A stretch of DNA of 64,000 bases from Pigmentiphaga kullae (lineage in GTDB: Bacteria > Pseudomonadota > Gammaproteobacteria > Burkholderiales > Burkholderiaceae_B), in the NCBI RefSeq assembly GCF_004216695.1, contig NZ_SGXC01000001.1, forward strand, positions 1,488,001-1,552,000, given 5' to 3'. The position numbers were made by a program, and so were the translations under genes. The notes below the pieces were generated by a model. The model did not search any database and was not told the DNA's origin. It worked only from the letters and a program-made list of their open reading frames with translations. The first letter of the stretch is position 1, and each line of letters begins with the position of its first letter. This document shows, piece by piece, positions 1-64,000 of this stretch.

Positions 1-875
1 AACTGCGCGTGCGCCTGGGCAGCACGCACGACCTGGCACGCTGCCAGCAGGCGGCCGAGCGCGACGGCAAGCCGCTCGAGGCGGCGATCCTGGTCAGCGC
101 CGCGCCCGAGCTGTTCATGGCGGCCTGCGTGTCGCTGCCGCCGGATGCCAGCGAACTGGCCCTGGCCGCGGCCATACGCGGCGGGCCGCTGCGCATGAGG
201 CCGTGCAGGACCATCGACCTGTCGGTGCCGGCCGCGGCCGACATCGTGATCGAGGGACGCATCCTGCCCAACGAGCGCCGTCCCGAAGGCCCCTTCGGCG
301 AATTCATGGGCTACTACGTCGAGGTGGGCGAGAACCACGTGTTCGAGGTCACGCACGTCGGCTGGCGCAAGGGCGCCGTCTTCCACGGACTGATCTGCGG
401 TTCCAAGGAGGATCTGCGGCCGCTGGAGGCGGCCACGGCCGCGCGCATCTACCAGGCGCTCAAGACCCAGGTGCCGGGCGTGCTGGACGTCTCGTGCCGG
501 CCCACGGTCATGAACACCATCATCAAGATCCGCAAGCAGTACGAAGGGCACGGCGGCCACGCGCTTCTGGCCGCGATGGGATCGCACCTGGACTACAACA
601 AGTTCTGCGTGGTGGTGGACGAGGACGTCGACATTTACGACATGGAAGAGGTGGTCTGGGCGTTCGTGACGCGCGGGCGCGCCGACACCCGCACCATGGT
701 GGTGCCCAACGTGCCGGGCTTTTATCGCGATCCGCACAAGGACCATTGGGGACGCCTGGCGCTGGATGCGACGCGACCGTGGGGGCGCGAGGCGGAGTTC
801 GAGCGCAAGCGGATTCCGGGCGAGGATACGGTGGACCTGGCGGAGTATCTGGGCTCGCAGTGGCCGTCGGCATAG
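1..875 (+). CDS. UbiD-family decarboxylase, C-terminal part (5' end outside window)
   Basis: This is the carboxy-terminal ~290 residues of a UbiD-family, prenylated-FMN-dependent (de)carboxylase; the frame is open from base 3, so the start lies upstream. The catalytic Glu pair of the family is visible in PEGPFGEFMGYY, followed by VGENHVFEVTHV and VVVDEDVDIYDMEEV. It is a close paralogue of the complete gene at 8255-9586 and has the same tail (EFERKRIPG). The family acts on aromatic or alpha,beta-unsaturated acids and needs prFMN made by UbiX; no UbiX gene is present in the window. A GntR regulator begins about 56 bp downstream. The substrate cannot be told from sequence. Confidence 0.93.
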   Translation, partial: LRVRLGSTHDLARCQQAAERDGKPLEAAILVSAAPELFMAACVSLPPDASELALAAAIRGGPLRMRPCRTIDLSVPAAADIVIEGRILPNERRPEGPFGEFMGYYVEVGENHVFEVTHVGWRKGAVFHGLICGSKEDLRPLEAATAARIYQALKTQVPGVLDVSCRPTVMNTIIKIRKQYEGHGGHALLAAMGSHLDYNKFCVVVDEDVDIYDMEEVVWAFVTRGRADTRTMVVPNVPGFYRDPHKDHWGRLALDATRPWGREAEFERKRIPGEDTVDLAEYLGSQWPSA

Positions 876-899
876 GGGCTGGAGCGGAGTCGGTATGCA

Positions 900-915
900 A
901 AAAACAATTGTTTTT
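900..915. promoter_or_regulatory. 16-bp perfect palindrome, candidate GntR operator
   Basis: AAAAACAATTGTTTTT is a perfect 16-bp palindrome in the gap between the UbiD gene (stop at 875) and the GntR gene (start 932). It is AT-only apart from one C/G pair in otherwise GC-rich DNA. GntR/FCD regulators usually bind short palindromes near their own gene, so autoregulation is a reasonable inference. It could also act on the genes that follow. Confidence 0.5.
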
Positions 916-931
916 CTGCCGGGACTGGCCG

Positions 932-1630
932 ATGATACGCGGCACGACCATGAAGACACTGCCGCCTCTTTCCCTGGAGCAGTTGCCCCGCGCGGACCTG
1001 CTTCCCGAACGTATCTACCGCCAGATCCACGAGAAGATCGCCAGCGGCGAGATCGATCCGTCCGTGCGCATGACCGAGACGCAGCTGGCCGCGATGCTGG
1101 GCGTCTCGCGCACGCCGCTGCGCGAGGCGTTGACGCGCCTGCGCCACGAGGGGCTGCTGACCGCTGGCAGGGGAACCTCGGTGGCATCGCTGTCCCGCCA
1201 GGATCTCGAGGAAATCATGGAACTGCGGCTGCTGATCGAGCCCTATCTGGCAGCCCGCGCCGCCCGGTCGGTCACGCCCGAGGGCCTGGCCGCGCTCGAA
1301 GCGGTCGTCCAGCGGGAAGTCGATGCGCTGTCCCGGCCATCCCTGCAGAAATTCGTCATGGCCAACCATGACTTTCGCGTCGCGCTGGTGCGGCTGGCCG
1401 GCAACAAGCGGCTGGGCGAGGCGGCCAGCCGCCACGACAGCCAGATCCAGACCCTGCGGCGGGCCACGCTGGAGAAAAAGTCCAACCGCGAGATCGTGGT
1501 CCGGCACCACCGGGCGCTGGTCGAGGCGCTGGGCCGGCGCGATGCCCGCGCGGCCGAGAAAATCATGCGCGACCTGATGCTGCAGGCGCGCGAATCGATC
1601 CTGGCGCTGATTCCCGCGCGCAGGTCCTGA
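932..1630 (+). CDS. GntR-family regulator, FadR/FCD subfamily
   Basis: Transcriptional regulator of 232 residues. The N-terminal winged helix shows the GntR signature (MTETQLAAMLGVSRTPLREA then LRHEGLLTAGRGTSV). The C-terminal all-helical FCD ligand domain has the MANHDFRVALVRLAGN and VVRHHRALVEAL segments that supply metal or ligand contacts in the family. The ATG at 932 is used; a second in-frame ATG at 950 is possible, and neither has a strong Shine-Dalgarno. A perfect palindrome lies 17 bp upstream. The hydantoinase gene starts 14 bp after the stop, so it probably controls the UbiD/hydantoinase/TRAP genes. FCD effectors are usually small organic acids; this one is unknown. Confidence 0.9.
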   Translation: MIRGTTMKTLPPLSLEQLPRADLLPERIYRQIHEKIASGEIDPSVRMTETQLAAMLGVSRTPLREALTRLRHEGLLTAGRGTSVASLSRQDLEEIMELRLLIEPYLAARAARSVTPEGLAALEAVVQREVDALSRPSLQKFVMANHDFRVALVRLAGNKRLGEAASRHDSQIQTLRRATLEKKSNREIVVRHHRALVEALGRRDARAAEKIMRDLMLQARESILALIPARRS

Positions 1631-1644
1631 AAGGAGCAACGGTC

Positions 1645-4600
1645 TTGCTACGGCTGGGTATCGACATAGGGGGAACTTTCACCGACTTCGCGCTGGAAGC
1701 CAGCGACGGCGGCTCGACGCGGCGATGGTTCCTGAAAGTGCTGACGACCCCGGAGTCGCCGGAACGCGGCGTGCTCGAGGGGCTGGACCGCGTTCTTGCC
1801 GATGCCGGCTTCCGGCACGCCGACCTCGATGCGGTGGTGCATGGCACCACGCTGGCCACCAATGCCGTCATCGAGCGCCGCGGCGCGCGCATCGCGTTCA
1901 TCACGACCGACGGCTTTCGCGACACCCTGGAGATGGGCACCGAAAGCCGCTACGACCACTACGACCTCTATGTCGATAAGCCGGACCCGCTGGTTCCGCG
2001 CGACCTGCGCCTGGTGGTGGACGAGCGCATGTCGGCGGACGGTCAGGTGCTGCGCCCCCTGGACGATGCCGCCATCGAAGCGCTGTTGCCGGCCCTGGAC
2101 GAAGCCGGGGTCGAGGCCGTCGCCATTGGTTTCCTGCACAGCTACCGGAATCCCGCGCACGAGAGGCAGGCCGGGGCCGCGCTCGCGCGGCTGCGGCCGC
2201 ATCTGGACGTGTCGCTGTCGTCCGAGGTCGCGCCCGAGATCCGCGAGTTCGAGCGCTTCGCGACCGCCTGCGTCAATGCCTACGTGCAGCCGGTGATGGC
2301 CGGCTATCTGCGCCGCCTGGAAGAGGCGCTGGCGGCGCGCGGCGTGCGCGCGCCGCTGCTGTTGATGCTGTCCAACGGCGGCCTGTGCGAGGTCGAGGTC
2401 GCCCGGCGCTTTCCCGTCCGGCTGCTGGAGTCGGGACCCGCCGGCGGCGCCATCCTGGCGGCCGACGTGGCACGGCGCCTGGGCATAGACCGCGCGCTGC
2501 TGCTGGACATAGGGGGGACCACCGCCAAGCTGTGCTTCATCGACGAAGGCGCGCCGCAGACCGCGCGCTCGATGGAAGTGGCGCGCCTGGCCCGCTTCAA
2601 GGCGGGCAGCGGCATTCCGCTGCGCTTTCCCGTGGTCGAGCTGGCCGAGATCGGCGCCGGCGGCGGCTCCATCGCGCACCTGGATGCGCTGGGGCGGCTG
2701 CAGGTGGGGCCGGAGAGCGCCGGTTCGGTGCCGGGGCCGGCCTGCTACATGCGGGGCGGCACGCAGCCCACCGTCACCGACGCGCACCTGGCGCTGGGCC
2801 GGCTGGACGCGGAGCATTTCGCCGGTGGCCGGATGAGGCTGGGCCTGGGCGCGGCGCGCGAAGCGCTGGGCGGGCTGGGCGGATCGCTGGGGCTGTCGGT
2901 CGAGGACGCGGCGTGGAGCATCTGCGAGATCGTCGACGAGAGCATGGCCAATGCCGTTCACGAGCACGCGGTCGAGGTCGGCAAGGGCGTGGATGGCCGC
3001 ACGCTGATCGCGATCGGCGGCATGGCGCCGCTGCATGCCGCGCGGCTGGCCGCCAAGCTGGGGCTGGACCGGGTGGTCATTCCGCAAGGCGCGGGCGTGG
3101 GGTCGGCGCTGGGTTTCCTGCGCGCGCCGGTGGCGTTCGAGACGACCCGCAGCGTGCAGGCCAGGTTGTCGTCGTTCGACGCGGGCCAGGCCAACGCCAT
3201 CGTCCAGGAACTGGCCGCCGAAATGCATCGAGTGGTCCGCCGGGCCGCTCCCGGCGCCGAGGTTCGCGAGCAGCGGACCGCCTGGATGCGCTACCAGGGG
3301 CAAGGACACGAGATACGGGTGCTTCTACCCGACCGCCCCTTCGGCGAAGAGGCCGGGCAGATGCTGGCCACCGCGTTCGAGGCCGCCTACCGGGCGCTTT
3401 ACGGTCGCGTGATTGCCGGCGCGCAGATCGAGGTGCTGGGCTGGACCGTCAGGGTGGAGGCGCCGGTACCGGACGTCGCGCCCGCCGCGGCCGGCATGGA
3501 CGCATCCCGCGCGGCCGGCGCGCGCCGGTTCTACGACCAGACCCTGCGCGATTTCGTGTCCGGTCCGGTACTGCCTGCCCGCGCCGTGGCGCCCGGCGCG
3601 CCGCTGGCCGGACCGGCCCTGCTCGTGGAGGACGAGACCACCATCGTGGTGCCGGCGGGCCTGGCGGTCCAGGCCACCCCGGCGGGCGACATCGTGCTGG
3701 ACGGCGCGGCGGCTTCCCCGGCCGCCGCGGCGGGCCGCGGCATGCCCGAGGAGATCAAGGCCCAGGTCCTGTGGAGCCGCCTGATCGCCGTGGTCGAGGA
3801 GCAGGCGCGCACGCTGATGCGCACGGCCTTCTCTCCCACCGTCCGCGAAGCGGGCGACCTGTCGGCCGGGCTGTTCGACCTGGAAGGACGGCTCATCGCC
3901 CAGGCGGTCACGGGCACGCCCGGCCATGTCAATTCCATGGCCGCCTGCGCCCGCCATTTCCTGGACAAGCACCCGCCGGCCTCCATGTCCGAGGGCGACC
4001 ACTTCATCACCAACGACCCCTGGCTGACGTCGGGCCACCTGCACGACGTTACCGTGTTGTCGCCCGCCTTCCAGGGCGGCAAGGTCGTCGGCTTCTTCGC
4101 CTGTACCTGCCATCAGGTCGACATCGGCGGCCTGGGCCAGGGGCCGGACGGGCGGTCGGTGTACGAAGAAGGCCTGTACATCCCCATCCTGCGCCTGGCG
4201 CGCGCGGGCCGCATCAACGAGGACCTGCTCGACATCGTGCGCGCCAACGTGCGCCAGCCCGAGCCGGTGGTGGGCGACATCCTGTCGTACGTCACGGCCA
4301 ACGAAGTCAGCGCCCGCCGCCTGGCGGCCACCCTGGACGAGTTCGGCCAGGACGGGCTGGCCGCCATTTCGGCGTTCCTGCTGGAACGCTCGGCCGCCGG
4401 CATGCGCGCCGCCATCGCCCGGCTGCCCCGGGGCAGGTACACCTCGCACATGCGGCTGGACGGCTACGACCGTCCGGTCGACATCCATTGCGCGGTCGCC
4501 ATCGACGGCGAGCGCATACGGGTATCGTTCGACGGCACGTCGGCGGCCAGCGCCAAGGGCATCAACCTGGTGCTGAACTACACCCGCGCCTACGCCGCGT

Positions 4601-5376
4601 TCGGCGTGCGCGCGGCGGTCGCGCCCGGCGTGCCCAACAACGCGGGATCGCTGTCCCTGGTGGAAGTGGACGCGCCCCAAGGTTCCATCCTGAACGTGCG
4701 CCATCCGGCGCCGGTCTGCGCGCGCCACATCATCGGCCAGTTCCTGCCCGAGGTGGCGCTGGGCGCGCTGGCCGGGGCGCTGCCCGGCCGCATCCCGGCC
4801 GAGGGAGCCGCCTGCAATTGGGGGCTGCAACTGCGCGGCGGCGCCGAGGGCGGCATGCCTTTCGAGATCCTGTTCTTCAACGCCGGCGGCTCGGGCGCGC
4901 GTCCCGAAGGCGATGGCTTGTCGGCCACCGCTTTTCCCAGCGGCATCCGGTCCATCCCCGTCGAGATCTGCGAAACGGCCGCGCCCATCGTCATCTGGCG
5001 CAAGGAACTGCTGCCCGACAGCGGCGGCGCCGGCCAGTACCGAGGCGGTCTCGGCCAACGGGTGGAGGTCGCTTCCCGCGACGGGGCGCCGTTCCAGGTG
5101 TTCGGCATCTTCGACCGGGTGCTCAATCCCGCCCGTGGGCGCGAGGGCGGCGCCGACGGCGCGCCCGGGTGGGTGGGCACCGTCTCGGGATCGGCCATGC
5201 GTTCCATGGGCCTGCAGACCGTGCCCGCCGGCGAAGTCCTGCGCATCGACGTGCCGGGCGGCGCCGGCTACGGCGATCCGTCGCGCCGCGCGCCCGAGGC
5301 GGTCCGCCGCGATACGCGGCTGGGCTATCTCTCGCCGGGGGCCGCCCGGCGATTCCATCCCGGTGCGATCGACTGA
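1645..5376 (+). CDS. Fused hydantoinase/oxoprolinase A+B (HyuA-HyuB fusion)
   Basis: Protein of 1243 residues joining two subunits that are often separate. Residues 1 to ~690 are the ATP-using HyuA/5-oxoprolinase part: phosphate motif LGIDIGGTFTDFALE at the N-terminus, a second loop LLDIGGTTAKLCF near 290, and IGGMAPLHAARLAAKLG. Residues ~700 to 1243 are the HyuB part, starting MPEEIKAQVLWSRLIAVVEE. The family includes N-methylhydantoinases, 5-oxoprolinase and acetone/acetophenone carboxylases, all ATP-dependent. The start is TTG at 1645, chosen because AAGGAG sits 8 bp upstream and the N-terminal motif begins at once. TRAP transporter genes follow directly. The true substrate could be a cyclic amide or a ketone to be carboxylated. 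Confidence 0.92.
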   Translation: MLRLGIDIGGTFTDFALEASDGGSTRRWFLKVLTTPESPERGVLEGLDRVLADAGFRHADLDAVVHGTTLATNAVIERRGARIAFITTDGFRDTLEMGTESRYDHYDLYVDKPDPLVPRDLRLVVDERMSADGQVLRPLDDAAIEALLPALDEAGVEAVAIGFLHSYRNPAHERQAGAALARLRPHLDVSLSSEVAPEIREFERFATACVNAYVQPVMAGYLRRLEEALAARGVRAPLLLMLSNGGLCEVEVARRFPVRLLESGPAGGAILAADVARRLGIDRALLLDIGGTTAKLCFIDEGAPQTARSMEVARLARFKAGSGIPLRFPVVELAEIGAGGGSIAHLDALGRLQVGPESAGSVPGPACYMRGGTQPTVTDAHLALGRLDAEHFAGGRMRLGLGAAREALGGLGGSLGLSVEDAAWSICEIVDESMANAVHEHAVEVGKGVDGRTLIAIGGMAPLHAARLAAKLGLDRVVIPQGAGVGSALGFLRAPVAFETTRSVQARLSSFDAGQANAIVQELAAEMHRVVRRAAPGAEVREQRTAWMRYQGQGHEIRVLLPDRPFGEEAGQMLATAFEAAYRALYGRVIAGAQIEVLGWTVRVEAPVPDVAPAAAGMDASRAAGARRFYDQTLRDFVSGPVLPARAVAPGAPLAGPALLVEDETTIVVPAGLAVQATPAGDIVLDGAAASPAAAAGRGMPEEIKAQVLWSRLIAVVEEQARTLMRTAFSPTVREAGDLSAGLFDLEGRLIAQAVTGTPGHVNSMAACARHFLDKHPPASMSEGDHFITNDPWLTSGHLHDVTVLSPAFQGGKVVGFFACTCHQVDIGGLGQGPDGRSVYEEGLYIPILRLARAGRINEDLLDIVRANVRQPEPVVGDILSYVTANEVSARRLAATLDEFGQDGLAAISAFLLERSAAGMRAAIARLPRGRYTSHMRLDGYDRPVDIHCAVAIDGERIRVSFDGTSAASAKGINLVLNYTRAYAAFGVRAAVAPGVPNNAGSLSLVEVDAPQGSILNVRHPAPVCARHIIGQFLPEVALGALAGALPGRIPAEGAACNWGLQLRGGAEGGMPFEILFFNAGGSGARPEGDGLSATAFPSGIRSIPVEICETAAPIVIWRKELLPDSGGAGQYRGGLGQRVEVASRDGAPFQVFGIFDRVLNPARGREGGADGAPGWVGTVSGSAMRSMGLQTVPAGEVLRIDVPGGAGYGDPSRRAPEAVRRDTRLGYLSPGAARRFHPGAID

Positions 5377-5403
5377 TCGCGCGCACACCAAGGAAGTCCG
5401 AGC

Positions 5404-6408
5404 ATGCAACGACACTCCATTTCCCTTCGCATCCGCGCGCTGCTGGGCATCGCGGCGCTGGCGCTCGGCGGCTCCGCCCTGGCGCAGACCCGGCTCGACA
5501 TGGCGATCGCCTGGCCGCCGGGCAATTTCCACACGAAGAACGCCGTGGCCTTCGCCGAGGCGGTGGACAAGGCCACCGGCGGACAGGTGAAGATCACCGT
5601 GCACGCGGGTGGGGTGTTGGGGTTGAAGGGACCCGAGACGCTGCGCGCCGTGCGCGACGGCATCGTGCCCATGGCCGAGTTCAACGCGCCGCAGCAGGTG
5701 GGCGACGCACCTCTGTTCTCGCTCGAGGCGCAGCCCTATCTGGTGGGCGACTATCGCCAACTGCGCGTGCTGCACGACATCATGCTGCCCGAGTACGACA
5801 AGGTGCTGGCCCGCTTCGGGCAGAAGCGGCTGTACATGACGCCCTGGCCGGACCAGTATCTCTTCACCCGCAAGCCGGTCGCGGCGGCGGCGGATGCGAA
5901 GGGCATGAAGGTGCGGGTCACGGACCGCGTGACGTCCGAACTGATCAAGCAGGTGGGCATGTCGCCGGTGCAGATGACCTTCGCCGACATGATGCCGGCG
6001 CTGGCCTCGGGCGGCCTGGATGGCGTGACGACCTCGGCCAGCACCGCCGTGGACTCGCGCTTCTGGGAGTTCCTGAAGCACGCCTACAAGACGAACCACG
6101 TGTGGTCGTCGAACGTGGCGACGATCAACCTGGCCGCATGGAAGAAGCTGACGGCCGCGCAGCGCGACGCGATCGAGAAGGTGGCGCGGGATCTCGAACC
6201 GGCCTTCTGGAAGGCCAGCCAGGAGGACGACGCCAAGTCGCTGGCAGTCCTGCGCGAACACGGCATGCAGATCGAGCCCTTGCCCGCGCCCGTCGCCGCG
6301 GACCTGAAGCAGGCCGCCGCCGGCATGGTCGAGGACTATGCGCGGCGCACGCCGCCCGTGCCCGAGCTGCTTCGCCAGTATCGCGAGCGCGCGGGGCAGG
6401 CCCGATGA
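5404..6408 (+). CDS. TRAP transporter substrate-binding protein (DctP family)
   Basis: Periplasmic solute-binding protein of 334 residues for a TRAP transporter. A signal peptide of about 27 residues ends at GSALA. The mature part has the DctP pattern: FAEAVDKATGGQVKITVHAGG, then ELIKQVGMSPVQMTFADMMPALASGGLDG with the Arg-containing ligand region (VRVTDRVTSE) just before it. AAGGA is present upstream of the ATG. The stop overlaps the start of the small membrane subunit in ATGA, so the transporter genes are translationally coupled. TRAP receptors mostly bind carboxylates, which fits import of the acid handled by the neighbouring UbiD enzymes. Confidence 0.93.
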   Translation: MQRHSISLRIRALLGIAALALGGSALAQTRLDMAIAWPPGNFHTKNAVAFAEAVDKATGGQVKITVHAGGVLGLKGPETLRAVRDGIVPMAEFNAPQQVGDAPLFSLEAQPYLVGDYRQLRVLHDIMLPEYDKVLARFGQKRLYMTPWPDQYLFTRKPVAAAADAKGMKVRVTDRVTSELIKQVGMSPVQMTFADMMPALASGGLDGVTTSASTAVDSRFWEFLKHAYKTNHVWSSNVATINLAAWKKLTAAQRDAIEKVARDLEPAFWKASQEDDAKSLAVLREHGMQIEPLPAPVAADLKQAAAGMVEDYARRTPPVPELLRQYRERAGQAR

Positions 6409-6932
6409 GGGCATTGCTGGACGGCATCGATCGCCTGGCGCTCTGGGGCGCGCGCCTCGCCTGCTGGTTGATCGGCGCGATGCTGGCGCTGATCGTGGCC
6501 GAGGTCGCCTCGCGCAAGCTGCTGGGCATCAGCCTGGAGTTCGCCTGGGAATACGCCAGCTATCTGCTGGCCATTTCCTTCCTGGCCGGCAGCGGCCACG
6601 TCCTGCGGGCCGGATTCCACGTCCGGGTGCAATTGGCGCTGAACGCGCTGGCGCCGCGCCGCGCCCGCCTGCTGGATGGCGTGGTCACCGCGTTCACGGT
6701 CCTGGTGTCGGGTTTCTTCGCGTACGCGCTGTTGCGGCTGGCGTACATCTCCTACCTGGACCAGACGCGTTCCTTCCTGCCCAGCAACTCCCTGCTGTGG
6801 CCGTTCCAGGCCCTGTTCGCCCTGGGAGCCGTCGTCCTCGCGCTGCAGTTCGCCGCGCGCCTGGCGCGCATCGTGCTGGACGAGCCGACCGAGCAAGGCA
6901 CGAGCGACGCGCCGCTCGTCTCCACGGAATAG
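6405..6932 (+). CDS. TRAP transporter small membrane subunit (DctQ family)
   Basis: Inner-membrane protein of 175 residues with four hydrophobic segments (about residues 13-33, 50-67, 90-112 and 130-152). The family signature region reads EVASRKLLGISLEFAWEYAS. It couples the binding protein to the large permease subunit. The ATG at 6405 overlaps the upstream stop by 4 bp, and the large subunit starts 8 bp after its own stop. The hydrophilic C-terminal tail is probably cytoplasmic. Confidence 0.93.
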   Translation: MRALLDGIDRLALWGARLACWLIGAMLALIVAEVASRKLLGISLEFAWEYASYLLAISFLAGSGHVLRAGFHVRVQLALNALAPRRARLLDGVVTAFTVLVSGFFAYALLRLAYISYLDQTRSFLPSNSLLWPFQALFALGAVVLALQFAARLARIVLDEPTEQGTSDAPLVSTE

Positions 6933-6940
6933 GGGCCGCC

Positions 6941-8230
6941 ATGATAGAAATCGCTCTCGTCGTCGCGGGGCTGCTCATACTCCTGCTGGGGGCCGGCGTA
7001 TGGGTGGGCCTGGGGCTGATGGCCACGGGCGGGCTCGGCCTGATGCTGTTCCGCTCGACGCCGGTGGACGTGCTGCTGGGCCAGTTGTCCTGGAACTCGG
7101 CCACCGTGGCCGAGCTGTCGGCCCTGCCGCTGTTCGTGCTGATGGCCGAGATCCTGTTCCGTACCCGCATCGCGGCCGCGATCTTCGATGCGCTCGCGCC
7201 GTGGACGACGTGGCTGCCCGGACGGCTGGCCCACGTGAACGTGGCGGCCTGCACCGTTTTCGCCGCCGTGTCCGGATCGTCGGCCGCCACCGCGGCGACC
7301 ATAGGCCGGATCACGCTGCCTGAACTGACCCGCCGCGGCTACGGCGGTTCGCTGGCGATGGGGTCGCTGGCTGGCGCCGGCACCATCGGCTTTCTGATTC
7401 CTCCGTCGATCGTGATGATCGTCTACAGCGTGCTGGCGCAGATCTCGCTGCTGGACCTGTTCATGGCGGGCATCGTGCCCGGCCTCGTGTTGTCGGCCAT
7501 GTTCAGCGCCACCATCGTGCTGCTGGCGCTGGCGCGGCCGGGCCTCGTGCCGCAGGCGCGCGAACGCTACACCTGGGGCCAGCGCCTGGCGGCGCTGAAG
7601 AACCTGCTGCCGGTCCTGCTGCTGATCGGCGCCATCATCGGCTCGATGATGGCCGGCATCGCCACGCCCAACGAGGCGGCGGCGGTGGGCGTGGTGGGCG
7701 CGCTGGCCATCGCCGCCGTCTCGCGCGACCTGAGCCTTGCCGCCTTGCGCCAGGCCATGATGGGCACCGTCTTCACGTCCTCGATGATCGGCCTCATCGT
7801 CATGGGGGCCGGCTTCCTTTCCACTGCCATGGGCTACCTGGGCGTGCCCCGGGCCGTGGCGGAAATGATCGCGCCGCTGCACCTCGGGCCGGTGGGGCTG
7901 GTCGTCCTGCTGCTGCTCGTCTACCTGGTGCTGGGCTGCTTCCTGGATGGCATATCGGCCATCGTCATGACGCTGCCCATCGTGCTGCCGCTGGTGACGG
8001 CCGCGGGCTACGACCCGGTCTGGTTCGGCATCTTCCTGGTCGTCACCGTGGAGATGGCGCAGGTGACGCCGCCCGTGGGGTTCAACCTGTTCGTGATCCA
8101 GGGGTTGACCAAGGTGTCCGCCATGCGGGTGGCGCGCTCGGCCTTGCCCTTCTTCTTCGCGATGGTGGTCTTTACCGGCCTGATCATCGCCTTTCCGCAA
8201 ATCGTCATGTGGCTGCCCGGCCTGAAATAG
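6941..8230 (+). CDS. TRAP transporter large permease (DctM family)
   Basis: Integral membrane protein of 429 residues, the ion-coupled permease of the TRAP system. It is almost wholly hydrophobic with about a dozen segments. Conserved stretches include FAAVSGSSAATAATIGRITL, GTIGFLIPPSIVMIVY, and near the C-terminus GCFLDGISAIVMTLPIVLPL and VEMAQVTPPVGFNLFVIQG. The ATG at 6941 starts at MIEIALVVAG, the usual family start. With the two preceding genes it makes a complete dctPQM-type set between the hydantoinase fusion and the second UbiD gene. Confidence 0.95.
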   Translation: MIEIALVVAGLLILLLGAGVWVGLGLMATGGLGLMLFRSTPVDVLLGQLSWNSATVAELSALPLFVLMAEILFRTRIAAAIFDALAPWTTWLPGRLAHVNVAACTVFAAVSGSSAATAATIGRITLPELTRRGYGGSLAMGSLAGAGTIGFLIPPSIVMIVYSVLAQISLLDLFMAGIVPGLVLSAMFSATIVLLALARPGLVPQARERYTWGQRLAALKNLLPVLLLIGAIIGSMMAGIATPNEAAAVGVVGALAIAAVSRDLSLAALRQAMMGTVFTSSMIGLIVMGAGFLSTAMGYLGVPRAVAEMIAPLHLGPVGLVVLLLLVYLVLGCFLDGISAIVMTLPIVLPLVTAAGYDPVWFGIFLVVTVEMAQVTPPVGFNLFVIQGLTKVSAMRVARSALPFFFAMVVFTGLIIAFPQIVMWLPGLK

Positions 8231-8254
8231 CCGGGCGGCCCGCTGGAATCCATC

Positions 8255-9586
8255 ATGAAAGACTACCTGGCCAGGCTCGAGGCCCGCGGCGACCTGATCG
8301 TCATCGACCGCGAGGTCGATCCCGTCCATGAACTGGCGGCCGTGGCGGTGCAGTTGCAGCGCAAGTCCGGCAAGGCGGTGCTGTTCAACAAGGTGCGCGG
8401 CAGCGACATGCCGGTGGCCATCAACGTCTACAGCAATCACGATCGCCTGTGCGAGATCATCCGCTGCGGCGACAGGAATTTCTGCGAACGGCTGGACGAA
8501 CAGATCCAGGACGCCGCCGGCAACGCCGCGTGGCAGCGCGACGCCGGTCCGCAAGCATGGCGCGAGGGCAAGCTGAGCGACCTGCCGCTGCTGACGCATC
8601 ACGGCCGGGACGGCGGCGCCTACATCACCTCGGGCATCTTCGTCGCCCAGGATCCGCAGACGGGCGTGCCCAACCTGTCGTTCCATCGTTCCCTGTACGT
8701 GTCCGACCAAGAACTGCGCATCCGCCTGGGCAGCTCACACGATCTGTATCGCTACCAGCAGGCCGCCGAAGCGCGCGACCAGCCGCTGGAGGCCGCCATC
8801 CTGATCGGCGCGCCGCCCGAGGTGTTCATGGCGGCCTGCGTGTCGCTGCCGCCCGAAGGCAACGAGCTGGCTCTGGCCTCGGCCATGCGCGGCGAGCCCC
8901 TGCCCATGCGCCCGTGCAAGACCATCGGCCTGTCGGTGCCGGCCGATGCCCAGATCGTGATCGAGGGGCGCATCCTGCCGCACGAGCGCCGTCCCGAGGG
9001 TCCGTTCGGCGAATTCATGGGCTACTACGTCGAGGTGGGCGAGAACCACGTGTTCGAGGTCACCCACGTCTCGTGGCGCGAGGGCGCGGTCTACCACGGG
9101 CTGGTCTGCGGCTCGCACGAGGACCTGCGGCCGCTGGAGGCCGCCACGGCCGCCCGCATCTACAAGCACCTGAAGGGCCAGGTCGCGGGCGTGCTGGACG
9201 TGACGTGCCGCCCCACGGTCATGAATACCATCGTCAAGATCCGCAAGCAGTACGAAGGCCACGCCCAGCACGTCCTGCTGGCCGCCATGGGGTCGCACCT
9301 GGACTACAACAAGCTGTGCGTGGTGGTGGACGAGGACGTGGACATCTACGACATGGAAGAGGTGATATGGGCCTTCCTGACGCGCGGCCGGGCCGATACC
9401 CGGACCATGGTCGTCAAGGATGTGCCCGGCTTCTACCGCGATCCGCACAAGGACCACTGGGGCCGGCTGGGGCTGGATGCGACCAAGCCCTGGGGCCGCG
9501 AGGCCGAGTTCGAACGCAAGCGCATCCCGGGGGATGACGCGGACATGGTGCTGGCCGATTATCTGGCACCCGGGCAGCAACTCTAG
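8255..9586 (+). CDS. UbiD-family decarboxylase, full length
   Basis: Complete UbiD-family enzyme of 443 residues. The catalytic acid pair is Glu248 and Glu253 in PEGPFGEFMGYY. The segments FHRSLYVSDQELRIRLGSSH and MAACVSLPPEGNELALASAM belong to the prFMN-binding domain. The two copies in the window match almost residue for residue from this point on; the differences (for example VTHVGWRKGAVFHG against VTHVSWREGAVYHG) suggest related but not identical substrates. The gene starts 24 bp after the TRAP permease and is followed by a strong terminator, so it is the last gene of the unit. Such enzymes are reversible; context favours decarboxylation after uptake. Confidence 0.94.
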   Translation: MKDYLARLEARGDLIVIDREVDPVHELAAVAVQLQRKSGKAVLFNKVRGSDMPVAINVYSNHDRLCEIIRCGDRNFCERLDEQIQDAAGNAAWQRDAGPQAWREGKLSDLPLLTHHGRDGGAYITSGIFVAQDPQTGVPNLSFHRSLYVSDQELRIRLGSSHDLYRYQQAAEARDQPLEAAILIGAPPEVFMAACVSLPPEGNELALASAMRGEPLPMRPCKTIGLSVPADAQIVIEGRILPHERRPEGPFGEFMGYYVEVGENHVFEVTHVSWREGAVYHGLVCGSHEDLRPLEAATAARIYKHLKGQVAGVLDVTCRPTVMNTIVKIRKQYEGHAQHVLLAAMGSHLDYNKLCVVVDEDVDIYDMEEVIWAFLTRGRADTRTMVVKDVPGFYRDPHKDHWGRLGLDATKPWGREAEFERKRIPGDDADMVLADYLAPGQQL

Positions 9587-9617
9587 TACCGGCGCGGGCC
9601 GTCGTCCGCCAGAAAGC

Positions 9618-9651
9618 AAACAGGGATACGGCGACGTATCCCTGTTTTTTT
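9618..9651 (+). terminator. Rho-independent terminator after the UbiD operon
   Basis: A perfect 13-bp stem (AAACAGGGATACG, loop GCGA, CGTATCCCTGTTT) is followed by further T residues. It lies 32 bp after the UbiD stop and between two convergent genes. The T-run favours plus-strand termination; the short A-run on the other side could give weaker minus-strand termination of the ABC operon. Confidence 0.9.
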
Positions 9652-9692
9652 ATCGGCCCTGGCAAGGGCGCCGGCAGGAGCCGGCGCCGGGC

Positions 9693-10604
9693 TCAGGCGG
9701 CGCTGGCCCGGATGGCTCGCGAGGGGCTGCGGCCGGGCTTGCGGCGTACCAGGCTGATCAGCGTCACGAGCACGAACAGCGCCGTGACCATCTTCAGGTC
9801 CGAGGGCTGGAAGCCGAAGGCCAGCACCAGCGAGATCAGCTGGAAATACACCACCGAACCCAGCACCGGGGCGGCCACCTGCCGGAAGATGGTGCGGTTG
9901 CCGATGATCGCCTCGCCCAGCAGCAGCGAGGCCAGGCCGTTGATCAGCGTGCCGAAACCCATGTTCACGTCGGCGAAACCCTGGTTCTGCGCCAGCAGCC
10001 CGCCGCCGAGCGCGGCGATCAGGTTGGCCAGCCCCAGGCCGACCAGCGTGTAGACCTTCACGTTGACGCCCTGGGCGCGGGCCATGGCCTGGCTCGACCC
10101 CAGCGCGCGCATGGCCATGCCGTGCTGCGTGCCCAGGAACCAGAAGATCAGGCCGATCAGCACCACGTCGATCACGGCCAGGAACACGATGCGGTTGACC
10201 AGGCTGCCGTCGTCGCCGGGCAGGTAGGAGAACAGGTTGGGAAAGTTGAACAGGGCGGTGTTGGGCTGCCCCATGACGCGGATGTCGATGGAATACAGCA
10301 TGGACAGCACCAGGATGCCGCACAGCAGCGTGTTGATCTTGACCCTTTCATGGATGTAGGCCGTGGCGGTGCCGCCCAGGAAGCCGGCCAGGGCGCCGAT
10401 CAGCAGCGCGGACACCGGCTCGAGCCCGATCACCAGGCACTTGGCGGTGACACAGGCGCCGAAGGCCAGCGTGCCTTCGCCGGTCATGTCGGCGAAGCTG
10501 AGAATGCGGAAGGGAATCATCACGGCGATGGCGATCAGGGCATAGATCAGGCCCTGCATCATCCCCATGGGGACCAGGTTCAGGAAGGTGGACAGGAAGT
10601 TCAT
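9693..10604 (-). CDS. ABC transporter permease (TrpY-like, COG4120 type)
   Basis: Membrane permease of 303 residues with about eight to nine hydrophobic segments, of the branched-chain-amino-acid-permease-like fold (FRILSFADMTGEGTLAFGA; later GVNVKVYTLVGLGLANLIAALGG with the EAA-like coupling region). The tail RRKPGRSPSRAIRASAA is basic and cytoplasmic. Five bases separate it from the upstream ATPase gene. With the next two genes it makes an uptake system of the kind called TrpXYZ in Gram-positives, where aromatic amino acids are carried. The substrate here is unknown. Confidence 0.88.
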   Translation of the reverse strand: MNFLSTFLNLVPMGMMQGLIYALIAIAVMIPFRILSFADMTGEGTLAFGACVTAKCLVIGLEPVSALLIGALAGFLGGTATAYIHERVKINTLLCGILVLSMLYSIDIRVMGQPNTALFNFPNLFSYLPGDDGSLVNRIVFLAVIDVVLIGLIFWFLGTQHGMAMRALGSSQAMARAQGVNVKVYTLVGLGLANLIAALGGGLLAQNQGFADVNMGFGTLINGLASLLLGEAIIGNRTIFRQVAAPVLGSVVYFQLISLVLAFGFQPSDLKMVTALFVLVTLISLVRRKPGRSPSRAIRASAA

Positions 10605-10608
10605 GGGT

Positions 10609-11385
10609 TCACGCCGCTGCTAGGAGATGGGATTCGTCGTCGAAGGCGGCGACCAGACGTTCGACGGTCATGCCGCGCTTCTGTTCGCCGGACAGGTCCG
10701 CGATGATGCGTCCCTGCTGCATCATGATCAGCCGGTTGCCATAGGTGATGGCGTGGCTCATGTTGTGGGTCACCATCAGCGTGGTCAGTCCGGTTTCGGA
10801 CACCACGCGCGAGGTCACCTGCATGACCTTCTCGGCGGTCTTGGGATCGAGCGCCGCGGTGTGTTCGTCCAGCAGCAGCAACTGCGGTTCGCGCAGCACC
10901 GCCATCAGCAGCGACAGCGCCTGGCGCTGGCCGCCGGACAGCAGGCCGGCCTGGGCCTTCATGCGGTTTTCCAGGCCCAGTCCGAAGGTTTCCAGGCGGG
11001 CCCGGAATTCGGCCATCATCGTGCCGGTCAGGCCGCGGCCGAAGGTGCGGCGGGCTCCGCGCCGGGCGGCCACGGCCAGGTTCTCCTCGATGCTGAGCGC
11101 GGCCGCCGTGCCCACCGAGGGATCCTGGAACACGCGCGAGATGTATTTCGCGCGCTTGTGCGTGGGCAGGCGCGTGATGTCGTTGCCGTCGATGCGGATA
11201 TGGCCGTCGTCGGGCAGGACCTCGCCGGCCAGCATGTTGAGCAGCGTCGATTTGCCGGCGCCGTTGCCGCCGACGACGACGGCGAAGTCGCCGCGCCGCA
11301 AGCCGAGGGATACCTCGTCGATGGCGATGCGTTCGTCCGGCGTGCCGGCGTGGAAGATTTTCTGCAGTTGGTGGACGTCTAGCAT
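10609..11385 (-). CDS. ABC transporter ATP-binding protein
   Basis: ATPase of 258 residues with Walker A GGNGAGKST, Q-loop SRVFQDPS, signature LSGGQRQALSLLM, Walker B LLLLDEHTAALD and switch His in MVTHNMSHA. It powers the adjacent permease. The second-position Leu and the DEHTAALD variant are typical of the COG1101 group rather than standard LivG/LivF proteins. Gene order on the minus strand is binding protein, ATPase, permease with short gaps, so one transcript is likely. Confidence 0.93.
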   Translation of the reverse strand: MLDVHQLQKIFHAGTPDERIAIDEVSLGLRRGDFAVVVGGNGAGKSTLLNMLAGEVLPDDGHIRIDGNDITRLPTHKRAKYISRVFQDPSVGTAAALSIEENLAVAARRGARRTFGRGLTGTMMAEFRARLETFGLGLENRMKAQAGLLSGGQRQALSLLMAVLREPQLLLLDEHTAALDPKTAEKVMQVTSRVVSETGLTTLMVTHNMSHAITYGNRLIMMQQGRIIADLSGEQKRGMTVERLVAAFDDESHLLAAA

Positions 11386-11411
11386 GAGGTAGGCCTTGAT
11401 GCGGAAACGGG

Positions 11412-12401
11412 CTACTCGACGAAGCAGGCGCAGTCGTCGAACGAAGCGGGGATGGCGAGGCCCAGCTCCTTGAACTTGGTCTTGTTGATGGTGGTGATGT
11501 AGTCGTCCGGTCCCGGGCGCGCCGGCGCGAGCTGCGAGGTGGGCGTGCCCTTGAGGATGCGGTCGGCCAGGACGGCGGCGTTGGTGCCTATGGATTTCAG
11601 CGAGACCGCGTAGTTGGCGGCGGCCATGCCGCTTTTCACGAACTCGGTTTCCGAGCTCAGGATGGGGAACTTCAGTTGCTTGGCCGCGGCCGCCACGGCA
11701 GGAATGGCGGACTGCACCAGATTGGAGCCCGTGATATAGGCAAAGCCTATGCCCCGCAGCAATTGGGCGCGCTGCGGGATGTCGCCCACGGCGTCGACGC
11801 TGACCGGCACGAATTTCAGGCCGGCCCGCCTGGCGGCCTCCTCCAGCTTCTGGGTGGTCACCACGTCGTTGACTTCCCCGGGGTTGTACAGCGAACCGAC
11901 GGACGTCGCATGGGGGAAGAGCTTCTTGCCGAAGGCCAGCGCGGCATCGAAGTCCTGCATGTCCGATGCGCCGGTGAAGCGCGCGCCGCCTTGCTGCCAG
12001 TTGGGCACCAGGCCGGCCTTGACCGGGTCCGTCACCATGGCGAACACCATGGGTGTCTTGCGGTTGGACACCGCCGACAGCGCCGTCTGCGATACCGAGG
12101 TGGTGATGGTCAGGATCAGCTCGGGCGACTTCGACGAGATTTGCGTGAACATCTGCGGCATCAGGGCCTGGGTGAAGTTCGCGTCGCTGTAGACGTAGGT
12201 GGTGTTCTTGCCGTCCACGTAGCCGCGCCGGGCCATTTCTTCCTTGAAGCCTTCGATGGTCTGCGCGATGGAGGGGTGGGGGCCGAGGTTGGCGATGCCG
12301 ATCACGGTCTCGGACGTGGCCGCGCCGGCGTAGCCGAGCAGGGCGGCCGTCGCGGCGTGAAGGACGAGGGCGCGCGGGAAAGACAGGCGGAAAGGAAGCA
12401 T
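11412..12401 (-). CDS. ABC transporter substrate-binding protein (PF04392 type)
   Basis: Periplasmic binding protein of 329 residues from the ATG at 12401; a GTG at 12467 in the same frame would add 22 residues without hydrophobic character. The chosen start puts a signal peptide (FPRALVLHAATAALLGYAGA) at the N-terminus. The body shows the ABC_sub_bind pattern: VIGIANLGPHPSIAQTIEGF, GYVDGKNTTYVYSDA, and FPHATSVGSLYNPGEVNDV. It is the first gene of the minus-strand transporter operon and diverges from the porin gene across a ~350-bp gap. Ligand unknown; family members bind aromatic amino acids or related compounds. Confidence 0.88.
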   Translation of the reverse strand: MLPFRLSFPRALVLHAATAALLGYAGAATSETVIGIANLGPHPSIAQTIEGFKEEMARRGYVDGKNTTYVYSDANFTQALMPQMFTQISSKSPELILTITTSVSQTALSAVSNRKTPMVFAMVTDPVKAGLVPNWQQGGARFTGASDMQDFDAALAFGKKLFPHATSVGSLYNPGEVNDVVTTQKLEEAARRAGLKFVPVSVDAVGDIPQRAQLLRGIGFAYITGSNLVQSAIPAVAAAAKQLKFPILSSETEFVKSGMAAANYAVSLKSIGTNAAVLADRILKGTPTSQLAPARPGPDDYITTINKTKFKELGLAIPASFDDCACFVE

Positions 12402-12751
12402 GGCGTTGGACTCGCTGGAGGGCTTCGAATGCCGAATTTTTAGCACCGAACCACGAGCCGTCCTCACCCTTGCGCGGACGAGTCCCGATCGCCTAGATGT
12501 TCTTGCCTATTTCCTAGATGGGGCGCGCCGGGCCTGTCTGTGCGCGGCGCGCGGCGGGACCGGCGCGTGAAATTGTGGCGATCCATTCCGGATTGCTAGG
12601 AAATCCGCACCGTGTACGCAGACGCTCTTGTAGGGGCGGTCCGGGCTCCCTAGTCTGCGTGGCAGGAAGGCGAATCGGTTCGTCTTTCGCCGGTTCGACA
12701 GAACCGTGACCTTCATCGAGAACATGGGGCCGCCTGGCGCGGGAGAAAGGC
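12402..12751. promoter_or_regulatory. Divergent promoter region with four CTAG sites
   Basis: Non-coding gap between the ABC binding-protein gene (minus) and the porin gene (plus). It contains CCTAGATG twice, at 12492-12499 and 12513-12520, exactly 21 bp (two helical turns) apart, plus CTAG at 12596-12599 (as TTGCTAGG) and 12650-12653 (CCCTAGT). CTAG is usually rare in proteobacterial DNA, so the cluster suggests a regulator-binding array. No clear sigma-70 promoter could be assigned by eye. Confidence 0.45.
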
Positions 12752-13888
12752 ATGAAAAGATGGTTGATCGGAGCGGCCGCGGCCGCCGCGTGCGCGGGTG
12801 CCGCGCACGCGCAGTCCAACGTGACGCTGTATGGTTTCCTGTATAGCGGCCTGCGCTACGTGAACAACAGCGGGGGCCACAGCGTGACGGGCCTGGCCAC
12901 CGGACCTTCGCGCTGGGGCATGCGCGGCAACGAGGACCTGGGCAATGGGCGTTCCGCGCTGTTCACCCTGGAAAGCGGCTTCGACATGGGGTCGGGCAAC
13001 TCGCGCCAGGGCGGGCGGCTGTTCGGCCGCCAGGCTTACGTGGGCCTGAACGACAACGGCCTGGGCACGGTCACCTTCGGCCGGCAGTACGACATGGTGG
13101 CCTCGTTCCTTGCTCCCTATGTGCCGGCCGGCAAGTGGAACGGCTACATGGCGCACCCCGGCGACGTCGACAACCTGAACTTCCAGTTCCGGCTGAACAA
13201 TTCGGTGAAGTACGTCACGCCCGTCATCAACGGCTTCCAGGCCGGCGCGGTGTACAGCTTCGGCGAAGTGGCCGGATCCGGCAAGCAGAACAGCGCCCAC
13301 AGCATGGGGCTGAAGTACAAGTCGGGCGACTTTTCGGTCGCGGCCGCCTACATGCGGGTGAACAATCCGGCCACCGCCGTGTCCGAGGGCAACTGGAACA
13401 CCATCCTGCTGCCGGCCTTCACCTCCACCTCGCAGCGCAACGCCTATACGGTCAGCCCGCAGGCGATGACCACCGTCGGCGTCGCGGCGGACTACCAGGC
13501 GGGCAGCTTCAAGTACGCCGCGGCCTATACCCAGGTGCGCTACGACAAGGTGGGCGGCACGGTGGCGGGCCTGCCGGTAACCGACGCGAAGTACAGCAAC
13601 CTCGACCTGAACGTGGCCTATTCCGTCAACGCCAGCTGGCAGCTCGGCGCGGGATATACCTATACCTTCGGCAAGGTGGATGCCACCGGCTTCAAGCCCA
13701 AGTACCATCAGTTCAACCTGATGACCAACTACTTCCTGTCCAAGCGCACCATCCTGCAACTGGCGGCCATCCACCAGCGCGCCGCGGGCGATGCGCAGAA
13801 CGCGTACATCCTGTACGGCAGCACCGGCGGCGCTTCCTCTTCGCGCGGCCAGACCATGCTGCTTGCGGGTATCTTCCATCTGTTCTGA
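12752..13888 (+). CDS. Outer-membrane porin (Gram-negative porin, Porin_4 type)
   Basis: Outer-membrane general porin of 378 residues. A signal peptide of 20 residues ends GAAHA, and the mature chain opens QSNVTLYGFLYSGLRYVNN, the usual first strand of Burkholderiales porins. Family marks are SRWGMRGNEDLGNG, LFGRQAYVGLNDNGLGTVTFGRQYD and the terminal GIFHLF ending in Phe, the signal for outer-membrane assembly. GGAGAAAGG lies just before the ATG. It sits next to the ABC operon in divergent orientation, so it may supply outer-membrane entry for that system. Pore selectivity cannot be judged. Confidence 0.95.
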   Translation: MKRWLIGAAAAAACAGAAHAQSNVTLYGFLYSGLRYVNNSGGHSVTGLATGPSRWGMRGNEDLGNGRSALFTLESGFDMGSGNSRQGGRLFGRQAYVGLNDNGLGTVTFGRQYDMVASFLAPYVPAGKWNGYMAHPGDVDNLNFQFRLNNSVKYVTPVINGFQAGAVYSFGEVAGSGKQNSAHSMGLKYKSGDFSVAAAYMRVNNPATAVSEGNWNTILLPAFTSTSQRNAYTVSPQAMTTVGVAADYQAGSFKYAAAYTQVRYDKVGGTVAGLPVTDAKYSNLDLNVAYSVNASWQLGAGYTYTFGKVDATGFKPKYHQFNLMTNYFLSKRTILQLAAIHQRAAGDAQNAYILYGSTGGASSSRGQTMLLAGIFHLF

Positions 13889-13902
13889 TTCGTTCGGCAC
13901 GA

Positions 13903-13922
13903 TCCGCCCGCTTGCGGGCGGA
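13903..13922 (+). other. Stem-loop after the porin gene
   Basis: TCCGCCCG, loop CTTG, CGGGCGGA makes a perfect 8-bp GC-rich stem 14 bp after the porin stop and 12 bp before the next ATG. It has no T-run. It may partly terminate or protect the porin mRNA, or hide the ribosome site of the next gene, which shows no obvious Shine-Dalgarno. Confidence 0.5.
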
Positions 13923-13934
13923 CGCCTTGATTCC

Positions 13935-15587
13935 ATGATTCCTCTTCCTTCCGCGCGCAACGGCGCCGCCATCCTGGCCGATACCCTGCACGGATTCGGC
14001 GTGCGCCATGTCCTGCACATTCCCGGCGAAGGCATACTCGAGATCGTCGATGCCCTGGCCGGTCGCCACGCCGACGTGCGCCTGACGTCCTTCCGCCACG
14101 AGGCCGGCATGGCCTATGCCGCGCAGGCGCTGGGCCGCATGGCCGACATGCCGGGCGTCTGCCTGGCCGCCCGCGCCCCGGGCGCCTTGAACACCCTGCT
14201 GGCCGTGCACACGGCCGAGACCGACGCCGCGCCCATGCTGCTGATCGTGGGCCAGGCCGACGCCCGCCAGGCCGGCCGCGATCCGCTCGGGGGGCAGGAT
14301 CTGGGCGAGGTGTTCCGGCCGGTGGCCAAGTCCGTGCTGTACGCCGGCCAGGCCGAGCGCCTGCCCGAGGTCCTGGCGCGCGCCTGGCGCGATGCGATGG
14401 CGGGGCGCAGGGGGCCGGTGGTCGTGATCGTGCCCGAGGATGCCCTGCATCAGGAGGCCCGCGTTCCGGACCTGCCGCCGCCGGCTCCCGTCCATCCCGC
14501 GCCGGCCGCGCACGACCTGGAACAATTGCGCGCCCTGTGCGCCGCCGCGCGCCGGCCCTTGCTGCTACTGGGCGGCACCGGCTGGGACGAGGCATCGCTG
14601 GACCGCGTGTCGGCCTTCGCCGCGCGCGCCGGCTGGCCGGTGGCGACCGCCTATCGCCGCGCGGACTTGATCGACCATGCCGACCCGCGCTTCGTGGGCG
14701 AGACCGGCATAGGCATCGCGCCGGCGCTAGCCGAAGGAGTCGCGCAGGCCGACCTGGTCCTGGCGGTGAACGTCCGTCTGGGCGAGATCAATACCTTCGG
14801 GGCGGGCGGTTTCGGCGGCTTCAAGCTGCTGGAGGCGCCGCTGCCCAGCCAGACGCTGGTGCACGTGCACGCCGAGGCCGGCGAACTCAATCGCGTCTTC
14901 CAGGCCGACCTGGCCATCCAGGCGGGGCCCCGGGAGTTCGCCGCGGCGCTGGATGGCCTGCCGGTGCCGCCGCTTGCCGATGGGGCGTGGTTGACCGGGC
15001 TGCGCGCCGCCCGGGAACGCTACGTGGGAACCGGCGCCTGCGAGGCCCCGCTGGACCTGCGCGAGGCCTTCGAGCAACTGCGCGCGCACCTGCCGGCGCG
15101 CGCCGCCGTGACCGTGGGCGCCGGCGCCTATGCCGTCTGGCTGCACCGCTATTTCGCGCTGCGGCGCGGCGACGCATTGCTGGGGCCCAAGAGCGGCGCC
15201 ATGGGCTACGGCCTGCCCGCGGCCGTGGGCGTGGCGCTGGCCGATCCTTCGCGCCCGGTGGTGGCCGTGGCCGGCGACGGCTGCTTCCTGATGCATGCCG
15301 AGGAACTGGCGACCGCCGTCCAGGAAGGATTGAAGATCCTGGTCCTGGTCGTGAACAACGCGGGCTACGGCGCCATACGCGGCAGCCAGATGCGCCTGTT
15401 CGGCCGCGCCGTCGGGACCGACCTGCGCAATCCTTCCTTCGCCGACTATGCCCGCGCCTTCGGCGCCCATGCCGAGCGGGTCGAGACGACCGACGGTTTC
15501 CTGCCCGCGCTGGAACGGGCCCGCGCGGCAGCCGGGCCGGCGCTGATCGAGCTCGTCGTGCCGGCGTCCGTGGGCAAGCCGGCATGA
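13935..15587 (+). CDS. Thiamine-diphosphate-dependent enzyme (acetolactate-synthase-like)
   Basis: ThDP enzyme of 550 residues with the usual three domains. The N-terminal PYR domain carries the cofactor-activating Glu in SFRHEAGMAYAAQALGR. The C-terminal PP domain has the ThDP/Mg motif VAGDGCFLMHAEELATAVQE ending in VVNNAGYG. The family covers acetolactate synthase, benzoylformate decarboxylase and oxalyl-CoA decarboxylase; the absence of an IlvH small subunit and the context argue against branched-chain synthesis. The ATG at 13935 follows the porin stem-loop and has no clear Shine-Dalgarno. The stop overlaps the flavin oxidoreductase start by 4 bp, so the two are likely produced together. 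Substrate is probably a 2-keto acid. Confidence 0.87.
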   Translation: MIPLPSARNGAAILADTLHGFGVRHVLHIPGEGILEIVDALAGRHADVRLTSFRHEAGMAYAAQALGRMADMPGVCLAARAPGALNTLLAVHTAETDAAPMLLIVGQADARQAGRDPLGGQDLGEVFRPVAKSVLYAGQAERLPEVLARAWRDAMAGRRGPVVVIVPEDALHQEARVPDLPPPAPVHPAPAAHDLEQLRALCAAARRPLLLLGGTGWDEASLDRVSAFAARAGWPVATAYRRADLIDHADPRFVGETGIGIAPALAEGVAQADLVLAVNVRLGEINTFGAGGFGGFKLLEAPLPSQTLVHVHAEAGELNRVFQADLAIQAGPREFAAALDGLPVPPLADGAWLTGLRAARERYVGTGACEAPLDLREAFEQLRAHLPARAAVTVGAGAYAVWLHRYFALRRGDALLGPKSGAMGYGLPAAVGVALADPSRPVVAVAGDGCFLMHAEELATAVQEGLKILVLVVNNAGYGAIRGSQMRLFGRAVGTDLRNPSFADYARAFGAHAERVETTDGFLPALERARAAAGPALIELVVPASVGKPA

Positions 15588-16924
15588 GCGCGCAAGCAAT
15601 GCCGGGCCATCGTTCCGTGATCGTGGTCGGCGCCGGCATCGCCGGGCTGACCGCCGCGTATCGTTTGCGGGCGCTGGGGTTTCGCGTGCGGGTGCTGGAG
15701 TCCGGCGGCCAGCCGGGCGGGCGTGTCGCGCAGGGGCGCGAGGGTCCGATTCCGTACAACACCGGGGCGCGCCTGCTGTATCCCTTCGGCCGGGAATTGC
15801 AGGCCCTGATCGACGAACTGGGCCTGCGCGAGGGCCTGGTGCCTCTGAAGAACCTGGGTGCGGACTGCAGGACCGCCGACGGCACCTACCGCGTGGATCT
15901 GATGCCCGGTTTCGCCGCGATGCATACGCCGGGCCTGGGCTGGCGCGACAAGCTGGGGCTGCTGCGCGCCGGGCTGCACCTGGCCTGGCTGCGCGGCCGT
16001 GCGGACCCGGACCATGCCGTCTCGGCGCTGGCCCACGACGACGAGACGCTGGCCGACTACATCCGGCGCACCGCCGGCAGCCGTGTGCTGGAGCGGCTGG
16101 TCGAGCCTGTCTTTCGCGGCACGCGCAGCTGGAATCCCGAGGACATCTCCGCATCGTTCTACCTGAGCACCACGCCGGGGCTGCTGGGCCACGACACCGT
16201 GTACGTGCCCCGGGGCGGGATGGGCGCGCTGACGGTCGCGCTGGCGGACCGCCTCGAGGTCGAGTGCGATACCGTGGCGACGGCCATCGTCCGCGCGGAC
16301 GACGGGCCTTGCACGGTGCGATACCGCAAGGACGGGGTGGAAGGCGAGGCGACCGCCGACATCGTCGTCTGCGCGACCCAGGGCGCGTACGCGGGGCGGC
16401 TCGTGGCCGGACAGTCGGGGGCCGAGCGCCAGTTGCTGGGCGCCGTACGCTACAACAGTCTGGGCATCGTCCACTACGCGCTGCGCGGGCCGCTGGCGCC
16501 GGCGCTGGAGTTCTCGCTGCGCAGCCGGCCCACGCGCATCGCCACCTGGCAGCAGATGGCGGCGCCGCCCGATGCCGGCGATGCCGAGTCCATCCTGTAC
16601 TGCCAGCTCACGCCCGAGGCGGTGCGGGAAGCCGAACGGCAGGGCTGCACGAACGACGTGGACAGCCTGCTGCGCGACGAGATCCGCGCGCGCCTGCCGG
16701 GCTTCGACCGGCGCCTGGTCTACCGTTTCAATCAGTGGATCGCCTGCAAGCTGCCGGTGTTCTATCCGGGCTATGGCCGCAAGGTGGCGAGCTTCCTGGC
16801 ATGGCAGTCGGCGCAGCGCCGCAGCGTCTATTACTGCGGCGACTACCTGTCGCAATCGCTGGTGAACGGCGCCTGCCGCAGCGGCGCCGAGGCGGCCGCC
16901 GCCATCGCGCGGCATTGGCGGTAA
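15584..16924 (+). CDS. FAD-dependent oxidoreductase (amine-oxidase/protoporphyrinogen-oxidase-like)
   Basis: Flavoprotein of 446 residues. The N-terminal dinucleotide fold reads VIVVGAGIAGLTAAYRL with the following acidic residue in RVLESGGQPGGR. The C-terminal FAD-contact segment is YYCGDYLSQSLVNGACRSG. The overall pattern is that of the amine oxidase superfamily, which also holds phytoene desaturases and HemY. The ATG at 15584 overlaps the ThDP enzyme stop (ATGA). An electron acceptor or amine substrate cannot be identified. The pairing suggests that the ThDP product, or its precursor, is oxidised here. Confidence 0.86.
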   Translation: MSAQAMPGHRSVIVVGAGIAGLTAAYRLRALGFRVRVLESGGQPGGRVAQGREGPIPYNTGARLLYPFGRELQALIDELGLREGLVPLKNLGADCRTADGTYRVDLMPGFAAMHTPGLGWRDKLGLLRAGLHLAWLRGRADPDHAVSALAHDDETLADYIRRTAGSRVLERLVEPVFRGTRSWNPEDISASFYLSTTPGLLGHDTVYVPRGGMGALTVALADRLEVECDTVATAIVRADDGPCTVRYRKDGVEGEATADIVVCATQGAYAGRLVAGQSGAERQLLGAVRYNSLGIVHYALRGPLAPALEFSLRSRPTRIATWQQMAAPPDAGDAESILYCQLTPEAVREAERQGCTNDVDSLLRDEIRARLPGFDRRLVYRFNQWIACKLPVFYPGYGRKVASFLAWQSAQRRSVYYCGDYLSQSLVNGACRSGAEAAAAIARHWR

Positions 16925-17029
16925 GGCGCGCCATGCCGTGGCGGCGGAACCATCTGGCAGGCTACGCCAAGGCATGCATAGAATGGGCTTCCATCAAGGT
17001 TTCCCATCTTTTCGAGGGCGGCGACACCC

Positions 17030-17845
17030 ATGCATCAAGGATATCAGCTCACCTCCGGCTTACCGCGCATCGCCTACGAATCGCACGGCCAGGGCGCGCC
17101 CGTCGTGTTCGTGCACGGCGTGGGCGGCAACCTGGACAACTGGCGCGACCAACTGGAGCACTTCGGCCGCGATCACCGCGCCGTGGCGCTGGACCTGCGC
17201 GGCTACGGCCATAGCGACGACATTCCCGGCGCCCTGGATTTCCACGATTTCGCCGCCGACGTGCTGGCGGTCATGGACACGCTGGGACTGGCGCGCGCGC
17301 CGCTGGTGGGGCTGTCCATGGGGGGGCTGGTGATCCAGTCCGTCTATGCGCGCGCCCCCGAGCGGGTCAGCGCCCTGGTGCTCGCGGCCTGCCGGCCGGC
17401 CGATGCCCCGGTGGCCCATGGCGAACAGTTCGCCCGCGACCGCCTAGCGCCTCTGGAGTCCGAGCGGCCCCGGGAGGCGCTGGCCGACAGCCTGCTGCCC
17501 AAGCTGATGGGGCCCGCCACCGCGCCCGACGTCGTGGCCCGGCTGCGCGACAGCCTGCTGCGCCTGCGGCTGGACCAGTACCGCCAGATCGTGCCGGTGC
17601 GCACGCAGCTGCCGCCTTACCTGGCGCTTGCCGACATCCGCGTGCCCACGCTGGTGCTGGGCGGGCGGCAGGACCAGCTCGCGCCGGTCGAGCAGATGCA
17701 GGCCATCGCCCGCGCCATCGCCGGCAGCGAGCTGGACATCTTCGAGGACTGCGGCCATTTCCTGAATATCGAGCAGGCCCCGGCCTTCAACGCCCGCCTG
17801 CGCGCATTCCTGGATGCCGTGGCCGAGCGCGCACCATCCGCCTGA
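17030..17845 (+). CDS. Alpha/beta hydrolase (3-oxoadipate enol-lactonase-like)
   Basis: Hydrolase of 271 residues. The oxyanion segment VFVHGVGGNLDNW, nucleophile elbow GLSMGG, acid in LGGRQDQLAP and base in EDCGHFLNIEQAP give a full Ser-Asp-His triad. The closest recognisable group is the PcaD/BphD-like lactonases and C-C hydrolases. No signal peptide is seen, so it acts in the cytoplasm. It lies 105 bp after the flavin oxidoreductase and directly before the decayed Bug gene, and may have its own promoter. It probably hydrolyses an ester, lactone or ring-cleavage product. Confidence 0.88.
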   Translation: MHQGYQLTSGLPRIAYESHGQGAPVVFVHGVGGNLDNWRDQLEHFGRDHRAVALDLRGYGHSDDIPGALDFHDFAADVLAVMDTLGLARAPLVGLSMGGLVIQSVYARAPERVSALVLAACRPADAPVAHGEQFARDRLAPLESERPREALADSLLPKLMGPATAPDVVARLRDSLLRLRLDQYRQIVPVRTQLPPYLALADIRVPTLVLGGRQDQLAPVEQMQAIARAIAGSELDIFEDCGHFLNIEQAPAFNARLRAFLDAVAERAPSA

Positions 17846-17880
17846 ACCCGCCGTCCCACTCCCGGACCTGGAGCCTTCCC

Positions 17881-18562
17881 ATGTTCATCGCAAGACCGCT
17901 TTTCGGTGGCATGTCGTCATTGCCGCCACCGCCCTGGCCGGGGCCGCGCCGGATGGCTACACGCTGATGCTGGCGCCCAATTCCACGCTGACCATCATTC
18001 CCCAGCTCTACGCCAAGCTGCCGTTCGACGTGAAGCGCCTGGAAGCGGTGGCGCTGGTGGGGACCAACCAGATGGTGTTTTCCACGAGCAGCGGCAGCGG
18101 CCTGAACGACCTGGCGGCGCTGGTGGGCAAGGCGCGCGGGACGCCCAAGAGCGTTTCATACGGTTCGTTCGGCAATGGCAACATCACGGCCACCTTCGAC
18201 ACCGTCACCAATGTGGCGCCCCAGGTGCAGGCGGGCAAGCTGCGCGCGCTGGCCGTTACCGGCCGCCAGCGCAGTCCGCTGCTGCCCGACACGCCTACCT
18301 TCGCCGAAAGCGGCTATCCGGCCCTGGCGGCCGTGGACAGCTGGATCGGCCTGCTCGCGCCCGCGGGCATGGATGCCCGGACAAGGACCAGGCTGGACGC
18401 GCATCTGGCCACATCCTGCGCGATCCGGCCTTCGTCAGGCAGTTGAACGAGCGCGGCTTCGACGTGCCCGTCGTCGATGCCGCGATGCTGGCCCGGCGGA
18501 TCGAGGAAGAGCGCGGCCTGTACCGCCAGGTCATCGACAAGGCGAACATCCGGCTCGATTGA
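17881..18562 (+). pseudogene. Decayed Bug (TTT-family) substrate-binding protein gene
   Basis: Remnant of a Bug periplasmic receptor with at least four lesions. A signal-peptide-like piece (HRKTAFRWHVVIAATALAGA) is out of frame with the only nearby ATG at 17881. The ~60 residues that normally join the signal to the conserved AAPDGYTLM are missing near 17940. A second in-frame gap near 18175-18190 removes the stretch with the family HVPYKG motif, so that YGSFGNGN runs straight into FDTVTNVAPQVQAGKLRALAV. A frameshift near 18410 moves the C-terminus (ILRDPAFVRQLNERGFDVPV) into another frame. It follows the alpha/beta hydrolase and was probably that operon's receptor. Confidence 0.88.
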
Positions 18563-18578
18563 GCCGCGCCAGCCCGGA

Positions 18579-19769
18579 TCAGGCCAGGACCTTGGCCATG
18601 GACGCGGCCACGTAGTCCAGGTTGGCCTCGAACAGTCCGGCCACGCACATGCGGCCGGACTGGATCAGGTAGACGCCGAACTCGTCGCGCAGCCGGTCGA
18701 CCTGCGCCGGGTTCAGGCCGGTGTAGCTGAACATGCCGCGCTGGTTGACGAAGTAGTCCACGTCCAGGTCCGGACGCAGGGCGTGCAGGCGGTCGCGCAG
18801 GCCCTTGCGCATGGCATGGATGCGCGTGCGCATCTGCGCCACTTCGCCCTTCCATTCCTCGCGCAGCGCGGGGTCGTTCAACAGGGTGCTGACCACGCGG
18901 CTGCCGAACAGCGCCGGGCTGGAGTAGTTCTTGCGCACCGTGGCCTGGAGCTGGCCCAGCACGCGGCCGGCCTCGTCGGCGGTCGGGCAGACCACCGACA
19001 GGCCGCCCACGCGTTCGCCGTACAGCGACATGTTCTTCGAGAACGAATTGCCCACCAGCATGGCGATGCCGCGGTCGGCCGTCTCGCGCACGACCCAGGC
19101 GTCCTCTTCCAGGCCGTCGCCGAAGCCCTGGTAGGCCATGTCGAAGAACGGGATGGCGTTGCGGGCGACCAGCACGTCGATGATCTTGAGCCACTGCTCG
19201 CGCGACGGGTCGATGCCCGTCGGGTTGTGGCAGCAGGGCTGGAGCAGCACGATGCTGCGCTCGGGCAGCGTTTCGAACGTGGCCAGCATCTCGTCGAAGC
19301 GGATGCCGTTGGTGGCCGCGTCGTAGTACGGGAAGGCGTGCATGGGGAAACCCGCGCCGCCCAGGATGTTGTAGTGGTTCTCCCAGGTGGGGTCGCTGAT
19401 CCAGATCTCGCTGCCGGGGAAATGCGCCTTCAGGAAATCGGCGCCCACCTTGAGCGCGCCCGAGCCGCCCAGGGTATGGATGGTCGCCACCCGGCCCTCG
19501 GCCACCGCGCGGTGCCCGGCGCCCAGCACGGTTTCCTGGATCGCCTTGCGGTATTGGGCATCGCCTTCCATCGGCAGGTAGACCGCGGGGACCGAGGTAT
19601 CGATGCGGTCGCGGGCCTGGCTCACGCTGCCGAGCACGGGCACCTTGCCGGCGCCGTCGTAGTAGAAGCCGATGCTGAGGTTGACCTTGTGCTCGCGCGG
19701 GTCTTTCAGGAAGGTCTGCACCAGCGACAGGATGGGGTCGCCGGCATAGCGGGGAACGTGCTCGAACAT
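18579..19769 (-). CDS. Aromatic amino acid aminotransferase (aspartate aminotransferase fold I)
   Basis: PLP-dependent aminotransferase of 396 residues. The Schiff-base lysine is Lys245 in NSFSKNMSLYGERVGG. Asn182 in CCHNPTGIDP, Asp210 and Tyr213 (FFDMAYQGF) contact PLP. The length and these motifs match the TyrB/AspC family; the aromatic label rests mainly on the kyn neighbours. It swaps the amino group between aromatic or acidic amino acids and 2-oxoglutarate. AAGGA precedes the ATG. It lies 66 bp downstream of kynA on the same strand and could be in that operon or have its own promoter. Confidence 0.88.
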   Translation of the reverse strand: MFEHVPRYAGDPILSLVQTFLKDPREHKVNLSIGFYYDGAGKVPVLGSVSQARDRIDTSVPAVYLPMEGDAQYRKAIQETVLGAGHRAVAEGRVATIHTLGGSGALKVGADFLKAHFPGSEIWISDPTWENHYNILGGAGFPMHAFPYYDAATNGIRFDEMLATFETLPERSIVLLQPCCHNPTGIDPSREQWLKIIDVLVARNAIPFFDMAYQGFGDGLEEDAWVVRETADRGIAMLVGNSFSKNMSLYGERVGGLSVVCPTADEAGRVLGQLQATVRKNYSSPALFGSRVVSTLLNDPALREEWKGEVAQMRTRIHAMRKGLRDRLHALRPDLDVDYFVNQRGMFSYTGLNPAQVDRLRDEFGVYLIQSGRMCVAGLFEANLDYVAASMAKVLA

Positions 19770-19835
19770 GGGAACGATTTTCCTTGGAACTATCGATCGA
19801 TTATAGGGCGGCGCGGGGGCGGCGTTTTCGGCGGG

Positions 19836-20690
19836 TCAGAGACTCGTTCTCATCTGCCAGAGCTCGGGAAAGAGCACGACCTCCAGCATCTTGCGCAGGT
19901 AGCTCACGCCGGCCGTGCCGCCGGTTCCGCGCTTGAATCCGATCACGCGTTCCACTGTCGTCACGTGGCGGAAGCGCCATTGGCGGAAGGCGTCTTCCAG
20001 GTCGACGAGTTTCTCGGCCAGCGCGTACAGGTCCCAGCAGGCATCCGGGTCGGCGTAGACCTTCAGCCAGGCGGCCTCGACCGAGGCATCGTATTGCGTG
20101 GGCTGGGTCCAGTCCCGCGCGAGGCGCTCCGGTGCGATGGCGAAGCCGCGCCGGGCCATCAGCATCAGGCTTTCGTCGTACAGCGAAGGCGCCGCCAGCG
20201 CGGCTTCCACCAGCGCCTTGCGCTCGGGGTGATGCGCATGCGGCGCGACCATCGCGGCGTTCTTGTTACCCAGAACGAACTCGATCTGCCGGTATTGGAA
20301 GGACTGGAAGCCGGACGAACTACCCAGATAGGGGCGGAACTTGGTGTATTCCGAAGGCGTCATGGTCGACAGCACCGTCCAGGCATGGACCAGCTGCTCC
20401 ATGATGCGCGAGACGCGCGCCAGCATCTTCAGGGCCGGCTCCACCTCGTTGCGCTGGATGCAGGCGCGGGCCGCGAACAGCTCGTGCAGCATCAGCTTCA
20501 TCCAGAGCTCGCTGGTCTGGTGCTGGATGATGAACAGCATCTCGTTGTGGTCGGGCGAGAGCGGATGCTGGGCGCCCAGCAACTGGTCGAGACCGAGGTA
20601 GTCGCCATAGCTCATGGATTTGGAGAAATCCATCTGCGCGTTGTGCCACGCGGAGGGGGATGCGTCGCTGTCTTGCCGGGAGGCAGTCAT
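19836..20690 (-). CDS. kynA: Tryptophan 2,3-dioxygenase
   Basis: Haem enzyme of 284 residues that opens the indole ring of L-tryptophan to N-formylkynurenine. Diagnostic segments are [36 protein letters not shown] in the substrate pocket, and the C-terminal [12 protein letters not shown] followed by [11 protein letters not shown], which carries the haem-ligating His and substrate contacts. It lies 42 bp after kynB on the same strand, with AGGA upstream of its ATG. The product is used by the kynB enzyme. Expression probably depends on the Lrp/AsnC protein at 21485. Confidence 0.96.
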
Positions 20691-20732
20691 GGAAGAACGT
20701 CCTGGACGAGGGGTCGTTGAAACGGAGAGGGG

Positions 20733-21359
20733 TCAGCGCAGCGGCCGCAGCACCGCGCGCACGGGACTCGCGTCCAGCGTGGCGAAGCGCAGCGGCAGGG
20801 CAATCAGTTCGTAGTCGCCCGCGGGGGCGGGGTCCAGCACCAGGCCTTCGAGGATGGCCATGCCCGCGGCGTGCACCGCGCGGTGCGCATCCATGGTCTT
20901 GGATTCCTGCGGATCGATCGAGGGCGTGTCGATGCCGACCAGCCGCACGCCATGCCGCGCCAGCAGCGCGATGGTAGCGGGCGAGATCGCGCAAAAGCCG
21001 CTGTCCCAGCGCTCGACCGGATTGCGGGCGTAGGTGCGCAGGAGGACGCGCGGCGGCACGTCAGCCAGGGCATGTTCGATATGGCGCGGTTCCACCAGCG
21101 GCCCGGCATCCAGGCAGTGGATGACCCGGGCCGGACCGAGGTAGGTATCGAGCGGCACGGCGCCGATGGCGGCGCCGTCGCGCGCGTAGTGCAGCGGCGC
21201 ATCGGCGTGGGCGCCCGTGTGCGGCGACAGCGTGACGCGGCCCACGTTGACGGGACAGGCGCCTTCCATGCGCCATACCTCGGCCTGCTGGAACGGCGTG
21301 TCGCCCGGCCAGACCGGAGTGGCGGGGGAAAGCGGGGGGCTGATGTCGATCAGGGGCAT
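20733..21359 (-). CDS. kynB: Kynurenine formamidase (arylformamidase)
   Basis: Cyclase-family hydrolase of 208 residues that turns N-formylkynurenine into kynurenine and formate. The metal-binding signature [12 protein letters not shown] is present, as are the family opening [20 protein letters not shown] and the DTPSIDP segment. The ATG at 21359 is chosen because it opens directly with the conserved core; the open frame reaches 21419 but adds only non-conserved residues. It is the first gene of the kynBA unit and diverges from the Lrp-type regulator across a 125-bp AT-rich gap. Confidence 0.94.
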
Positions 21360-21441
21360 GGCGTGGCGGGCTAGTGTCAGACGGAATCTTATCGAAGCGG
21401 CCATCGAATGTGCTGGCATTTTCGATGGTTCGTAGTGGTTG

Positions 21442-21460
21442 AATTCGAATAAAATTCGAA
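21442..21460. promoter_or_regulatory. Repeated AATTCGAA boxes, candidate KynR operator
   Basis: AATTCGAA occurs at 21442-21449 and again at 21453-21460, an 11-bp step that puts both on one face of the helix; each has a palindromic TTCGAA core. They sit in an AT-rich island between divergent kynB and the Lrp/AsnC gene. Lrp-type regulators bind such phased sites, so shared control of both directions is likely. Confidence 0.55.
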
Positions 21461-21484
21461 AATCAAATAATTTAGCGAAATTCC

Positions 21485-21964
21485 ATGCGAATAAAACTCG
21501 ACCGCCTCGACATGCGCATCGTCGAGTGCCTGCGGCGCGACGGCCGCATCAGCAACCAGGACCTGGCGGCCCGGGTCTCGCTGTCGCCGTCGGCCTGCCT
21601 GCGGCGGGTCAAGCTGCTGGAAGAGGCCGGCATCATCCAGGGCTACAGCTGCGTGCTGGACTACGCCAAGCTGGGCCTGGAAGTCGAGGCCGTGGTGCAC
21701 GTGTCCATGCGCCACGAGGTCGAAGGATGGCACGAGGCCTTCGTGGCCGCCATCAAGGACTGGCCGGAGGTGCTGTCCGCCCGCATCGTCACGGGCGGGG
21801 CCAACTACATGCTGGTGGTGCGGGCGCGGGACGTCAGCCACTACTCCGACTTCATCGTCAACCGCCTGTATCGCGCGCCGGGTGTGCGCGACATCGAGTC
21901 CAACATCGTGCTGGGCTACATCAAGCGCTCGGCCTCGCCCTTCGAGGTGCTGGACCCGGATTGA
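21485..21964 (+). CDS. kynR: Lrp/AsnC-family regulator, KynR-like
   Basis: Regulator of 159 residues. An N-terminal helix-turn-helix ([20 protein letters not shown] and [18 protein letters not shown]) is followed by the RAM effector domain ([19 protein letters not shown]). Lrp/AsnC proteins called KynR sense kynurenine and switch on kyn genes in other proteobacteria; the assignment here rests on the divergent position next to kynBA. The ATG at 21485 lies just after the AT-rich operator region and has only a weak Shine-Dalgarno. Confidence 0.85.
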
Positions 21965-21970
21965 CCCCCG

Positions 21971-22348
21971 CTACTTGTTGACCACCCCGAACGCCACGAT
22001 CTCCACCTTCATGCCCGGCACGACCAGGGCGGCGACGGCCGCGCTGGAGCGGCTGGGGTAGGGCGCGGCGAAGAACTCGCGGTAGACGGCGTCGATGGCC
22101 TTCATGTCGTTGACGTCGGTCATGTAGATCAACACCTGCGTGACGTCGTCCAGCGTGCCGCCGGCGGCTTCCACCGCCGATTGCAGGTTGCGGAAGGTCA
22201 GGCGGGCCTGGTCCTCGATGGGGCCGGTATCGATGCTGCCGTCCTTGCGCACCGGTCCTTGCGAGGTGAACAGGATCCCGCCGCTGCGCACCGCCCAGGA
22301 AAAAGGCTGGCCCACATCGGGCAGGCCGACGTCGATGACTTCTTTCAT
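21971..22348 (-). CDS. RidA-family protein (YjgF/YER057c/UK114)
   Basis: Protein of 125 residues of the Rid family, trimeric enamine/imine deaminases. Conserved parts are QGPVRKDGSIDTG, LTFRNLQSAVEAAGGTLDDV, and YPSRSSAAVAALVVPGMKVEI, which has the Arg that binds the substrate carboxylate in active members. The ATG at 22348 is chosen; further upstream codons are not conserved. It diverges from the catabolic cluster starting at 22509, and reactive imine or aminoacrylate removal would suit N-containing substrates. Its stop is 6 bp from the convergent kynR stop. Confidence 0.9.
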   Translation of the reverse strand: MKEVIDVGLPDVGQPFSWAVRSGGILFTSQGPVRKDGSIDTGPIEDQARLTFRNLQSAVEAAGGTLDDVTQVLIYMTDVNDMKAIDAVYREFFAAPYPSRSSAAVAALVVPGMKVEIVAFGVVNK

Positions 22349-22437
22349 GCTGTTGCTCGCTTTCTGACGGAAAGCGCAGATGCTCCCATGAAAAGGGGGG
22401 CTTTGCCCAGGGCGAGGGCGCCGCGTGATACCCCCCA

Positions 22438-22450
22438 TCAACCAAAGTTA
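22438..22450. promoter_or_regulatory. Possible LysR-type T-N11-A box
   Basis: ATCAACCAAAGTTAAT (22437-22452) is an imperfect dyad with the T-N11-A spacing usual for LysR regulators. It lies between the RidA gene and the cluster that ends with a LysR gene. The match is weak and common by chance. Confidence 0.3.
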
Positions 22451-22508
22451 ATTGTCGCGATGGCGCCGCCTGCAGATAATTTCTTCGACTCTCGAACGAA
22501 GGAATGTC

Positions 22509-23276
22509 ATGAGCGACGTGGTACGCGAGTATGGCAACGGTGCGGTGCTGGGCGTGGCGGTTCCGCAGGCGAATCCCGTGGTCGAACCCGAGCTGGCGGC
22601 CCTGCTGCCTGCCGGATTCTCGATGCTCGTCACCCGCTTGCAAGGCAGCCGCACGGACTCGCGCCAACGGCTGATCGACTACCTGCGCAACCTGCCGGCC
22701 AGCCTGGAGAGCTACGACAGCGCCAGGCTGGACGTGCTGGGCTATGCCTGCACCGGCAGTTCGTACCTGGTGGGCGCCGATGAGGAACGGCGCGCGCTGG
22801 ATGCCGCATCGACGCGCTTCGGTTATCCCATCGTTTCCTCGGCGCAGGCGCTGCGCCGGGCCCTGGATCACCTGGGCGCGAAGCGGGTCGCCCTGTTCGC
22901 GCCCTATCCGCCGTTTCTGGTCGAGGCCAGCAGGCGCTATTGGGAAGCCGTGGGCCTGGACGTCGCCGATTGCGCCTCGGTGTCGCTGGATACCAGCGAC
23001 ACGCGCGACATCTACGGCATCACGACTCCCCTGGTGATGTCTTCGTTCAGCCGGCTGCGCTGGCAGGACGCCGACGCCATCATGTTCACCGGAACCGGCA
23101 TGCCCACGCTCAGGGCCCTGGTCGAGGTCTCGTCCATGACCGGCAAGCCGGTCCTGTCTTCCAACCTGTGCCTGGCCTGGGCCATGGTGAGGGAGGCCGG
23201 CGGCGCGGCCTACCTGGCCCCCGAGCGTGTGGGCGAACCGCTCTACGGCGGATGGGCCGCCCGCATTCCCGTCTAG
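22509..23276 (+). CDS. Asp/Glu racemase-superfamily enzyme (maleate isomerase / arylmalonate decarboxylase-like)
   Basis: Enzyme of 255 residues from the superfamily of Asp/Glu/hydantoin racemases, maleate cis-trans isomerase and arylmalonate decarboxylase. The first catalytic Cys is Cys81 in LGYACTGSSY. The position of the second Cys, which maleate isomerases and racemases need, reads FTGTGMPTL (about residues 193-201) and holds Gly/Thr. So it may be a one-Cys variant with a changed reaction. AAGGA precedes the ATG at 22509. It is first in a cluster with a Bug receptor, flavin monooxygenase and two amide hydrolases; maleate to fumarate would be the fitting last step, but is not proven. Confidence 0.82.
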   Translation: MSDVVREYGNGAVLGVAVPQANPVVEPELAALLPAGFSMLVTRLQGSRTDSRQRLIDYLRNLPASLESYDSARLDVLGYACTGSSYLVGADEERRALDAASTRFGYPIVSSAQALRRALDHLGAKRVALFAPYPPFLVEASRRYWEAVGLDVADCASVSLDTSDTRDIYGITTPLVMSSFSRLRWQDADAIMFTGTGMPTLRALVEVSSMTGKPVLSSNLCLAWAMVREAGGAAYLAPERVGEPLYGGWAARIPV

Positions 23277-23319
23277 TTTTCCCGGCGCGGCGGCGACCGC
23301 GCAATTTCAGGAGAAATGC

Positions 23320-24312
23320 ATGAACGCTTCCAGACAAGCGTGGCATCGTCACGCCCGAATCCTGCTGGCCTGGACCCTGTCCGTGGCCGCGTTGTCCGCG
23401 GCCTGGGCGGCGGACTATCCCAGCCGTCCCGTCACGCTGATCGTGCCGTTCGCGGCGGGGGGACCCACCGACGTCACCGCTCGCATCTTCGCTCGGGCCA
23501 TCGCTCCCGAACTGGGCCAGACCATCGTGGTGGACAACCGGCCGGGGGCCGGCGGCACCTTGGGAGGCGGGCAGGCGGCCCGCGCCGCGGCCGACGGCTA
23601 TACGCTGCTGTGGGGCGGCACGAGCACGCTGGCGGTCGCGCCATCGCTGTATGCCTCGCTGCCCTACGACCCGCTTCGCTCGTTCCAGCCGGTCAGCCGG
23701 GCCGTACGCGGGCCGCTGGTGCTGGCGGTCAACAGCAAGCTGCCGGTGCGCACGGTCGCGGACCTCGTGGCCCTGGCCAAGGCCAGGCCCGGCAGGTTGA
23801 GCTTCGGCTCGGCGGGCGTGGGATCGATCATCCACCTGACCGGCGAGCTGTTCAAGGCGCGCGCCGGAATCGACATGATCCATGTCCCCTACAAGGGCAA
23901 CGCGCAGGTCTTGACGGACCTGGCCGGCGATCACCTGGACATGGCGTTCATCGCCCTGGGCCACATGCTGCCTCACATGCAGGACGGAGGCCTGCGCGCC
24001 ATCGCCATTTCCAGCCTGGAGCGTAATCCGCTGGTCCCCGATCTGCCGACACTGGCCGAAAGCGGCTATCCCGGGTTCGAGTCGCTCGAATGGTTCGGGC
24101 TGGTGGCGCCCAAGGGGATTCCCGCCGACGCGCTGGCCAGGCTGAACACCGCATTCCGCCACGCCAGCCAGCATCCGTCGGTGCGCGCGGAAATCGCCAA
24201 GCTGGGCTACATGCCCGTGGACGAGACGCCGGACCAGTTCGCGGCGGCGGTGGTGGCCGAAGGCAGGAAATGGAAGCAGGTGGTGACGGATGCAAAGGTT
24301 TCGGTGGAGTGA
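23320..24312 (+). CDS. Bug-family (TTT) periplasmic substrate-binding protein
   Basis: Periplasmic receptor of 330 residues for tripartite tricarboxylate-type uptake. The signal peptide runs to about residue 30 (LSAAWA, then ADYPSRPVTLIVPFAAGGPTD). Family marks are ENRPGAGG-like DNRPGAGGTLGG, ADGYTLLWGG, HVPYKGNAQVLTDLAGDHLD and GGLRAIAISSLERNP. The ATG at 23320 has AGGAG 8 bp upstream. No TctA/TctB membrane genes are nearby, which is normal for Bug proteins in this group. It probably binds the cluster's carboxylate or amide substrate. Confidence 0.94.
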   Translation: MNASRQAWHRHARILLAWTLSVAALSAAWAADYPSRPVTLIVPFAAGGPTDVTARIFARAIAPELGQTIVVDNRPGAGGTLGGGQAARAAADGYTLLWGGTSTLAVAPSLYASLPYDPLRSFQPVSRAVRGPLVLAVNSKLPVRTVADLVALAKARPGRLSFGSAGVGSIIHLTGELFKARAGIDMIHVPYKGNAQVLTDLAGDHLDMAFIALGHMLPHMQDGGLRAIAISSLERNPLVPDLPTLAESGYPGFESLEWFGLVAPKGIPADALARLNTAFRHASQHPSVRAEIAKLGYMPVDETPDQFAAAVVAEGRKWKQVVTDAKVSVE

Positions 24313-24316
24313 GTGT

Positions 24317-25939
24317 ATGACTGAAGAAGTGTTGTCCACCCCGGTCGCGATCGTGGGCGCCGGTCCGGTGGGCTTGTCCCTGGCGCTGGATCTCGCGTGG
24401 CGGGGTATCGATGCGTTGGTGCTGGAAAAGGAGGATGGGCACGTGACCCATCCCCGGGCCGGATTTGTTTCCGTGCGGACCATGGAGCTTTTCCGGCGCT
24501 GGGGGATCGCGCAGGCGGTCCGGGAAAGCGGCTTTCCCGACGATTTCGCGCTTTCCATCGAATTCTGCACCAGCCTGGCCGGCCATACGCTGGCCAGGGA
24601 CGAATACCCCGCGCTGGCGGCCATGCCGCTGCCCGAGTGGTCGCCGGAGAAGAAGCAGCGCTGCCCGCAGCATTGGCTCGATCCGGTCCTGAAGGCGGCC
24701 TTGCGGGATTGCGGCCGCGGCGCGCTTCGGGTCGAGACGCGGGTCGATGGCTTCGAGCAGGATGAGGAGTGTGTCCTGGTCCGCGCCACGGACCTGCGCC
24801 GGAATGCGCCGCTGACGATCCGGGCCGGCTATCTGGTCGGTTGCGACGGCGCGGGCAGCACGATCCGCACCGGCCTGGGCATAGACATGGAAGGCAGAGG
24901 CCATCTGAACTATTCGATGAGCGTGCTGTTCTCCTGCCCGGGGTTGCTGGAGCAGTGCGGCAAGCAGGCCGCCGAGCGCTTCCTGCTGATCGGGCCGGAA
25001 GGAACGTGGGGCAACGTCACGGTGATAGACGGGCGCGACGTGTGGCGGCTGACCGTGTATGGCACGGCATCGAAGTTCGACATGGACGCCTTCGACGCCA
25101 GGGCCTGGGTGCTGCGCGCGCTGGGCACGGACCGGATCGCGTTCGACGTGGTGTCCATCCTGCCGTGGAAGCGGGCGGAGCTGGTGGCCGGGAGTTATGG
25201 GCAGGGACGGGTACTGCTGGCCGGCGACGCCGTGCACACGATGTCGCCCACGGGCGGCATGGGCATGAACACCGGCCTGGGCGACGTGGCCGATCTGGGG
25301 TGGAAGCTGCAGGCGATGACCGAGGGATGGGGCGGACCGGCCCTGCTGCCGGCCTACACGCAGGAGCGCAAGCCGGTGGCCGTGCGCAATGCCGCCTACT
25401 CAACCCACAACTACAAGACCTGGGTGTCGCCGCCCCGCTGCGACTACCTGTTGGAGGAAACGGAACGGGCGGCAGCCGCGCGCCGCGAGATCGGCGCGCA
25501 GATGAAGCGCGCCACGCAGTACGAATGGCAGTCGTGGGGGTTGCAGATGGGATACCGCTACGACGAATCGCCGCTGTGCGTGGCGGACGGCACGCCGCCG
25601 GTCCCCGACGAATATTCGCGCTATGTGCAGACAGCACGCCCGGGCGCGCGCGCGCCGCACGTCTGGCTTGAACCGGGGAGGTCGACGCTGGACCTGTTCG
25701 GCAAGGGGTTCGCGCTGCTGGCATTCGGCGACGCGGCCATGGCCGAGACGGCCAGCTTCGCACGCGCAGCGGATCGCAGGGGAGTGCCGCTGGCGGTGCA
25801 CCGGATCGAATCGGGGCAGGCGGCCGAGGCGTATGGCGCGCCGCTGGTGCTGGTGCGTCCCGATGGCCACGTGGCGTGGCGGGGAACCGGGGGCCGCGAC
25901 GCGGCCCGGATCGTGGATATCGCGCGCGGCGCGCGCTAA
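24317..25939 (+). CDS. FAD-dependent monooxygenase (MhpA/PheA-like, FAD_binding_3)
   Basis: Flavin monooxygenase of 540 residues. It has all three p-hydroxybenzoate-hydroxylase-type motifs: VAIVGAGPVGLSLALDLA near the N-terminus, LVGCDGAGSTIR in the middle, and VLLAGDAVHTMSPTGGMGMN followed by GDVADLGWKL. The ~100-residue C-terminal thioredoxin-like domain is typical of the MhpA group. Such enzymes hydroxylate phenols or N-heteroaromatic rings with NAD(P)H and O2. It starts 4 bp after the Bug gene and is followed by two amide hydrolases, hinting at a nitrogen-containing ring as substrate. Confidence 0.9.
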   Translation: MTEEVLSTPVAIVGAGPVGLSLALDLAWRGIDALVLEKEDGHVTHPRAGFVSVRTMELFRRWGIAQAVRESGFPDDFALSIEFCTSLAGHTLARDEYPALAAMPLPEWSPEKKQRCPQHWLDPVLKAALRDCGRGALRVETRVDGFEQDEECVLVRATDLRRNAPLTIRAGYLVGCDGAGSTIRTGLGIDMEGRGHLNYSMSVLFSCPGLLEQCGKQAAERFLLIGPEGTWGNVTVIDGRDVWRLTVYGTASKFDMDAFDARAWVLRALGTDRIAFDVVSILPWKRAELVAGSYGQGRVLLAGDAVHTMSPTGGMGMNTGLGDVADLGWKLQAMTEGWGGPALLPAYTQERKPVAVRNAAYSTHNYKTWVSPPRCDYLLEETERAAAARREIGAQMKRATQYEWQSWGLQMGYRYDESPLCVADGTPPVPDEYSRYVQTARPGARAPHVWLEPGRSTLDLFGKGFALLAFGDAAMAETASFARAADRRGVPLAVHRIESGQAAEAYGAPLVLVRPDGHVAWRGTGGRDAARIVDIARGAR

Positions 25940-25952
25940 GGAGGAAAACGAC

Positions 25953-26657
25953 ATGTCGGAAATATGGGATCACCTGATTCCGGAGCGAGACCGGGCCGCT
26001 TCCCGCCTGGCCGGCTTTGGCCGGCCGTCGGGCTTGGGCCGTCGGCCGGCGCTGCTGATCATCGACGTGCAGTACCGCACGGCCGGGACGAGGCCCATGC
26101 CGTTCGCGCAGGCCGTGCAGGAGTTCGCCACGTCCTGCGGCGATACCGCCTGGCGGGCCATCGAACACATCGCCGGATTGCTGGCCTTGTTTCGCGCAAG
26201 GAACTGGCCGGTGCTGTATCCCCATGTCGCGCCCAAGTTCGATTTCGACCAGGGGCGCTTGACGGAGAAAGTGCCGACCATGATGCGGATCCCGGCCAAG
26301 GGCTACGAATTCGTGGAGTGCATCGCGCCGCGCCCGGGCGACGTGCTGTTGCCCAAGAAGCATCCCAGCGCATTCTTCGGCACCCCGCTGGCCAGCTATC
26401 TGGTCAATACCGGCGCCGACACGCTGGTGGTGACCGGATGCGCGACGTCGGGCTGCGTGCGCAGCAGCGTGGTGGACGCATTTTCCTATAACTACCGGGT
26501 GGCCGTGCCTTCGGACGCGGTCTATGACCGGAACCAGGCTTCGCATGCCGTCAACCTGTACGACATGGCGGAGAAGTACGCGGACGTGATGGATACCAGG
26601 ACATTGCTGGCGGCGCTCGAGGCATTGGCGCCGGCAGCACAGGAGGAAGCGAAGTGA
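25953..26657 (+). CDS. Isochorismatase-family cysteine amidase (maleamate / N-carbamoylsarcosine amidase-like)
   Basis: Cysteine hydrolase of 234 residues. The triad is visible: Asp38 in LLIIDVQ, Lys135/136 in LPKKHPSAFFGT, and Cys168 in GCATSGCVRSS with the cis-peptide before it. The TSGCVRSS form groups it with N-carbamoylsarcosine amidase and maleamate amidohydrolase (NicF) rather than true isochorismatase or nicotinamidase. AAGGAGG lies 7 bp before the ATG. Its stop overlaps the GTG start of the next gene. In this cluster it would release ammonia from a half-amide. Confidence 0.88.
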   Translation: MSEIWDHLIPERDRAASRLAGFGRPSGLGRRPALLIIDVQYRTAGTRPMPFAQAVQEFATSCGDTAWRAIEHIAGLLALFRARNWPVLYPHVAPKFDFDQGRLTEKVPTMMRIPAKGYEFVECIAPRPGDVLLPKKHPSAFFGTPLASYLVNTGADTLVVTGCATSGCVRSSVVDAFSYNYRVAVPSDAVYDRNQASHAVNLYDMAEKYADVMDTRTLLAALEALAPAAQEEAK

Positions 26658-27556
26658 AGAAGTTCGAACACGGCAATGACCGCTACGACTACAGCGCCAT
26701 CGTTACCCGGCCGGTCTACGACTGGCCGCAGGGGCGGCGGTTGGCGGTCTATTTCGCCCTGAATATCGAAGGCTTCGAGTTCGGGCGCAATCCCGGCAAC
26801 GATTTCACCTCCATGCCTTCCGCCCCCTACCATCGCGGCTACGCCTATCGCGACTACGGCAATCGCGTGGGCGTATGGCGCATCCTGCGGGAGTTCGAAT
26901 CGTTCGGATTTCCGTTGGCCGTGCTGGCCAACGGGTCGGTCTACGACGTCTGCCCGGAGGTCCTGGAGGCCTGCCGCCAGCGCGGCGACGAGATGGTCGG
27001 GCACGGGCGCACGAACTCCGAGCGCCAGGCCGACATGTCGCCGGATGCCGAGCGGACCATGCTGGTCGAGGTCAAGTCGCTGTTCGAGCGGCATGAGGGC
27101 AAGGCGCCGGCCGGATGGCTGGGGCCGTTCATCTCGCAGAGTCCGAACACGCCGGAACTGCTCAAGGAACTTGGGTGGAAGTACATGCTGGACTGGTGGT
27201 TCGACGACCAGCCGATGTGGTTCCGCACCCGGCAGGGACCCATTCTTGCCGTGCCCTATCCGTCGATGGAGCTCAACGACCTGCCGGCCTACGTGAACCG
27301 CGGCGCGAGCGACGAGGAATTCACGCGCATGGCCATCGATGCGTTCGACGAACAGCTCCAGGAATCGGCGCAATACCCGATGGTATATTGCCTGTCGCTG
27401 CATACGTTCCTGACCGGACAGCCCCATCGCATCAGGCAGTTGCGGCGGATCCTGTCCCATATCGCTTCGCAGCGCCACCGGGTCTGGCTGACGACACCTG
27501 GAGCGATCGCCGAGCATGTCGCGGGCCTGCCGCCGGGCATCGTTCCCATCCGTTGA
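26654..27556 (+). CDS. Polysaccharide-deacetylase-fold (CE4) protein, PuuE/cyclic-imidase-like
   Basis: Protein of 300 residues of the NodB/CE4 superfamily. Features point to the allantoinase (PuuE) and cyclic imide hydrolase branch: LAVYFALNIEGFEFG in place of the deacetylase TFDDG, the RDYGNRVGVWRILREFE segment, and DEMVGHGRTNSE. There is no signal peptide, which argues against a cell-wall or chitin role. The start is GTG at 26654, overlapping the amidase stop (GTGA) with AGGAGG 7 bp upstream. In the cluster it would open a cyclic imide or ureide ring. The exact substrate is unknown. Confidence 0.82.
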   Translation: MKKFEHGNDRYDYSAIVTRPVYDWPQGRRLAVYFALNIEGFEFGRNPGNDFTSMPSAPYHRGYAYRDYGNRVGVWRILREFESFGFPLAVLANGSVYDVCPEVLEACRQRGDEMVGHGRTNSERQADMSPDAERTMLVEVKSLFERHEGKAPAGWLGPFISQSPNTPELLKELGWKYMLDWWFDDQPMWFRTRQGPILAVPYPSMELNDLPAYVNRGASDEEFTRMAIDAFDEQLQESAQYPMVYCLSLHTFLTGQPHRIRQLRRILSHIASQRHRVWLTTPGAIAEHVAGLPPGIVPIR

Positions 27557-27607
27557 ACGGGACGCCCTGGCCCCAGGCGCGTATCACTCCCCGTCCCGGT
27601 GCCCAGC

Positions 27608-28522
27608 ATGGACATACGCCAGATACGCTGCTTCGTCGCGCTTTATGAAGAGGGCAGCATCACGCGGGCAGCCCGGCGGCTGCATGTCGTCCAGCCCGCG
27701 ATCAGCCAGCAGATCAAGCGGCTGGAGGCGCATCACGACGTGCAGTTGTTCAGCCGCGATCCGCATGGCGTGACGCCCACCCCCCTGGCGCACGAGTTCT
27801 ACCGGCATTGCATCCGCGTGCTGACCGAGCTCGAGCGCGCCGGGGCGGTGCTGGCGAGCGGCGCGGACCGGTTCAGCGGCAAGATCCGGATCGGTGCGCA
27901 GGCGTCGTTCCACCAGTTCGTGATGGCGCGGGCGCTGGAGACGTTCCGCGAGCGCTATCCCGCCGTGGAGTTCCTGTCCCGCGACGGATATCGCAGCGAC
28001 CTGATCAGTTGGCTGATCTCGGGAGACCTGGAGTGCGCGCTGCTGAGCACGACGCAAGACCTGCTCAACATGCAGACCCGGGATATTTCCACCGAAGCGC
28101 TGGTGGCGGTCGGCCACCGGGATACGCTGGCGGACCGGGACCTGGTGCGCGGAAATGAACTGGCCGGGTTCCAGCTCGTGCTGCCGTCGCGCCACAAGTC
28201 CATGCGCAACCTGATCGATGCCCAGTTCGGCCTGCAAGGACTGGTCCTGCGGCCGCAACTGGAAATCGACTCCTTGCAGAGCCTGCTGCACGTCACGCTC
28301 AGGCCGGGGTGGCTGTCCATCATTCCCCCCATGGCCTTGTCGTCGGAGTTGTTCGGCGGCGCCCTGCGCAGCGTGGCCCTGGTCGAGCCGGTCATCCGGC
28401 GCAAGGTGGTCGTGGCCTGGCCGCGCCACAAGGCGCTGTCGGCGCCGGTCCACGGGTTCATCGACATCCTGTCGGAAATCCTGGCCGGTATTCCCGGGGT
28501 GGAGATATCAGGCAGGCCCTGA
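27608..28522 (+). CDS. LysR-family transcriptional regulator
   Basis: Regulator of 304 residues. The helix-turn-helix is in MDIRQIRCFVALYEEGSITR and RRLHVVQPAISQQIKRLE; the effector domain follows from about residue 90 (GKIRIGAQASFHQFVMA). It lies 51 bp after the CE4 gene on the same strand, unlike the usual divergent layout, so it may be cotranscribed with the genes it controls. Its last 15 bp overlap the end of the convergent glutathione peroxidase gene. Confidence 0.93.
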   Translation: MDIRQIRCFVALYEEGSITRAARRLHVVQPAISQQIKRLEAHHDVQLFSRDPHGVTPTPLAHEFYRHCIRVLTELERAGAVLASGADRFSGKIRIGAQASFHQFVMARALETFRERYPAVEFLSRDGYRSDLISWLISGDLECALLSTTQDLLNMQTRDISTEALVAVGHRDTLADRDLVRGNELAGFQLVLPSRHKSMRNLIDAQFGLQGLVLRPQLEIDSLQSLLHVTLRPGWLSIIPPMALSSELFGGALRSVALVEPVIRRKVVVAWPRHKALSAPVHGFIDILSEILAGIPGVEISGRP

Positions 28523-29002
28523 GCCCAATGCCGCCTCGACATCCGGCCCGATCGATTCCGGTTTGTCCGTGGGCGCATAGCGGGCGATGGGCGCGCCCGC
28601 GCGGTCGACCAGGAACTTGGTGAAATTCCATTTGATGGCGCCGGTGCCCAGCAGGCCGGGCTTGGTGCTTTTCAGCCAGCGGTACAGCGGATGGGCCCCG
28701 TCGCCATTGACGTCGATCTTGGCGAACATCGGAAAGGTCACGTCGTAGTTGAGCTTGCAGAAGTCCCGGATGCTTTCGTTGCTGCCGGGTTCCTGGTGGC
28801 CGAACTGGTCGCACGGGAAGCCCAGGATTTCCAGGCCGCGCTCGCGGTAAGCGCGGTACAGGGCTTCGAGGCCCGCGTACTGGGGCGTGAATCCGCACTG
28901 GGACGCCACGTTCACCACCAGCAGCACCTTGCCTTGGAAGCGGTCGAGCGGTACGTCGCGGCCTTCGATGTCGGTGGCGGAAAAATCGTAGATGGTGGTC
29001 AT
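28508..29002 (-). CDS. Glutathione peroxidase family protein (thiol peroxidase)
   Basis: Peroxidase of 164 residues. The active-site Cys is in NVASQCGFTPQY, the conserved Gln and Trp follow in LGFPCDQFGHQEPGS and IKWNFTKFLVD. Bacterial members with Cys in place of selenocysteine reduce hydroperoxides with thioredoxin or glutathione. The ATG at 29002 opens with MTTIYDFSATDIEG, the common start; longer frames add nothing conserved. It has no evident link to the catabolic genes on either side. Its 3' end overlaps the LysR gene. Confidence 0.94.
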   Translation of the reverse strand: MTTIYDFSATDIEGRDVPLDRFQGKVLLVVNVASQCGFTPQYAGLEALYRAYRERGLEILGFPCDQFGHQEPGSNESIRDFCKLNYDVTFPMFAKIDVNGDGAHPLYRWLKSTKPGLLGTGAIKWNFTKFLVDRAGAPIARYAPTDKPESIGPDVEAALGSGPA

Positions 29003-29118
29003 GGCGTGTCCCTGGCTGAGAGGCGGGCGCGCGCCGGACGGGTCGGCGCGCCGCTTCACCACGCATCATCGGGCTCCTGCCGCCCCGCCGTCAACTCCGA
29101 CAGGACCAGGGAGGGAGT

Positions 29119-30081
29119 TCATTCGGGTTCGACGCCGGAGCGCTCGACCAAGTCCTTCCACCGTTCCATGTCGGCGCGGATACGCGTGCCGAGTTCTTCG
29201 GGGGAGCTCAGCGCCACTTCCAGGCCCTGTTGGTGCAGCGATTCGCGGATCTCGGCGGAGGCAAGGGCCTGTCCGACGGCGCGGTGCAGGCGCTCGATGA
29301 CGGGGCGCGGCGTGCCCGCGGGAGCGAGCAGGCCTATCCAGGGCGCGAACGGGAAGTTGGCGTAGCCGGCTTCCTGCAGCGTGGGGACGGACGGCGCCAG
29401 CGGCGAGCGATGGTCGGCGATGACGGCGACGAGCCGTAGTTTGCCCGCGGCCACGTGGGGCAGCGCCACGTTCAGGGACAGCAGCGCGGCCTGCACCTGT
29501 CCGCCGATCAGGTCGGTGACGAGTCCCGACATGCCTTTGTACGGAACGTGCAGCATGTCGATCCTGGCGGTCTGCTTGAACAATTCCATCAGGAAGTAGT
29601 GCGGCGTCCCGAGTCCGGGCGAGGCGTAGGACAGGCCGCCGGGCCGCTTCTTGGCCAATTCGACGAGTTCGGCCAGCGACTGCGCGGGCAGCGAGGGCGT
29701 GACGGCCAGCGCCCAGGTGCCGGTCGCGACCATGGCTACCGGCGCGAAGTCCTTCGAAGGCGAGAACGTGGCGCTTTTGTACAGGTAGGGCAGCATGGTG
29801 ATGGTGTCGGCGGTCGAGAGCAGGGTGTGCCCGTCGGGAGGCGCCTTGGCCACGCCGGACGTTCCGATGGTGCCGCTGGCGCCGACGCGGTTCTCGACCA
29901 CCACGGGCTGGCCCAGGACGCGCGCCATTTCCGGGGCCAGCTTGCGGGCGATGAAGTCGCCGCCGGCGCCCGGGGTGTAGGGCACGACGACGGTGACGGG
30001 ACGGGTGGGAAAGGTCTGCGCGCCCGCTCCGGCGGCCAGGGCGGCGAGCGCGGCGGTGAGCATGATACGGAGGAGTGTCAT
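29119..30081 (-). CDS. Bug-family (TTT) periplasmic substrate-binding protein
   Basis: Receptor of 320 residues with a signal peptide ending near GAGAQ. Family motifs are FPTRPVTVVVPYTPGAGGDF, ENRVGASGTIGTSG, PPDGHTLLSTADT and HVPYKGMSGLVTDLIGGQVQ. It starts one base after the amidohydrolase stop, so it is the last gene of the amidohydrolase/VOC/FAH group. It is distinct from the receptors at 23320 and 52104. It likely binds the aromatic or carboxylic acid used by this operon. Confidence 0.94.
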   Translation of the reverse strand: MTLLRIMLTAALAALAAGAGAQTFPTRPVTVVVPYTPGAGGDFIARKLAPEMARVLGQPVVVENRVGASGTIGTSGVAKAPPDGHTLLSTADTITMLPYLYKSATFSPSKDFAPVAMVATGTWALAVTPSLPAQSLAELVELAKKRPGGLSYASPGLGTPHYFLMELFKQTARIDMLHVPYKGMSGLVTDLIGGQVQAALLSLNVALPHVAAGKLRLVAVIADHRSPLAPSVPTLQEAGYANFPFAPWIGLLAPAGTPRPVIERLHRAVGQALASAEIRESLHQQGLEVALSSPEELGTRIRADMERWKDLVERSGVEPE

Positions 30082-30082
30082 G

Positions 30083-31144
30083 TCAGGCCTCCTGCGCGCT
30101 GGGGGCGGCCGCGAGCGTGGCCGCGGGCGCCAGGCCGATCAGCCCGGCGAGGTTGTCGTGGCAGACCTTGCGATGGACGTCGGCGGGCAGCGCCAGGGAC
30201 TGGATGGCTTGCAGCGTGTCGCGGATGAAGCCCGGGCCTCCCTCGGGATCGAACGGGCAGTCGCTGGCGAACATGACCTGGTCGCTGCCGAAGAAGTCCA
30301 GTCCGCAGCGGATGGACGAAGCCGAGCCGCCCACGGCCGTGTCGCCGTAGAACCGGCGGAAGCAGTCGACCGGCCGCCCGCCCAGCATGTCCTTGATGTA
30401 GCCCAGGTCCTCATCGGCGGTGCGCACGCCGATCTGGTCCCACAGCGTGCCGACGCGGCCTTCGAAGTAGGGAATCATGCCGCCTAGGTGATGGGTGATG
30501 ATCTTCAGCGTGGGCAGGCGGGTCATCAGTCCCGAGAACACCAGGCGCGCCATGGCCACGCTGGTTTCGTAGGGCCAGCCCAGGACCTGCCAGATCTCGA
30601 AGCGGGACTTGCCTTCCGTCGGATAGTCCGCGTATCCCGCGCCGCGGTGGGGATGCATCCAGATCGGCACGTCGTGGTGGACGGCCCGTTCGAACAGGGG
30701 CACGAAGCGCGGATGGTCCAGCGGCACGCCCTGTATGTTGGTTTCCACCTGGATGCCGGCGGCGCCCAGTTCGAGCACGGCGCGGTCGAATTCTTGCAGC
30801 GCCGCCTCGATGTCGTTCAGGGGCAGGCTGGCGACGAAGGCGGGGAAGTGGGTGCGATGGCGATCGACGATCTCTGCCAGGCCGTCGTTGCCCAGCCGGG
30901 CGAGGGCGGGCGAGGCATCCGGCCCCAGGACGTTGTCGGCCGAGGGCTGGGACAGCGAGATCACCTGCTGGTAATTGCCGAAGCCTTTCATCATCTCGAT
31001 GCGGCGGGGAACGTCGTACAGCATGGGCACGGTGCCCAGGCGCTTGGCGATGTCGCGGTTGGTCGAAAGCCGCTCCACCTCGCGCAGGTAGGCGGGCGGC
31101 ATGAGGTGGGTGAAGGCGTCCAGGACGGGCAGGTCGTCGTTCAT
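30083..31144 (-). CDS. Amidohydrolase-2 family protein (ACMSD / non-oxidative decarboxylase-like)
   Basis: TIM-barrel protein of 353 residues related to 2-amino-3-carboxymuconate semialdehyde decarboxylase and aromatic acid decarboxylases. Metal-site regions are LDAFTHLMPP at the N-terminus, IWMHPHRGAG, IITHHLGGMI and FASDCPFDPEGGPG with the conserved Asp. The first His of the usual HxH pair is Phe (Phe11), so the metal site may be altered. It is preceded by a VOC protein and an FAH-family protein, as in meta-cleavage or gentisate-like routes. Decarboxylase or hydrolase activity is possible. Confidence 0.85.
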   Translation of the reverse strand: MNDDLPVLDAFTHLMPPAYLREVERLSTNRDIAKRLGTVPMLYDVPRRIEMMKGFGNYQQVISLSQPSADNVLGPDASPALARLGNDGLAEIVDRHRTHFPAFVASLPLNDIEAALQEFDRAVLELGAAGIQVETNIQGVPLDHPRFVPLFERAVHHDVPIWMHPHRGAGYADYPTEGKSRFEIWQVLGWPYETSVAMARLVFSGLMTRLPTLKIITHHLGGMIPYFEGRVGTLWDQIGVRTADEDLGYIKDMLGGRPVDCFRRFYGDTAVGGSASSIRCGLDFFGSDQVMFASDCPFDPEGGPGFIRDTLQAIQSLALPADVHRKVCHDNLAGLIGLAPAATLAAAPSAQEA

Positions 31145-31184
31145 CGGTGTCTCGCTTGTGGTTGTTGTGCAGGCCGGCCGGCCC

Positions 31185-31712
31185 TCAGTCGGCGCGCCCG
31201 GCGCCCAGGCCCTGGCGCAGCCTGCGCTGGGATGGCCGGTCGGCCATGCTGTGGCGATCGCCGGCGGCGAAGACGTCGTCGTGCTGGAAACCGTCGTAGT
31301 GCTGGATCTCCCACCAGTTGTGGTCGAGGTCTTCCAGGTAGAACGAGTACACGCCGTGCTGGCTCTTGACCGACAGGACCTGCCGGATCTCGTATTTCTG
31401 CTGGAGCGTCTTGGCCGCTTCCCAGGCGGCGTCGACCTGCGCCGGCGTGGCGACGTCCAGGCCCCAGTGGTTGAAGACGCTGACGGGTTTCAGGCGTTCG
31501 CCCACTTCCAGGCAGACGATGTGGAACTTCACACCGCAGCGGATGGACAGCCCGCGCGAGGCATGGTGCACGCATTCCAGGCCCAGGAATTCTTCGTAGA
31601 AGCGCCGGGATTTCTCGATGTCGTAGCACTCCAGGGTGCCGTGGGACAGTACGTAGGGCTTGATGACCGAGCCGGCATGCGCCGGCGCCGGAACGATGCT
31701 TGCGATGTTCAT
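31185..31712 (-). CDS. VOC/glyoxalase-superfamily protein (extradiol-dioxygenase-like)
   Basis: Protein of 175 residues with one pair of beta-alpha-beta-beta-beta units. Likely metal ligands are His in VLSHGTLECYDIEKSRRFYE, His in VFNHWGLDVA and Glu in NWWEIQHYDG, the type I ring-cleavage arrangement. It is shorter than two-domain catechol dioxygenases (about 290 residues), so it could be a small extradiol dioxygenase or an isomerase. The ATG at 31712 has AGGAG upstream. It lies between the FAH-family gene and the amidohydrolase on one strand. Confidence 0.84.
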   Translation of the reverse strand: MNIASIVPAPAHAGSVIKPYVLSHGTLECYDIEKSRRFYEEFLGLECVHHASRGLSIRCGVKFHIVCLEVGERLKPVSVFNHWGLDVATPAQVDAAWEAAKTLQQKYEIRQVLSVKSQHGVYSFYLEDLDHNWWEIQHYDGFQHDDVFAAGDRHSMADRPSQRRLRQGLGAGRAD

Positions 31713-31741
31713 GTCTGGTCTCCTTTCTTGTCGTTGATGCG

Positions 31742-32698
31742 TCAGGCTGCCGAGATGCCGTTGCTCAAGGTGCCGATACCGCCGATCTCGACGTCGACCC
31801 GGTCGCCCGGTCGCATGAAGACCTGCGGGTCGCGGCCGAAGCCGACGCCGGCGGGGGTGCCGGTCAGCAGGACGTCGCCGGGCTGGAACCGGTACCACTG
31901 CGAGAAGTACGCGATGGTCTCGGCGATGGGATGGATCAGGTCGCCGACGCTGGTCGATTGCATGACGCGGCCGTTGAGCCGGGTGGCCAGTTGCAGCGAC
32001 GAGGGATCGGAGATTTCGTCGCTGGTCGCCAGCACCGGCCCCATGGGGGTGAAGCCGGGGAACTGCTTGCCCATGATGTTGAGTTCCCAGCTCTGGCGGC
32101 CCTCGACGGGAGTGCGGGCGGCCTGGACGCCCGGCATCCAGTCGCGCGCCGAGACGTCGTTGGCCGCCGTGTAGCCGGCAACGTGGTCGAGTGCCTGCGC
32201 CGGCTGCACGCGGTGGCAGGCGCGGCCGAAGACGACGGCCAGTTCGCCTTCGTAGTCGACCTGCTCAATGCCGGCGGGGATGGGAATGACGGCGCCGGGG
32301 CCGGCCACGCTGTCGGGGCTCTTGAGGAAAGCGGTCGGATGGGGCGGCGGGCCGCCGCCCATCTCGCGGACGTGGGCGCCGTAGGCGCGGCCCGCCGCCA
32401 GGATCAAGCGGGGATCCGGCACGGGCGCCAGCAGCGGGGTCGCGGATGCGTCGGTCAGGGCGCCGGCGTGGCGCAGCCGGTCCCGCTCGCCCGCTTCCAG
32501 GTCTTCCACGCGCCGGACCATGCGGCGCACGGCGGCCAGCCCTTCCGGGCCCGCCATCAGGATGCCGCGCACGCTGGCGGGCAGCCAGGCCTCGATCGTG
32601 CCGGGCGCCGCGGCGCGGCCCAGGTGCAGGATTTCACCGGATTGCAGCAGGGCGCCGGCGACTCCGCCGGAAATCGTGTCGATCGTGACGAGCTTCAT
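31742..32698 (-). CDS. Fumarylacetoacetate hydrolase family protein
   Basis: FAH-family enzyme of 318 residues. The metal-binding core is seen in VDYEGELAVVFGRACH and YTAANDVSARDWMPG, with VLLTGTPAGVGFG and RPGDRVDVEIGGIGTLSN at the end. The family contains fumarylacetoacetase, acylpyruvases and the HpcE/MhpD-type decarboxylases and hydratases of aromatic catabolism. The ~100-residue N-terminal extension is common in such forms. It is the first gene of the operon, 112 bp from the MarR gene with a palindrome between them. Confidence 0.92.
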   Translation of the reverse strand: MKLVTIDTISGGVAGALLQSGEILHLGRAAAPGTIEAWLPASVRGILMAGPEGLAAVRRMVRRVEDLEAGERDRLRHAGALTDASATPLLAPVPDPRLILAAGRAYGAHVREMGGGPPPHPTAFLKSPDSVAGPGAVIPIPAGIEQVDYEGELAVVFGRACHRVQPAQALDHVAGYTAANDVSARDWMPGVQAARTPVEGRQSWELNIMGKQFPGFTPMGPVLATSDEISDPSSLQLATRLNGRVMQSTSVGDLIHPIAETIAYFSQWYRFQPGDVLLTGTPAGVGFGRDPQVFMRPGDRVDVEIGGIGTLSNGISAA

Positions 32699-32740
32699 CG
32701 TGGGCCTCGGACAGGCAATGGCATGGGGCTATTGGAGCAC

Positions 32741-32766
32741 TAAAAGGTAGCTTAAACAACCTTTTA
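32741..32766. promoter_or_regulatory. Inverted repeat TAAAAGGT / ACCTTTTA, candidate MarR operator
   Basis: TAAAAGGT at 32741-32748 and its exact complement ACCTTTTA at 32759-32766 are separated by 10 AT-rich bases, giving half-sites 18 bp apart. It lies 43 bp before the FAH-family start, at the place where the promoter of the minus-strand catabolic operon should be. The MarR gene just upstream is the obvious candidate binder. Confidence 0.6.
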
Positions 32767-32810
32767 AGGGCGCAAAAACTCCTAGGGAATTCCCCTGGGG
32801 GACGGCGCCG

Positions 32811-33347
32811 TCAGCGGGAGCCGGACTTGGACGTGGAGCGCTGGCTGACCCGGCGGGCCACGGTGATCTTGCGGCTGGCCGGAGAAGAGGATGAGGCACC
32901 GGCGACCGCGTTCTGGTAGACGATGCGCAGCGTCCGGAAGGTGGCCTCGACGTCGGCGTCGGGAATGCCGGCCAGCCACTGCTTTTGCAGGGTCTGCGTC
33001 AGCGGCGAGAACTTGCGGACGATGGCCCGTCCGGCGGGGGTGACGCAGACGCTGGTGGCACGCTTGTCGCCGGGCTGCGCCGAGCGGACGACGAAGCCGC
33101 GCTCCTCGGCCTGCGCGACCGTGCGCGACAGGTACGACAGTTCGGCGCCGGTATGGCTGGCCAGTTCGCTCAGCGACTGGTGGTCGCGGTCGTTCAGCGT
33201 GGCCAGTACCCGCCAGACGGACAGCGGGATGTCGTCGGCCTTCAGTTCGTCGCCGAAGGTCGCGGCGATGATGTGGGCCGCGCGGTGCAGCAGGTATCCC
33301 AACGAGTTTTCGAGGTGATCGTTGGAATGGCCGTCTGGTTTGGTCAT
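32811..33347 (-). CDS. MarR-family transcriptional regulator
   Basis: Regulator of 178 residues. The winged helix is in DHQSLSELASHTGAELSYLSRTVAQAEERGFV with the wing VRSAQPGDKRATSVCVTPAG, the usual MarR pattern. The C-terminal tail is basic and Ser-rich (KITVARRVSQRSTSKSGSR). MarR proteins often repress aromatic catabolic operons and are released by phenolic ligands. It stands between the end of gspF (53 bp) and the FAH-family gene (112 bp), so it most likely controls the latter through the palindrome at 32741. Confidence 0.92.
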   Translation of the reverse strand: MTKPDGHSNDHLENSLGYLLHRAAHIIAATFGDELKADDIPLSVWRVLATLNDRDHQSLSELASHTGAELSYLSRTVAQAEERGFVVRSAQPGDKRATSVCVTPAGRAIVRKFSPLTQTLQKQWLAGIPDADVEATFRTLRIVYQNAVAGASSSSPASRKITVARRVSQRSTSKSGSR

Positions 33348-33399
33348 GAGTGGGATGCCGCGGACCCGGCGGCGCTGGCCGCCGCCGGTGCAACGTGTC

Positions 33400-34614
33400 T
33401 TAGCGCACGAGCTGGTTGATTTCGATAATGGGCATCAGCACCGCCAGCACGATCAGCAGCACGAAGCCGCCCATCAGCAGGATCATCAGCGGTTCGAGCA
33501 GTGCCGTCAACGCCATGGCGCGCCGCTCGACCTCGCGCGACAGCGTCTGGGCCGCGCGTTCGAGCAGCTCGGGCAGGGTGCCGGTCTTCTCGCCGCTGGC
33601 GGTCAGGTGCACCAGCAGGGGCGGAAAGGTCTTCTGCACCTGCAAGGCCGACGCCAGCGACACGCCTTCGCGCACGCGCGAGGTGGCATCGTCCACGCTG
33701 ACCCGCAGGCGGTCGTTGCCCAGCGTCTGGCGCGACGCATCCAGCGCCCGCAGCAGCGGCACGCCGCTGCCGGTCAGGATGGCCAGGGTGGAGGCGAAGC
33801 GGGCGGCATCCAGGCCCAGGATGAAGCGGCCGGCAAGCGGCATCTTCAGCAGCCGGGAATGCCAGGCCAGCCGCGTGGCGGGCGCGCGCAGCATCATGCG
33901 CCAGCCGGTCAGCGCGGCGGCAAGGACCAGGGCGACCAGCCACCCCCAACTGCGCACGAAGTCGCTCAGGGCCAGCATGACGCGGGTCAGCATGGGCAGT
34001 TCCTGGCGCGCCTGCGAAAAGGCACTGACTACCTGGGGCACGACGTAGCCCAGCAGGAAGATGACGATGCCGACCGAGACCAGGGCGACCACCGCGGGAT
34101 AGATGAAGGCGGTCAGGACCTTGATGCGCAGGGCGTTGCGTTCCTCGATGTAGTCGGCCAGCTTTTCCATGACGTGCGCCAGGTCGCCGGACTCCTCACC
34201 CGCCGCCACCAGCGCGCGGTAGATCTCGGGAAAGTCGCGCGGCCGCGTCGCCAGCGCGTCGGCCAGCCGGTGTCCGGCCCGCACGTCGGCGCGCACGGCG
34301 GACAGGACCTCCGAGACGTGCTTTTTCTCGGACTGCTCGGCCGTTGCCGTCAGCGCCGCGTCCAGCGGCAGGCGGGCCGCCAGCAGGCTGGCCAGTTGCC
34401 GCGTGGCCCAGGCCAGTTCCGAGTCGGACATGCGCGCGCTGAACCAGCCGCGGTTCCCGCCGCTGCTGCGCTGGGCGCCGGCTTCCTCCACCGCGAGCGG
34501 CGTCAGTCCGCGCGCCCGCAACTGGGCGCGCGCCGCGCGCGGGCTGTCCGCGTCGATCAGTCCGCGATCGAGCTTGCCCAGTGCGTCGGCGGCTTCGAAG
34601 CGATACGAAGGCAT
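33400..34614 (-). CDS. gspF: Type II secretion inner-membrane platform protein GspF
   Basis: Polytopic inner-membrane protein of 404 residues. Two cytoplasmic GspF domains (about 70-190 and 273-396) hold the repeated patterns LASLLAARLPLDAAL and LAILTGSGVPLLRAL; three membrane segments lie near 170-192, 222-240 and 375-397. The N-terminal MPSYRFEAADALGKLDRGLI is the family start. It links the GspE ATPase to the pseudopilus. It is the last gene of the gspG-to-gspF run, 14 bp after gspE. Confidence 0.96.
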   Translation of the reverse strand: MPSYRFEAADALGKLDRGLIDADSPRAARAQLRARGLTPLAVEEAGAQRSSGGNRGWFSARMSDSELAWATRQLASLLAARLPLDAALTATAEQSEKKHVSEVLSAVRADVRAGHRLADALATRPRDFPEIYRALVAAGEESGDLAHVMEKLADYIEERNALRIKVLTAFIYPAVVALVSVGIVIFLLGYVVPQVVSAFSQARQELPMLTRVMLALSDFVRSWGWLVALVLAAALTGWRMMLRAPATRLAWHSRLLKMPLAGRFILGLDAARFASTLAILTGSGVPLLRALDASRQTLGNDRLRVSVDDATSRVREGVSLASALQVQKTFPPLLVHLTASGEKTGTLPELLERAAQTLSREVERRAMALTALLEPLMILLMGGFVLLIVLAVLMPIIEINQLVR

Positions 34615-34628
34615 GTCAGCCTTTCCTC

Positions 34629-36053
34629 CTACACATCCCGTGTCACCCGCACGACTTCCTCGGGGGAGGTCGTGCCGGAGTCGATCCAGCGGTCGCCGTC
34701 CTGCCGCATGGTGCGCATGCCCGCCGCCTGCGCGGCATTGCGCAGTTCCTGCTCGCCCGCGCCTTCATGGATCAGTTGCCGCTGCGCGTCGTCCACGGTG
34801 TAGAGCTCGTGGATGCCGGTGCGGCCGACGTAGCCGGTATGGCTGCACGTGGCGCAGCCCACCGGCCGGTACACGGTGCGGCCGTCCGGCTCGGTGTGCG
34901 CTTCCTTGCAGTCGGGACACAGGCGCCGGACGAGGCGCTGCGCCAGCACGCCCAGCAGCGAGGACGACAGCAGGAAGGGTTCCACCCCCATGTCGGTCAG
35001 GCGCGTCACCGCCGACACGGAGTCGTTGGTGTGCAGCGTGGCCAGCACCAGATGGCCGGTCAGCGAGGCCTGCACCGCGATCTGCGCGGTTTCCAGATCG
35101 CGGATTTCGCCGATCATGATCACGTCCGGATCCTGGCGCAGGATGGCGCGCAGCGCGAGCGCGAAGCTCATGCTGATCTTGGCGTTGACCTGGGTCTGGC
35201 TGATGCCGGGCAGGTCGTATTCGATCGGGTCTTCCACCGTCAGGATGTTGGTGGTGGAGGCATCGAGCCGGCCCAGCGCGGCGTATAGCGTGGTGGTCTT
35301 GCCGCTGCCGGTGGGGCCGGTGACCAGGACGATGCCGTGGGGCTGGTGGATGAGCCGGTCCAGCTGCTTGAGCAGCCCGGCGTCCATGCCCAGGCGCGAC
35401 AGTTCGAGCCGGCCCGCCTCCTTGTCCAGCAGGCGCAGCACCGCGCGTTCGCCGTGGCCCGTGGGCAGCGTGGACACCCGCACGTCGATGGGGCGGCCGC
35501 CCACGCGCAGCGCGATGCGGCCGTCCTGCGGCAGGCGCTTCTCCGAGATGTCGAGGTTGGCCATGATCTTGATGCGCGAGATCAGCGCCGCGTGCAGCGC
35601 CTTGCGCGGGCTGACCACGTCGCGCAGCGTCCCGTCCACCCGGTAGCGCACCACCGAGTGGGTCTCGAAGGGCTCGATGTGGATGTCGCTTGCCCCGTCG
35701 CGCGCGGCCTGGGTGAACAGCGCGTTGATCATCCGGATGACGGGCGCGTCGTCCTGCGTCTCGAGCAGGTCTTCCACTTCGGGAATGTCCTGCATCAGGC
35801 GCGCCAGGTCGATCTCGTTCTCGGCCGCGCCCACCACCGCTGCGGCATCCCCGGTGTCGGCGTAGGCCGCGGTCAGGCGGGTCTCCAGTTCGGCGTCGGA
35901 GATCCGCGCGATGCGCACCGCGCCGTGGCGGCGCTGGACCTCGGCTATGGCCCAGGCCGGCGTGCGGGGGCTGACCGTCAGCAGGTTGCCGTCGGGCCGC
36001 ATGCTGAGCAGTGCCCGCTGGGCGCGGGCCCACGAATAAGGCAGCGGGTTCAT
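34629..36053 (-). CDS. gspE: Type II secretion ATPase GspE
   Basis: Cytoplasmic ATPase of 474 residues that drives pseudopilus assembly. Walker A is [15 protein letters not shown], the Asp and His boxes are in [17 protein letters not shown] and [15 protein letters not shown], and Walker B is in [13 protein letters not shown] four-Cys zinc module (CPDC about 20 residues before CATC) is intact, as in true GspE proteins. The N-terminal domain that binds GspL is short. The ATG at 36053 overlaps the gspD stop by 4 bp. Confidence 0.96.
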
Positions 36054-38554
36054 GGCCGCGTCACGATCTCGGCGGCGTAGCCCAGGTCACGCAGGGCCGC
36101 CAGGGTGGTGTCCACCGTGACGCGGTCGCGCGCCACGCGCATGCGCACGTCCCAGCGCTGCGCGTCGTCGTGGACCACGTAGGCGCTCATGCCGGAGTCC
36201 GCGATCCGGCGCGCGGCAAGCTGGGCTTCGCTTTCGGACGGCGCGCCGAACACCTGGAGAACGATGGTCGGGTCGGTCGATTGCAGCGCCGAGACGTCGC
36301 GCGGGATGGTCGTGGGCGGCACGTGGCCGGCGCCGGCGGGACCGCTCTGCACGGGGTCGCCCACGCCGGGCACGCGCGGCGGCAGCTGGGGCGCCTGCAT
36401 GTCGGGCAGCAGCCAGTGCGAGCCGGGCTGCGCCTGGGCCTGCTGGGCGCGCATGTATTCGTAGCGGTCGATCATCAGGCTGCTTTGCGAACCGCCCTCG
36501 CGCACCACGTAAGGACGCAGGAACACCATGAGGTTGGTCTTGGTGCGCTTGCGGTTGTCGTAGCGGAACAGGTTGCCCAGTACGGGAATGTCGCCCAGCC
36601 CCGGCACTTTCTCGACGCTGCCGGTGACCTGGTCCTGGATCAGGCCGCCGATGACGATGATCTGGCCGTCGTCCACCAGCACGTTGGACTCGATGGCGCG
36701 CTTGTTGGTGATGATGCCCGCGCTGTTGGACTTGCTCTCGTCGACGCTGCTGACTTCCTGGTAGATGGTCATCTTGACCGTGCCGCCCTCGGACACCTGC
36801 GGCTTGACCTTCAGCGTCAGGCCCACGTCCTTGCGCTCGATGGTCTGGAACGGGCTGACGGTGGAGGTGCTGCCGGTCTGCGCGTACTGGCCGGTGATGA
36901 AGGGGACGTTCTGGCCGATGATGATGCTGGCCTGTTCGTTGTCCAGGGTCAGCAGGTTGGGCGTCGACAGGATGTTGCCGCCGGCCTGCGTTTCCAGGGC
37001 GCGGGCCAGGAAGCCCAGGTTGGTGACCTGGCCGATGCCCGGGATGTTGACCGAGCCCTTGGCGATGCCGATGCTCAGGCCCTTGCCGATGGAGCCGATG
37101 TTCTGCGCCGCCCCGATGATGTTCGAGCCCGTGCCGCCGAAGCTGGTGCCGCCGACCACGGCGGTGCCGTTGCCCGCGTTCAGGTTGCCCAGCCCGGTCA
37201 GCCACTGGATGCCGAATTCGGCGGCGGTCTCGGCCGAGACTTCGACGATCAGGCTTTCGACGAAGATCTGCGCGCGGCGCACGTCGAGCTGGTCGATGAT
37301 CTCGCGCAGGCTGCGGTAGAGCGGCTCGGGCGCGGTGATGATCAGCGTGTTGGTGGTGGCGTCGGCCTGCACCGTCGCGCCGCCCCCGGTGAACACGGTC
37401 GAGCCGGCCTGCGTGGTGCCGCCGCCCAGCGCGCCGGAACCTCCCAGCCCCGTCGTGCCGCCCAGGGCGCCGGAGGTGCTGGACGTATTGGAGTTATTGC
37501 TCAGGGACGAGGTGCTGTTGCCCGACAGGCCGGTCGAGCCGCCCAGTCCGGTGCCCAGCCCGCCGCTCATCCCGCCGCCCAGGCTGCCGGTGCCGCCCAT
37601 CGTGCCGGTGCCCGACTGCCCGGTCAGCACGCCGCGCAGCACCTCGGCCAGCTTGACCGCCTCGGCGTTGCGCAGGTAGACCACGTGCATGTTCGTGGCG
37701 CGGGCCGCGGGGTTGTCGAGCTTGGCGATCAGGTCGCGCGCAAGCTTGTTGCGCGCCGGGCTGCTGGCGCGCAGCAGGACGCTGTTGGTGCGCGGGTCGG
37801 CCACCGCGGTGATCCGCTGCGTGGCGTCGCCGCCGGTGCCCGGGTCGAGCAGCTTGGTGACCAGCGCGGCGACGTCGGTGGCGATGCCGTACTTGATCTC
37901 GATCAGGTCGGTGGCGATGGCCGAGGGCGTATCGACGCTGGCGATGACGTTGGCGATGCGCTTGAGGTTGTCGGCGTAGTCGGTGATGACCAGCGTGTTG
38001 TTGCCCGGGTAGGCGTTGATCGGGTTGTTCGGCGCGATCATGGGCCGCAGCACGGGCACCAGGTTGGTCGCGCTTTCGTAGTTCAGCTTGAACACCTGGG
38101 TGACGAGCTGGCCGCTGTTGGCGCCGGCGCCGCTGGTGACCGGGCTGCCCTGCAGCTTGGCGTCGGCCTCGGGGACCACCTTGCTGACGCCATCCACTTC
38201 GACCACCGCGAAGCCCTGCATGCGTAGCGCGCCCAGCAGCATGCGATAGGCCGTGTCGCGGTTGACCGGGTTCTCGGAGACAAGCGTGAGCTGGCCCTTC
38301 ACGCGGGGGTCGACCAGGAAGGTCTTGCCGGTGAACTGCCCCAGCGCGCGCACCACCGCTTCGAGCTCGGTGTTGACGAAGTTGAGCACCACGCCGTCGG
38401 CCGCCGAGGCATTGGCGCCGGCGGCGGCCGCCGCCGCTGCGGCCGGCGGTACGGCCAGCGCCAGCAGGGCCGAGGAGACCGCCACGGCCAGCGTCCGGGC
38501 GAAGGGCGCCGGAGCGGGTCGGTTGCGGAAAGGGGCTAGGTTGAGCATGGGCAT
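36050..38554 (-). CDS. gspD: Type II secretion secretin GspD
   Basis: Outer-membrane channel subunit of 834 residues. A signal peptide is followed by N0 ([20 protein letters not shown]) and N1-N3 domains, then the secretin core with LNILSTP-like [21 protein letters not shown] and the final [20 protein letters not shown]. Between residues ~312 and 390 is a long Gly/Ser/Thr/Asn-rich insert within the N3 region. About 130 residues follow the secretin core, ending in a predicted globular piece ([24 protein letters not shown]-like). The ATG at 38554 is used; one at 38548 is also possible. Confidence 0.94.
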
Positions 38555-38558
38555 GATG

Positions 38559-39302
38559 TTAGCGGCCGATTTGCAGGATGGAGTCGTCGCCCGAGCGGCG
38601 GCCCAGCGCCGATAGCGTGCTTTGCAGCGCGGCGCGGGCCTCGGGCGAGGCATTGGGGGCGGGGCGGGCGACCCCTTTGAAACTGAAGCCGGTGCGCGCG
38701 GTCCAGCGTCCGGTTCCTTCCATGGTCAGGGGGCCGGACAGCGTGGACAGCGCGAGCGCGACGGCGCTGCCGGCTTCGCCGGTCAGGCGCGCGCGGTAGT
38801 GGCCGATGGGCCGCAGCAGCGACAGCGCGGTGCCGGCGTCGCTCCATTCCGCGTCCAGCAGCTCGCCGGGCGGAATGCCGCCGTTGAGCCGCAGGGACGG
38901 CCACTTGAGCCGCAGGTCGCCGGCGGGGCGCAGGGTGTTGAAGGGCGCGCCCAGTTGCGCCAGCGTCGAGGCGGGCAGCTTCAGGGTGCGGCCCGACAGC
39001 AGGAAGCCGTTGGTCTGCAGGCGCAGGCCCAGCGGGCCGTCCAGCCAGGGATGGCGGATCTCGACCAGCGGGCCGCCGTCCCATTTCGTCCGCCATTCGA
39101 CGGGGGTGGGCAGGGTGCTGCGCGCCTCGGGGAAGCCGAGCGCGATCAGCGCGTTGCCGCGCCAGAGGGTGCCGGAGGCGTCGACCACCGCCACCGGCCA
39201 CTGGGCCGGCAGGATCGCGATCAGCCACCGGGCCGGCAGTACCGCCAGGGCGGCGGCCAGGGCCACCAGCGCGCACAGGAGGATCTTGGACCAGGTACGC
39301 AT
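38559..39302 (-). CDS. gspN: Type II secretion protein GspN
   Basis: Inner-membrane-anchored protein of 247 residues with one N-terminal membrane segment (ILLCALVALAAALAVLPARWL) and a periplasmic beta-rich body (WPVAVVDASGTLWRGNALIAL). GspN is an accessory part of the secretion system and is absent from many species. The ATG at 39302 shares one base with the gspM stop, and gspD starts 4 bp after its stop, so it is tightly fitted into the operon. Confidence 0.9.
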   Translation of the reverse strand: MRTWSKILLCALVALAAALAVLPARWLIAILPAQWPVAVVDASGTLWRGNALIALGFPEARSTLPTPVEWRTKWDGGPLVEIRHPWLDGPLGLRLQTNGFLLSGRTLKLPASTLAQLGAPFNTLRPAGDLRLKWPSLRLNGGIPPGELLDAEWSDAGTALSLLRPIGHYRARLTGEAGSAVALALSTLSGPLTMEGTGRWTARTGFSFKGVARPAPNASPEARAALQSTLSALGRRSGDDSILQIGR

Positions 39303-39883
39303 CAGCGGCCCTGCCCGGTCGTGGCCGGCGTGAACACCAGGACGCCCGAGGCCTTGCCCGTCAGCAGGCGGCCGTTGTCGTCCGTGGGTCGTTCGAGATC
39401 GGCTTGCGCCAGTTGCAGGCGGGTGCGGCCGGGCACCGAGGCCAGCCATTGCATCAGGCCGGCGGCCTGCACCTGGTCGACGGTGACCTGCCAGGCCTCG
39501 CCGGTGGTGCCCGCCGGGGCGTCGGCGGGCTCGACCTCGGCGGCGATGCCGGCGCGCTCCAGGCTCTGCGCCAGGGCCTGGCGGGTTTCGTCGGCCGTCA
39601 TCCGGCCGCTGGTCACGCGTTGCAGGCTGCGAGCTTCGGCAGTCAGCGCGTCGACGCGGGCCGCCTGCGTGCGCAGCAGCGGCAGTTGCGTTTCCAGGCG
39701 GCTGGCACGGGTCCAGGCGGGTTCGACGAACAGCAGGTACACCAGGGCGATGCCGGCCACCGCGCCGGCGATGCCCAGCAGGCGGCGCTCGCGCGGCGCG
39801 AGCCGGGCCCAGCGCCGCCCGGCGTCTTCGCCGAACCGGGTGAACGCCGGCGGCATGGAAAGCTTGAAAGCGGGGAGATTCAT
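39302..39883 (-). CDS. gspM: Type II secretion protein GspM
   Basis: Bitopic inner-membrane protein of 193 residues: short cytoplasmic N-terminus, one membrane segment (LLGIAGAVAGIALVYLLFVEP, residues ~35-55), a coiled-coil-like stretch rich in Arg, Leu and Ala, and a small periplasmic ferredoxin-like domain. It partners with GspL. The ATG at 39883 overlaps the gspL stop in ATGA. Confidence 0.92.
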   Translation of the reverse strand: MNLPAFKLSMPPAFTRFGEDAGRRWARLAPRERRLLGIAGAVAGIALVYLLFVEPAWTRASRLETQLPLLRTQAARVDALTAEARSLQRVTSGRMTADETRQALAQSLERAGIAAEVEPADAPAGTTGEAWQVTVDQVQAAGLMQWLASVPGRTRLQLAQADLERPTDDNGRLLTGKASGVLVFTPATTGQGR

Positions 39884-41277
39884 CGTCGCGGATTGTCCTG
39901 TTGAATACGCACGCCGCCGCCCTGGGACGCCGGGCGCGCGCCCCCGTCCTGGCCTGCGCTGGCGGCGGAGCGGATGGTCCAGACTCCGTCGTCGTGCGTG
40001 ACGTGCAGGCCCAGGCCCTCGGCGCGCTGCATGATGGCCGGATCGATTTCCATCCGGCTGGCCGCCGGTGCCGGGGTGGGCGCGGGGGCCGCGGCCTGTT
40101 CCCGGCGCGGCGCGAAGCGCCGCAGGCCGCGCGTGGCCTGTTGCTGCGGCGCCGGTGCCGGCGCGGCGCCGGCCTTGGCGACCATGCCTATGCCGTCGTC
40201 CACCAGTTCCAGCTTCAGTTCGCCCTGGGCGTAGCGCAGCGCGACGACGTTGTTGGTGGCGGCCGGCAGCAATTGCGTGGTGGCCAGCGCCAGCGGCAGG
40301 AAATCGGACGAACCGAATTCGCCGCCCGCGGCCCGCAGCGCGTCGCGCCGCTGTTCGGCCTGGCGCAGCGGGTCCAGCACGACGGGAATGTCCGGGAACG
40401 CCGTCTTGACCTGGGTGGCCATGCGCTGGCGCAGCGCGACTTCCTCGCGGCCCAGTTGCCAGGCGTGGACGTTCAGGCCCAGCAGCCAGACGGCGGCCGC
40501 GCCCGCCGCCCAGGCGGCCGGCTGGCGCCATGGCGAACGGCCGGAGCGGTGGGGTTGCAGGTCGGCCAGCGCCAGCGACCAGCCCGGCAGCACACCCTGC
40601 CAGCGCGCCGCGGCGGGCAGCGCGCGCCGTTCGGTGCCCGTCAGCTCGGGCCAGCCCGCGGGCTGCGGGTCGATCCAGCCGACGGCGCCGGGCGCATCCT
40701 GTTCGAGCGTCGGCAGCAGCGCCGCCACCGCCGGATCGGCATCGGTGGTGGCGAAGGGGTCGATGGCCCAGACCTGGCCGGTCTGGGCGCCGGTGCGCAC
40801 CACCACGTGGTCGTCGCGCACCAGCACGGTCCATCCGGTGTCGGTCAGCGGCAGCGCCAGCGGGGCCGGCACCAGGGCGTCGGCGGGCAGGCCGCTGTCG
40901 GCCAGCAGCCGCAGGGCGCGCGCCAGGGGCTCGCGGGCCGCCCACGCCACGGCGACGGAACCGTCGCCGGCGCGGGCGCCGTGGGCGACGGCCAGGTTTT
41001 CGATGTCGCCCAGCAGCATGGGTTCGACCGCCCCCGCGACGGCCGCCTGCAGCCGATGCGTGGGCAGCGGCGGCACGGTGACGGTGGTCAGCACGCTGTC
41101 GGACGGGTGCAGGATGCCTTCGACGCGGCTGGTCGGCACGGCCGCGGCCAGTTCGGCCAGCGGCAGTTCGCCCGTCCGCTGGACGGCATGCTGCCGGTCG
41201 AGCAGCGCGAACGCCACCCGCGAGTCGGCATGCAGCATGGATAGGGCGGGCAGCTCTAGCCGCAACGTTGTCTTCAA
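39880..41277 (-). CDS. gspL: Type II secretion protein GspL (TTG start)
   Basis: Inner-membrane protein of 465 residues. The cytoplasmic part has the actin-like GspL fold that binds GspE (AVAGAVEPMLLGDIENLAVAH, then WAAREPLARALRLL), followed by one membrane segment (PAAWAAGAAAVWLLGLNVHAW) and a periplasmic domain with a Pro/Ala linker. No ATG lies near the expected start. TTG at 41277 overlaps the gspK stop as TTGA, matching the ATGA junctions elsewhere in the operon, and gives a natural N-terminus (KTTLRLELPAL). The first in-frame ATG, 13 codons later, would trim the domain. Confidence 0.9.
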   Translation of the reverse strand: MKTTLRLELPALSMLHADSRVAFALLDRQHAVQRTGELPLAELAAAVPTSRVEGILHPSDSVLTTVTVPPLPTHRLQAAVAGAVEPMLLGDIENLAVAHGARAGDGSVAVAWAAREPLARALRLLADSGLPADALVPAPLALPLTDTGWTVLVRDDHVVVRTGAQTGQVWAIDPFATTDADPAVAALLPTLEQDAPGAVGWIDPQPAGWPELTGTERRALPAAARWQGVLPGWSLALADLQPHRSGRSPWRQPAAWAAGAAAVWLLGLNVHAWQLGREEVALRQRMATQVKTAFPDIPVVLDPLRQAEQRRDALRAAGGEFGSSDFLPLALATTQLLPAATNNVVALRYAQGELKLELVDDGIGMVAKAGAAPAPAPQQQATRGLRRFAPRREQAAAPAPTPAPAASRMEIDPAIMQRAEGLGLHVTHDDGVWTIRSAASAGQDGGARPASQGGGVRIQQDNPRR

Positions 41278-42302
41278 TTGGTCTCCCTCTTCCAGACCAC
41301 GGTGGGTGAATTGGCATTGGCCCGCGAGACGAGCGCCTGCATTGTGACGGCTGCGCGCTCCAGCGTCACGGTGCCGGAAACCATGAACCACTTGCTGGCG
41401 GTGACGATCTGCGAGTCGCTGATAGTAATGTCAGGATTGGCCAGGCGGTTGCCGAAATCGGCGCGGTCGTTGAACCAGGTGCCGGCGTTGCGCTGTTCGG
41501 TCAGCGCGCGGGCCTGCGCCAGCGACAGTCCCGGCACCACCGCCGACAGCACTTCGGCGGGGGCGGTGTTGGCGTTGACCGCGGTGGTTTCGGGCAGCAC
41601 CGTGACGTAGGGGCGCAGGGCCTCGATCGTCTTCTCGTCCACGTCGGTGATGCCTTCCAGGTCGTCCACCGTCCGTATCATCGGAGCCGAGGGGCCGCGG
41701 CCTTGCGTGGCCGAGCCGTTCTGGCCGCCTCCCGCGCCGGTCCCGGTGTCGGTGCCGGTTCCTGTGCCGGTGTTCGTTCCGGTCCCCGTGCCGGTTTCCC
41801 CGGAGCTGCCGGGCACGGCCTGGGCGCTGGCGATCCGTACGGCGATCCGCGGCGCCAGGCTGCCGGGCAGTCCCAGCATCGAGCACAGCCGGTCCAGCGC
41901 CGCGATCTCGAGGGGCTGCGGCACGCCGGCCTTGGCCAGGTTGCGCAGGTTGTATTTGCCCTGTTCGTCCTCGATGCGGCCCGAGAACAAGGCCACCCGG
42001 TCGTCCCCGGGCCGGGTGATGCGGGTATCGGCCACGGGCGTGGCCCACAGCTCGCCCAGGCGCGTCGTGTTGTTGCGGCGGGCGTCCTCGCGCAGGACCA
42101 GCCGCGCCCAGTCCAGGCCGCCCAGCAGCAGCCAGCGGGCCTGGATGCGGGCCTGTTCGTTCTCGACGGCCCGCACCGACGCCGCCTGGCGCTGGAACAG
42201 GCCGGTCACGAGCACGGCCACGGCGGCCACGATCAGCAGCGCGCTGATCACCGCCATGCCGCGCTGCCGGCGCGCGGCGCGGGGATGCGGGCGCCGCGTC
42301 AT
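41274..42302 (-). CDS. gspK: Type II secretion minor pseudopilin GspK
   Basis: Minor pseudopilin of 342 residues at the pseudopilus tip. The basic leader RRQRG is followed by MAVISALLIVAAVAVLVTGL, with the GspK-type Met instead of Phe after the cleavage Gly. The large globular domain has EDEQGKYNLRNLAKAG and the AVNANTAPAEVLSAVVPGLS segment. Residues ~166-190 are a Gly-Thr repeat tract absent from ordinary GspK proteins. The ATG at 42302 overlaps the gspJ stop by 4 bp. Confidence 0.94.
   Translation of the reverse strand: MTRRPHPRAARRQRGMAVISALLIVAAVAVLVTGLFQRQAASVRAVENEQARIQARWLLLGGLDWARLVLREDARRNNTTRLGELWATPVADTRITRPGDDRVALFSGRIEDEQGKYNLRNLAKAGVPQPLEIAALDRLCSMLGLPGSLAPRIAVRIASAQAVPGSSGETGTGTGTNTGTGTGTDTGTGAGGGQNGSATQGRGPSAPMIRTVDDLEGITDVDEKTIEALRPYVTVLPETTAVNANTAPAEVLSAVVPGLSLAQARALTEQRNAGTWFNDRADFGNRLANPDITISDSQIVTASKWFMVSGTVTLERAAVTMQALVSRANANSPTVVWKRETN
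41735..41803 (-). repeat. Gly-Thr coding repeat tract inside gspK
   Basis: Two imperfect 24-bp units encode TGTGTGTN and TGTGTGTD, followed by part of a third (TGTGAGGG). They differ at a few third or second codon positions. The tract lies between two parts of the globular domain, so length changes in multiples of 3 should be tolerated. It is a likely site of slipped-strand length variation between strains. Confidence 0.75.
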
Positions 42303-42913
42303 TCGAGCACCACCACGCGGCGATAGCGTTCCACCCGTTCGCCGCTGCGGCGTTCGGCCGACAGCTCCAGGCCGGTGAAGGGAGTGCCGGTGGCGGGGAA
42401 CGGGGTGCTGATCCAGCCCTGGCCGGGCACCCAGGCGCGTATGGCGAAGCGCGTCACGCCCCCCAGGATCGCCGCGCCGCCGCCCGCGGCGGGCAGGGGG
42501 TAGAGGCGGGCGGCGGCGCCCGCCGCGCGGCGCAGCACCGTGCCGTCCAGGAACCAGACGACGCGCTGCCAGCCGGCCGGATCGGCGGCGTCGGCGCGGA
42601 TGATCTCCAGCGTGGCGGAGGCGTCGGGCGTTTCCTTGATCGTGATGCGCAGGCTTTGCGGCAGGCGAGCGCCGGTGGCCGTGGCGGTGCCGGTGTCCAG
42701 CAGCGCGTCCGGGGCGCGCATGGCCAGGTCGCGTTCCATCTGACCCAGCATGCGCGTGACGTTCTCGACCTCGTCGGCATCGCCCGCCAGCCGGCGCTGC
42801 AGGGCGCTGACGTTTTCCAGCCCGCGCCACGAGATGATGGCCACCACCGCCATCAGGGAGATGGCGACCAGCACCTCGATCAGCGTGAAGCCGGCCTGCG
42901 CGCGTCGGGTCAT
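42299..42913 (-). CDS. gspJ: Type II secretion minor pseudopilin GspJ
   Basis: Minor pseudopilin of 204 residues. The prepilin cleavage site is RRAQAG^FTLIEVLVAISLMA with Glu at +5. The C-terminal domain (RAWVPGQGWISTPFP, LELSAERRSGERVERYRRVVVLE) is that of GspJ. It forms the tip complex with GspI and GspK. The ATG at 42913 overlaps the gspI stop by 4 bp; longer frames have no leader. Confidence 0.93.
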   Translation of the reverse strand: MTRRAQAGFTLIEVLVAISLMAVVAIISWRGLENVSALQRRLAGDADEVENVTRMLGQMERDLAMRAPDALLDTGTATATGARLPQSLRITIKETPDASATLEIIRADAADPAGWQRVVWFLDGTVLRRAAGAAARLYPLPAAGGGAAILGGVTRFAIRAWVPGQGWISTPFPATGTPFTGLELSAERRSGERVERYRRVVVLE

Positions 42914-43281
42914 GGCAGCGCGCTCAGGAAGCCGTTGACCTGCGCCAGCACGCGGTCGGGATCGCCCTCGGGATGGACGCGGATCATCACCTGGCGGATG
43001 TTGGTGTTGTCGGAGTTGGTGAAGACCTGTTCGCACTGCATGGCCTGGCCGCCCTGGGGGCAGGCGACCAGTTGGCGGCCGGGGCTCGGCATGAGACGGG
43101 CCAGGCGCAGTTCGGCCAGCTGGTTCTCGGCCTCGACCAGCGCCAGCGACTTGGCGCGCAGCGCGGCATTGTTCTGCGCGATCAGGCCGACCGCCCGCAC
43201 CGAGGCGGCCAGCGCCACGCCCACGATGGCAAGGGCGACCAGCACTTCGACCAGGGTGAAGCCGGCGTCATTGGACCGCAT
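42910..43281 (-). CDS. gspI: Type II secretion minor pseudopilin GspI
   Basis: Minor pseudopilin of 123 residues. Leader MRSNDAG is cleaved before FTLVEVLVALAIVG. The short C-terminal domain (AENQLAELRLARLMPSPG, MIRVHPEGDPDRVLAQVNGF) fits the family. It starts the assembly of the pseudopilus tip. Its first 14 bp overlap the end of gspH and its stop overlaps the gspJ start. Confidence 0.93.
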   Translation of the reverse strand: MRSNDAGFTLVEVLVALAIVGVALAASVRAVGLIAQNNAALRAKSLALVEAENQLAELRLARLMPSPGRQLVACPQGGQAMQCEQVFTNSDNTNIRQVMIRVHPEGDPDRVLAQVNGFLSALP

Positions 43282-43819
43282 AGCGTCCCGCCTCGTCGCG
43301 CAGGATGGTCACGATCGCATCGGCGTTGCGCAGCCGGACGATGAGCGGACCCGGAATCCATTCCGACGTGAACACGGGCGGGCCGGGCGGCTCCACCTGC
43401 ACGCTGACCGGACCGTCGGCCCAGCGCCGCGGGCGCAGCAGTTCGTCGCGGCCGAAGGTGTCCAGCGTGGTGGTGGAGGTACCGGCGGCCATGACCGCGC
43501 CCGGCGTCAGCGCGCGCGCCCGCCGGACGAAGCGATAGCCTTGTTCGTCCGCCTGCCAGGTGATGCGGCGGCCGTCGGCCCGGACCTCGCCCTGGGCCAC
43601 CGAGAACAGCTGGGCCAGCCGTTCGGCGTCGTCCCGGAGCAGCTTGCGGCGGTCGGGGAAGGCCCGGATGGTGACGGCCGCGGCGGCGATGCCGACGATC
43701 ACGACCACCACCATCAGTTCGATCAGCGTGAACCCCCGGGCACGCCGGGGGCCTGCGCCGACGCCGCGGGCAGCGGGGCGGAGCCGGGGATCAGAGGTCC
43801 CAGGAACCGACGTCGGCAT
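43268..43819 (-). CDS. gspH: Type II secretion minor pseudopilin GspH
   Basis: Minor pseudopilin of 183 residues. The cleavage site is RRARG^FTLIELMVVVVIVG. The leader is unusually long (about 28 residues from the ATG at 43819) and Pro/Arg-rich; no ATG, GTG or TTG lies nearer to the cleavage site. From this start the gene overlaps the end of gspG by 29 bp. The globular part (YRFVRRARALTPG, VSVQVEPPGPPVFTSEWIPG) is GspH-like. Confidence 0.9.
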   Translation of the reverse strand: MPTSVPGTSDPRLRPAARGVGAGPRRARGFTLIELMVVVVIVGIAAAAVTIRAFPDRRKLLRDDAERLAQLFSVAQGEVRADGRRITWQADEQGYRFVRRARALTPGAVMAAGTSTTTLDTFGRDELLRPRRWADGPVSVQVEPPGPPVFTSEWIPGPLIVRLRNADAIVTILRDEAGRYAVQ

Positions 43820-44234
43820 TGGCGCTTTCGCCGCCGGGCTGGCCGTCGGCACCCAGCGAGAACACGTCGACGTCGGCGCCGTGTACGCCCGGGTTCAGGT
43901 ACTGGTACGGATTGCCCCAGGGATCGGCGGGGAGGCGGTCCAGGTACTGCTTCCAGTTGGCAGGCACCTGGCCGGTCGCGGGCCGTTCGACCAGGGCGCG
44001 CAGGCCTTGTTCGGTCGTCGGGTAGCGGCCATTGTCCAGGCGGTACAGTTTCAGCGCCTGCATGATGCCGGAGATGTCCTGCCGGGCGGCAACGGCCCGG
44101 GCCTGGTCGGGCCGGTCGAGCACCCGCGGCACGACCAGCGCCGCCAGGATGCCCAGGATGACCACGACGACCATGATCTCGATCAGGGTAAAGCCGGCCT
44201 GGCGCCGGGCGCGGATAGAGCGTGACCGTGTCAC
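43791..44234 (-). CDS. gspG: Type II secretion major pseudopilin GspG
   Basis: Major pseudopilin of 147 residues. After the leader the mature protein begins FTLIEIMVVVVILGILAALV. The body has the GspG pattern: DNGRYPTTEQGLRALVERPA and LDRLPADPWGNPYQYLNPG with the calcium-site Asp near the end (GADVDVFSLGADG). GTG at 44234 is preferred because CGGAG lies 8 bp upstream; a GTG at 44267 has no such site. It is first in the gspGHIJKLMNDEF run. A GspO prepilin peptidase is not in the window. Confidence 0.95.
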   Translation of the reverse strand: MTRSRSIRARRQAGFTLIEIMVVVVILGILAALVVPRVLDRPDQARAVAARQDISGIMQALKLYRLDNGRYPTTEQGLRALVERPATGQVPANWKQYLDRLPADPWGNPYQYLNPGVHGADVDVFSLGADGQPGGESANADVGSWDL

Positions 44235-44381
44235 AGCGTAAACTCCGTGTCGTAATTTTCGCGGCACCTATTATCGCTGCTTTAGATGACAATTCATGAT
44301 GCGGGTATCCCTGTCACATTCCTCCCGCAAAATGGACCGTTTTGACCGGCCGCGCCAAGGCGGCCCCTGCCGGAGTCAGTG
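44235..44381. promoter_or_regulatory. Divergent gspG / gspC promoter region
   Basis: The 147-bp gap between the gspG start (minus) and the gspC start (plus) is less GC-rich than its surroundings (GTAATTTTC, CTATTATCGCTG, GATGACAATTCATGATG). It must hold both promoters. No -35/-10 pair with 16-18 bp spacing could be fixed by eye. Confidence 0.5.
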
Positions 44382-44819
44382 ATGCGGGTAATCCCCAGCC
44401 TCCCCCGATCGAGCACCTTCGTCGCGCTGCTGGCGCTCGCGGCGGGCATAGGCGTATGGGGAGCCATCCTGCTCGCGCCTTCTCCCCCGCCGGCCCCGCC
44501 CACAGCGGTCGGCGACGGCGCCCTGCAGACCGACACCGGCCCGGTGGCCGGCTGGTTCGGCACGGGCGCGGGGGCGAAGATCCAGGTGGTCGTGGCCGGC
44601 CTCATCGCCGCCGGACCCAGCGGCTCGGCGGTCCTGGCCATAGACGGCCGCCCCGCCCGCGCCTATGCGGTCGGCACCCAGCTGGCCGAAGGCGTCACGC
44701 TGGCCGAGGTCCTGGGCGGCGGCGTGGTGCTGGACCAGGGCGGCGAACGCGTCGAAGTCCAGGCCACCAAGCTCCCCCCCGTGGACGGCATCCGGACGGT
44801 AGGCTCCGCCCGGCCGTGA
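44382..44819 (+). CDS. gspC: Type II secretion protein GspC, short form without PDZ domain
   Basis: Inner-membrane protein of 145 residues: one membrane segment (STFVALLALAAGIGVWGAILL), a Pro/Ala linker and the HR domain (IQVVVAGLIAAGPSGSAVLA, GRPARAYAVGTQLAEGVTLA, GVVLDQGGERVEVQA) that touches the secretin. It ends soon after the HR domain, where longer GspC proteins carry a PDZ domain. CGGAG lies 6 bp before the ATG; a GTG just before it is also possible. It is transcribed away from the other gsp genes. Confidence 0.9.
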   Translation: MRVIPSLPRSSTFVALLALAAGIGVWGAILLAPSPPPAPPTAVGDGALQTDTGPVAGWFGTGAGAKIQVVVAGLIAAGPSGSAVLAIDGRPARAYAVGTQLAEGVTLAEVLGGGVVLDQGGERVEVQATKLPPVDGIRTVGSARP

Positions 44820-44928
44820 GACGGCCGGAGGGCAAAACGCAAGTTTCCGCCCCGCCTCTCGGCATGCCGCACAGTTGGCAGCCAGCGAGCAACGATGCTA
44901 CGCCCCAAGACAGCGGCACTAGACCCAG

Positions 44929-44979
44929 GATGCGGTGGATCCGGCTCCGCCGGTCCACCCGCATCGCCCCCTGGGGGGC
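44929..44979. other. Two stacked hairpins between convergent gspC and hpd
   Basis: In the 181-bp gap, GATGCGGTGGA (44929-44939) pairs with TCCACCCGCATC (44954-44965) with one bulged base, enclosing CCGG-CTCCG-CCGG. Directly after it GCCCCC and GGGGGC form a second stem with a one- or two-base loop. There is no T-run. It may be a bidirectional RNA-stabilising or terminating structure, or one copy of a dispersed intergenic repeat. Confidence 0.55.
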
Positions 44980-45000
44980 GCGCGTCAGCGCGTAGGGGGG

Positions 45001-46104
<1,104 letters not shown>

Positions 46105-46190
46105 GGCTGTCTCCGCTGTGGCGCCGCGCGCCTCTGATCGAAAGGAATCCCAGACGGAATTGTAGGAAGGATCGCCGGGCGAATAATTCC

Positions 46191-46233
46191 AAAATTGCTC
46201 ATGTAGCCGATGATTTTGAAATAAAATTGCTCA
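46191..46233. promoter_or_regulatory. Direct repeats AAAATTGCTCA upstream of hpd and its Lrp gene
   Basis: AAAATTGCTCA occurs at 46191-46201 and 46223-46233, 32 bp or three helical turns apart, in an AT-rich island between divergent hpd and the Lrp/AsnC gene. Phased repeats like these are typical Lrp-family targets. The second copy ends 24 bp before the regulator ATG, so autoregulation is likely. Confidence 0.58.
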
Positions 46234-46256
46234 AAGTGATTTGTTATTGGTCAATC

Positions 46257-46748
46257 ATGCCTGAAGTCGAATTGGACCGCACGGATAGACGGATTCTGGA
46301 GGAATTGCAGCGCGACGGTCGGCTGACCAATCAGGAACTGGCCGAGCGCGTGGCGCTGTCGCCCAGCCCCTGCCTGCGGCGGGTGCGGCGCCTGGAGGCC
46401 ACCGGCGTGATCCGCCAGTACGTCGCCATCGTCGATGCCGAGAAAGTGGGGCTGGGCCTCCTGGCTTACGTCAGCGTGCGGCTCCAGAAGCACATGGACG
46501 GCGGCCACGCGCCCATCGAGCAATTCGCCCGCGACGTCCTGGGCTGGCCCGAGGTCGTGGCCTGCTATGCGATGACGGGCGACATGGATTACCTGCTGCG
46601 CGTGCAGGTCGTCGACCTGGCGCATTTCTCGCGTTTTTCCATGGATACCCTGATGAAACATCCAGCGGTCGTGGATATGCGCTCCAGCTTCGCGCTCAAG
46701 AAGATCAAGGACGTGCCGCAAGCCATCGGTCCGGCGAATCCGCGCTGA
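46257..46748 (+). CDS. Lrp/AsnC-family regulator (probable hpd regulator)
   Basis: Regulator of 163 residues. The helix-turn-helix reads LDRTDRRILEELQRDGRLTN and SPSPCLRRVRRLEATGVI; the RAM domain follows (PEVVACYAMTGDMDYLLRV). It resembles the protein at 21485 but is a separate gene. The ATG at 46257 is chosen because it matches the usual start just before the helix-turn-helix. Divergence from hpd suggests it answers to tyrosine, phenylalanine or a keto acid. Confidence 0.88.
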   Translation: MPEVELDRTDRRILEELQRDGRLTNQELAERVALSPSPCLRRVRRLEATGVIRQYVAIVDAEKVGLGLLAYVSVRLQKHMDGGHAPIEQFARDVLGWPEVVACYAMTGDMDYLLRVQVVDLAHFSRFSMDTLMKHPAVVDMRSSFALKKIKDVPQAIGPANPR

Positions 46749-46769
46749 AAAGTACGATAGGATGAAAGC

Positions 46770-47558
46770 ATGAGTACCGAGGGCAACCAGTTCAAGCTCG
46801 ACCCCAAGAGCCGGATTTCGCTATATGTGCAGTTGGCGGATGCGCTGCGCAACAAGATCACGGCCGGCGAATGGCCGGTCGGCTACCAGCTTCCCCGCTA
46901 CGAGGTGCTGGCCGAGCAGTACCAGGTCGCGCGCATCACCGTCCGCCAGGCGGTGAATGTGCTGGTCCAGGAAAACGTGCTGGTCTCGAACCGTGGCCGC
47001 GGCACGTTCGTGTGCGAGGTTCCGGGCGCCGCGCCGGGCCATCTGCGCACGCCCATCGCGGGCCTGTCGCCGCGCGCCGGCGGTTTTTCCATCGTCGTGC
47101 ACGAGGTGGTGCACGACGCCGTCCTGCCGCCGGAACTGGTCGCCAGCGGCAACTTCTACGATTCCTATGTGGAAGTGATCAAGACGCACGTGCGGGAAGG
47201 CAAGCCCATCGGTGTCTACAACATGTTCGTGGCCCGCCACCTGTACGAACGCTTCCCCGACGGGGCCGCGGCCTCCGAGCTGCTGCTGCAGCTTGCCCTG
47301 CAGCATGCCGAGGAAGAGATCGATCATTCCTACCAGACCATCAGCATCGAGACGGCCGACATGGTGCTGGCCAGGAAGCTCGACTGTCCCTATGGCGCTC
47401 CGGTGGCCAAGCTGGTCCGCAAGCTGATGACCACGGATTCGCGGGTGCTGACGGCCGGCATTTCCTATTACCCGGGCGATGTGTTCCTGATGGACATCGT
47501 CATTCCCAAGGACGTGCTGGTCGCCCACCGGCCGGCCGCGGTGCTGGCGCCCGGCTAG
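46770..47558 (+). CDS. GntR-family regulator with UTRA domain (HutC subfamily)
   Basis: Regulator of 262 residues. The winged helix shows SLYVQLADALRNKITAGEWP then LAEQYQVARITVRQAVNVL and the wing SNRGRGTFV. The C-terminal UTRA-like effector domain runs from about 95 to 250 (EEEIDHSYQTISIETADMVLA, VAKLVRKLMTTDSRVL). AGGA precedes the ATG. It ends 7 bp from the convergent quinone-oxidoreductase gene, which is the last gene of the CoA operon. HutC-type proteins bind GT-N-TA-N-AC-like palindromes, similar to those in that operon's promoter at 53089. Confidence 0.9.
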   Translation: MSTEGNQFKLDPKSRISLYVQLADALRNKITAGEWPVGYQLPRYEVLAEQYQVARITVRQAVNVLVQENVLVSNRGRGTFVCEVPGAAPGHLRTPIAGLSPRAGGFSIVVHEVVHDAVLPPELVASGNFYDSYVEVIKTHVREGKPIGVYNMFVARHLYERFPDGAAASELLLQLALQHAEEEIDHSYQTISIETADMVLARKLDCPYGAPVAKLVRKLMTTDSRVLTAGISYYPGDVFLMDIVIPKDVLVAHRPAAVLAPG

Positions 47559-47565
47559 CGGCGGT

Positions 47566-48540
47566 TCAGGCGGCGCCCACCTGCAGCAGCAGCTTGCCGC
47601 TGTGGTCGCCCTGTTCCATGTCGCGGTGGGCCTGGCTGGCCTGGGCCAGCGGATAGGTCTGGTGCACCCGGGTCTGGATGCGGCTACCCACCAGCGGCCA
47701 GACGACCTTCTTCAGCGCCTGCGCCACCAGCGCCTTTTTGGCGGCCGGAAGGGGACGCATCATGGCGCCGGTCACGCGAGCCTCCTTCTGCATGACCGCG
47801 CGCAGCGACAAGGACACCGGCGCGGCGCCCGAGGACAGGTGCAGGATGCGGCCGCCATAGGCCAGGGCGGCCAGGTTCTGCTCCATGTGCCGCCCGCCCG
47901 ACATGTCGAGGATCACGTCCACCGGGGTGCCGGCTTCCTGCAACAGCTGGGCGAAGGGCTCGGTCTTGTAGTTGAAGGCCCGGCGCGCCCCCAGGCTCAG
48001 CGCCAGGGCGCACTTTTCGGCGCTGCCGCTGGTGGCGTAGACCGGATGGCCCAGTGCCGACAGCAATTGGACGGCGAACACGCCGACGCCGCTGGTCGCG
48101 CCGTGGATGAGCACCGATTCGCCCACCTGCAGCGCCGCCAGGGAAAAGAAGTTGTACCAGGTGGTGAAGGCCGCTTCGGGCAGGCAGGCGGCCTGCTGCA
48201 GCGTCAGTCCGGCGGGAACCGGCAGCACCTGCTGCCAGTGGGTGGCGACGTACTCGGCATAGCCGCCGCCGTTGACCAGCGCGCATACCTGCATGCCGAC
48301 CTCGAGCCCGCGCGCCAGCGGTCCCACGGCGTGCACCGTGCCGGATACCTCCAGGCCGGGAATGTCGGATTCATGCTCGTTGGGGCCGCGCGAGCGCTGG
48401 CCGCAGTCGTGGCGGTTGACGCCGGCCCATGCAACCTTGACCACCACTTCGTCGGCGGCCGGCTGGGGGATGTCGCACCGGGCGGGAACCAGGACCTCGG
48501 GGCCGCCGGCCCGCGAAATGATGATCGCGTCTTGTTGCAT
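47566..48540 (-). CDS. MDR-family NAD(P)H:quinone oxidoreductase
   Basis: Zinc-free medium-chain oxidoreductase of 324 residues of the PIG3/quinone oxidoreductase group. The N-terminal GroES-like domain has the family AGVNRHDCGQRSRG and GLEVSGTVHAVG; the nucleotide fold carries ESVLIHGATSGVGVFAVQLL. The structural zinc Cys cluster of alcohol dehydrogenases is absent. It is last in the minus-strand CoA operon, 23 bp after the CoA-transferase. It may reduce a quinone, enal or enone formed in the pathway. Confidence 0.9.
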   Translation of the reverse strand: MQQDAIIISRAGGPEVLVPARCDIPQPAADEVVVKVAWAGVNRHDCGQRSRGPNEHESDIPGLEVSGTVHAVGPLARGLEVGMQVCALVNGGGYAEYVATHWQQVLPVPAGLTLQQAACLPEAAFTTWYNFFSLAALQVGESVLIHGATSGVGVFAVQLLSALGHPVYATSGSAEKCALALSLGARRAFNYKTEPFAQLLQEAGTPVDVILDMSGGRHMEQNLAALAYGGRILHLSSGAAPVSLSLRAVMQKEARVTGAMMRPLPAAKKALVAQALKKVVWPLVGSRIQTRVHQTYPLAQASQAHRDMEQGDHSGKLLLQVGAA

Positions 48541-48563
48541 GATGGGATTCTCGTATGGGGGTA

Positions 48564-49763
48564 TCAGGGGGACAGCTCGGCTTGCAGTCTATCAAGTTCG
48601 TCGTCCCCGCATTGCAGCAGGTCCGCCAGGATCTCGCGCGCCTGGGCGCCCAGGCCGGGACTGGGTTGGTAGGGGGGCGGCTCCTGGTCGAGGAACCGCA
48701 GCGGCGTTTCGGGAACGAGGATGCGGCCGTAGGCGGGATGGTCGATGTGGCGCAGGGCGCCGCGCGCATGCAGGTGCGGGTCGTCGACCACGTCCAGCAG
48801 TTCCTGTACCGGCGCGCAGGGTACGGTCTGCGCGCGCAGCCGGGACAGCAGCGCGGCATTGTCCAGGCGCCGGGTAACGGCGCCCAGCGCCTCGTCCAGC
48901 TCGTCCATGTGGCGCGCGCGCGCCTCGCGCGTGGCGTAGCGCGGGTCGGCGGCCAGTTCGTCCAGCCCCAGCGCGGCCACCAGCGCGCGCCAGTGCTTCT
49001 CGTTGGTGGTGATGATGGCGACGTGGCCGTCGGCCGAGGGATAGACGTTGTAGGGCGCCAGCCCCATGCCGCCGTGCCGGTTGCCGGTGCGCTGCGGCCT
49101 GCGGTTGCCGCGGCGCAGGCCGCCCAGGTTGGACGCCAGCGACGGATAGACCGCCTCCATCATCGACACCTCCACGCGCCCGCCCGCGCCGGTGCGCTCG
49201 CGCCGCAGCAAGGCCGTGACGATGGCGCCGTACAGGTGGATGCCGGCCATGAAGTCGCAGACGGCCGGGCCGGCCTTGACCGGGTCGCCGTCCGGCTGGC
49301 CGGTGCTGCTCAGGACGCCCGACATCGCCTGCACCGCGAGGTCCATCGCGGGATAGTCGCGGTAGGGGCCGCTGCTGCCGTAGCCGGAACTCGAGGCGTA
49401 GATGAGCCGGGGGTTGGCCGCCATCAGCGAATCGGCGCCCAGGCCCAGCCGCTCCATGGCGCTGGGCGTGAAGTTCTCGACCAGCACGTCGGCGCGGGCG
49501 GCCAGGCGCCGCAGTACCGCGCGGCCCGTCTCGGTCTTCAGGTCCAGGCACAGCGAACGCTTGTTGGCGTTGAACATGGCGAACGGCACCGTCACCACGT
49601 CGTCGGGCAGCGTTTCGCGTTTGCGCAGGTGTTCGCCGCCGGGCGGCTCGATCTTGACGATGTCCGCGCCGGCCCGCGCCATCAGGAAGGTGGCGTAGGG
49701 GCCGTTGTAGATCTGGGTCAGGTCCAGCACCGTGATGCCGGCCAGGGGCTGCGGAGTACTCAT
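48564..49763 (-). CDS. CaiB/BaiF family III CoA-transferase
   Basis: CoA-transferase of 399 residues that moves CoA between carboxylic acids. The family opening LAGITVLDLTQIYNGPYATFLMA is present; the catalytic Asp is in PAMDLAVQAMSG, at the usual spacing from the N-terminus, and later GRVEVSMMEAVYPSLASNLGG matches. It would activate the pathway's acid without ATP. Its ATG overlaps the stop of the DUF35 gene by 4 bp, showing translational coupling. Confidence 0.92.
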   Translation of the reverse strand: MSTPQPLAGITVLDLTQIYNGPYATFLMARAGADIVKIEPPGGEHLRKRETLPDDVVTVPFAMFNANKRSLCLDLKTETGRAVLRRLAARADVLVENFTPSAMERLGLGADSLMAANPRLIYASSSGYGSSGPYRDYPAMDLAVQAMSGVLSSTGQPDGDPVKAGPAVCDFMAGIHLYGAIVTALLRRERTGAGGRVEVSMMEAVYPSLASNLGGLRRGNRRPQRTGNRHGGMGLAPYNVYPSADGHVAIITTNEKHWRALVAALGLDELAADPRYATREARARHMDELDEALGAVTRRLDNAALLSRLRAQTVPCAPVQELLDVVDDPHLHARGALRHIDHPAYGRILVPETPLRFLDQEPPPYQPSPGLGAQAREILADLLQCGDDELDRLQAELSP

Positions 49764-50170
49764 GAGAGCTTCTCCCGCCCCGCGGGCTCGAAGCGCGCCA
49801 CCGAGTAGTCGTCCTGGGCCTCGATCCGCAGGCGCAGCGGCATGTCGGCGCGCAGGGCCGATTCGTCGCAGAGGATGTTGGAGATCATGCGCGGTCCTTC
49901 GTCCAGTTCCACGATCGCCACGTTGTAGGGCACGCGCGATTCGAAGGCCGGATGGTGGGCGCTGCGATACAGCACCCAACTGACGAGGCGGGCGCCGCCG
50001 GCCGCGGGCACGAAGCGGACGTCGCCGCTCAGGCAGTGCGGGCAATGATCGCGCGCCGGCAGCCAGCGGTGGCCTTGTCCGCATTGCTGGAACAGCAGCG
50101 TGCCGGCCTTCAGGCCATCCCAGAACGGGCGGCTGGTCTCGGTGATGTCGGGCTGGGGAAATTCGGTCAT
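49760..50170 (-). CDS. DUF35 OB-fold, zinc-ribbon protein (thiolase partner)
   Basis: Small protein of 136 residues with an N-terminal zinc ribbon and C-terminal OB fold. The metal site is Cys30 (QQCGQGH) with Cys43 and Cys46 (HCPHC); one of the usual four Cys is missing, and His34 may replace it. The OB part has LVSWVLYRSAHHPAFESRVPY and NVAIVELDEGPRMISN. Such proteins bind SCP2-thiolase-like partners and channel acyl-CoA. Its ATG overlaps the stop of the thiolase-fold gene in ATGA, which supports a complex with that protein. Confidence 0.9.
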   Translation of the reverse strand: MTEFPQPDITETSRPFWDGLKAGTLLFQQCGQGHRWLPARDHCPHCLSGDVRFVPAAGGARLVSWVLYRSAHHPAFESRVPYNVAIVELDEGPRMISNILCDESALRADMPLRLRIEAQDDYSVARFEPAGREKLS

Positions 50171-51297
50171 GGCTGGCTGCCTAGAATGAGCGTGCTGTGG
50201 GTATGCATGGTGCCGCCCTGGTTGCTGACGAGACAGGTATCGGCGCCGGGCACCTGCAGCGCGGCCTGCCCGCGGATCTGCCGCACGGCCTCGATGACCA
50301 GCTGCATGCCCGGCATGCCGGTCTCGGACAGCAGGCCGCCACTGGTGTTCAGGGGCAGGTCGCCGCCGATCTCGATGCGGCCGTCGGCCACGAACCGGCC
50401 CCCCTCGCCCTTCTTGCAGAAACCGTAGTCCTCGAGCGTCATCAGCGCCGTGATGGTGAAGCAGTCGTACAACTGCGCGACGTCGATATCCTTGGGCGCG
50501 AGCCCGGCCATGGCGAAGGCGGTGCGGCCGGAGACGGCCGCCTCGGTCGAGGTGAGCGTGGGCCGCTGCGCCACTTCCCACGAGGTCTGGCCCTGGCCGA
50601 AGCCCAGGATGGGGACGGCGTTCGGCACGCCCAGCGCGCGGGCGCGCGCCGCGCTCATCACGACCACCGCCGCGCCGCCGTCGGACACCAGGCAGCAATC
50701 GTCGCGGCGCAGCGGATCGATCTGCATGGGCGAGGCCATGTAGTCGTCCAGGGAAATGGCGGCGCGCAATTGCGCGCCGGGATTGGCCGCGCCGTGGCGC
50801 CGGCAGGCCTTGGCGATGGCGCCGAGGTCTTCGGGGCGGGTGCCGTGCTCGATCATGTGCCGGCGCTGGATCATGGCGTAGCCAGCGGCGGTGGAGAACC
50901 ATCCGTAGACGGCATCGTCGCCGCGCGGCCGGGCGTAGACGGCGCGATTGCCGGTGCGGGGGTTGTCCGCGTAGCAGACCAGGGCGGCCTCGCACTGGCC
51001 GGCCTCGATCGCCATGACGGCCTGGGAGATCAGCGCGATGTTGGCCGCGCCGCCCTGGTCCCAGGCGCCGCCCAGGCGCGGGCGCAGGCCCATGGCCTCG
51101 GCCAGCTTCTGGCCGTACATGAATTCGCGCGCCGAGGTCGGCACCTTGACGAACAGGGCGTCGATGATGTCCTTGCCGATGTTGGCATCGGCCAGCGCGT
51201 TGCGGCAGGCTTCGACGTTCAGGCTGACGGTCGAGCGGCCGGGCAGTTTGCCGTAGCGGGTATGCCCGATACCGGCAATGACGTACTTTCCTCTCAT
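50167..51297 (-). CDS. Thiolase-fold (SCP2-type) protein lacking thiolase catalytic residues, possible retro-aldolase
   Basis: Protein of 376 residues with the SCP2-thiolase fold (YVIAGIGHTRYGKLPG at the start). The residues that make a thiolase are gone: the nucleophile-Cys loop reads AWDQGGAANIALISQAV, the GHP histidine region reads TSGGLLSETGMPG, and the C-terminal CGGG loop reads VSNQGGTMHTHS. Tyr277 in LYDCFTITALM is kept. This pattern, plus an adjoining DUF35 gene, is that of Ltp2-type aldolases that split beta-hydroxyacyl-CoA by retro-aldol reaction. A pure acyl-CoA carrier role cannot be excluded. Confidence 0.85.
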   Translation of the reverse strand: MRGKYVIAGIGHTRYGKLPGRSTVSLNVEACRNALADANIGKDIIDALFVKVPTSAREFMYGQKLAEAMGLRPRLGGAWDQGGAANIALISQAVMAIEAGQCEAALVCYADNPRTGNRAVYARPRGDDAVYGWFSTAAGYAMIQRRHMIEHGTRPEDLGAIAKACRRHGAANPGAQLRAAISLDDYMASPMQIDPLRRDDCCLVSDGGAAVVVMSAARARALGVPNAVPILGFGQGQTSWEVAQRPTLTSTEAAVSGRTAFAMAGLAPKDIDVAQLYDCFTITALMTLEDYGFCKKGEGGRFVADGRIEIGGDLPLNTSGGLLSETGMPGMQLVIEAVRQIRGQAALQVPGADTCLVSNQGGTMHTHSTLILGSQP

Positions 51298-51313
51298 GGG
51301 GCTTCCTGTGGCG

Positions 51314-52090
51314 TCAGCGTGCGTTGAACCGGGCCGCGCGCTTTTCCTTGAAGGCCTGGCGGCCCTCGGCGGCGTCTTCCGTGGCGGAGAGCATGCGGTT
51401 GTACAACTGCTCCATGCGCAGTCCCACGCTCAGGTCCATGCTGCCGGCGCGCAGCGCGAGTTCCTTGGCGGCCTGCACGGCCAGCGGCGCATTGGCGGCG
51501 ATGCGCTCGGCGATCTTCATCGCCTCGGGCATCAGTTGCGCGGGCTCGACCTGGCGGTTGATCAGGCCCCAGCGCTCGGCAGTGGCGGCGTCGAAGGCGT
51601 CGCCGGTCAGCAGGAACTCCATGGCGATGGCGCGCGGCAGTTGTTCGATCACGCGCTGCGTGCCGCCGTTGGCGGCGATCACGCCGCGCTTCACCTCGGA
51701 CAGGCCGAAGGTGGCGTGGGGCGCGGCCAGGCGGATGTCGGTGGCCAGCAGCAAGGTCATGCCGCCGCCCAGGCAATAGCCGTTGACCGCGGCGATCACC
51801 GGCTTCCACATCTCCAGCCCGCGGTTGAGCAGCATGCCCTGTTGGGTCAGCCAGAACTCCGACAATTGCGGCGGATTACCGATGAAGGTCTTGAGGTCGG
51901 CGCCCGTGCTGAAGGATTTCTCGCCGGCGCCGGTGATGACGATGGCCCGCACGGCGGTGTCGTCGCGCATCTGCGCCCAGGCGTCGGACAGGCCCTGGTA
52001 GTGCTCCGCGTCCATGGCGTTGAGTTTTTCGGGGCGATTGATGGTGATGATGCCGACCCCGCGGTCGGTCTTCTGAGTGTCGATGGACAT
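51314..52090 (-). CDS. Enoyl-CoA hydratase/isomerase (crotonase family)
   Basis: Crotonase-fold enzyme of 258 residues. The oxyanion-hole segments are GEKSFSTGADLKTFIG and AAVNGYCLGGGMTLLLATDI; the catalytic acidic position lies in FGLSEVKRGVIAANGGTQR, where Glu is present. It would hydrate an enoyl-CoA to the beta-hydroxyacyl-CoA that the thiolase-fold protein could then split. It lies 16 bp before the thiolase-fold gene and 13 bp after the Bug gene. Confidence 0.93.
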   Translation of the reverse strand: MSIDTQKTDRGVGIITINRPEKLNAMDAEHYQGLSDAWAQMRDDTAVRAIVITGAGEKSFSTGADLKTFIGNPPQLSEFWLTQQGMLLNRGLEMWKPVIAAVNGYCLGGGMTLLLATDIRLAAPHATFGLSEVKRGVIAANGGTQRVIEQLPRAIAMEFLLTGDAFDAATAERWGLINRQVEPAQLMPEAMKIAERIAANAPLAVQAAKELALRAGSMDLSVGLRMEQLYNRMLSATEDAAEGRQAFKEKRAARFNAR

Positions 52091-52103
52091 GGATGCTCCG
52101 GGG

Positions 52104-53069
52104 TTACTCGGGTTGGATGCCGGCTTTCTGGATGATGGAGCCCCAGCGGCGGTTCTCCGAGGCCATGAAGTCGGCCAGTTCCTGGCGGCTGGTGCCCAGC
52201 GGCACGGCGTCGGACTCCAGGAAGTTGCGCTTGACGGTTTCGGTCTGCAGAGCGGCGCGGAAGAGCTGGTTCAGGCGGTCGACCACGGGGTCGGGCGTGT
52301 CGCGCGGCGCCAGCACCACCAGCCACGAGCCCAGGTTGAAATCGGCCAGCCCGCTCTCTATCAGGGTGGGGACGTCCTGCAGATTGGGCGTGCGGGCCCG
52401 GCCGGTGGTCGCGATCGCCCGGACCTTGCCGCCGCGGATCAGGGGCGTGGCCGAGGTCGAGTCGGCGAAGATCAGGTCGATCCGTCCGCCGATCAGGTCG
52501 CCGATGGCCAGGGGATTGCCCTTGTAGGGCACATACAGCATGTCGACGTGTTCGAGCTGCTTATAGAGCTCGGCGGCCACCCGCGAGGACGAGTTGCCGC
52601 TGCCGAAGGCCAGCGGCGTCTTGGCCGCGCCCGCCGCGCGGGTCAGGTCGGCGGCATTGCGGATGGGCGAATCGGCCCGCACCAGCAGCACCAGGGGGCC
52701 TTCCTTGAGCAGGGTGATGCCCTTGAAGTCCTGGATGGGGTCGTAGGGCGTGCGTTTGAACAGGAATTTGTTGGCCACGTGGGTATTGCTGGTCAGCAGC
52801 AGGGTGTAGCCGTCGGCCGGAGCGCGCATGACCTCTTCGGTGGCGATGAAGCCGTTGGCCCCCGCCTTGTTCTCCACGACCACGGTCTGTCCGGTGGCCT
52901 TGGTGATCTCCTGCGCCAGCACGCGGGCCGAGCCGTCGGTGCCGCTGCCCGGAGGGAAGGGCACCAGGATGCGGATCTGGCGTTGGGGAAAATCGGCGGC
53001 GTGTGCCGCGGTGCCGGCAAGCGCGAAAAGGGCGGCAATGCCTGCGAACAAGCCCTGGCGTATTCTCAC
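52104..53069 (-). CDS. Bug-family (TTT) periplasmic substrate-binding protein
   Basis: Receptor of 321 residues with a signal peptide ending near TAAHA. Family motifs include FPQRQIRILVPFPPGSGTDG, ENKAGANGFIATEE, PADGYTLLLTSNTHV and YVPYKGNPLAIGDLIGGRID. It is first in the minus-strand CoA operon, so substrate capture leads to CoA-dependent breakdown. The start at 53069 is 20 bp from a large palindrome, and GGAG-like bases (GGAGACC) lie just before the ATG. Confidence 0.94.
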   Translation of the reverse strand: MRIRQGLFAGIAALFALAGTAAHAADFPQRQIRILVPFPPGSGTDGSARVLAQEITKATGQTVVVENKAGANGFIATEEVMRAPADGYTLLLTSNTHVANKFLFKRTPYDPIQDFKGITLLKEGPLVLLVRADSPIRNAADLTRAAGAAKTPLAFGSGNSSSRVAAELYKQLEHVDMLYVPYKGNPLAIGDLIGGRIDLIFADSTSATPLIRGGKVRAIATTGRARTPNLQDVPTLIESGLADFNLGSWLVVLAPRDTPDPVVDRLNQLFRAALQTETVKRNFLESDAVPLGTSRQELADFMASENRRWGSIIQKAGIQPE

Positions 53070-53088
53070 GGTGGTCTCCTGATCTTTT

Positions 53089-53128
53089 AAAAAGTCTAAA
53101 AGACTATATATGGTCTTTTAGACTTTTT
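53089..53128. promoter_or_regulatory. 40-bp perfect inverted repeat holding two GTCTNNNAGAC boxes
   Basis: Two 16-bp arms, 53089-53104 and 53113-53128, are exact reverse complements around an 8-base loop TATATATG. Each arm holds a smaller palindrome: GTCTAAAAGAC at 53094-53104 and GTCTTTTAGAC at 53113-53123, with starts 19 bp apart. It lies 20 bp before the Bug gene that leads the CoA operon and should cover its promoter. The likely binder is the HutC-type GntR protein at 46770 (inference). Confidence 0.72.
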
Positions 53129-53194
53129 GTTAATCGAAGATCTAGTGGAAACCCTTGGTCTATGGAGGGGGTAGGGAGTGCGGGCCGGGCCGAG

Positions 53195-53223
53195 TTGACT
53201 TTCCTTTTTGGCTCCTTCATAAT
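53195..53223 (+). promoter_or_regulatory. Sigma-70 promoter for the tRNA-tuf operon
   Basis: TTGACT at 53195-53200 and CATAAT at 53218-53223 are 17 bp apart, a near-consensus pair. Transcription would start near 53230, a few bases before tRNA-Tyr at 53239, followed by a GC-rich discriminator-like stretch as in stable RNA promoters. Confidence 0.78.
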
Positions 53224-53238
53224 CTTTCGTTCCCCGGC

Positions 53239-53325
53239 GGAGGGGTGCCCGAGTGGTTAAAGGGGGCAGACTGTAAATCTGTTGGCCTTGCGCCTACATT
53301 GGTTCGAATCCAATCCCCTCCACCA
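53239..53325 (+). tRNA. tRNA-Tyr (GTA)
   Basis: 87-nt class II tRNA. GGAGGGG pairs with CCCCTCC in the acceptor stem, discriminator A and encoded CCA at 53323-53325. The anticodon GTA is at 53273-53275 in CTGTAAATC. A long variable arm (TTGGCCTTGCGCCTA region) and TTCGAAT T-loop are present. It is first in the tRNA-tuf operon. Confidence 0.97.
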
Positions 53326-53453
53326 ACGGCTTTGCTTTTCGGTAGGGATCGTGGCCAGTGGCTTGAAGCGTGCTGTAACTCAAGCGGCTGGTCAAAATTT
53401 TGGCCGGAAGGTTTGGCGGCGGTGGGGTCCGCGCTAGTTGCAGTACCAGGTAG

Positions 53454-53527
53454 GCGGGTGTAGCTCAATGGTAGAGCAGAAGCCTTCCAAGCTTACGACG
53501 AGGGTTCGATTCCCTTCACCCGCTCCA
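53454..53527 (+). tRNA. tRNA-Gly (TCC)
   Basis: 74-nt tRNA. GCGGGTG pairs with CACCCGC, discriminator T and encoded CCA at 53525-53527. Anticodon TCC at 53486-53488 in the loop CTTCCAA. The T-loop TTCGATT is standard. It lies between tRNA-Tyr and tRNA-Thr, as in other proteobacterial tufB operons. Confidence 0.97.
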
Positions 53528-53596
53528 ACGAGGTCGTCGCAGGCGCCCGGGTTTCCGGCGATTGCCGGGCGATCCGGTAGATGCAGTACAGAATTC

Positions 53597-53671
<75 letters not shown>

Positions 53672-53723
53672 GATTTTTGCGGTTCCATCCGTTATAGCAG
53701 GCATCCAGAGGCGGGAGTCAGCC

Positions 53724-54914
<1,191 letters not shown>

Positions 54915-54918
54915 GACC

Positions 54919-54945
54919 CTTATCCCGCGCTGGTCGCGGGATAAG
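54919..54945 (+). terminator. Stem-loop after tuf
   Basis: CTTATCCCGCG, loop CTGGT, CGCGGGATAAG forms a perfect 11-bp stem 4 bp after the tuf stop. There is no T-run after it, so it may act as a partial terminator or as an mRNA-protecting or processing hairpin. Confidence 0.6.
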
Positions 54946-54985
54946 ACGTAGTGCCAAAGTACAGTAGTTGGCGGTAAAAGTTTGA

Positions 54986-55013
54986 AAGCCTCCCCAAAGA
55001 ACCGGGGGGGCTT
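54986..55013 (+). terminator. Second hairpin between tuf and tRNA-Trp
   Basis: AAGCCTCCCC pairs with GGGGGGGCTT (one G-T pair) around AAAGAACC. It lies 8 bp before tRNA-Trp. With CTT then CATCC after it rather than a T-run, the terminator call is weak; it may help 5' processing of the tRNA transcript. Confidence 0.45.
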
Positions 55014-55020
55014 CATCCAT

Positions 55021-55096
55021 AGGGGAATAGCTCAATTGGCAGAGCGTCGGTCTCCAAAACCGAAGGTTGTGGGTTCGATTCCCTCTTCCCCTGCCA
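55021..55096 (+). tRNA. tRNA-Trp (CCA)
   Basis: 76-nt tRNA. AGGGGAA pairs with TTCCCCT, discriminator G and encoded CCA at 55094-55096. Anticodon CCA at 55054-55056 in loop CTCCAAA. It stands before secE, its usual place in this order. Confidence 0.97.
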
Positions 55097-55219
55097 CTTC
55101 TCCCGGAGCCTGCGGGGTCTAGCCGCGGCTTCTGACAAAAAGCCCGGCGCGGCTTCTGCCCCGGGTGTTTTGCAAGCACCGTCGCCGCCAGCAATGTCTG
55201 GCGCTGCCCGGACGAAAAG

Positions 55220-55600
55220 ATGTCGAATCCAAACGTAGAAACCGTAACTAGCACTGCCGACCGCATCAAGCTGGGCCTGGCCATCGCGGCGTTCGTCGCT
55301 GGGCTGGTGGGGTTCTACGCCTTGGCGGGCAGCCCCACGATCGCCCGGATCGGCGCCATCGTCGCCGGTGTGGTCGTTGCCCTGGTAATCGGCTGGTTCA
55401 GCGAGCCCGGGAGGCGCCTGGTCGCGTTCGGCCAGGATTCGGCCCAGGAAACGCGCAAGGTCGTATGGCCTTCCCGCAAGGAAACCATCCAGACCACCGT
55501 CGCGGTGTTCGCTTTCGTGGTGGTCATGGCGCTGTTCCTGTGGGTTACAGACAAAACCATCGAATGGGTGCTGTACGACCTCATTCTTGGTTGGAAATAA
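55220..55600 (+). CDS. secE: Preprotein translocase subunit SecE
   Basis: Inner-membrane protein of 126 residues, part of the SecYEG channel. It has the long three-segment form: hydrophobic stretches at about 14-31, 38-56 and 90-112, with the conserved cytoplasmic amphipathic piece ETRKVVWPSRKETIQTT before the last. The last membrane segment alone is essential in the family. It lies 19 bp before nusG in the standard secE-nusG pair. Confidence 0.96.
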   Translation: MSNPNVETVTSTADRIKLGLAIAAFVAGLVGFYALAGSPTIARIGAIVAGVVVALVIGWFSEPGRRLVAFGQDSAQETRKVVWPSRKETIQTTVAVFAFVVVMALFLWVTDKTIEWVLYDLILGWK

Positions 55601-55618
55601 CACGGCGGAAACAAGACG

Positions 55619-56152
55619 ATGAGCAAACGTTGGTACGTTGTCCATGTCTATTCCGGCATGGAAAAAAGCGTCCAGAAGGCGCTGACGGAACGCATCGAGC
55701 GGGCCGCGCTGCAGACATCCTTCGGTCGCATCCTGGTGCCCACGGAAGAGGTCATCGAGGTCAAGGGTGGCCAGAAATCCATCACCGAGCGCCGTTTCTT
55801 CCCCGGCTACGTGCTGGTCGAGATGGACCTGACCGACGAGACCTGGCACCTGGTGAAGAACACCAACAAGGTGACGGGATTCGTGGGCGGGTCGGGCAAC
55901 CGCCCCACGCCCATCCCCCAGCGCGAGGTCGACGAGATCCTGTCGCAGATGGAAGAGGGCGTGGAAAAGCCGCGTCCCAAGATCCTCTTCGAAGTGGGCG
56001 AGATGGTCCGCATCAAGGAAGGTCCGTTCACCGACTTCAACGGCAACGTCGAAGACGTGAACTACGAAAAGAGCAAGCTGCGCGTGTCGGTCACGATTTT
56101 CGGCCGATCGACTCCCGTGGAACTCGATTTCAGTCAGGTCGAGAAGTCCTGA
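55619..56152 (+). CDS. nusG: Transcription termination/antitermination factor NusG
   Basis: Protein of 177 residues. The NGN domain opens [20 protein letters not shown] and includes [20 protein letters not shown]; the KOW domain reads [21 protein letters not shown]. It binds RNA polymerase and Rho or ribosomal protein S10 and couples transcription to translation. The length and domains are normal. Confidence 0.97.
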
Positions 56153-56163
56153 TCAAGCATACG

Positions 56164-56217
56164 GCCGGATGGGGCGCTACGGTCAGCGCCATCCGGCTCG
56201 CGGCGTCCGCGCCGCGA
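56164..56217 (+). promoter_or_regulatory. Tandem hairpins in the nusG-rplK leader
   Basis: GCCGGATGG (from 56164) pairs with CCATCCGGC (to 56197), extended by CGCT/AGCG with a two-base bulge. TCGCGGCG (56198-56205) then pairs perfectly with CGCCGCGA (56210-56217). They occupy the 134-bp gap before rplK. Feedback control by ribosomal protein L1 on the L11 leader is known in other bacteria; whether these hairpins are that site is inference. Confidence 0.5.
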
Positions 56218-56286
56218 ACAACTCCGACCGTCAACCCCGGGGAGCAGGCCTGATCGGCCTGCGTACGTACCCGCAAGGAGTCAAGC

Positions 56287-56718
56287 ATGGCGAAGAAAAT
56301 CGTCGGCTTCATCAAGCTGCAAGTGCCAGCTGGTAAAGCCAATCCCTCTCCCCCGATCGGTCCGGCGCTGGGTCAGCGCGGCCTGAACATCATGGAATTC
56401 TGCAAGGCGTTCAACGCCAAGACCCAGGGCCTGGAGCCCGGTCTGCCGATTCCCGTGGTGATCACCGCCTTTGCCGACAAGAGCTTCACCTTCGTGATGA
56501 AGTCGCCCCCCGCGACCATCCTCATCAAGAAGGCTGCCGGCATCCAGAAGGGTTCGCCCAAGCCCCATACCGACAAGGTCGGCACGCTGACGCGCGCCCA
56601 GGTCGAAGAAATCGTCAAGACCAAGCAAGCCGATCTGACGGCTGCCGACATGGACGCCGCGGTCCGTACGATCGCTGGCAGCGCCCGTAGCATGGGCATC
56701 ACGGTGGAGGGCCTGTAA
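56287..56718 (+). CDS. rplK: 50S ribosomal protein L11
   Basis: Ribosomal protein of 143 residues of the GTPase-associated centre. Typical segments are [40 protein letters not shown] and [21 protein letters not shown] lies upstream of the ATG. It is followed after 2 bp by rplA. Confidence 0.98.
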
Positions 56719-56720
56719 TC

Positions 56721-57425
56721 ATGGCACGCATGACCAAACGTGTAGCCGCGCTGCGCGCCAAGATCGACCGCAGCAAGCTGTATCCCGTCGCCGAAGCGCT
56801 GGCGCTGGTGAAGGAAACCGCGACCGCCAAGTTCGATGAGTCCATCGACCTGGCCGTGCAACTGGGCATCGACGCCAAGAAGTCCGACCAGCTGGTCCGT
56901 GGCTCGGTGGTGCTGCCCGCCGGTACCGGCAAGTCGGTGCGCGTGGCCGTGTTCGCCCAGGGCGACAAGGCCGAGGCTGCGAAGGCCGCCGGCGCCGACA
57001 TCGTCGGCATGGAAGACCTGGCCGAGCGCATCAAGGCTGGCCAGATCGACTTCGACGTGGTCATCGCCTCGCCCGACACGATGCGTGTCGTCGGCGCGCT
57101 GGGTCAGATCCTGGGTCCGCGCGGCCTGATGCCGAACCCCAAGGTCGGCACCGTGACGCCCGATGTCGCCACCGCCGTCAAGAACGCCAAGGCCGGTCAG
57201 GTCCAGTACCGTACCGACAAGGCCGGGATCATTCACGCCACGATCGGCCGTGCCTCGTTCAACGTCGAACAGCTGCAGAGCAACCTGCTCGCGCTGGTCG
57301 ATGCGCTGAACAAGGCCCGTCCGGCGACGGCCAAGGGTATTTACCTGCGCAAGCTGGCGGTGTCGTCCACCATGGGTGGCGGTGTCCGTGTGGACCAGGC
57401 CTCTCTGACGGCCAGCCAGCAGTAA
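56721..57425 (+). CDS. rplA: 50S ribosomal protein L1
   Basis: Ribosomal protein of 234 residues of the L1 stalk and, in other bacteria, translational repressor of rplKA. Conserved parts are [20 protein letters not shown] and [25 protein letters not shown] inside the end of rplK serves as its ribosome site. Length is normal. Confidence 0.98.
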
Positions 57426-57717
57426 TCGCAGGGCAACAGACTTTGGGCTGCACCGGGTGCGAGGCGAAAGCCGGACGCGCGGTGCTGCTGTCAAAGACCG
57501 CTGGAGTGAAACCGGAATCCCTGGTCCGCCAGGTACCCGGCGAATCTTAAAACCGCGACTCGCGGGCAGGCATGCAATGCTGCCCGCCCAAGCACGGATC
57601 CAGCGCAGACGGCGCTCCCAGGAAGAATTCTTTATCCAAAGAAGTCGACCAGGTTCGCCGCATTCGGTTGACGCAAGGGGTGGTATCCCGAGCGTCTTAT
57701 GATGGAGTGTTCAAACC
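57426..57717 (+). promoter_or_regulatory. rplJ leader region (probable L10-L12 control site)
   Basis: This 292-bp gap between rplA and rplJ has no gene. It can form several hairpins, for example GCGGGCAG/CTGCCCGC across 57562-57587 and CTGG-TCCG-CCAG near 57519-57530. In other bacteria the long rplJ leader binds the L10-(L12)4 complex to repress rplJL translation; position and length agree, but the binding fold was not modelled. A promoter for rplJL may also lie here. Confidence 0.55.
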
Positions 57718-58239
57718 GTGAGTCTCAATCGTCAAGAGAAAACGGTGGTCGTCGAAGAGATCTCGGCCCAAGTCGCCAAGGCTCAATCGATCGTTATCGC
57801 CGAATATCGTGGTCTGGACGTCGCTTCCGTCACCGTACTGCGCAAGCAAGCACGTGAATCGGGCGTTTACCTGCGTGTTCTGAAGAACACGCTGGCTCGC
57901 CGCGCTGTGACCGGCACCCCCTTCGAGGGCCTGTCGTCGCAGTTGACCGGTCCGCTGATGTACGCCATCAGCGCCGATCCGGTCGCGGCCGCCAAGGTCC
58001 TGTCCGACTTTGCCAAATCCAACGACAAGCTCGTTCTGAAGGGCGGTGCCCTGCCGAACGGCGTCATGTCCGTCGAAGGCGTCAAGGCTCTGGCCTCGCT
58101 GCCGTCGCGCGAAGAGTTGCTGGCGAAGTTGCTGGGCACCATGCAGGCACCCGTTGCACAGTTTGTGCGTACGCTCAACGAAGTTCCGACCAAGTTCGTG
58201 CGTGGCCTCGCGGCCGTGCGCGATAAGCAGGCTGCCTAA
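57718..58239 (+). CDS. rplJ: 50S ribosomal protein L10
   Basis: Ribosomal protein of 173 residues, base of the L7/L12 stalk. It starts with GTG at 57718 ([20 protein letters not shown]), with GGAG 11 bp upstream. Conserved parts are [20 protein letters not shown] and [18 protein letters not shown]. The C-terminal helix that binds L12 dimers is present. rplL follows 87 bp later. Confidence 0.97.
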
Positions 58240-58326
58240 GCCGCTTGGGGGTGTTTTCCCCCGGAATCTCGTGACACGAAGCGACACCCAATACCTGGTA
58301 TCAAATTCATTGGAGTTTTAAACAAA

Positions 58327-58710
58327 ATGGCACTTAGCAAAGCTGAAATCATCGACGCCATCGCCGGCCTGACCGTCCTGGAACTGTCGGAACTGATCAA
58401 GGACCTGGAAGAGAAGTTCGGCGTGTCGGCTGCTGCCGCCGCCGTGGCTGTCGCCGCTCCCGCCGCTGCTGGTGGCGCTGCCGCCGCTGCTGAAGAGCAG
58501 ACCGAGTTCAACGTGATCCTGGCCGAAGTCGGCGCCAACAAGGTCAACGTCATCAAGGCCGTGCGCGAACTGACCGGCCTGGGCCTGAAGGAAGCCAAGG
58601 ACCTGGTCGACGGCGCTCCGAAGCCCGTCAAGGAAGGCGTTGCCAAGGCCGATGCCGAAGCCGCCAAGAAGAAGCTCGAAGAAGCCGGTGCCAAGGTCGA
58701 AGTCAAGTAA
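58327..58710 (+). CDS. rplL: 50S ribosomal protein L7/L12
   Basis: Ribosomal stalk protein of 127 residues. The N-terminal dimer domain ([20 protein letters not shown]) is joined by an Ala-rich hinge to the C-terminal factor-binding domain ([39 protein letters not shown]). GGAG lies before the ATG. It contacts EF-Tu and EF-G. Confidence 0.98.
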
Positions 58711-58726
58711 TTCGATCCTTGCCGGT

Positions 58727-58763
58727 ACCCGGTGGCCGCTAAAAAACGGCCTCCGGGTTTTTG
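58727..58763 (+). terminator. rplL-rpoB attenuator (T-tailed hairpin)
   Basis: ACCCGG-T-GGCCG pairs with CGGCC-T-CCGGGT around CTAAAAAA, with one T-T mismatch, followed by TTTTTGCG. It lies 17 bp after rplL and 253 bp before rpoB, where E. coli has a partial terminator that lowers rpoBC against ribosomal genes. The same role is likely. Confidence 0.85.
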
Positions 58764-59015
58764 CGTTTTTGGAAAAGGGCTTTTAAAGCCTGTTTTCCGT
58801 GGCAGTACCGCCGGTTCGCGTGGCTTTGCGCGCACGGATCGGCCGACGGATTTCCGGTGCGCAGGTGGGGATGATGCCGCCTTCGGACCCGAAACCCGTG
58901 CCGGGCGAGCCCGGAAGAGGGGCACCGGCCCAGCCGGCGGGTGGCCCCATTGAGATTTCGAAGTCGTATTTTAGGACCATTACCCGTGGTTCGTGCAACC
59001 TGAGTCGGAGTGCTC
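58764..59015 (+). promoter_or_regulatory. rpoB leader, no gene seen
   Basis: After the attenuator about 250 bp lead to rpoB. The stretch is GC-rich with a short AT-richer part near 58950-58980 (GAGATTTCGAAGTCGTATTTTAGG) that could hold a weak promoter. Short open frames across it look like chance products. CGGAG at 59006-59010 is the rpoB ribosome site. Confidence 0.5.

Positions 59016-64000
<4,985 letters not shown>

Follow-up and report, generated by a model that had tools for sequence, protein, structure and literature searches.

A thiolase-fold/DUF35 gene pair with a Sal-like active site suggests a non-steroid acyl-CoA retro-aldolase

INTRODUCTION

Within the papers found, thiolase-fold aldolases have so far been characterised on steroid side chains only; ipfD/ipfE of ibuprofen degradation form another thiolase-like/DUF35 pair. 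In the Sal-Shy(DUF35) bile-acid side-chain aldolase of Comamonas testosteroni (CtSal; PDB 9myr), as described in PMC12329534, a thiolase-fold subunit has Gly in place of the nucleophile Cys, a YDC dyad and an oxyanion Gly, and its DUF35 partner, fused to a MaoC domain in Shy, carries a C-x3-H-x8-C-x2-C zinc finger. The Tyr302/Cys304 pair of the YDC motif is required for retro-aldol cleavage, Gln347 and Gln352 are thought to activate Cys304, and Gln161 belongs to the oxyanion hole (PMC12329534). Ltp2-ChsH2(DUF35) of Thermomonospora curvata (PDB 6ok1) works with the ChsH1-ChsH2 MaoC hydratase and has a YDHF motif and Tyr344 as general acid (PMC12329534). The same source assigns YDCF to the Trypanosoma SCP2-thiolase-like protein TbSLP (5ab7), which slowly decarboxylates malonyl-CoA (0.005 per s; none for CtSal) and which its authors propose to be an aldolase; it identifies the Cys of YDCF with the Cys that shuttles protons in SCP2-type thiolases, where the motif reads HDCF, and gives the benzoylsuccinyl-CoA thiolase BbsAB (7pxp) a DUF35 partner too. 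Here we compare with these systems an operon of an Alcaligenaceae-type bacterium, found in a 64,000-nt stretch of DNA (the window).

RESULTS

A six-gene operon with a thiolase-fold/DUF35 pair

Six minus-strand genes lie at 47566-53069, with borders checked in the sequence. They encode, in the direction of transcription, a Bug/TctC periplasmic substrate-binding protein (53069-52104, 321 aa; Pfam TctC, 2.7e-61), a crotonase-fold protein (52090-51314, 258 aa; ECH_1, 5.2e-60), a thiolase-fold protein that is the candidate retro-aldolase (51297-50167, 376 aa; Thiolase_C_1, 1.2e-54), a DUF35 protein with zinc ribbon and OB fold (50170-49760, 136 aa; zf-ChsH2 and OB_ChsH2_C), a CaiB-type (family III) CoA-transferase (49763-48564, 399 aa; CoA_transf_3, 1.6e-119) and a PIG3-family NAD(P)H oxidoreductase (48540-47566, 324 aa; ADH_N and ADH_zinc_N). 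ATGA overlaps join the thiolase-like gene to the DUF35 gene and the DUF35 gene to CaiB. The sequence borders and Pfam domains thus bear out the gene set and the thiolase-fold/DUF35 overlap given by the first-pass annotation. All six genes are under purifying selection when compared with locus L013 (96-98% identical; dN/dS 0.06-0.14); against L014 the values span 0.05-0.33, DUF35 having the largest, and L015, a more distant locus, gives 0.29-0.52. A GntR/UTRA (HutC-type) regulator (46770-47558, plus strand; Pfam GntR and UTRA) stands tail to tail with the operon and adjoins it in L013, L014 and L082 but not in L015. An adjacent HPPD gene has the same distribution, and a link to tyrosine breakdown was dropped on that account.

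CaiB Asp170, which we take to be the active-site Asp of family III CoA-transferases, is invariant in 81/81 aligned rows. The oxidoreductase scores 334 bits against NCBIfam TIGR02824 (cut-off 296.8). The Bug receptor has BugD as its best solved relative, and others include Bug27 and a terephthalate-binding protein; like the ABC receptors, it resembles proteins for a wide range of ligands.

The thiolase-like protein has a Sal-like active site

Alignment with solved relatives places Gly83 in the nucleophile column (Cys in the thiolases 7yvy and 7pxp) and Glu325 in the column of the GHP His. The LYDCF motif (residues 276-280; 50458-50472, minus strand) supplies the candidate catalytic residues Tyr277 and Cys279, which correspond to CtSal Tyr302 and Cys304, so that the triad of thiolases and SCP2-thiolases (nucleophilic Cys, HDCF His and GHP His) is replaced by Gly83, Tyr277 and Glu325. 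Gly83, Tyr277, Cys279 and His367 are each found in 75/75 close homologues, and Cys279 is the only invariant one among the nine Cys of the protein. Two further motifs mark the family: SETGMPG, which contains Glu325 (50308-50328, minus strand), and MHTHS shortly after Gly362 (50194-50208, minus strand), in which His367 is invariant and His365 is kept in 68/75 rows. As the 75 rows were chosen by the signature SET[GR]MPG, the invariance of Glu325 among them holds by construction, and the identical loci L014 and L082 are both counted; all five residues (Gly83, Tyr277, Cys279, Glu325 and His367) recur in ten of ten additional rows of the clade, namely L010, L012 and eight that the strict signature does not fit (L011, L024, L028, L054, L069, L071, L076 and L080), Glu occupying the GHP-His column in all eight of the latter. 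The C-terminal loop reads SNQGG (358-362), in which Gly362 aligns with Gly391 of the CtSal oxyanion hole.

The loss of the nucleophile Cys and the GHP His with retention of LYDCF, as first annotated, was therefore confirmed. The additional claim of a lost C-terminal Cys is correct for the loop but carries no diagnostic value, since the thiolase 7yvy itself reads QNIGG there. Given that the YDCF Cys is the SCP2-type shuttle Cys, only the nucleophile is missing among the thiolase Cys. Because SCP2 thiolases have the YDC Cys too, this residue is no proof by itself.

The locus had also been called Ltp2-type. The protein does share with Ltp2 the fold, the YDxF Tyr, a Glu aligned with the GHP His and a DUF35 partner, but it has Cys279 where Ltp2 has His296, Gly327 in the column of Tyr344, and a clade of its own; judged by its residues, the active site resembles that of Sal rather than that of Ltp2. 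CtSal Gln161, Gln347 and Gln352 correspond to Thr136, Leu322 and Glu325, the loop alignment near 352 being uncertain. The SETGMPG and MHTHS motifs set the family apart from Sal, from which it also separates in the trees, subject to the AU test below. BbsAB shares the fold but has the nucleophile Cys, HDAF and GHP. The Sphaerobacter 'thiolase' 4u4e, like the window protein, lacks the nucleophile Cys; 4u4e and the paralogues with YDAF in the same genome differ in reading YDSF/YDAF (Tyr kept and Cys absent in the YDAF clade), in keeping HP in the GHP region and in forming a separate supported clade.

Fold comparison and phylogeny

4u4e, TcLtp2 and CtSal are among the closest solved relatives, 4u4e being the best PDB sequence match (1.7e-65). 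A structure model of the thiolase-like protein (pLDDT 91.7, from an alignment that took in 55/97 rows) retrieved Ltp2 at rank 2 and Sal at rank 9 in Foldseek. It aligned best with the eukaryotic TbSLP (Z 51.3); Ltp2 gave Z 50.5 and Sal Z 50.2, and real thiolases match it equally well (6esq, Z 50.4; 7yvy, Z 49.4). Two trees, one of 78 rows thinned by hand (24 loci) with a length limit and one of 33 rows, both recover the family as a supported clade that contains neither Sal nor Ltp2 nor thiolases. CtSal falls outside this clade (96/92); an AU test rejected neither joining with Sal (p = 0.057) nor joining with Ltp2 (p = 0.123).

The DUF35 partner

The DUF35 protein scores 32.3 bits against zf-ChsH2 (cut-off 23.2) and 56.7 bits against OB_ChsH2_C (cut-off 27.1), and its best solved match is the CtShy DUF35 (9myr_B, 2.1e-17), followed by 6ok1_B. 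Its C-x3-H-x8-C-x2-C zinc finger (residues 30-46; 50033-50083, minus strand) has the spacing given for the CtShy DUF35 in PMC12329534. Unlike in Shy, the protein is free-standing, with no MaoC domain fused, and a crotonase takes the place of MaoC in the operon. The finger type varies over the 77 family rows (C4 in 55, C-x-C-x-H in nine, Cys3His in seven, no pattern in six). With so few Cys3His rows, this finger was rejected as proof of Sal membership, and the form in the window protein may have arisen independently here.

The crotonase lacks the first catalytic Glu

In an alignment with 3r9t, the columns of the two catalytic Glu, which we take to be Glu144 (water-activating) and Glu164 in rat numbering, hold Thr112 (codon at 51755-51757, minus strand) and Glu132 (51695-51697, minus strand). 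Thr and Glu occupy these columns in 68/68 partner crotonases. Of the 18 crotonases left out of that count, eight are also Thr plus Glu: seven at loci where the thiolase-like row does not carry the signature, and that of L081, which lies more than three genes away. The two-Glu pattern of enoyl-CoA hydratases is thus absent, and the plain hydration step of the first-pass annotation has this evidence against it: with Thr in place of the water-activating Glu, hydration is insecure, and the beta-hydroxyacyl-CoA may not arise in the way supposed.

A conserved module whose dehydrogenase is absent from the window

The module of the relatives comprises acyl-CoA dehydrogenase, crotonase, CaiB, aldolase and DUF35, in many cases in the order dehydrogenase-crotonase-(CaiB)-aldolase-DUF35; since the arrangement recurs across phyla, it is not due to chance. 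A crotonase gene of the same cluster is present at 53/53 well-flanked family loci (51 within the same-strand run), an SDR in or near the module at 24/53, and an acyl-CoA dehydrogenase at 44/53; at the nine others, direct tblastn also detected no dehydrogenase of the cluster. Genes of the relatives were called by script, which small genes can escape, and were clustered by blastp, which left many unlabelled; the DUF35 gene of L002 was missed by the calls and found separately, and L022 has an uncalled gap at the expected DUF35 place. The single dehydrogenase gene of the relatives has short/medium-chain enzymes as its best solved matches.

None of the 17 acyl-CoA dehydrogenase matches of the genome lies inside the window, in agreement with the annotated lack of this enzyme, and a complete paralogous module, dehydrogenase included, is found elsewhere in the same genome. 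Together with the 44/53 count, this makes the absence look like a local loss. The oxidoreductase occupies the operon place of the dehydrogenase in L022 and L025; it is unlikely to stand in for it, as an NADPH reaction would go the opposite way.

DISCUSSION

Reading reactions, complex and substrate class from gene order, conservation, residue identities and the predicted fold, we consider it fairly probable that a complex of the thiolase-like protein with DUF35 acts as a non-steroid acyl-CoA retro-aldolase in a short CoA-dependent pathway. CaiB would transfer CoA to a small acid, and in most relatives the acyl-CoA dehydrogenase would desaturate the alpha,beta bond; in the window the dehydrogenase could act in trans, for example from the paralogous cluster, or be dispensable for an already unsaturated substrate. 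The one-Glu crotonase would convert the unsaturated acyl-CoA to a beta-hydroxyacyl-CoA, which the retro-aldolase would split into an aldehyde or ketone and acetyl-CoA (or propionyl-CoA). Tyr277 would take the beta-hydroxyl proton, the C-C bond would break and Cys279 would hand a proton to the CoA enolate, following the mechanism put forward for CtSal on the basis of mutants and structure (PMC12329534). DUF35 would give the cleft its shape, and the oxidoreductase probably serves to reduce the carbonyl that is released, or else an enal or quinone related to it. The module logic is that of the steroid systems, carried out with other enzymes. Of the route annotated earlier, the retro-aldol core fits the residues, which favour aldolase over thiolase, as well as the DUF35 gene and the catabolic module; the likeness to Ltp2 did not hold in the form given, and plain hydration is insecure. 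Uptake is in line with the Bug receptor, yet incomplete, as the operon encodes this component alone of a tripartite transporter.

It seems rather improbable that the crotonase is instead a double-bond isomerase or a hydratase-lyase in its own right, with the thiolase-like pair acting on a different intermediate. Hydroxycinnamoyl-CoA hydratase-lyase likewise lacks the first Glu, but the window crotonase scores 144.7 with the hydratase-lyase model, whose cut-off is 276. A single catalytic Glu is described for delta3,delta2-enoyl-CoA isomerases (PMC13126182), and the Glu164 equivalent alone is kept here; an isomerase by itself would, however, provide no hydroxyl substrate for the conserved aldolase, and the common clusters of the module, many of whose rare genes are unannotated, include no further hydratase that could be recognised.

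A non-classical thiolase or acyltransferase using another nucleophile residue, in a BbsAB- or PhlACB-like reaction, would have the same fold and DUF35 partner, Z-scores to 6esq, 7yvy and BbsB are close, and NCBI subfamily names matched below cut-off say acetyl-CoA acetyltransferase. We hold it to be distinctly unlikely: the invariant CtSal-type dyad and the uniform Gly at the nucleophile column argue against a covalent route, the sole invariant Cys is Cys279, the GHP His is Glu, and no gene of the operon is recognisable as a 3-hydroxyacyl-CoA dehydrogenase that could supply a 3-ketoacyl-CoA, SDR genes near the relatives notwithstanding. There is little chance that the protein is a decarboxylase or other enolate-forming lyase for which the aldol step is not the task; TbSLP, with YDCF, is the top structural match, but its turnover is very slow and CtSal has none (PMC12329534), and crotonase plus the usual dehydrogenase suit a beta-hydroxyacyl-CoA rather than a substrate of the malonyl type. 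That the protein is a normal ortholog of Sal or Ltp2, acting on steroid side chains, is scarcely credible despite its Sal-type dyad, CtShy-like finger and the AU test, given the separate clade in both trees, and steroid substrates are unlikely because the operon has a crotonase rather than MaoC, the dehydrogenase is single and short/medium-chain-like, and no steroid-24-oyl-CoA synthetase in the genome passes the cut-off (best 280.8 of 750 bits, in a search that lacked a positive control, 0/14 control genomes passing).

If the retro-aldolase reading is true, the database names 'acetyl-CoA acetyltransferase' and 'thiolase family protein' would be wrong for the clade, which would broaden the reaction range of the fold across several bacterial phyla and supply CoA-aldolases for biocatalysis. 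A bolder reading, with less than even odds, is a third, non-steroid class of thiolase-fold aldolases, spread over several phyla, in which the Tyr-Cys dyad would work with Glu325 and His367 as a new conserved pair, and which would have co-evolved with the one-Glu crotonase, the two together making and cutting beta-hydroxyacyl-CoAs impassable to ordinary beta-oxidation (for example tertiary or aryl beta-carbinols). In the open-licence PMC literature, we found no paper on a member of the non-steroid clade or on the module. Such a clade would also allow the idea that YDC-type 'thiolase-like' proteins, TbSLP among them, are aldolases to be put to the test in bacteria, and the paired Thr-for-Glu crotonase is a second testable oddity.

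HyuA neighbours the module at 17/53 loci and HyuB at 18/53; representatives of both score higher as caprolactamase than as ketone carboxylases, and that of HyuA also higher as N-methylhydantoinase, all below the NCBIfam cut-offs. The module with YDCF, zinc-ribbon DUF35 and Thr crotonase was also present in the three named plasmid records examined, among 182 matching. TctB/TctA stand behind the module on the NT-25 plasmid, and on the Hydrogenophaga BPS33 plasmid it lies inside an IS-flanked island.

Operon organization and conservation

The operon lies at 53069-47566 on the minus strand and encodes, in order, a Bug receptor (TctC-type, periplasmic), a crotonase, the thiolase-like protein, a DUF35 protein, a CaiB (family III) CoA-transferase and a PIG3-type oxidoreductase; sequence and domains bore out the position and gene content proposed in the first-pass annotation. 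Four-base ATGA overlaps join the thiolase-like gene to the DUF35 gene and the latter to CaiB. A GntR/UTRA regulator (46770-47558, plus strand) stands tail to tail with the operon, and tRNA-Tyr, -Gly and -Thr and a putative EF-Tu-like frame at 53724, named by eye, were found upstream. Among the matches listed for the thiolase-like protein of this 6.2-Mb genome, the closest named relatives were 'Burkholderiales bacterium 67-32' and 'Alcaligenaceae bacterium SAGV5' (97-98% identity). All six operon genes are under purifying selection, with dN/dS of 0.06-0.14 against L013 (L-numbers denote loci with relatives of the thiolase-like protein), up to 0.33 for DUF35 against L014, and 0.29-0.52 against the distant L015. 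SAGV5 contig SPDP01000002.1 carries two copies of an 11,318-base stretch, 100% identical (L014 and L082), which reflect either a segmental duplication of recent date or a duplication in the assembly.

Active site and phylogeny of the thiolase-like protein

Among solved structures, the thiolase-like protein was closest to 4u4e, a Sphaerobacter 'thiolase' (1.7e-65), the Thermomonospora curvata aldolase TcLtp2 (6ok1; 8.5e-56), the thiolase 7yvy and the Comamonas testosteroni bile-acid side-chain aldolase CtSal (9myr). Where the thiolases 7yvy and 7pxp carry the nucleophilic Cys, the window protein has Gly83; Tyr277 and Glu325 occupy the columns of the HDxF and GHP His, respectively, and Cys279 is the retained Cys of SCP2-type HDCF. 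TcLtp2 is described as using Tyr294 (in YDHF) as base and Tyr344 as acid (PMC12329534). Because the window protein replaces TcLtp2 His296 with Cys and has Gly327 at the position of Tyr344, its predicted active site is Sal-like, not Ltp2-like. It shares the Tyr-Cys dyad and the Gly of Sal and lacks the surrounding residues and the Shy fusion: CtSal Gln161, Gln347 and Gln352 become Thr136, Leu322 and Glu325, by a hand count on an alignment uncertain in the loop.

A search of genome contigs returned 543 relatives, of which the best 80 were kept. In the 75 family rows chosen by the signature SET[GR]MPG, which makes Glu325 invariant by construction, Gly83, Tyr277, Asp278, Cys279, Gly362 and His367 were present in 75/75 and His365 in 68/75. 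Gly83, Tyr277, Cys279, Glu325 and His367 recurred in 10 more clade rows, eight of which lack the strict signature, and Cys279 is the sole invariant Cys among the nine of the window protein. The family formed a starred clade of 62 rows in a quick tree of 78, separate from CtSal, TcLtp2, 4u4e and thiolases, and had 96/92 support in a careful 33-row tree, where CtSal joined TcLtp2 and one paralogue (85/87). Since the AU test rejected neither family plus CtSal (p 0.057) nor family plus TcLtp2 (p 0.123), and several comparators have long branches, the branching order among the aldolase clades is tentative. In the AlphaFold2 model (pLDDT 91.7), structural Z scores for the Trypanosoma SCP2-thiolase-like protein (51.3), Ltp2 (50.5) and Sal (50.2) were all near the top; real thiolases tied with them (6esq, 50.4), so fold alone does not decide between aldolase and thiolase.

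We consider retro-aldol cleavage the best reading of the thiolase-like/DUF35 pair, with somewhat better than even confidence; this part of the earlier proposal survives, while its Ltp2-type assignment failed on the features tested. On this reading the protein represents a new variant among thiolase-fold aldolases, probably a non-steroid one.

The clade is patchy: at 1e-100 it matched 5/300 genomes of the window's order and 2/398 of its phylum, own genome included in each. Loci of the best 80 relatives, often in MAGs, came from Beta- and Alphaproteobacteria, Actinomycetes and Eremiobacterota. The window's own genome (G000) contains ten matches to the thiolase-like protein (including L002-L008 and L100); L003, L004 and L005 belong to a clade that reads YDAF and has no Cys at the nucleophile position, and L008 retains HDCF and ACASG, as in a real thiolase.

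The DUF35 partner

Among PDB entries, the CtShy DUF35 domain gave the best match to the DUF35 protein (2.1e-17), followed by ChsH2. Its zinc finger reads C-x3-H-x8-C-x2-C, a form for which the CtSal paper reports conservation in Shy DUF35 domains alone (PMC12329534). Among 77 family DUF35 rows, 55 were C4, nine C-x-C-x-H with the same spacing, seven C-x3-H (L013, L014, L082, L015, L017, L022 and L025) and six without a readable pattern. This series suggests that the Cys3His site evolved independently in this family. The three forms within one family (window 49760-50170 and family genes) offer a possible route of zinc-site change. A further DUF35 domain lies at G000:C1:429238-429435, with no neighbouring match to the thiolase-like protein in the searches made.

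The partner crotonase

Aligned with the hydratase-type structure 3r9t, the window crotonase shows Thr112 and Glu132 at two positions occupied there by Glu, which we take to be those of rat Glu144 and Glu164. In rat enoyl-CoA hydratase, Glu144 is described as activating water and Glu164 as protonating C2, and delta3,delta2-isomerases as using one catalytic Glu (PMC13126182). Thr plus Glu occurred in 68/68 partner crotonases; of 18 other crotonases in the loci, 10 lacked the pair and eight had it, seven where the thiolase-like row of the locus does not match the strict signature and one farther away (L081). The crotonase gene assigned earlier to enoyl-CoA hydration is present; the Thr/Glu pair, a point absent from that earlier proposal, tells against a plain hydratase. 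A one-Glu crotonase could hydrate a substrate that stabilizes positive charge at the beta carbon; alternatively, it could be an isomerase or something else.

Module composition and acyl-CoA dehydrogenase

We counted neighbours in the 53 family loci whose flanks reach 4 kb or more upstream and 3 kb or more downstream. Whole loci held crotonase in 53/53, DUF35 in 51/53, CaiB in 46/53, acyl-CoA dehydrogenase in 44/53 and Bug in 25/53; in the same-strand run only, dehydrogenase and CaiB each reached 41/53. One representative dehydrogenase best matched solved short/medium-chain enzymes. Nine of 53 loci had no dehydrogenase, direct search included, among them L015 and L082 with the window's gene order. 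A dehydrogenase is present in L017 and L022, members of the window's small clade in the quick tree, in L022 and L025 (the latter outside the tree) occupying the oxidoreductase place, and in L032, from the same MAG as L015. G000 also carries a complete second module, dehydrogenase-crotonase-CaiB-thiolase-like-DUF35 (G000:C1:285034-289676); its thiolase-like protein shares 63% identity with the window's. With the dehydrogenase common in relatives and this full module in the genome, the window copy therefore looks like an offshoot, one that would borrow the dehydrogenase or take an unsaturated substrate. HyuA (17/53) and HyuB (18/53), nearest N-methylhydantoinase/caprolactamase types, directly adjoin the module in many loci (L029, L031, L035, L036, L048, L064, L076, L084 and others).

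Plasmid-borne relatives

Matches occurred in 182 plasmid records, and the three examined in detail all had YDCF, a zinc-ribbon DUF35 and a GGGxT crotonase. Hydrogenophaga sp. BPS33 pBPS33-1 (L101) carries GntR, Bug, dehydrogenase, crotonase, thiolase-like, DUF35 and CoA-transferase genes, followed by another DUF35/thiolase pair and a 3-oxoacid CoA-transferase of two subunits, the whole bounded by IS3-type and IS1071 transposases; on NT-25 plasmid 3, the module is followed by TctB and TctA. These copies look like mobile catabolic islands, and databases name them 'thiolase family protein' or 'acetyl-CoA acetyltransferase'.
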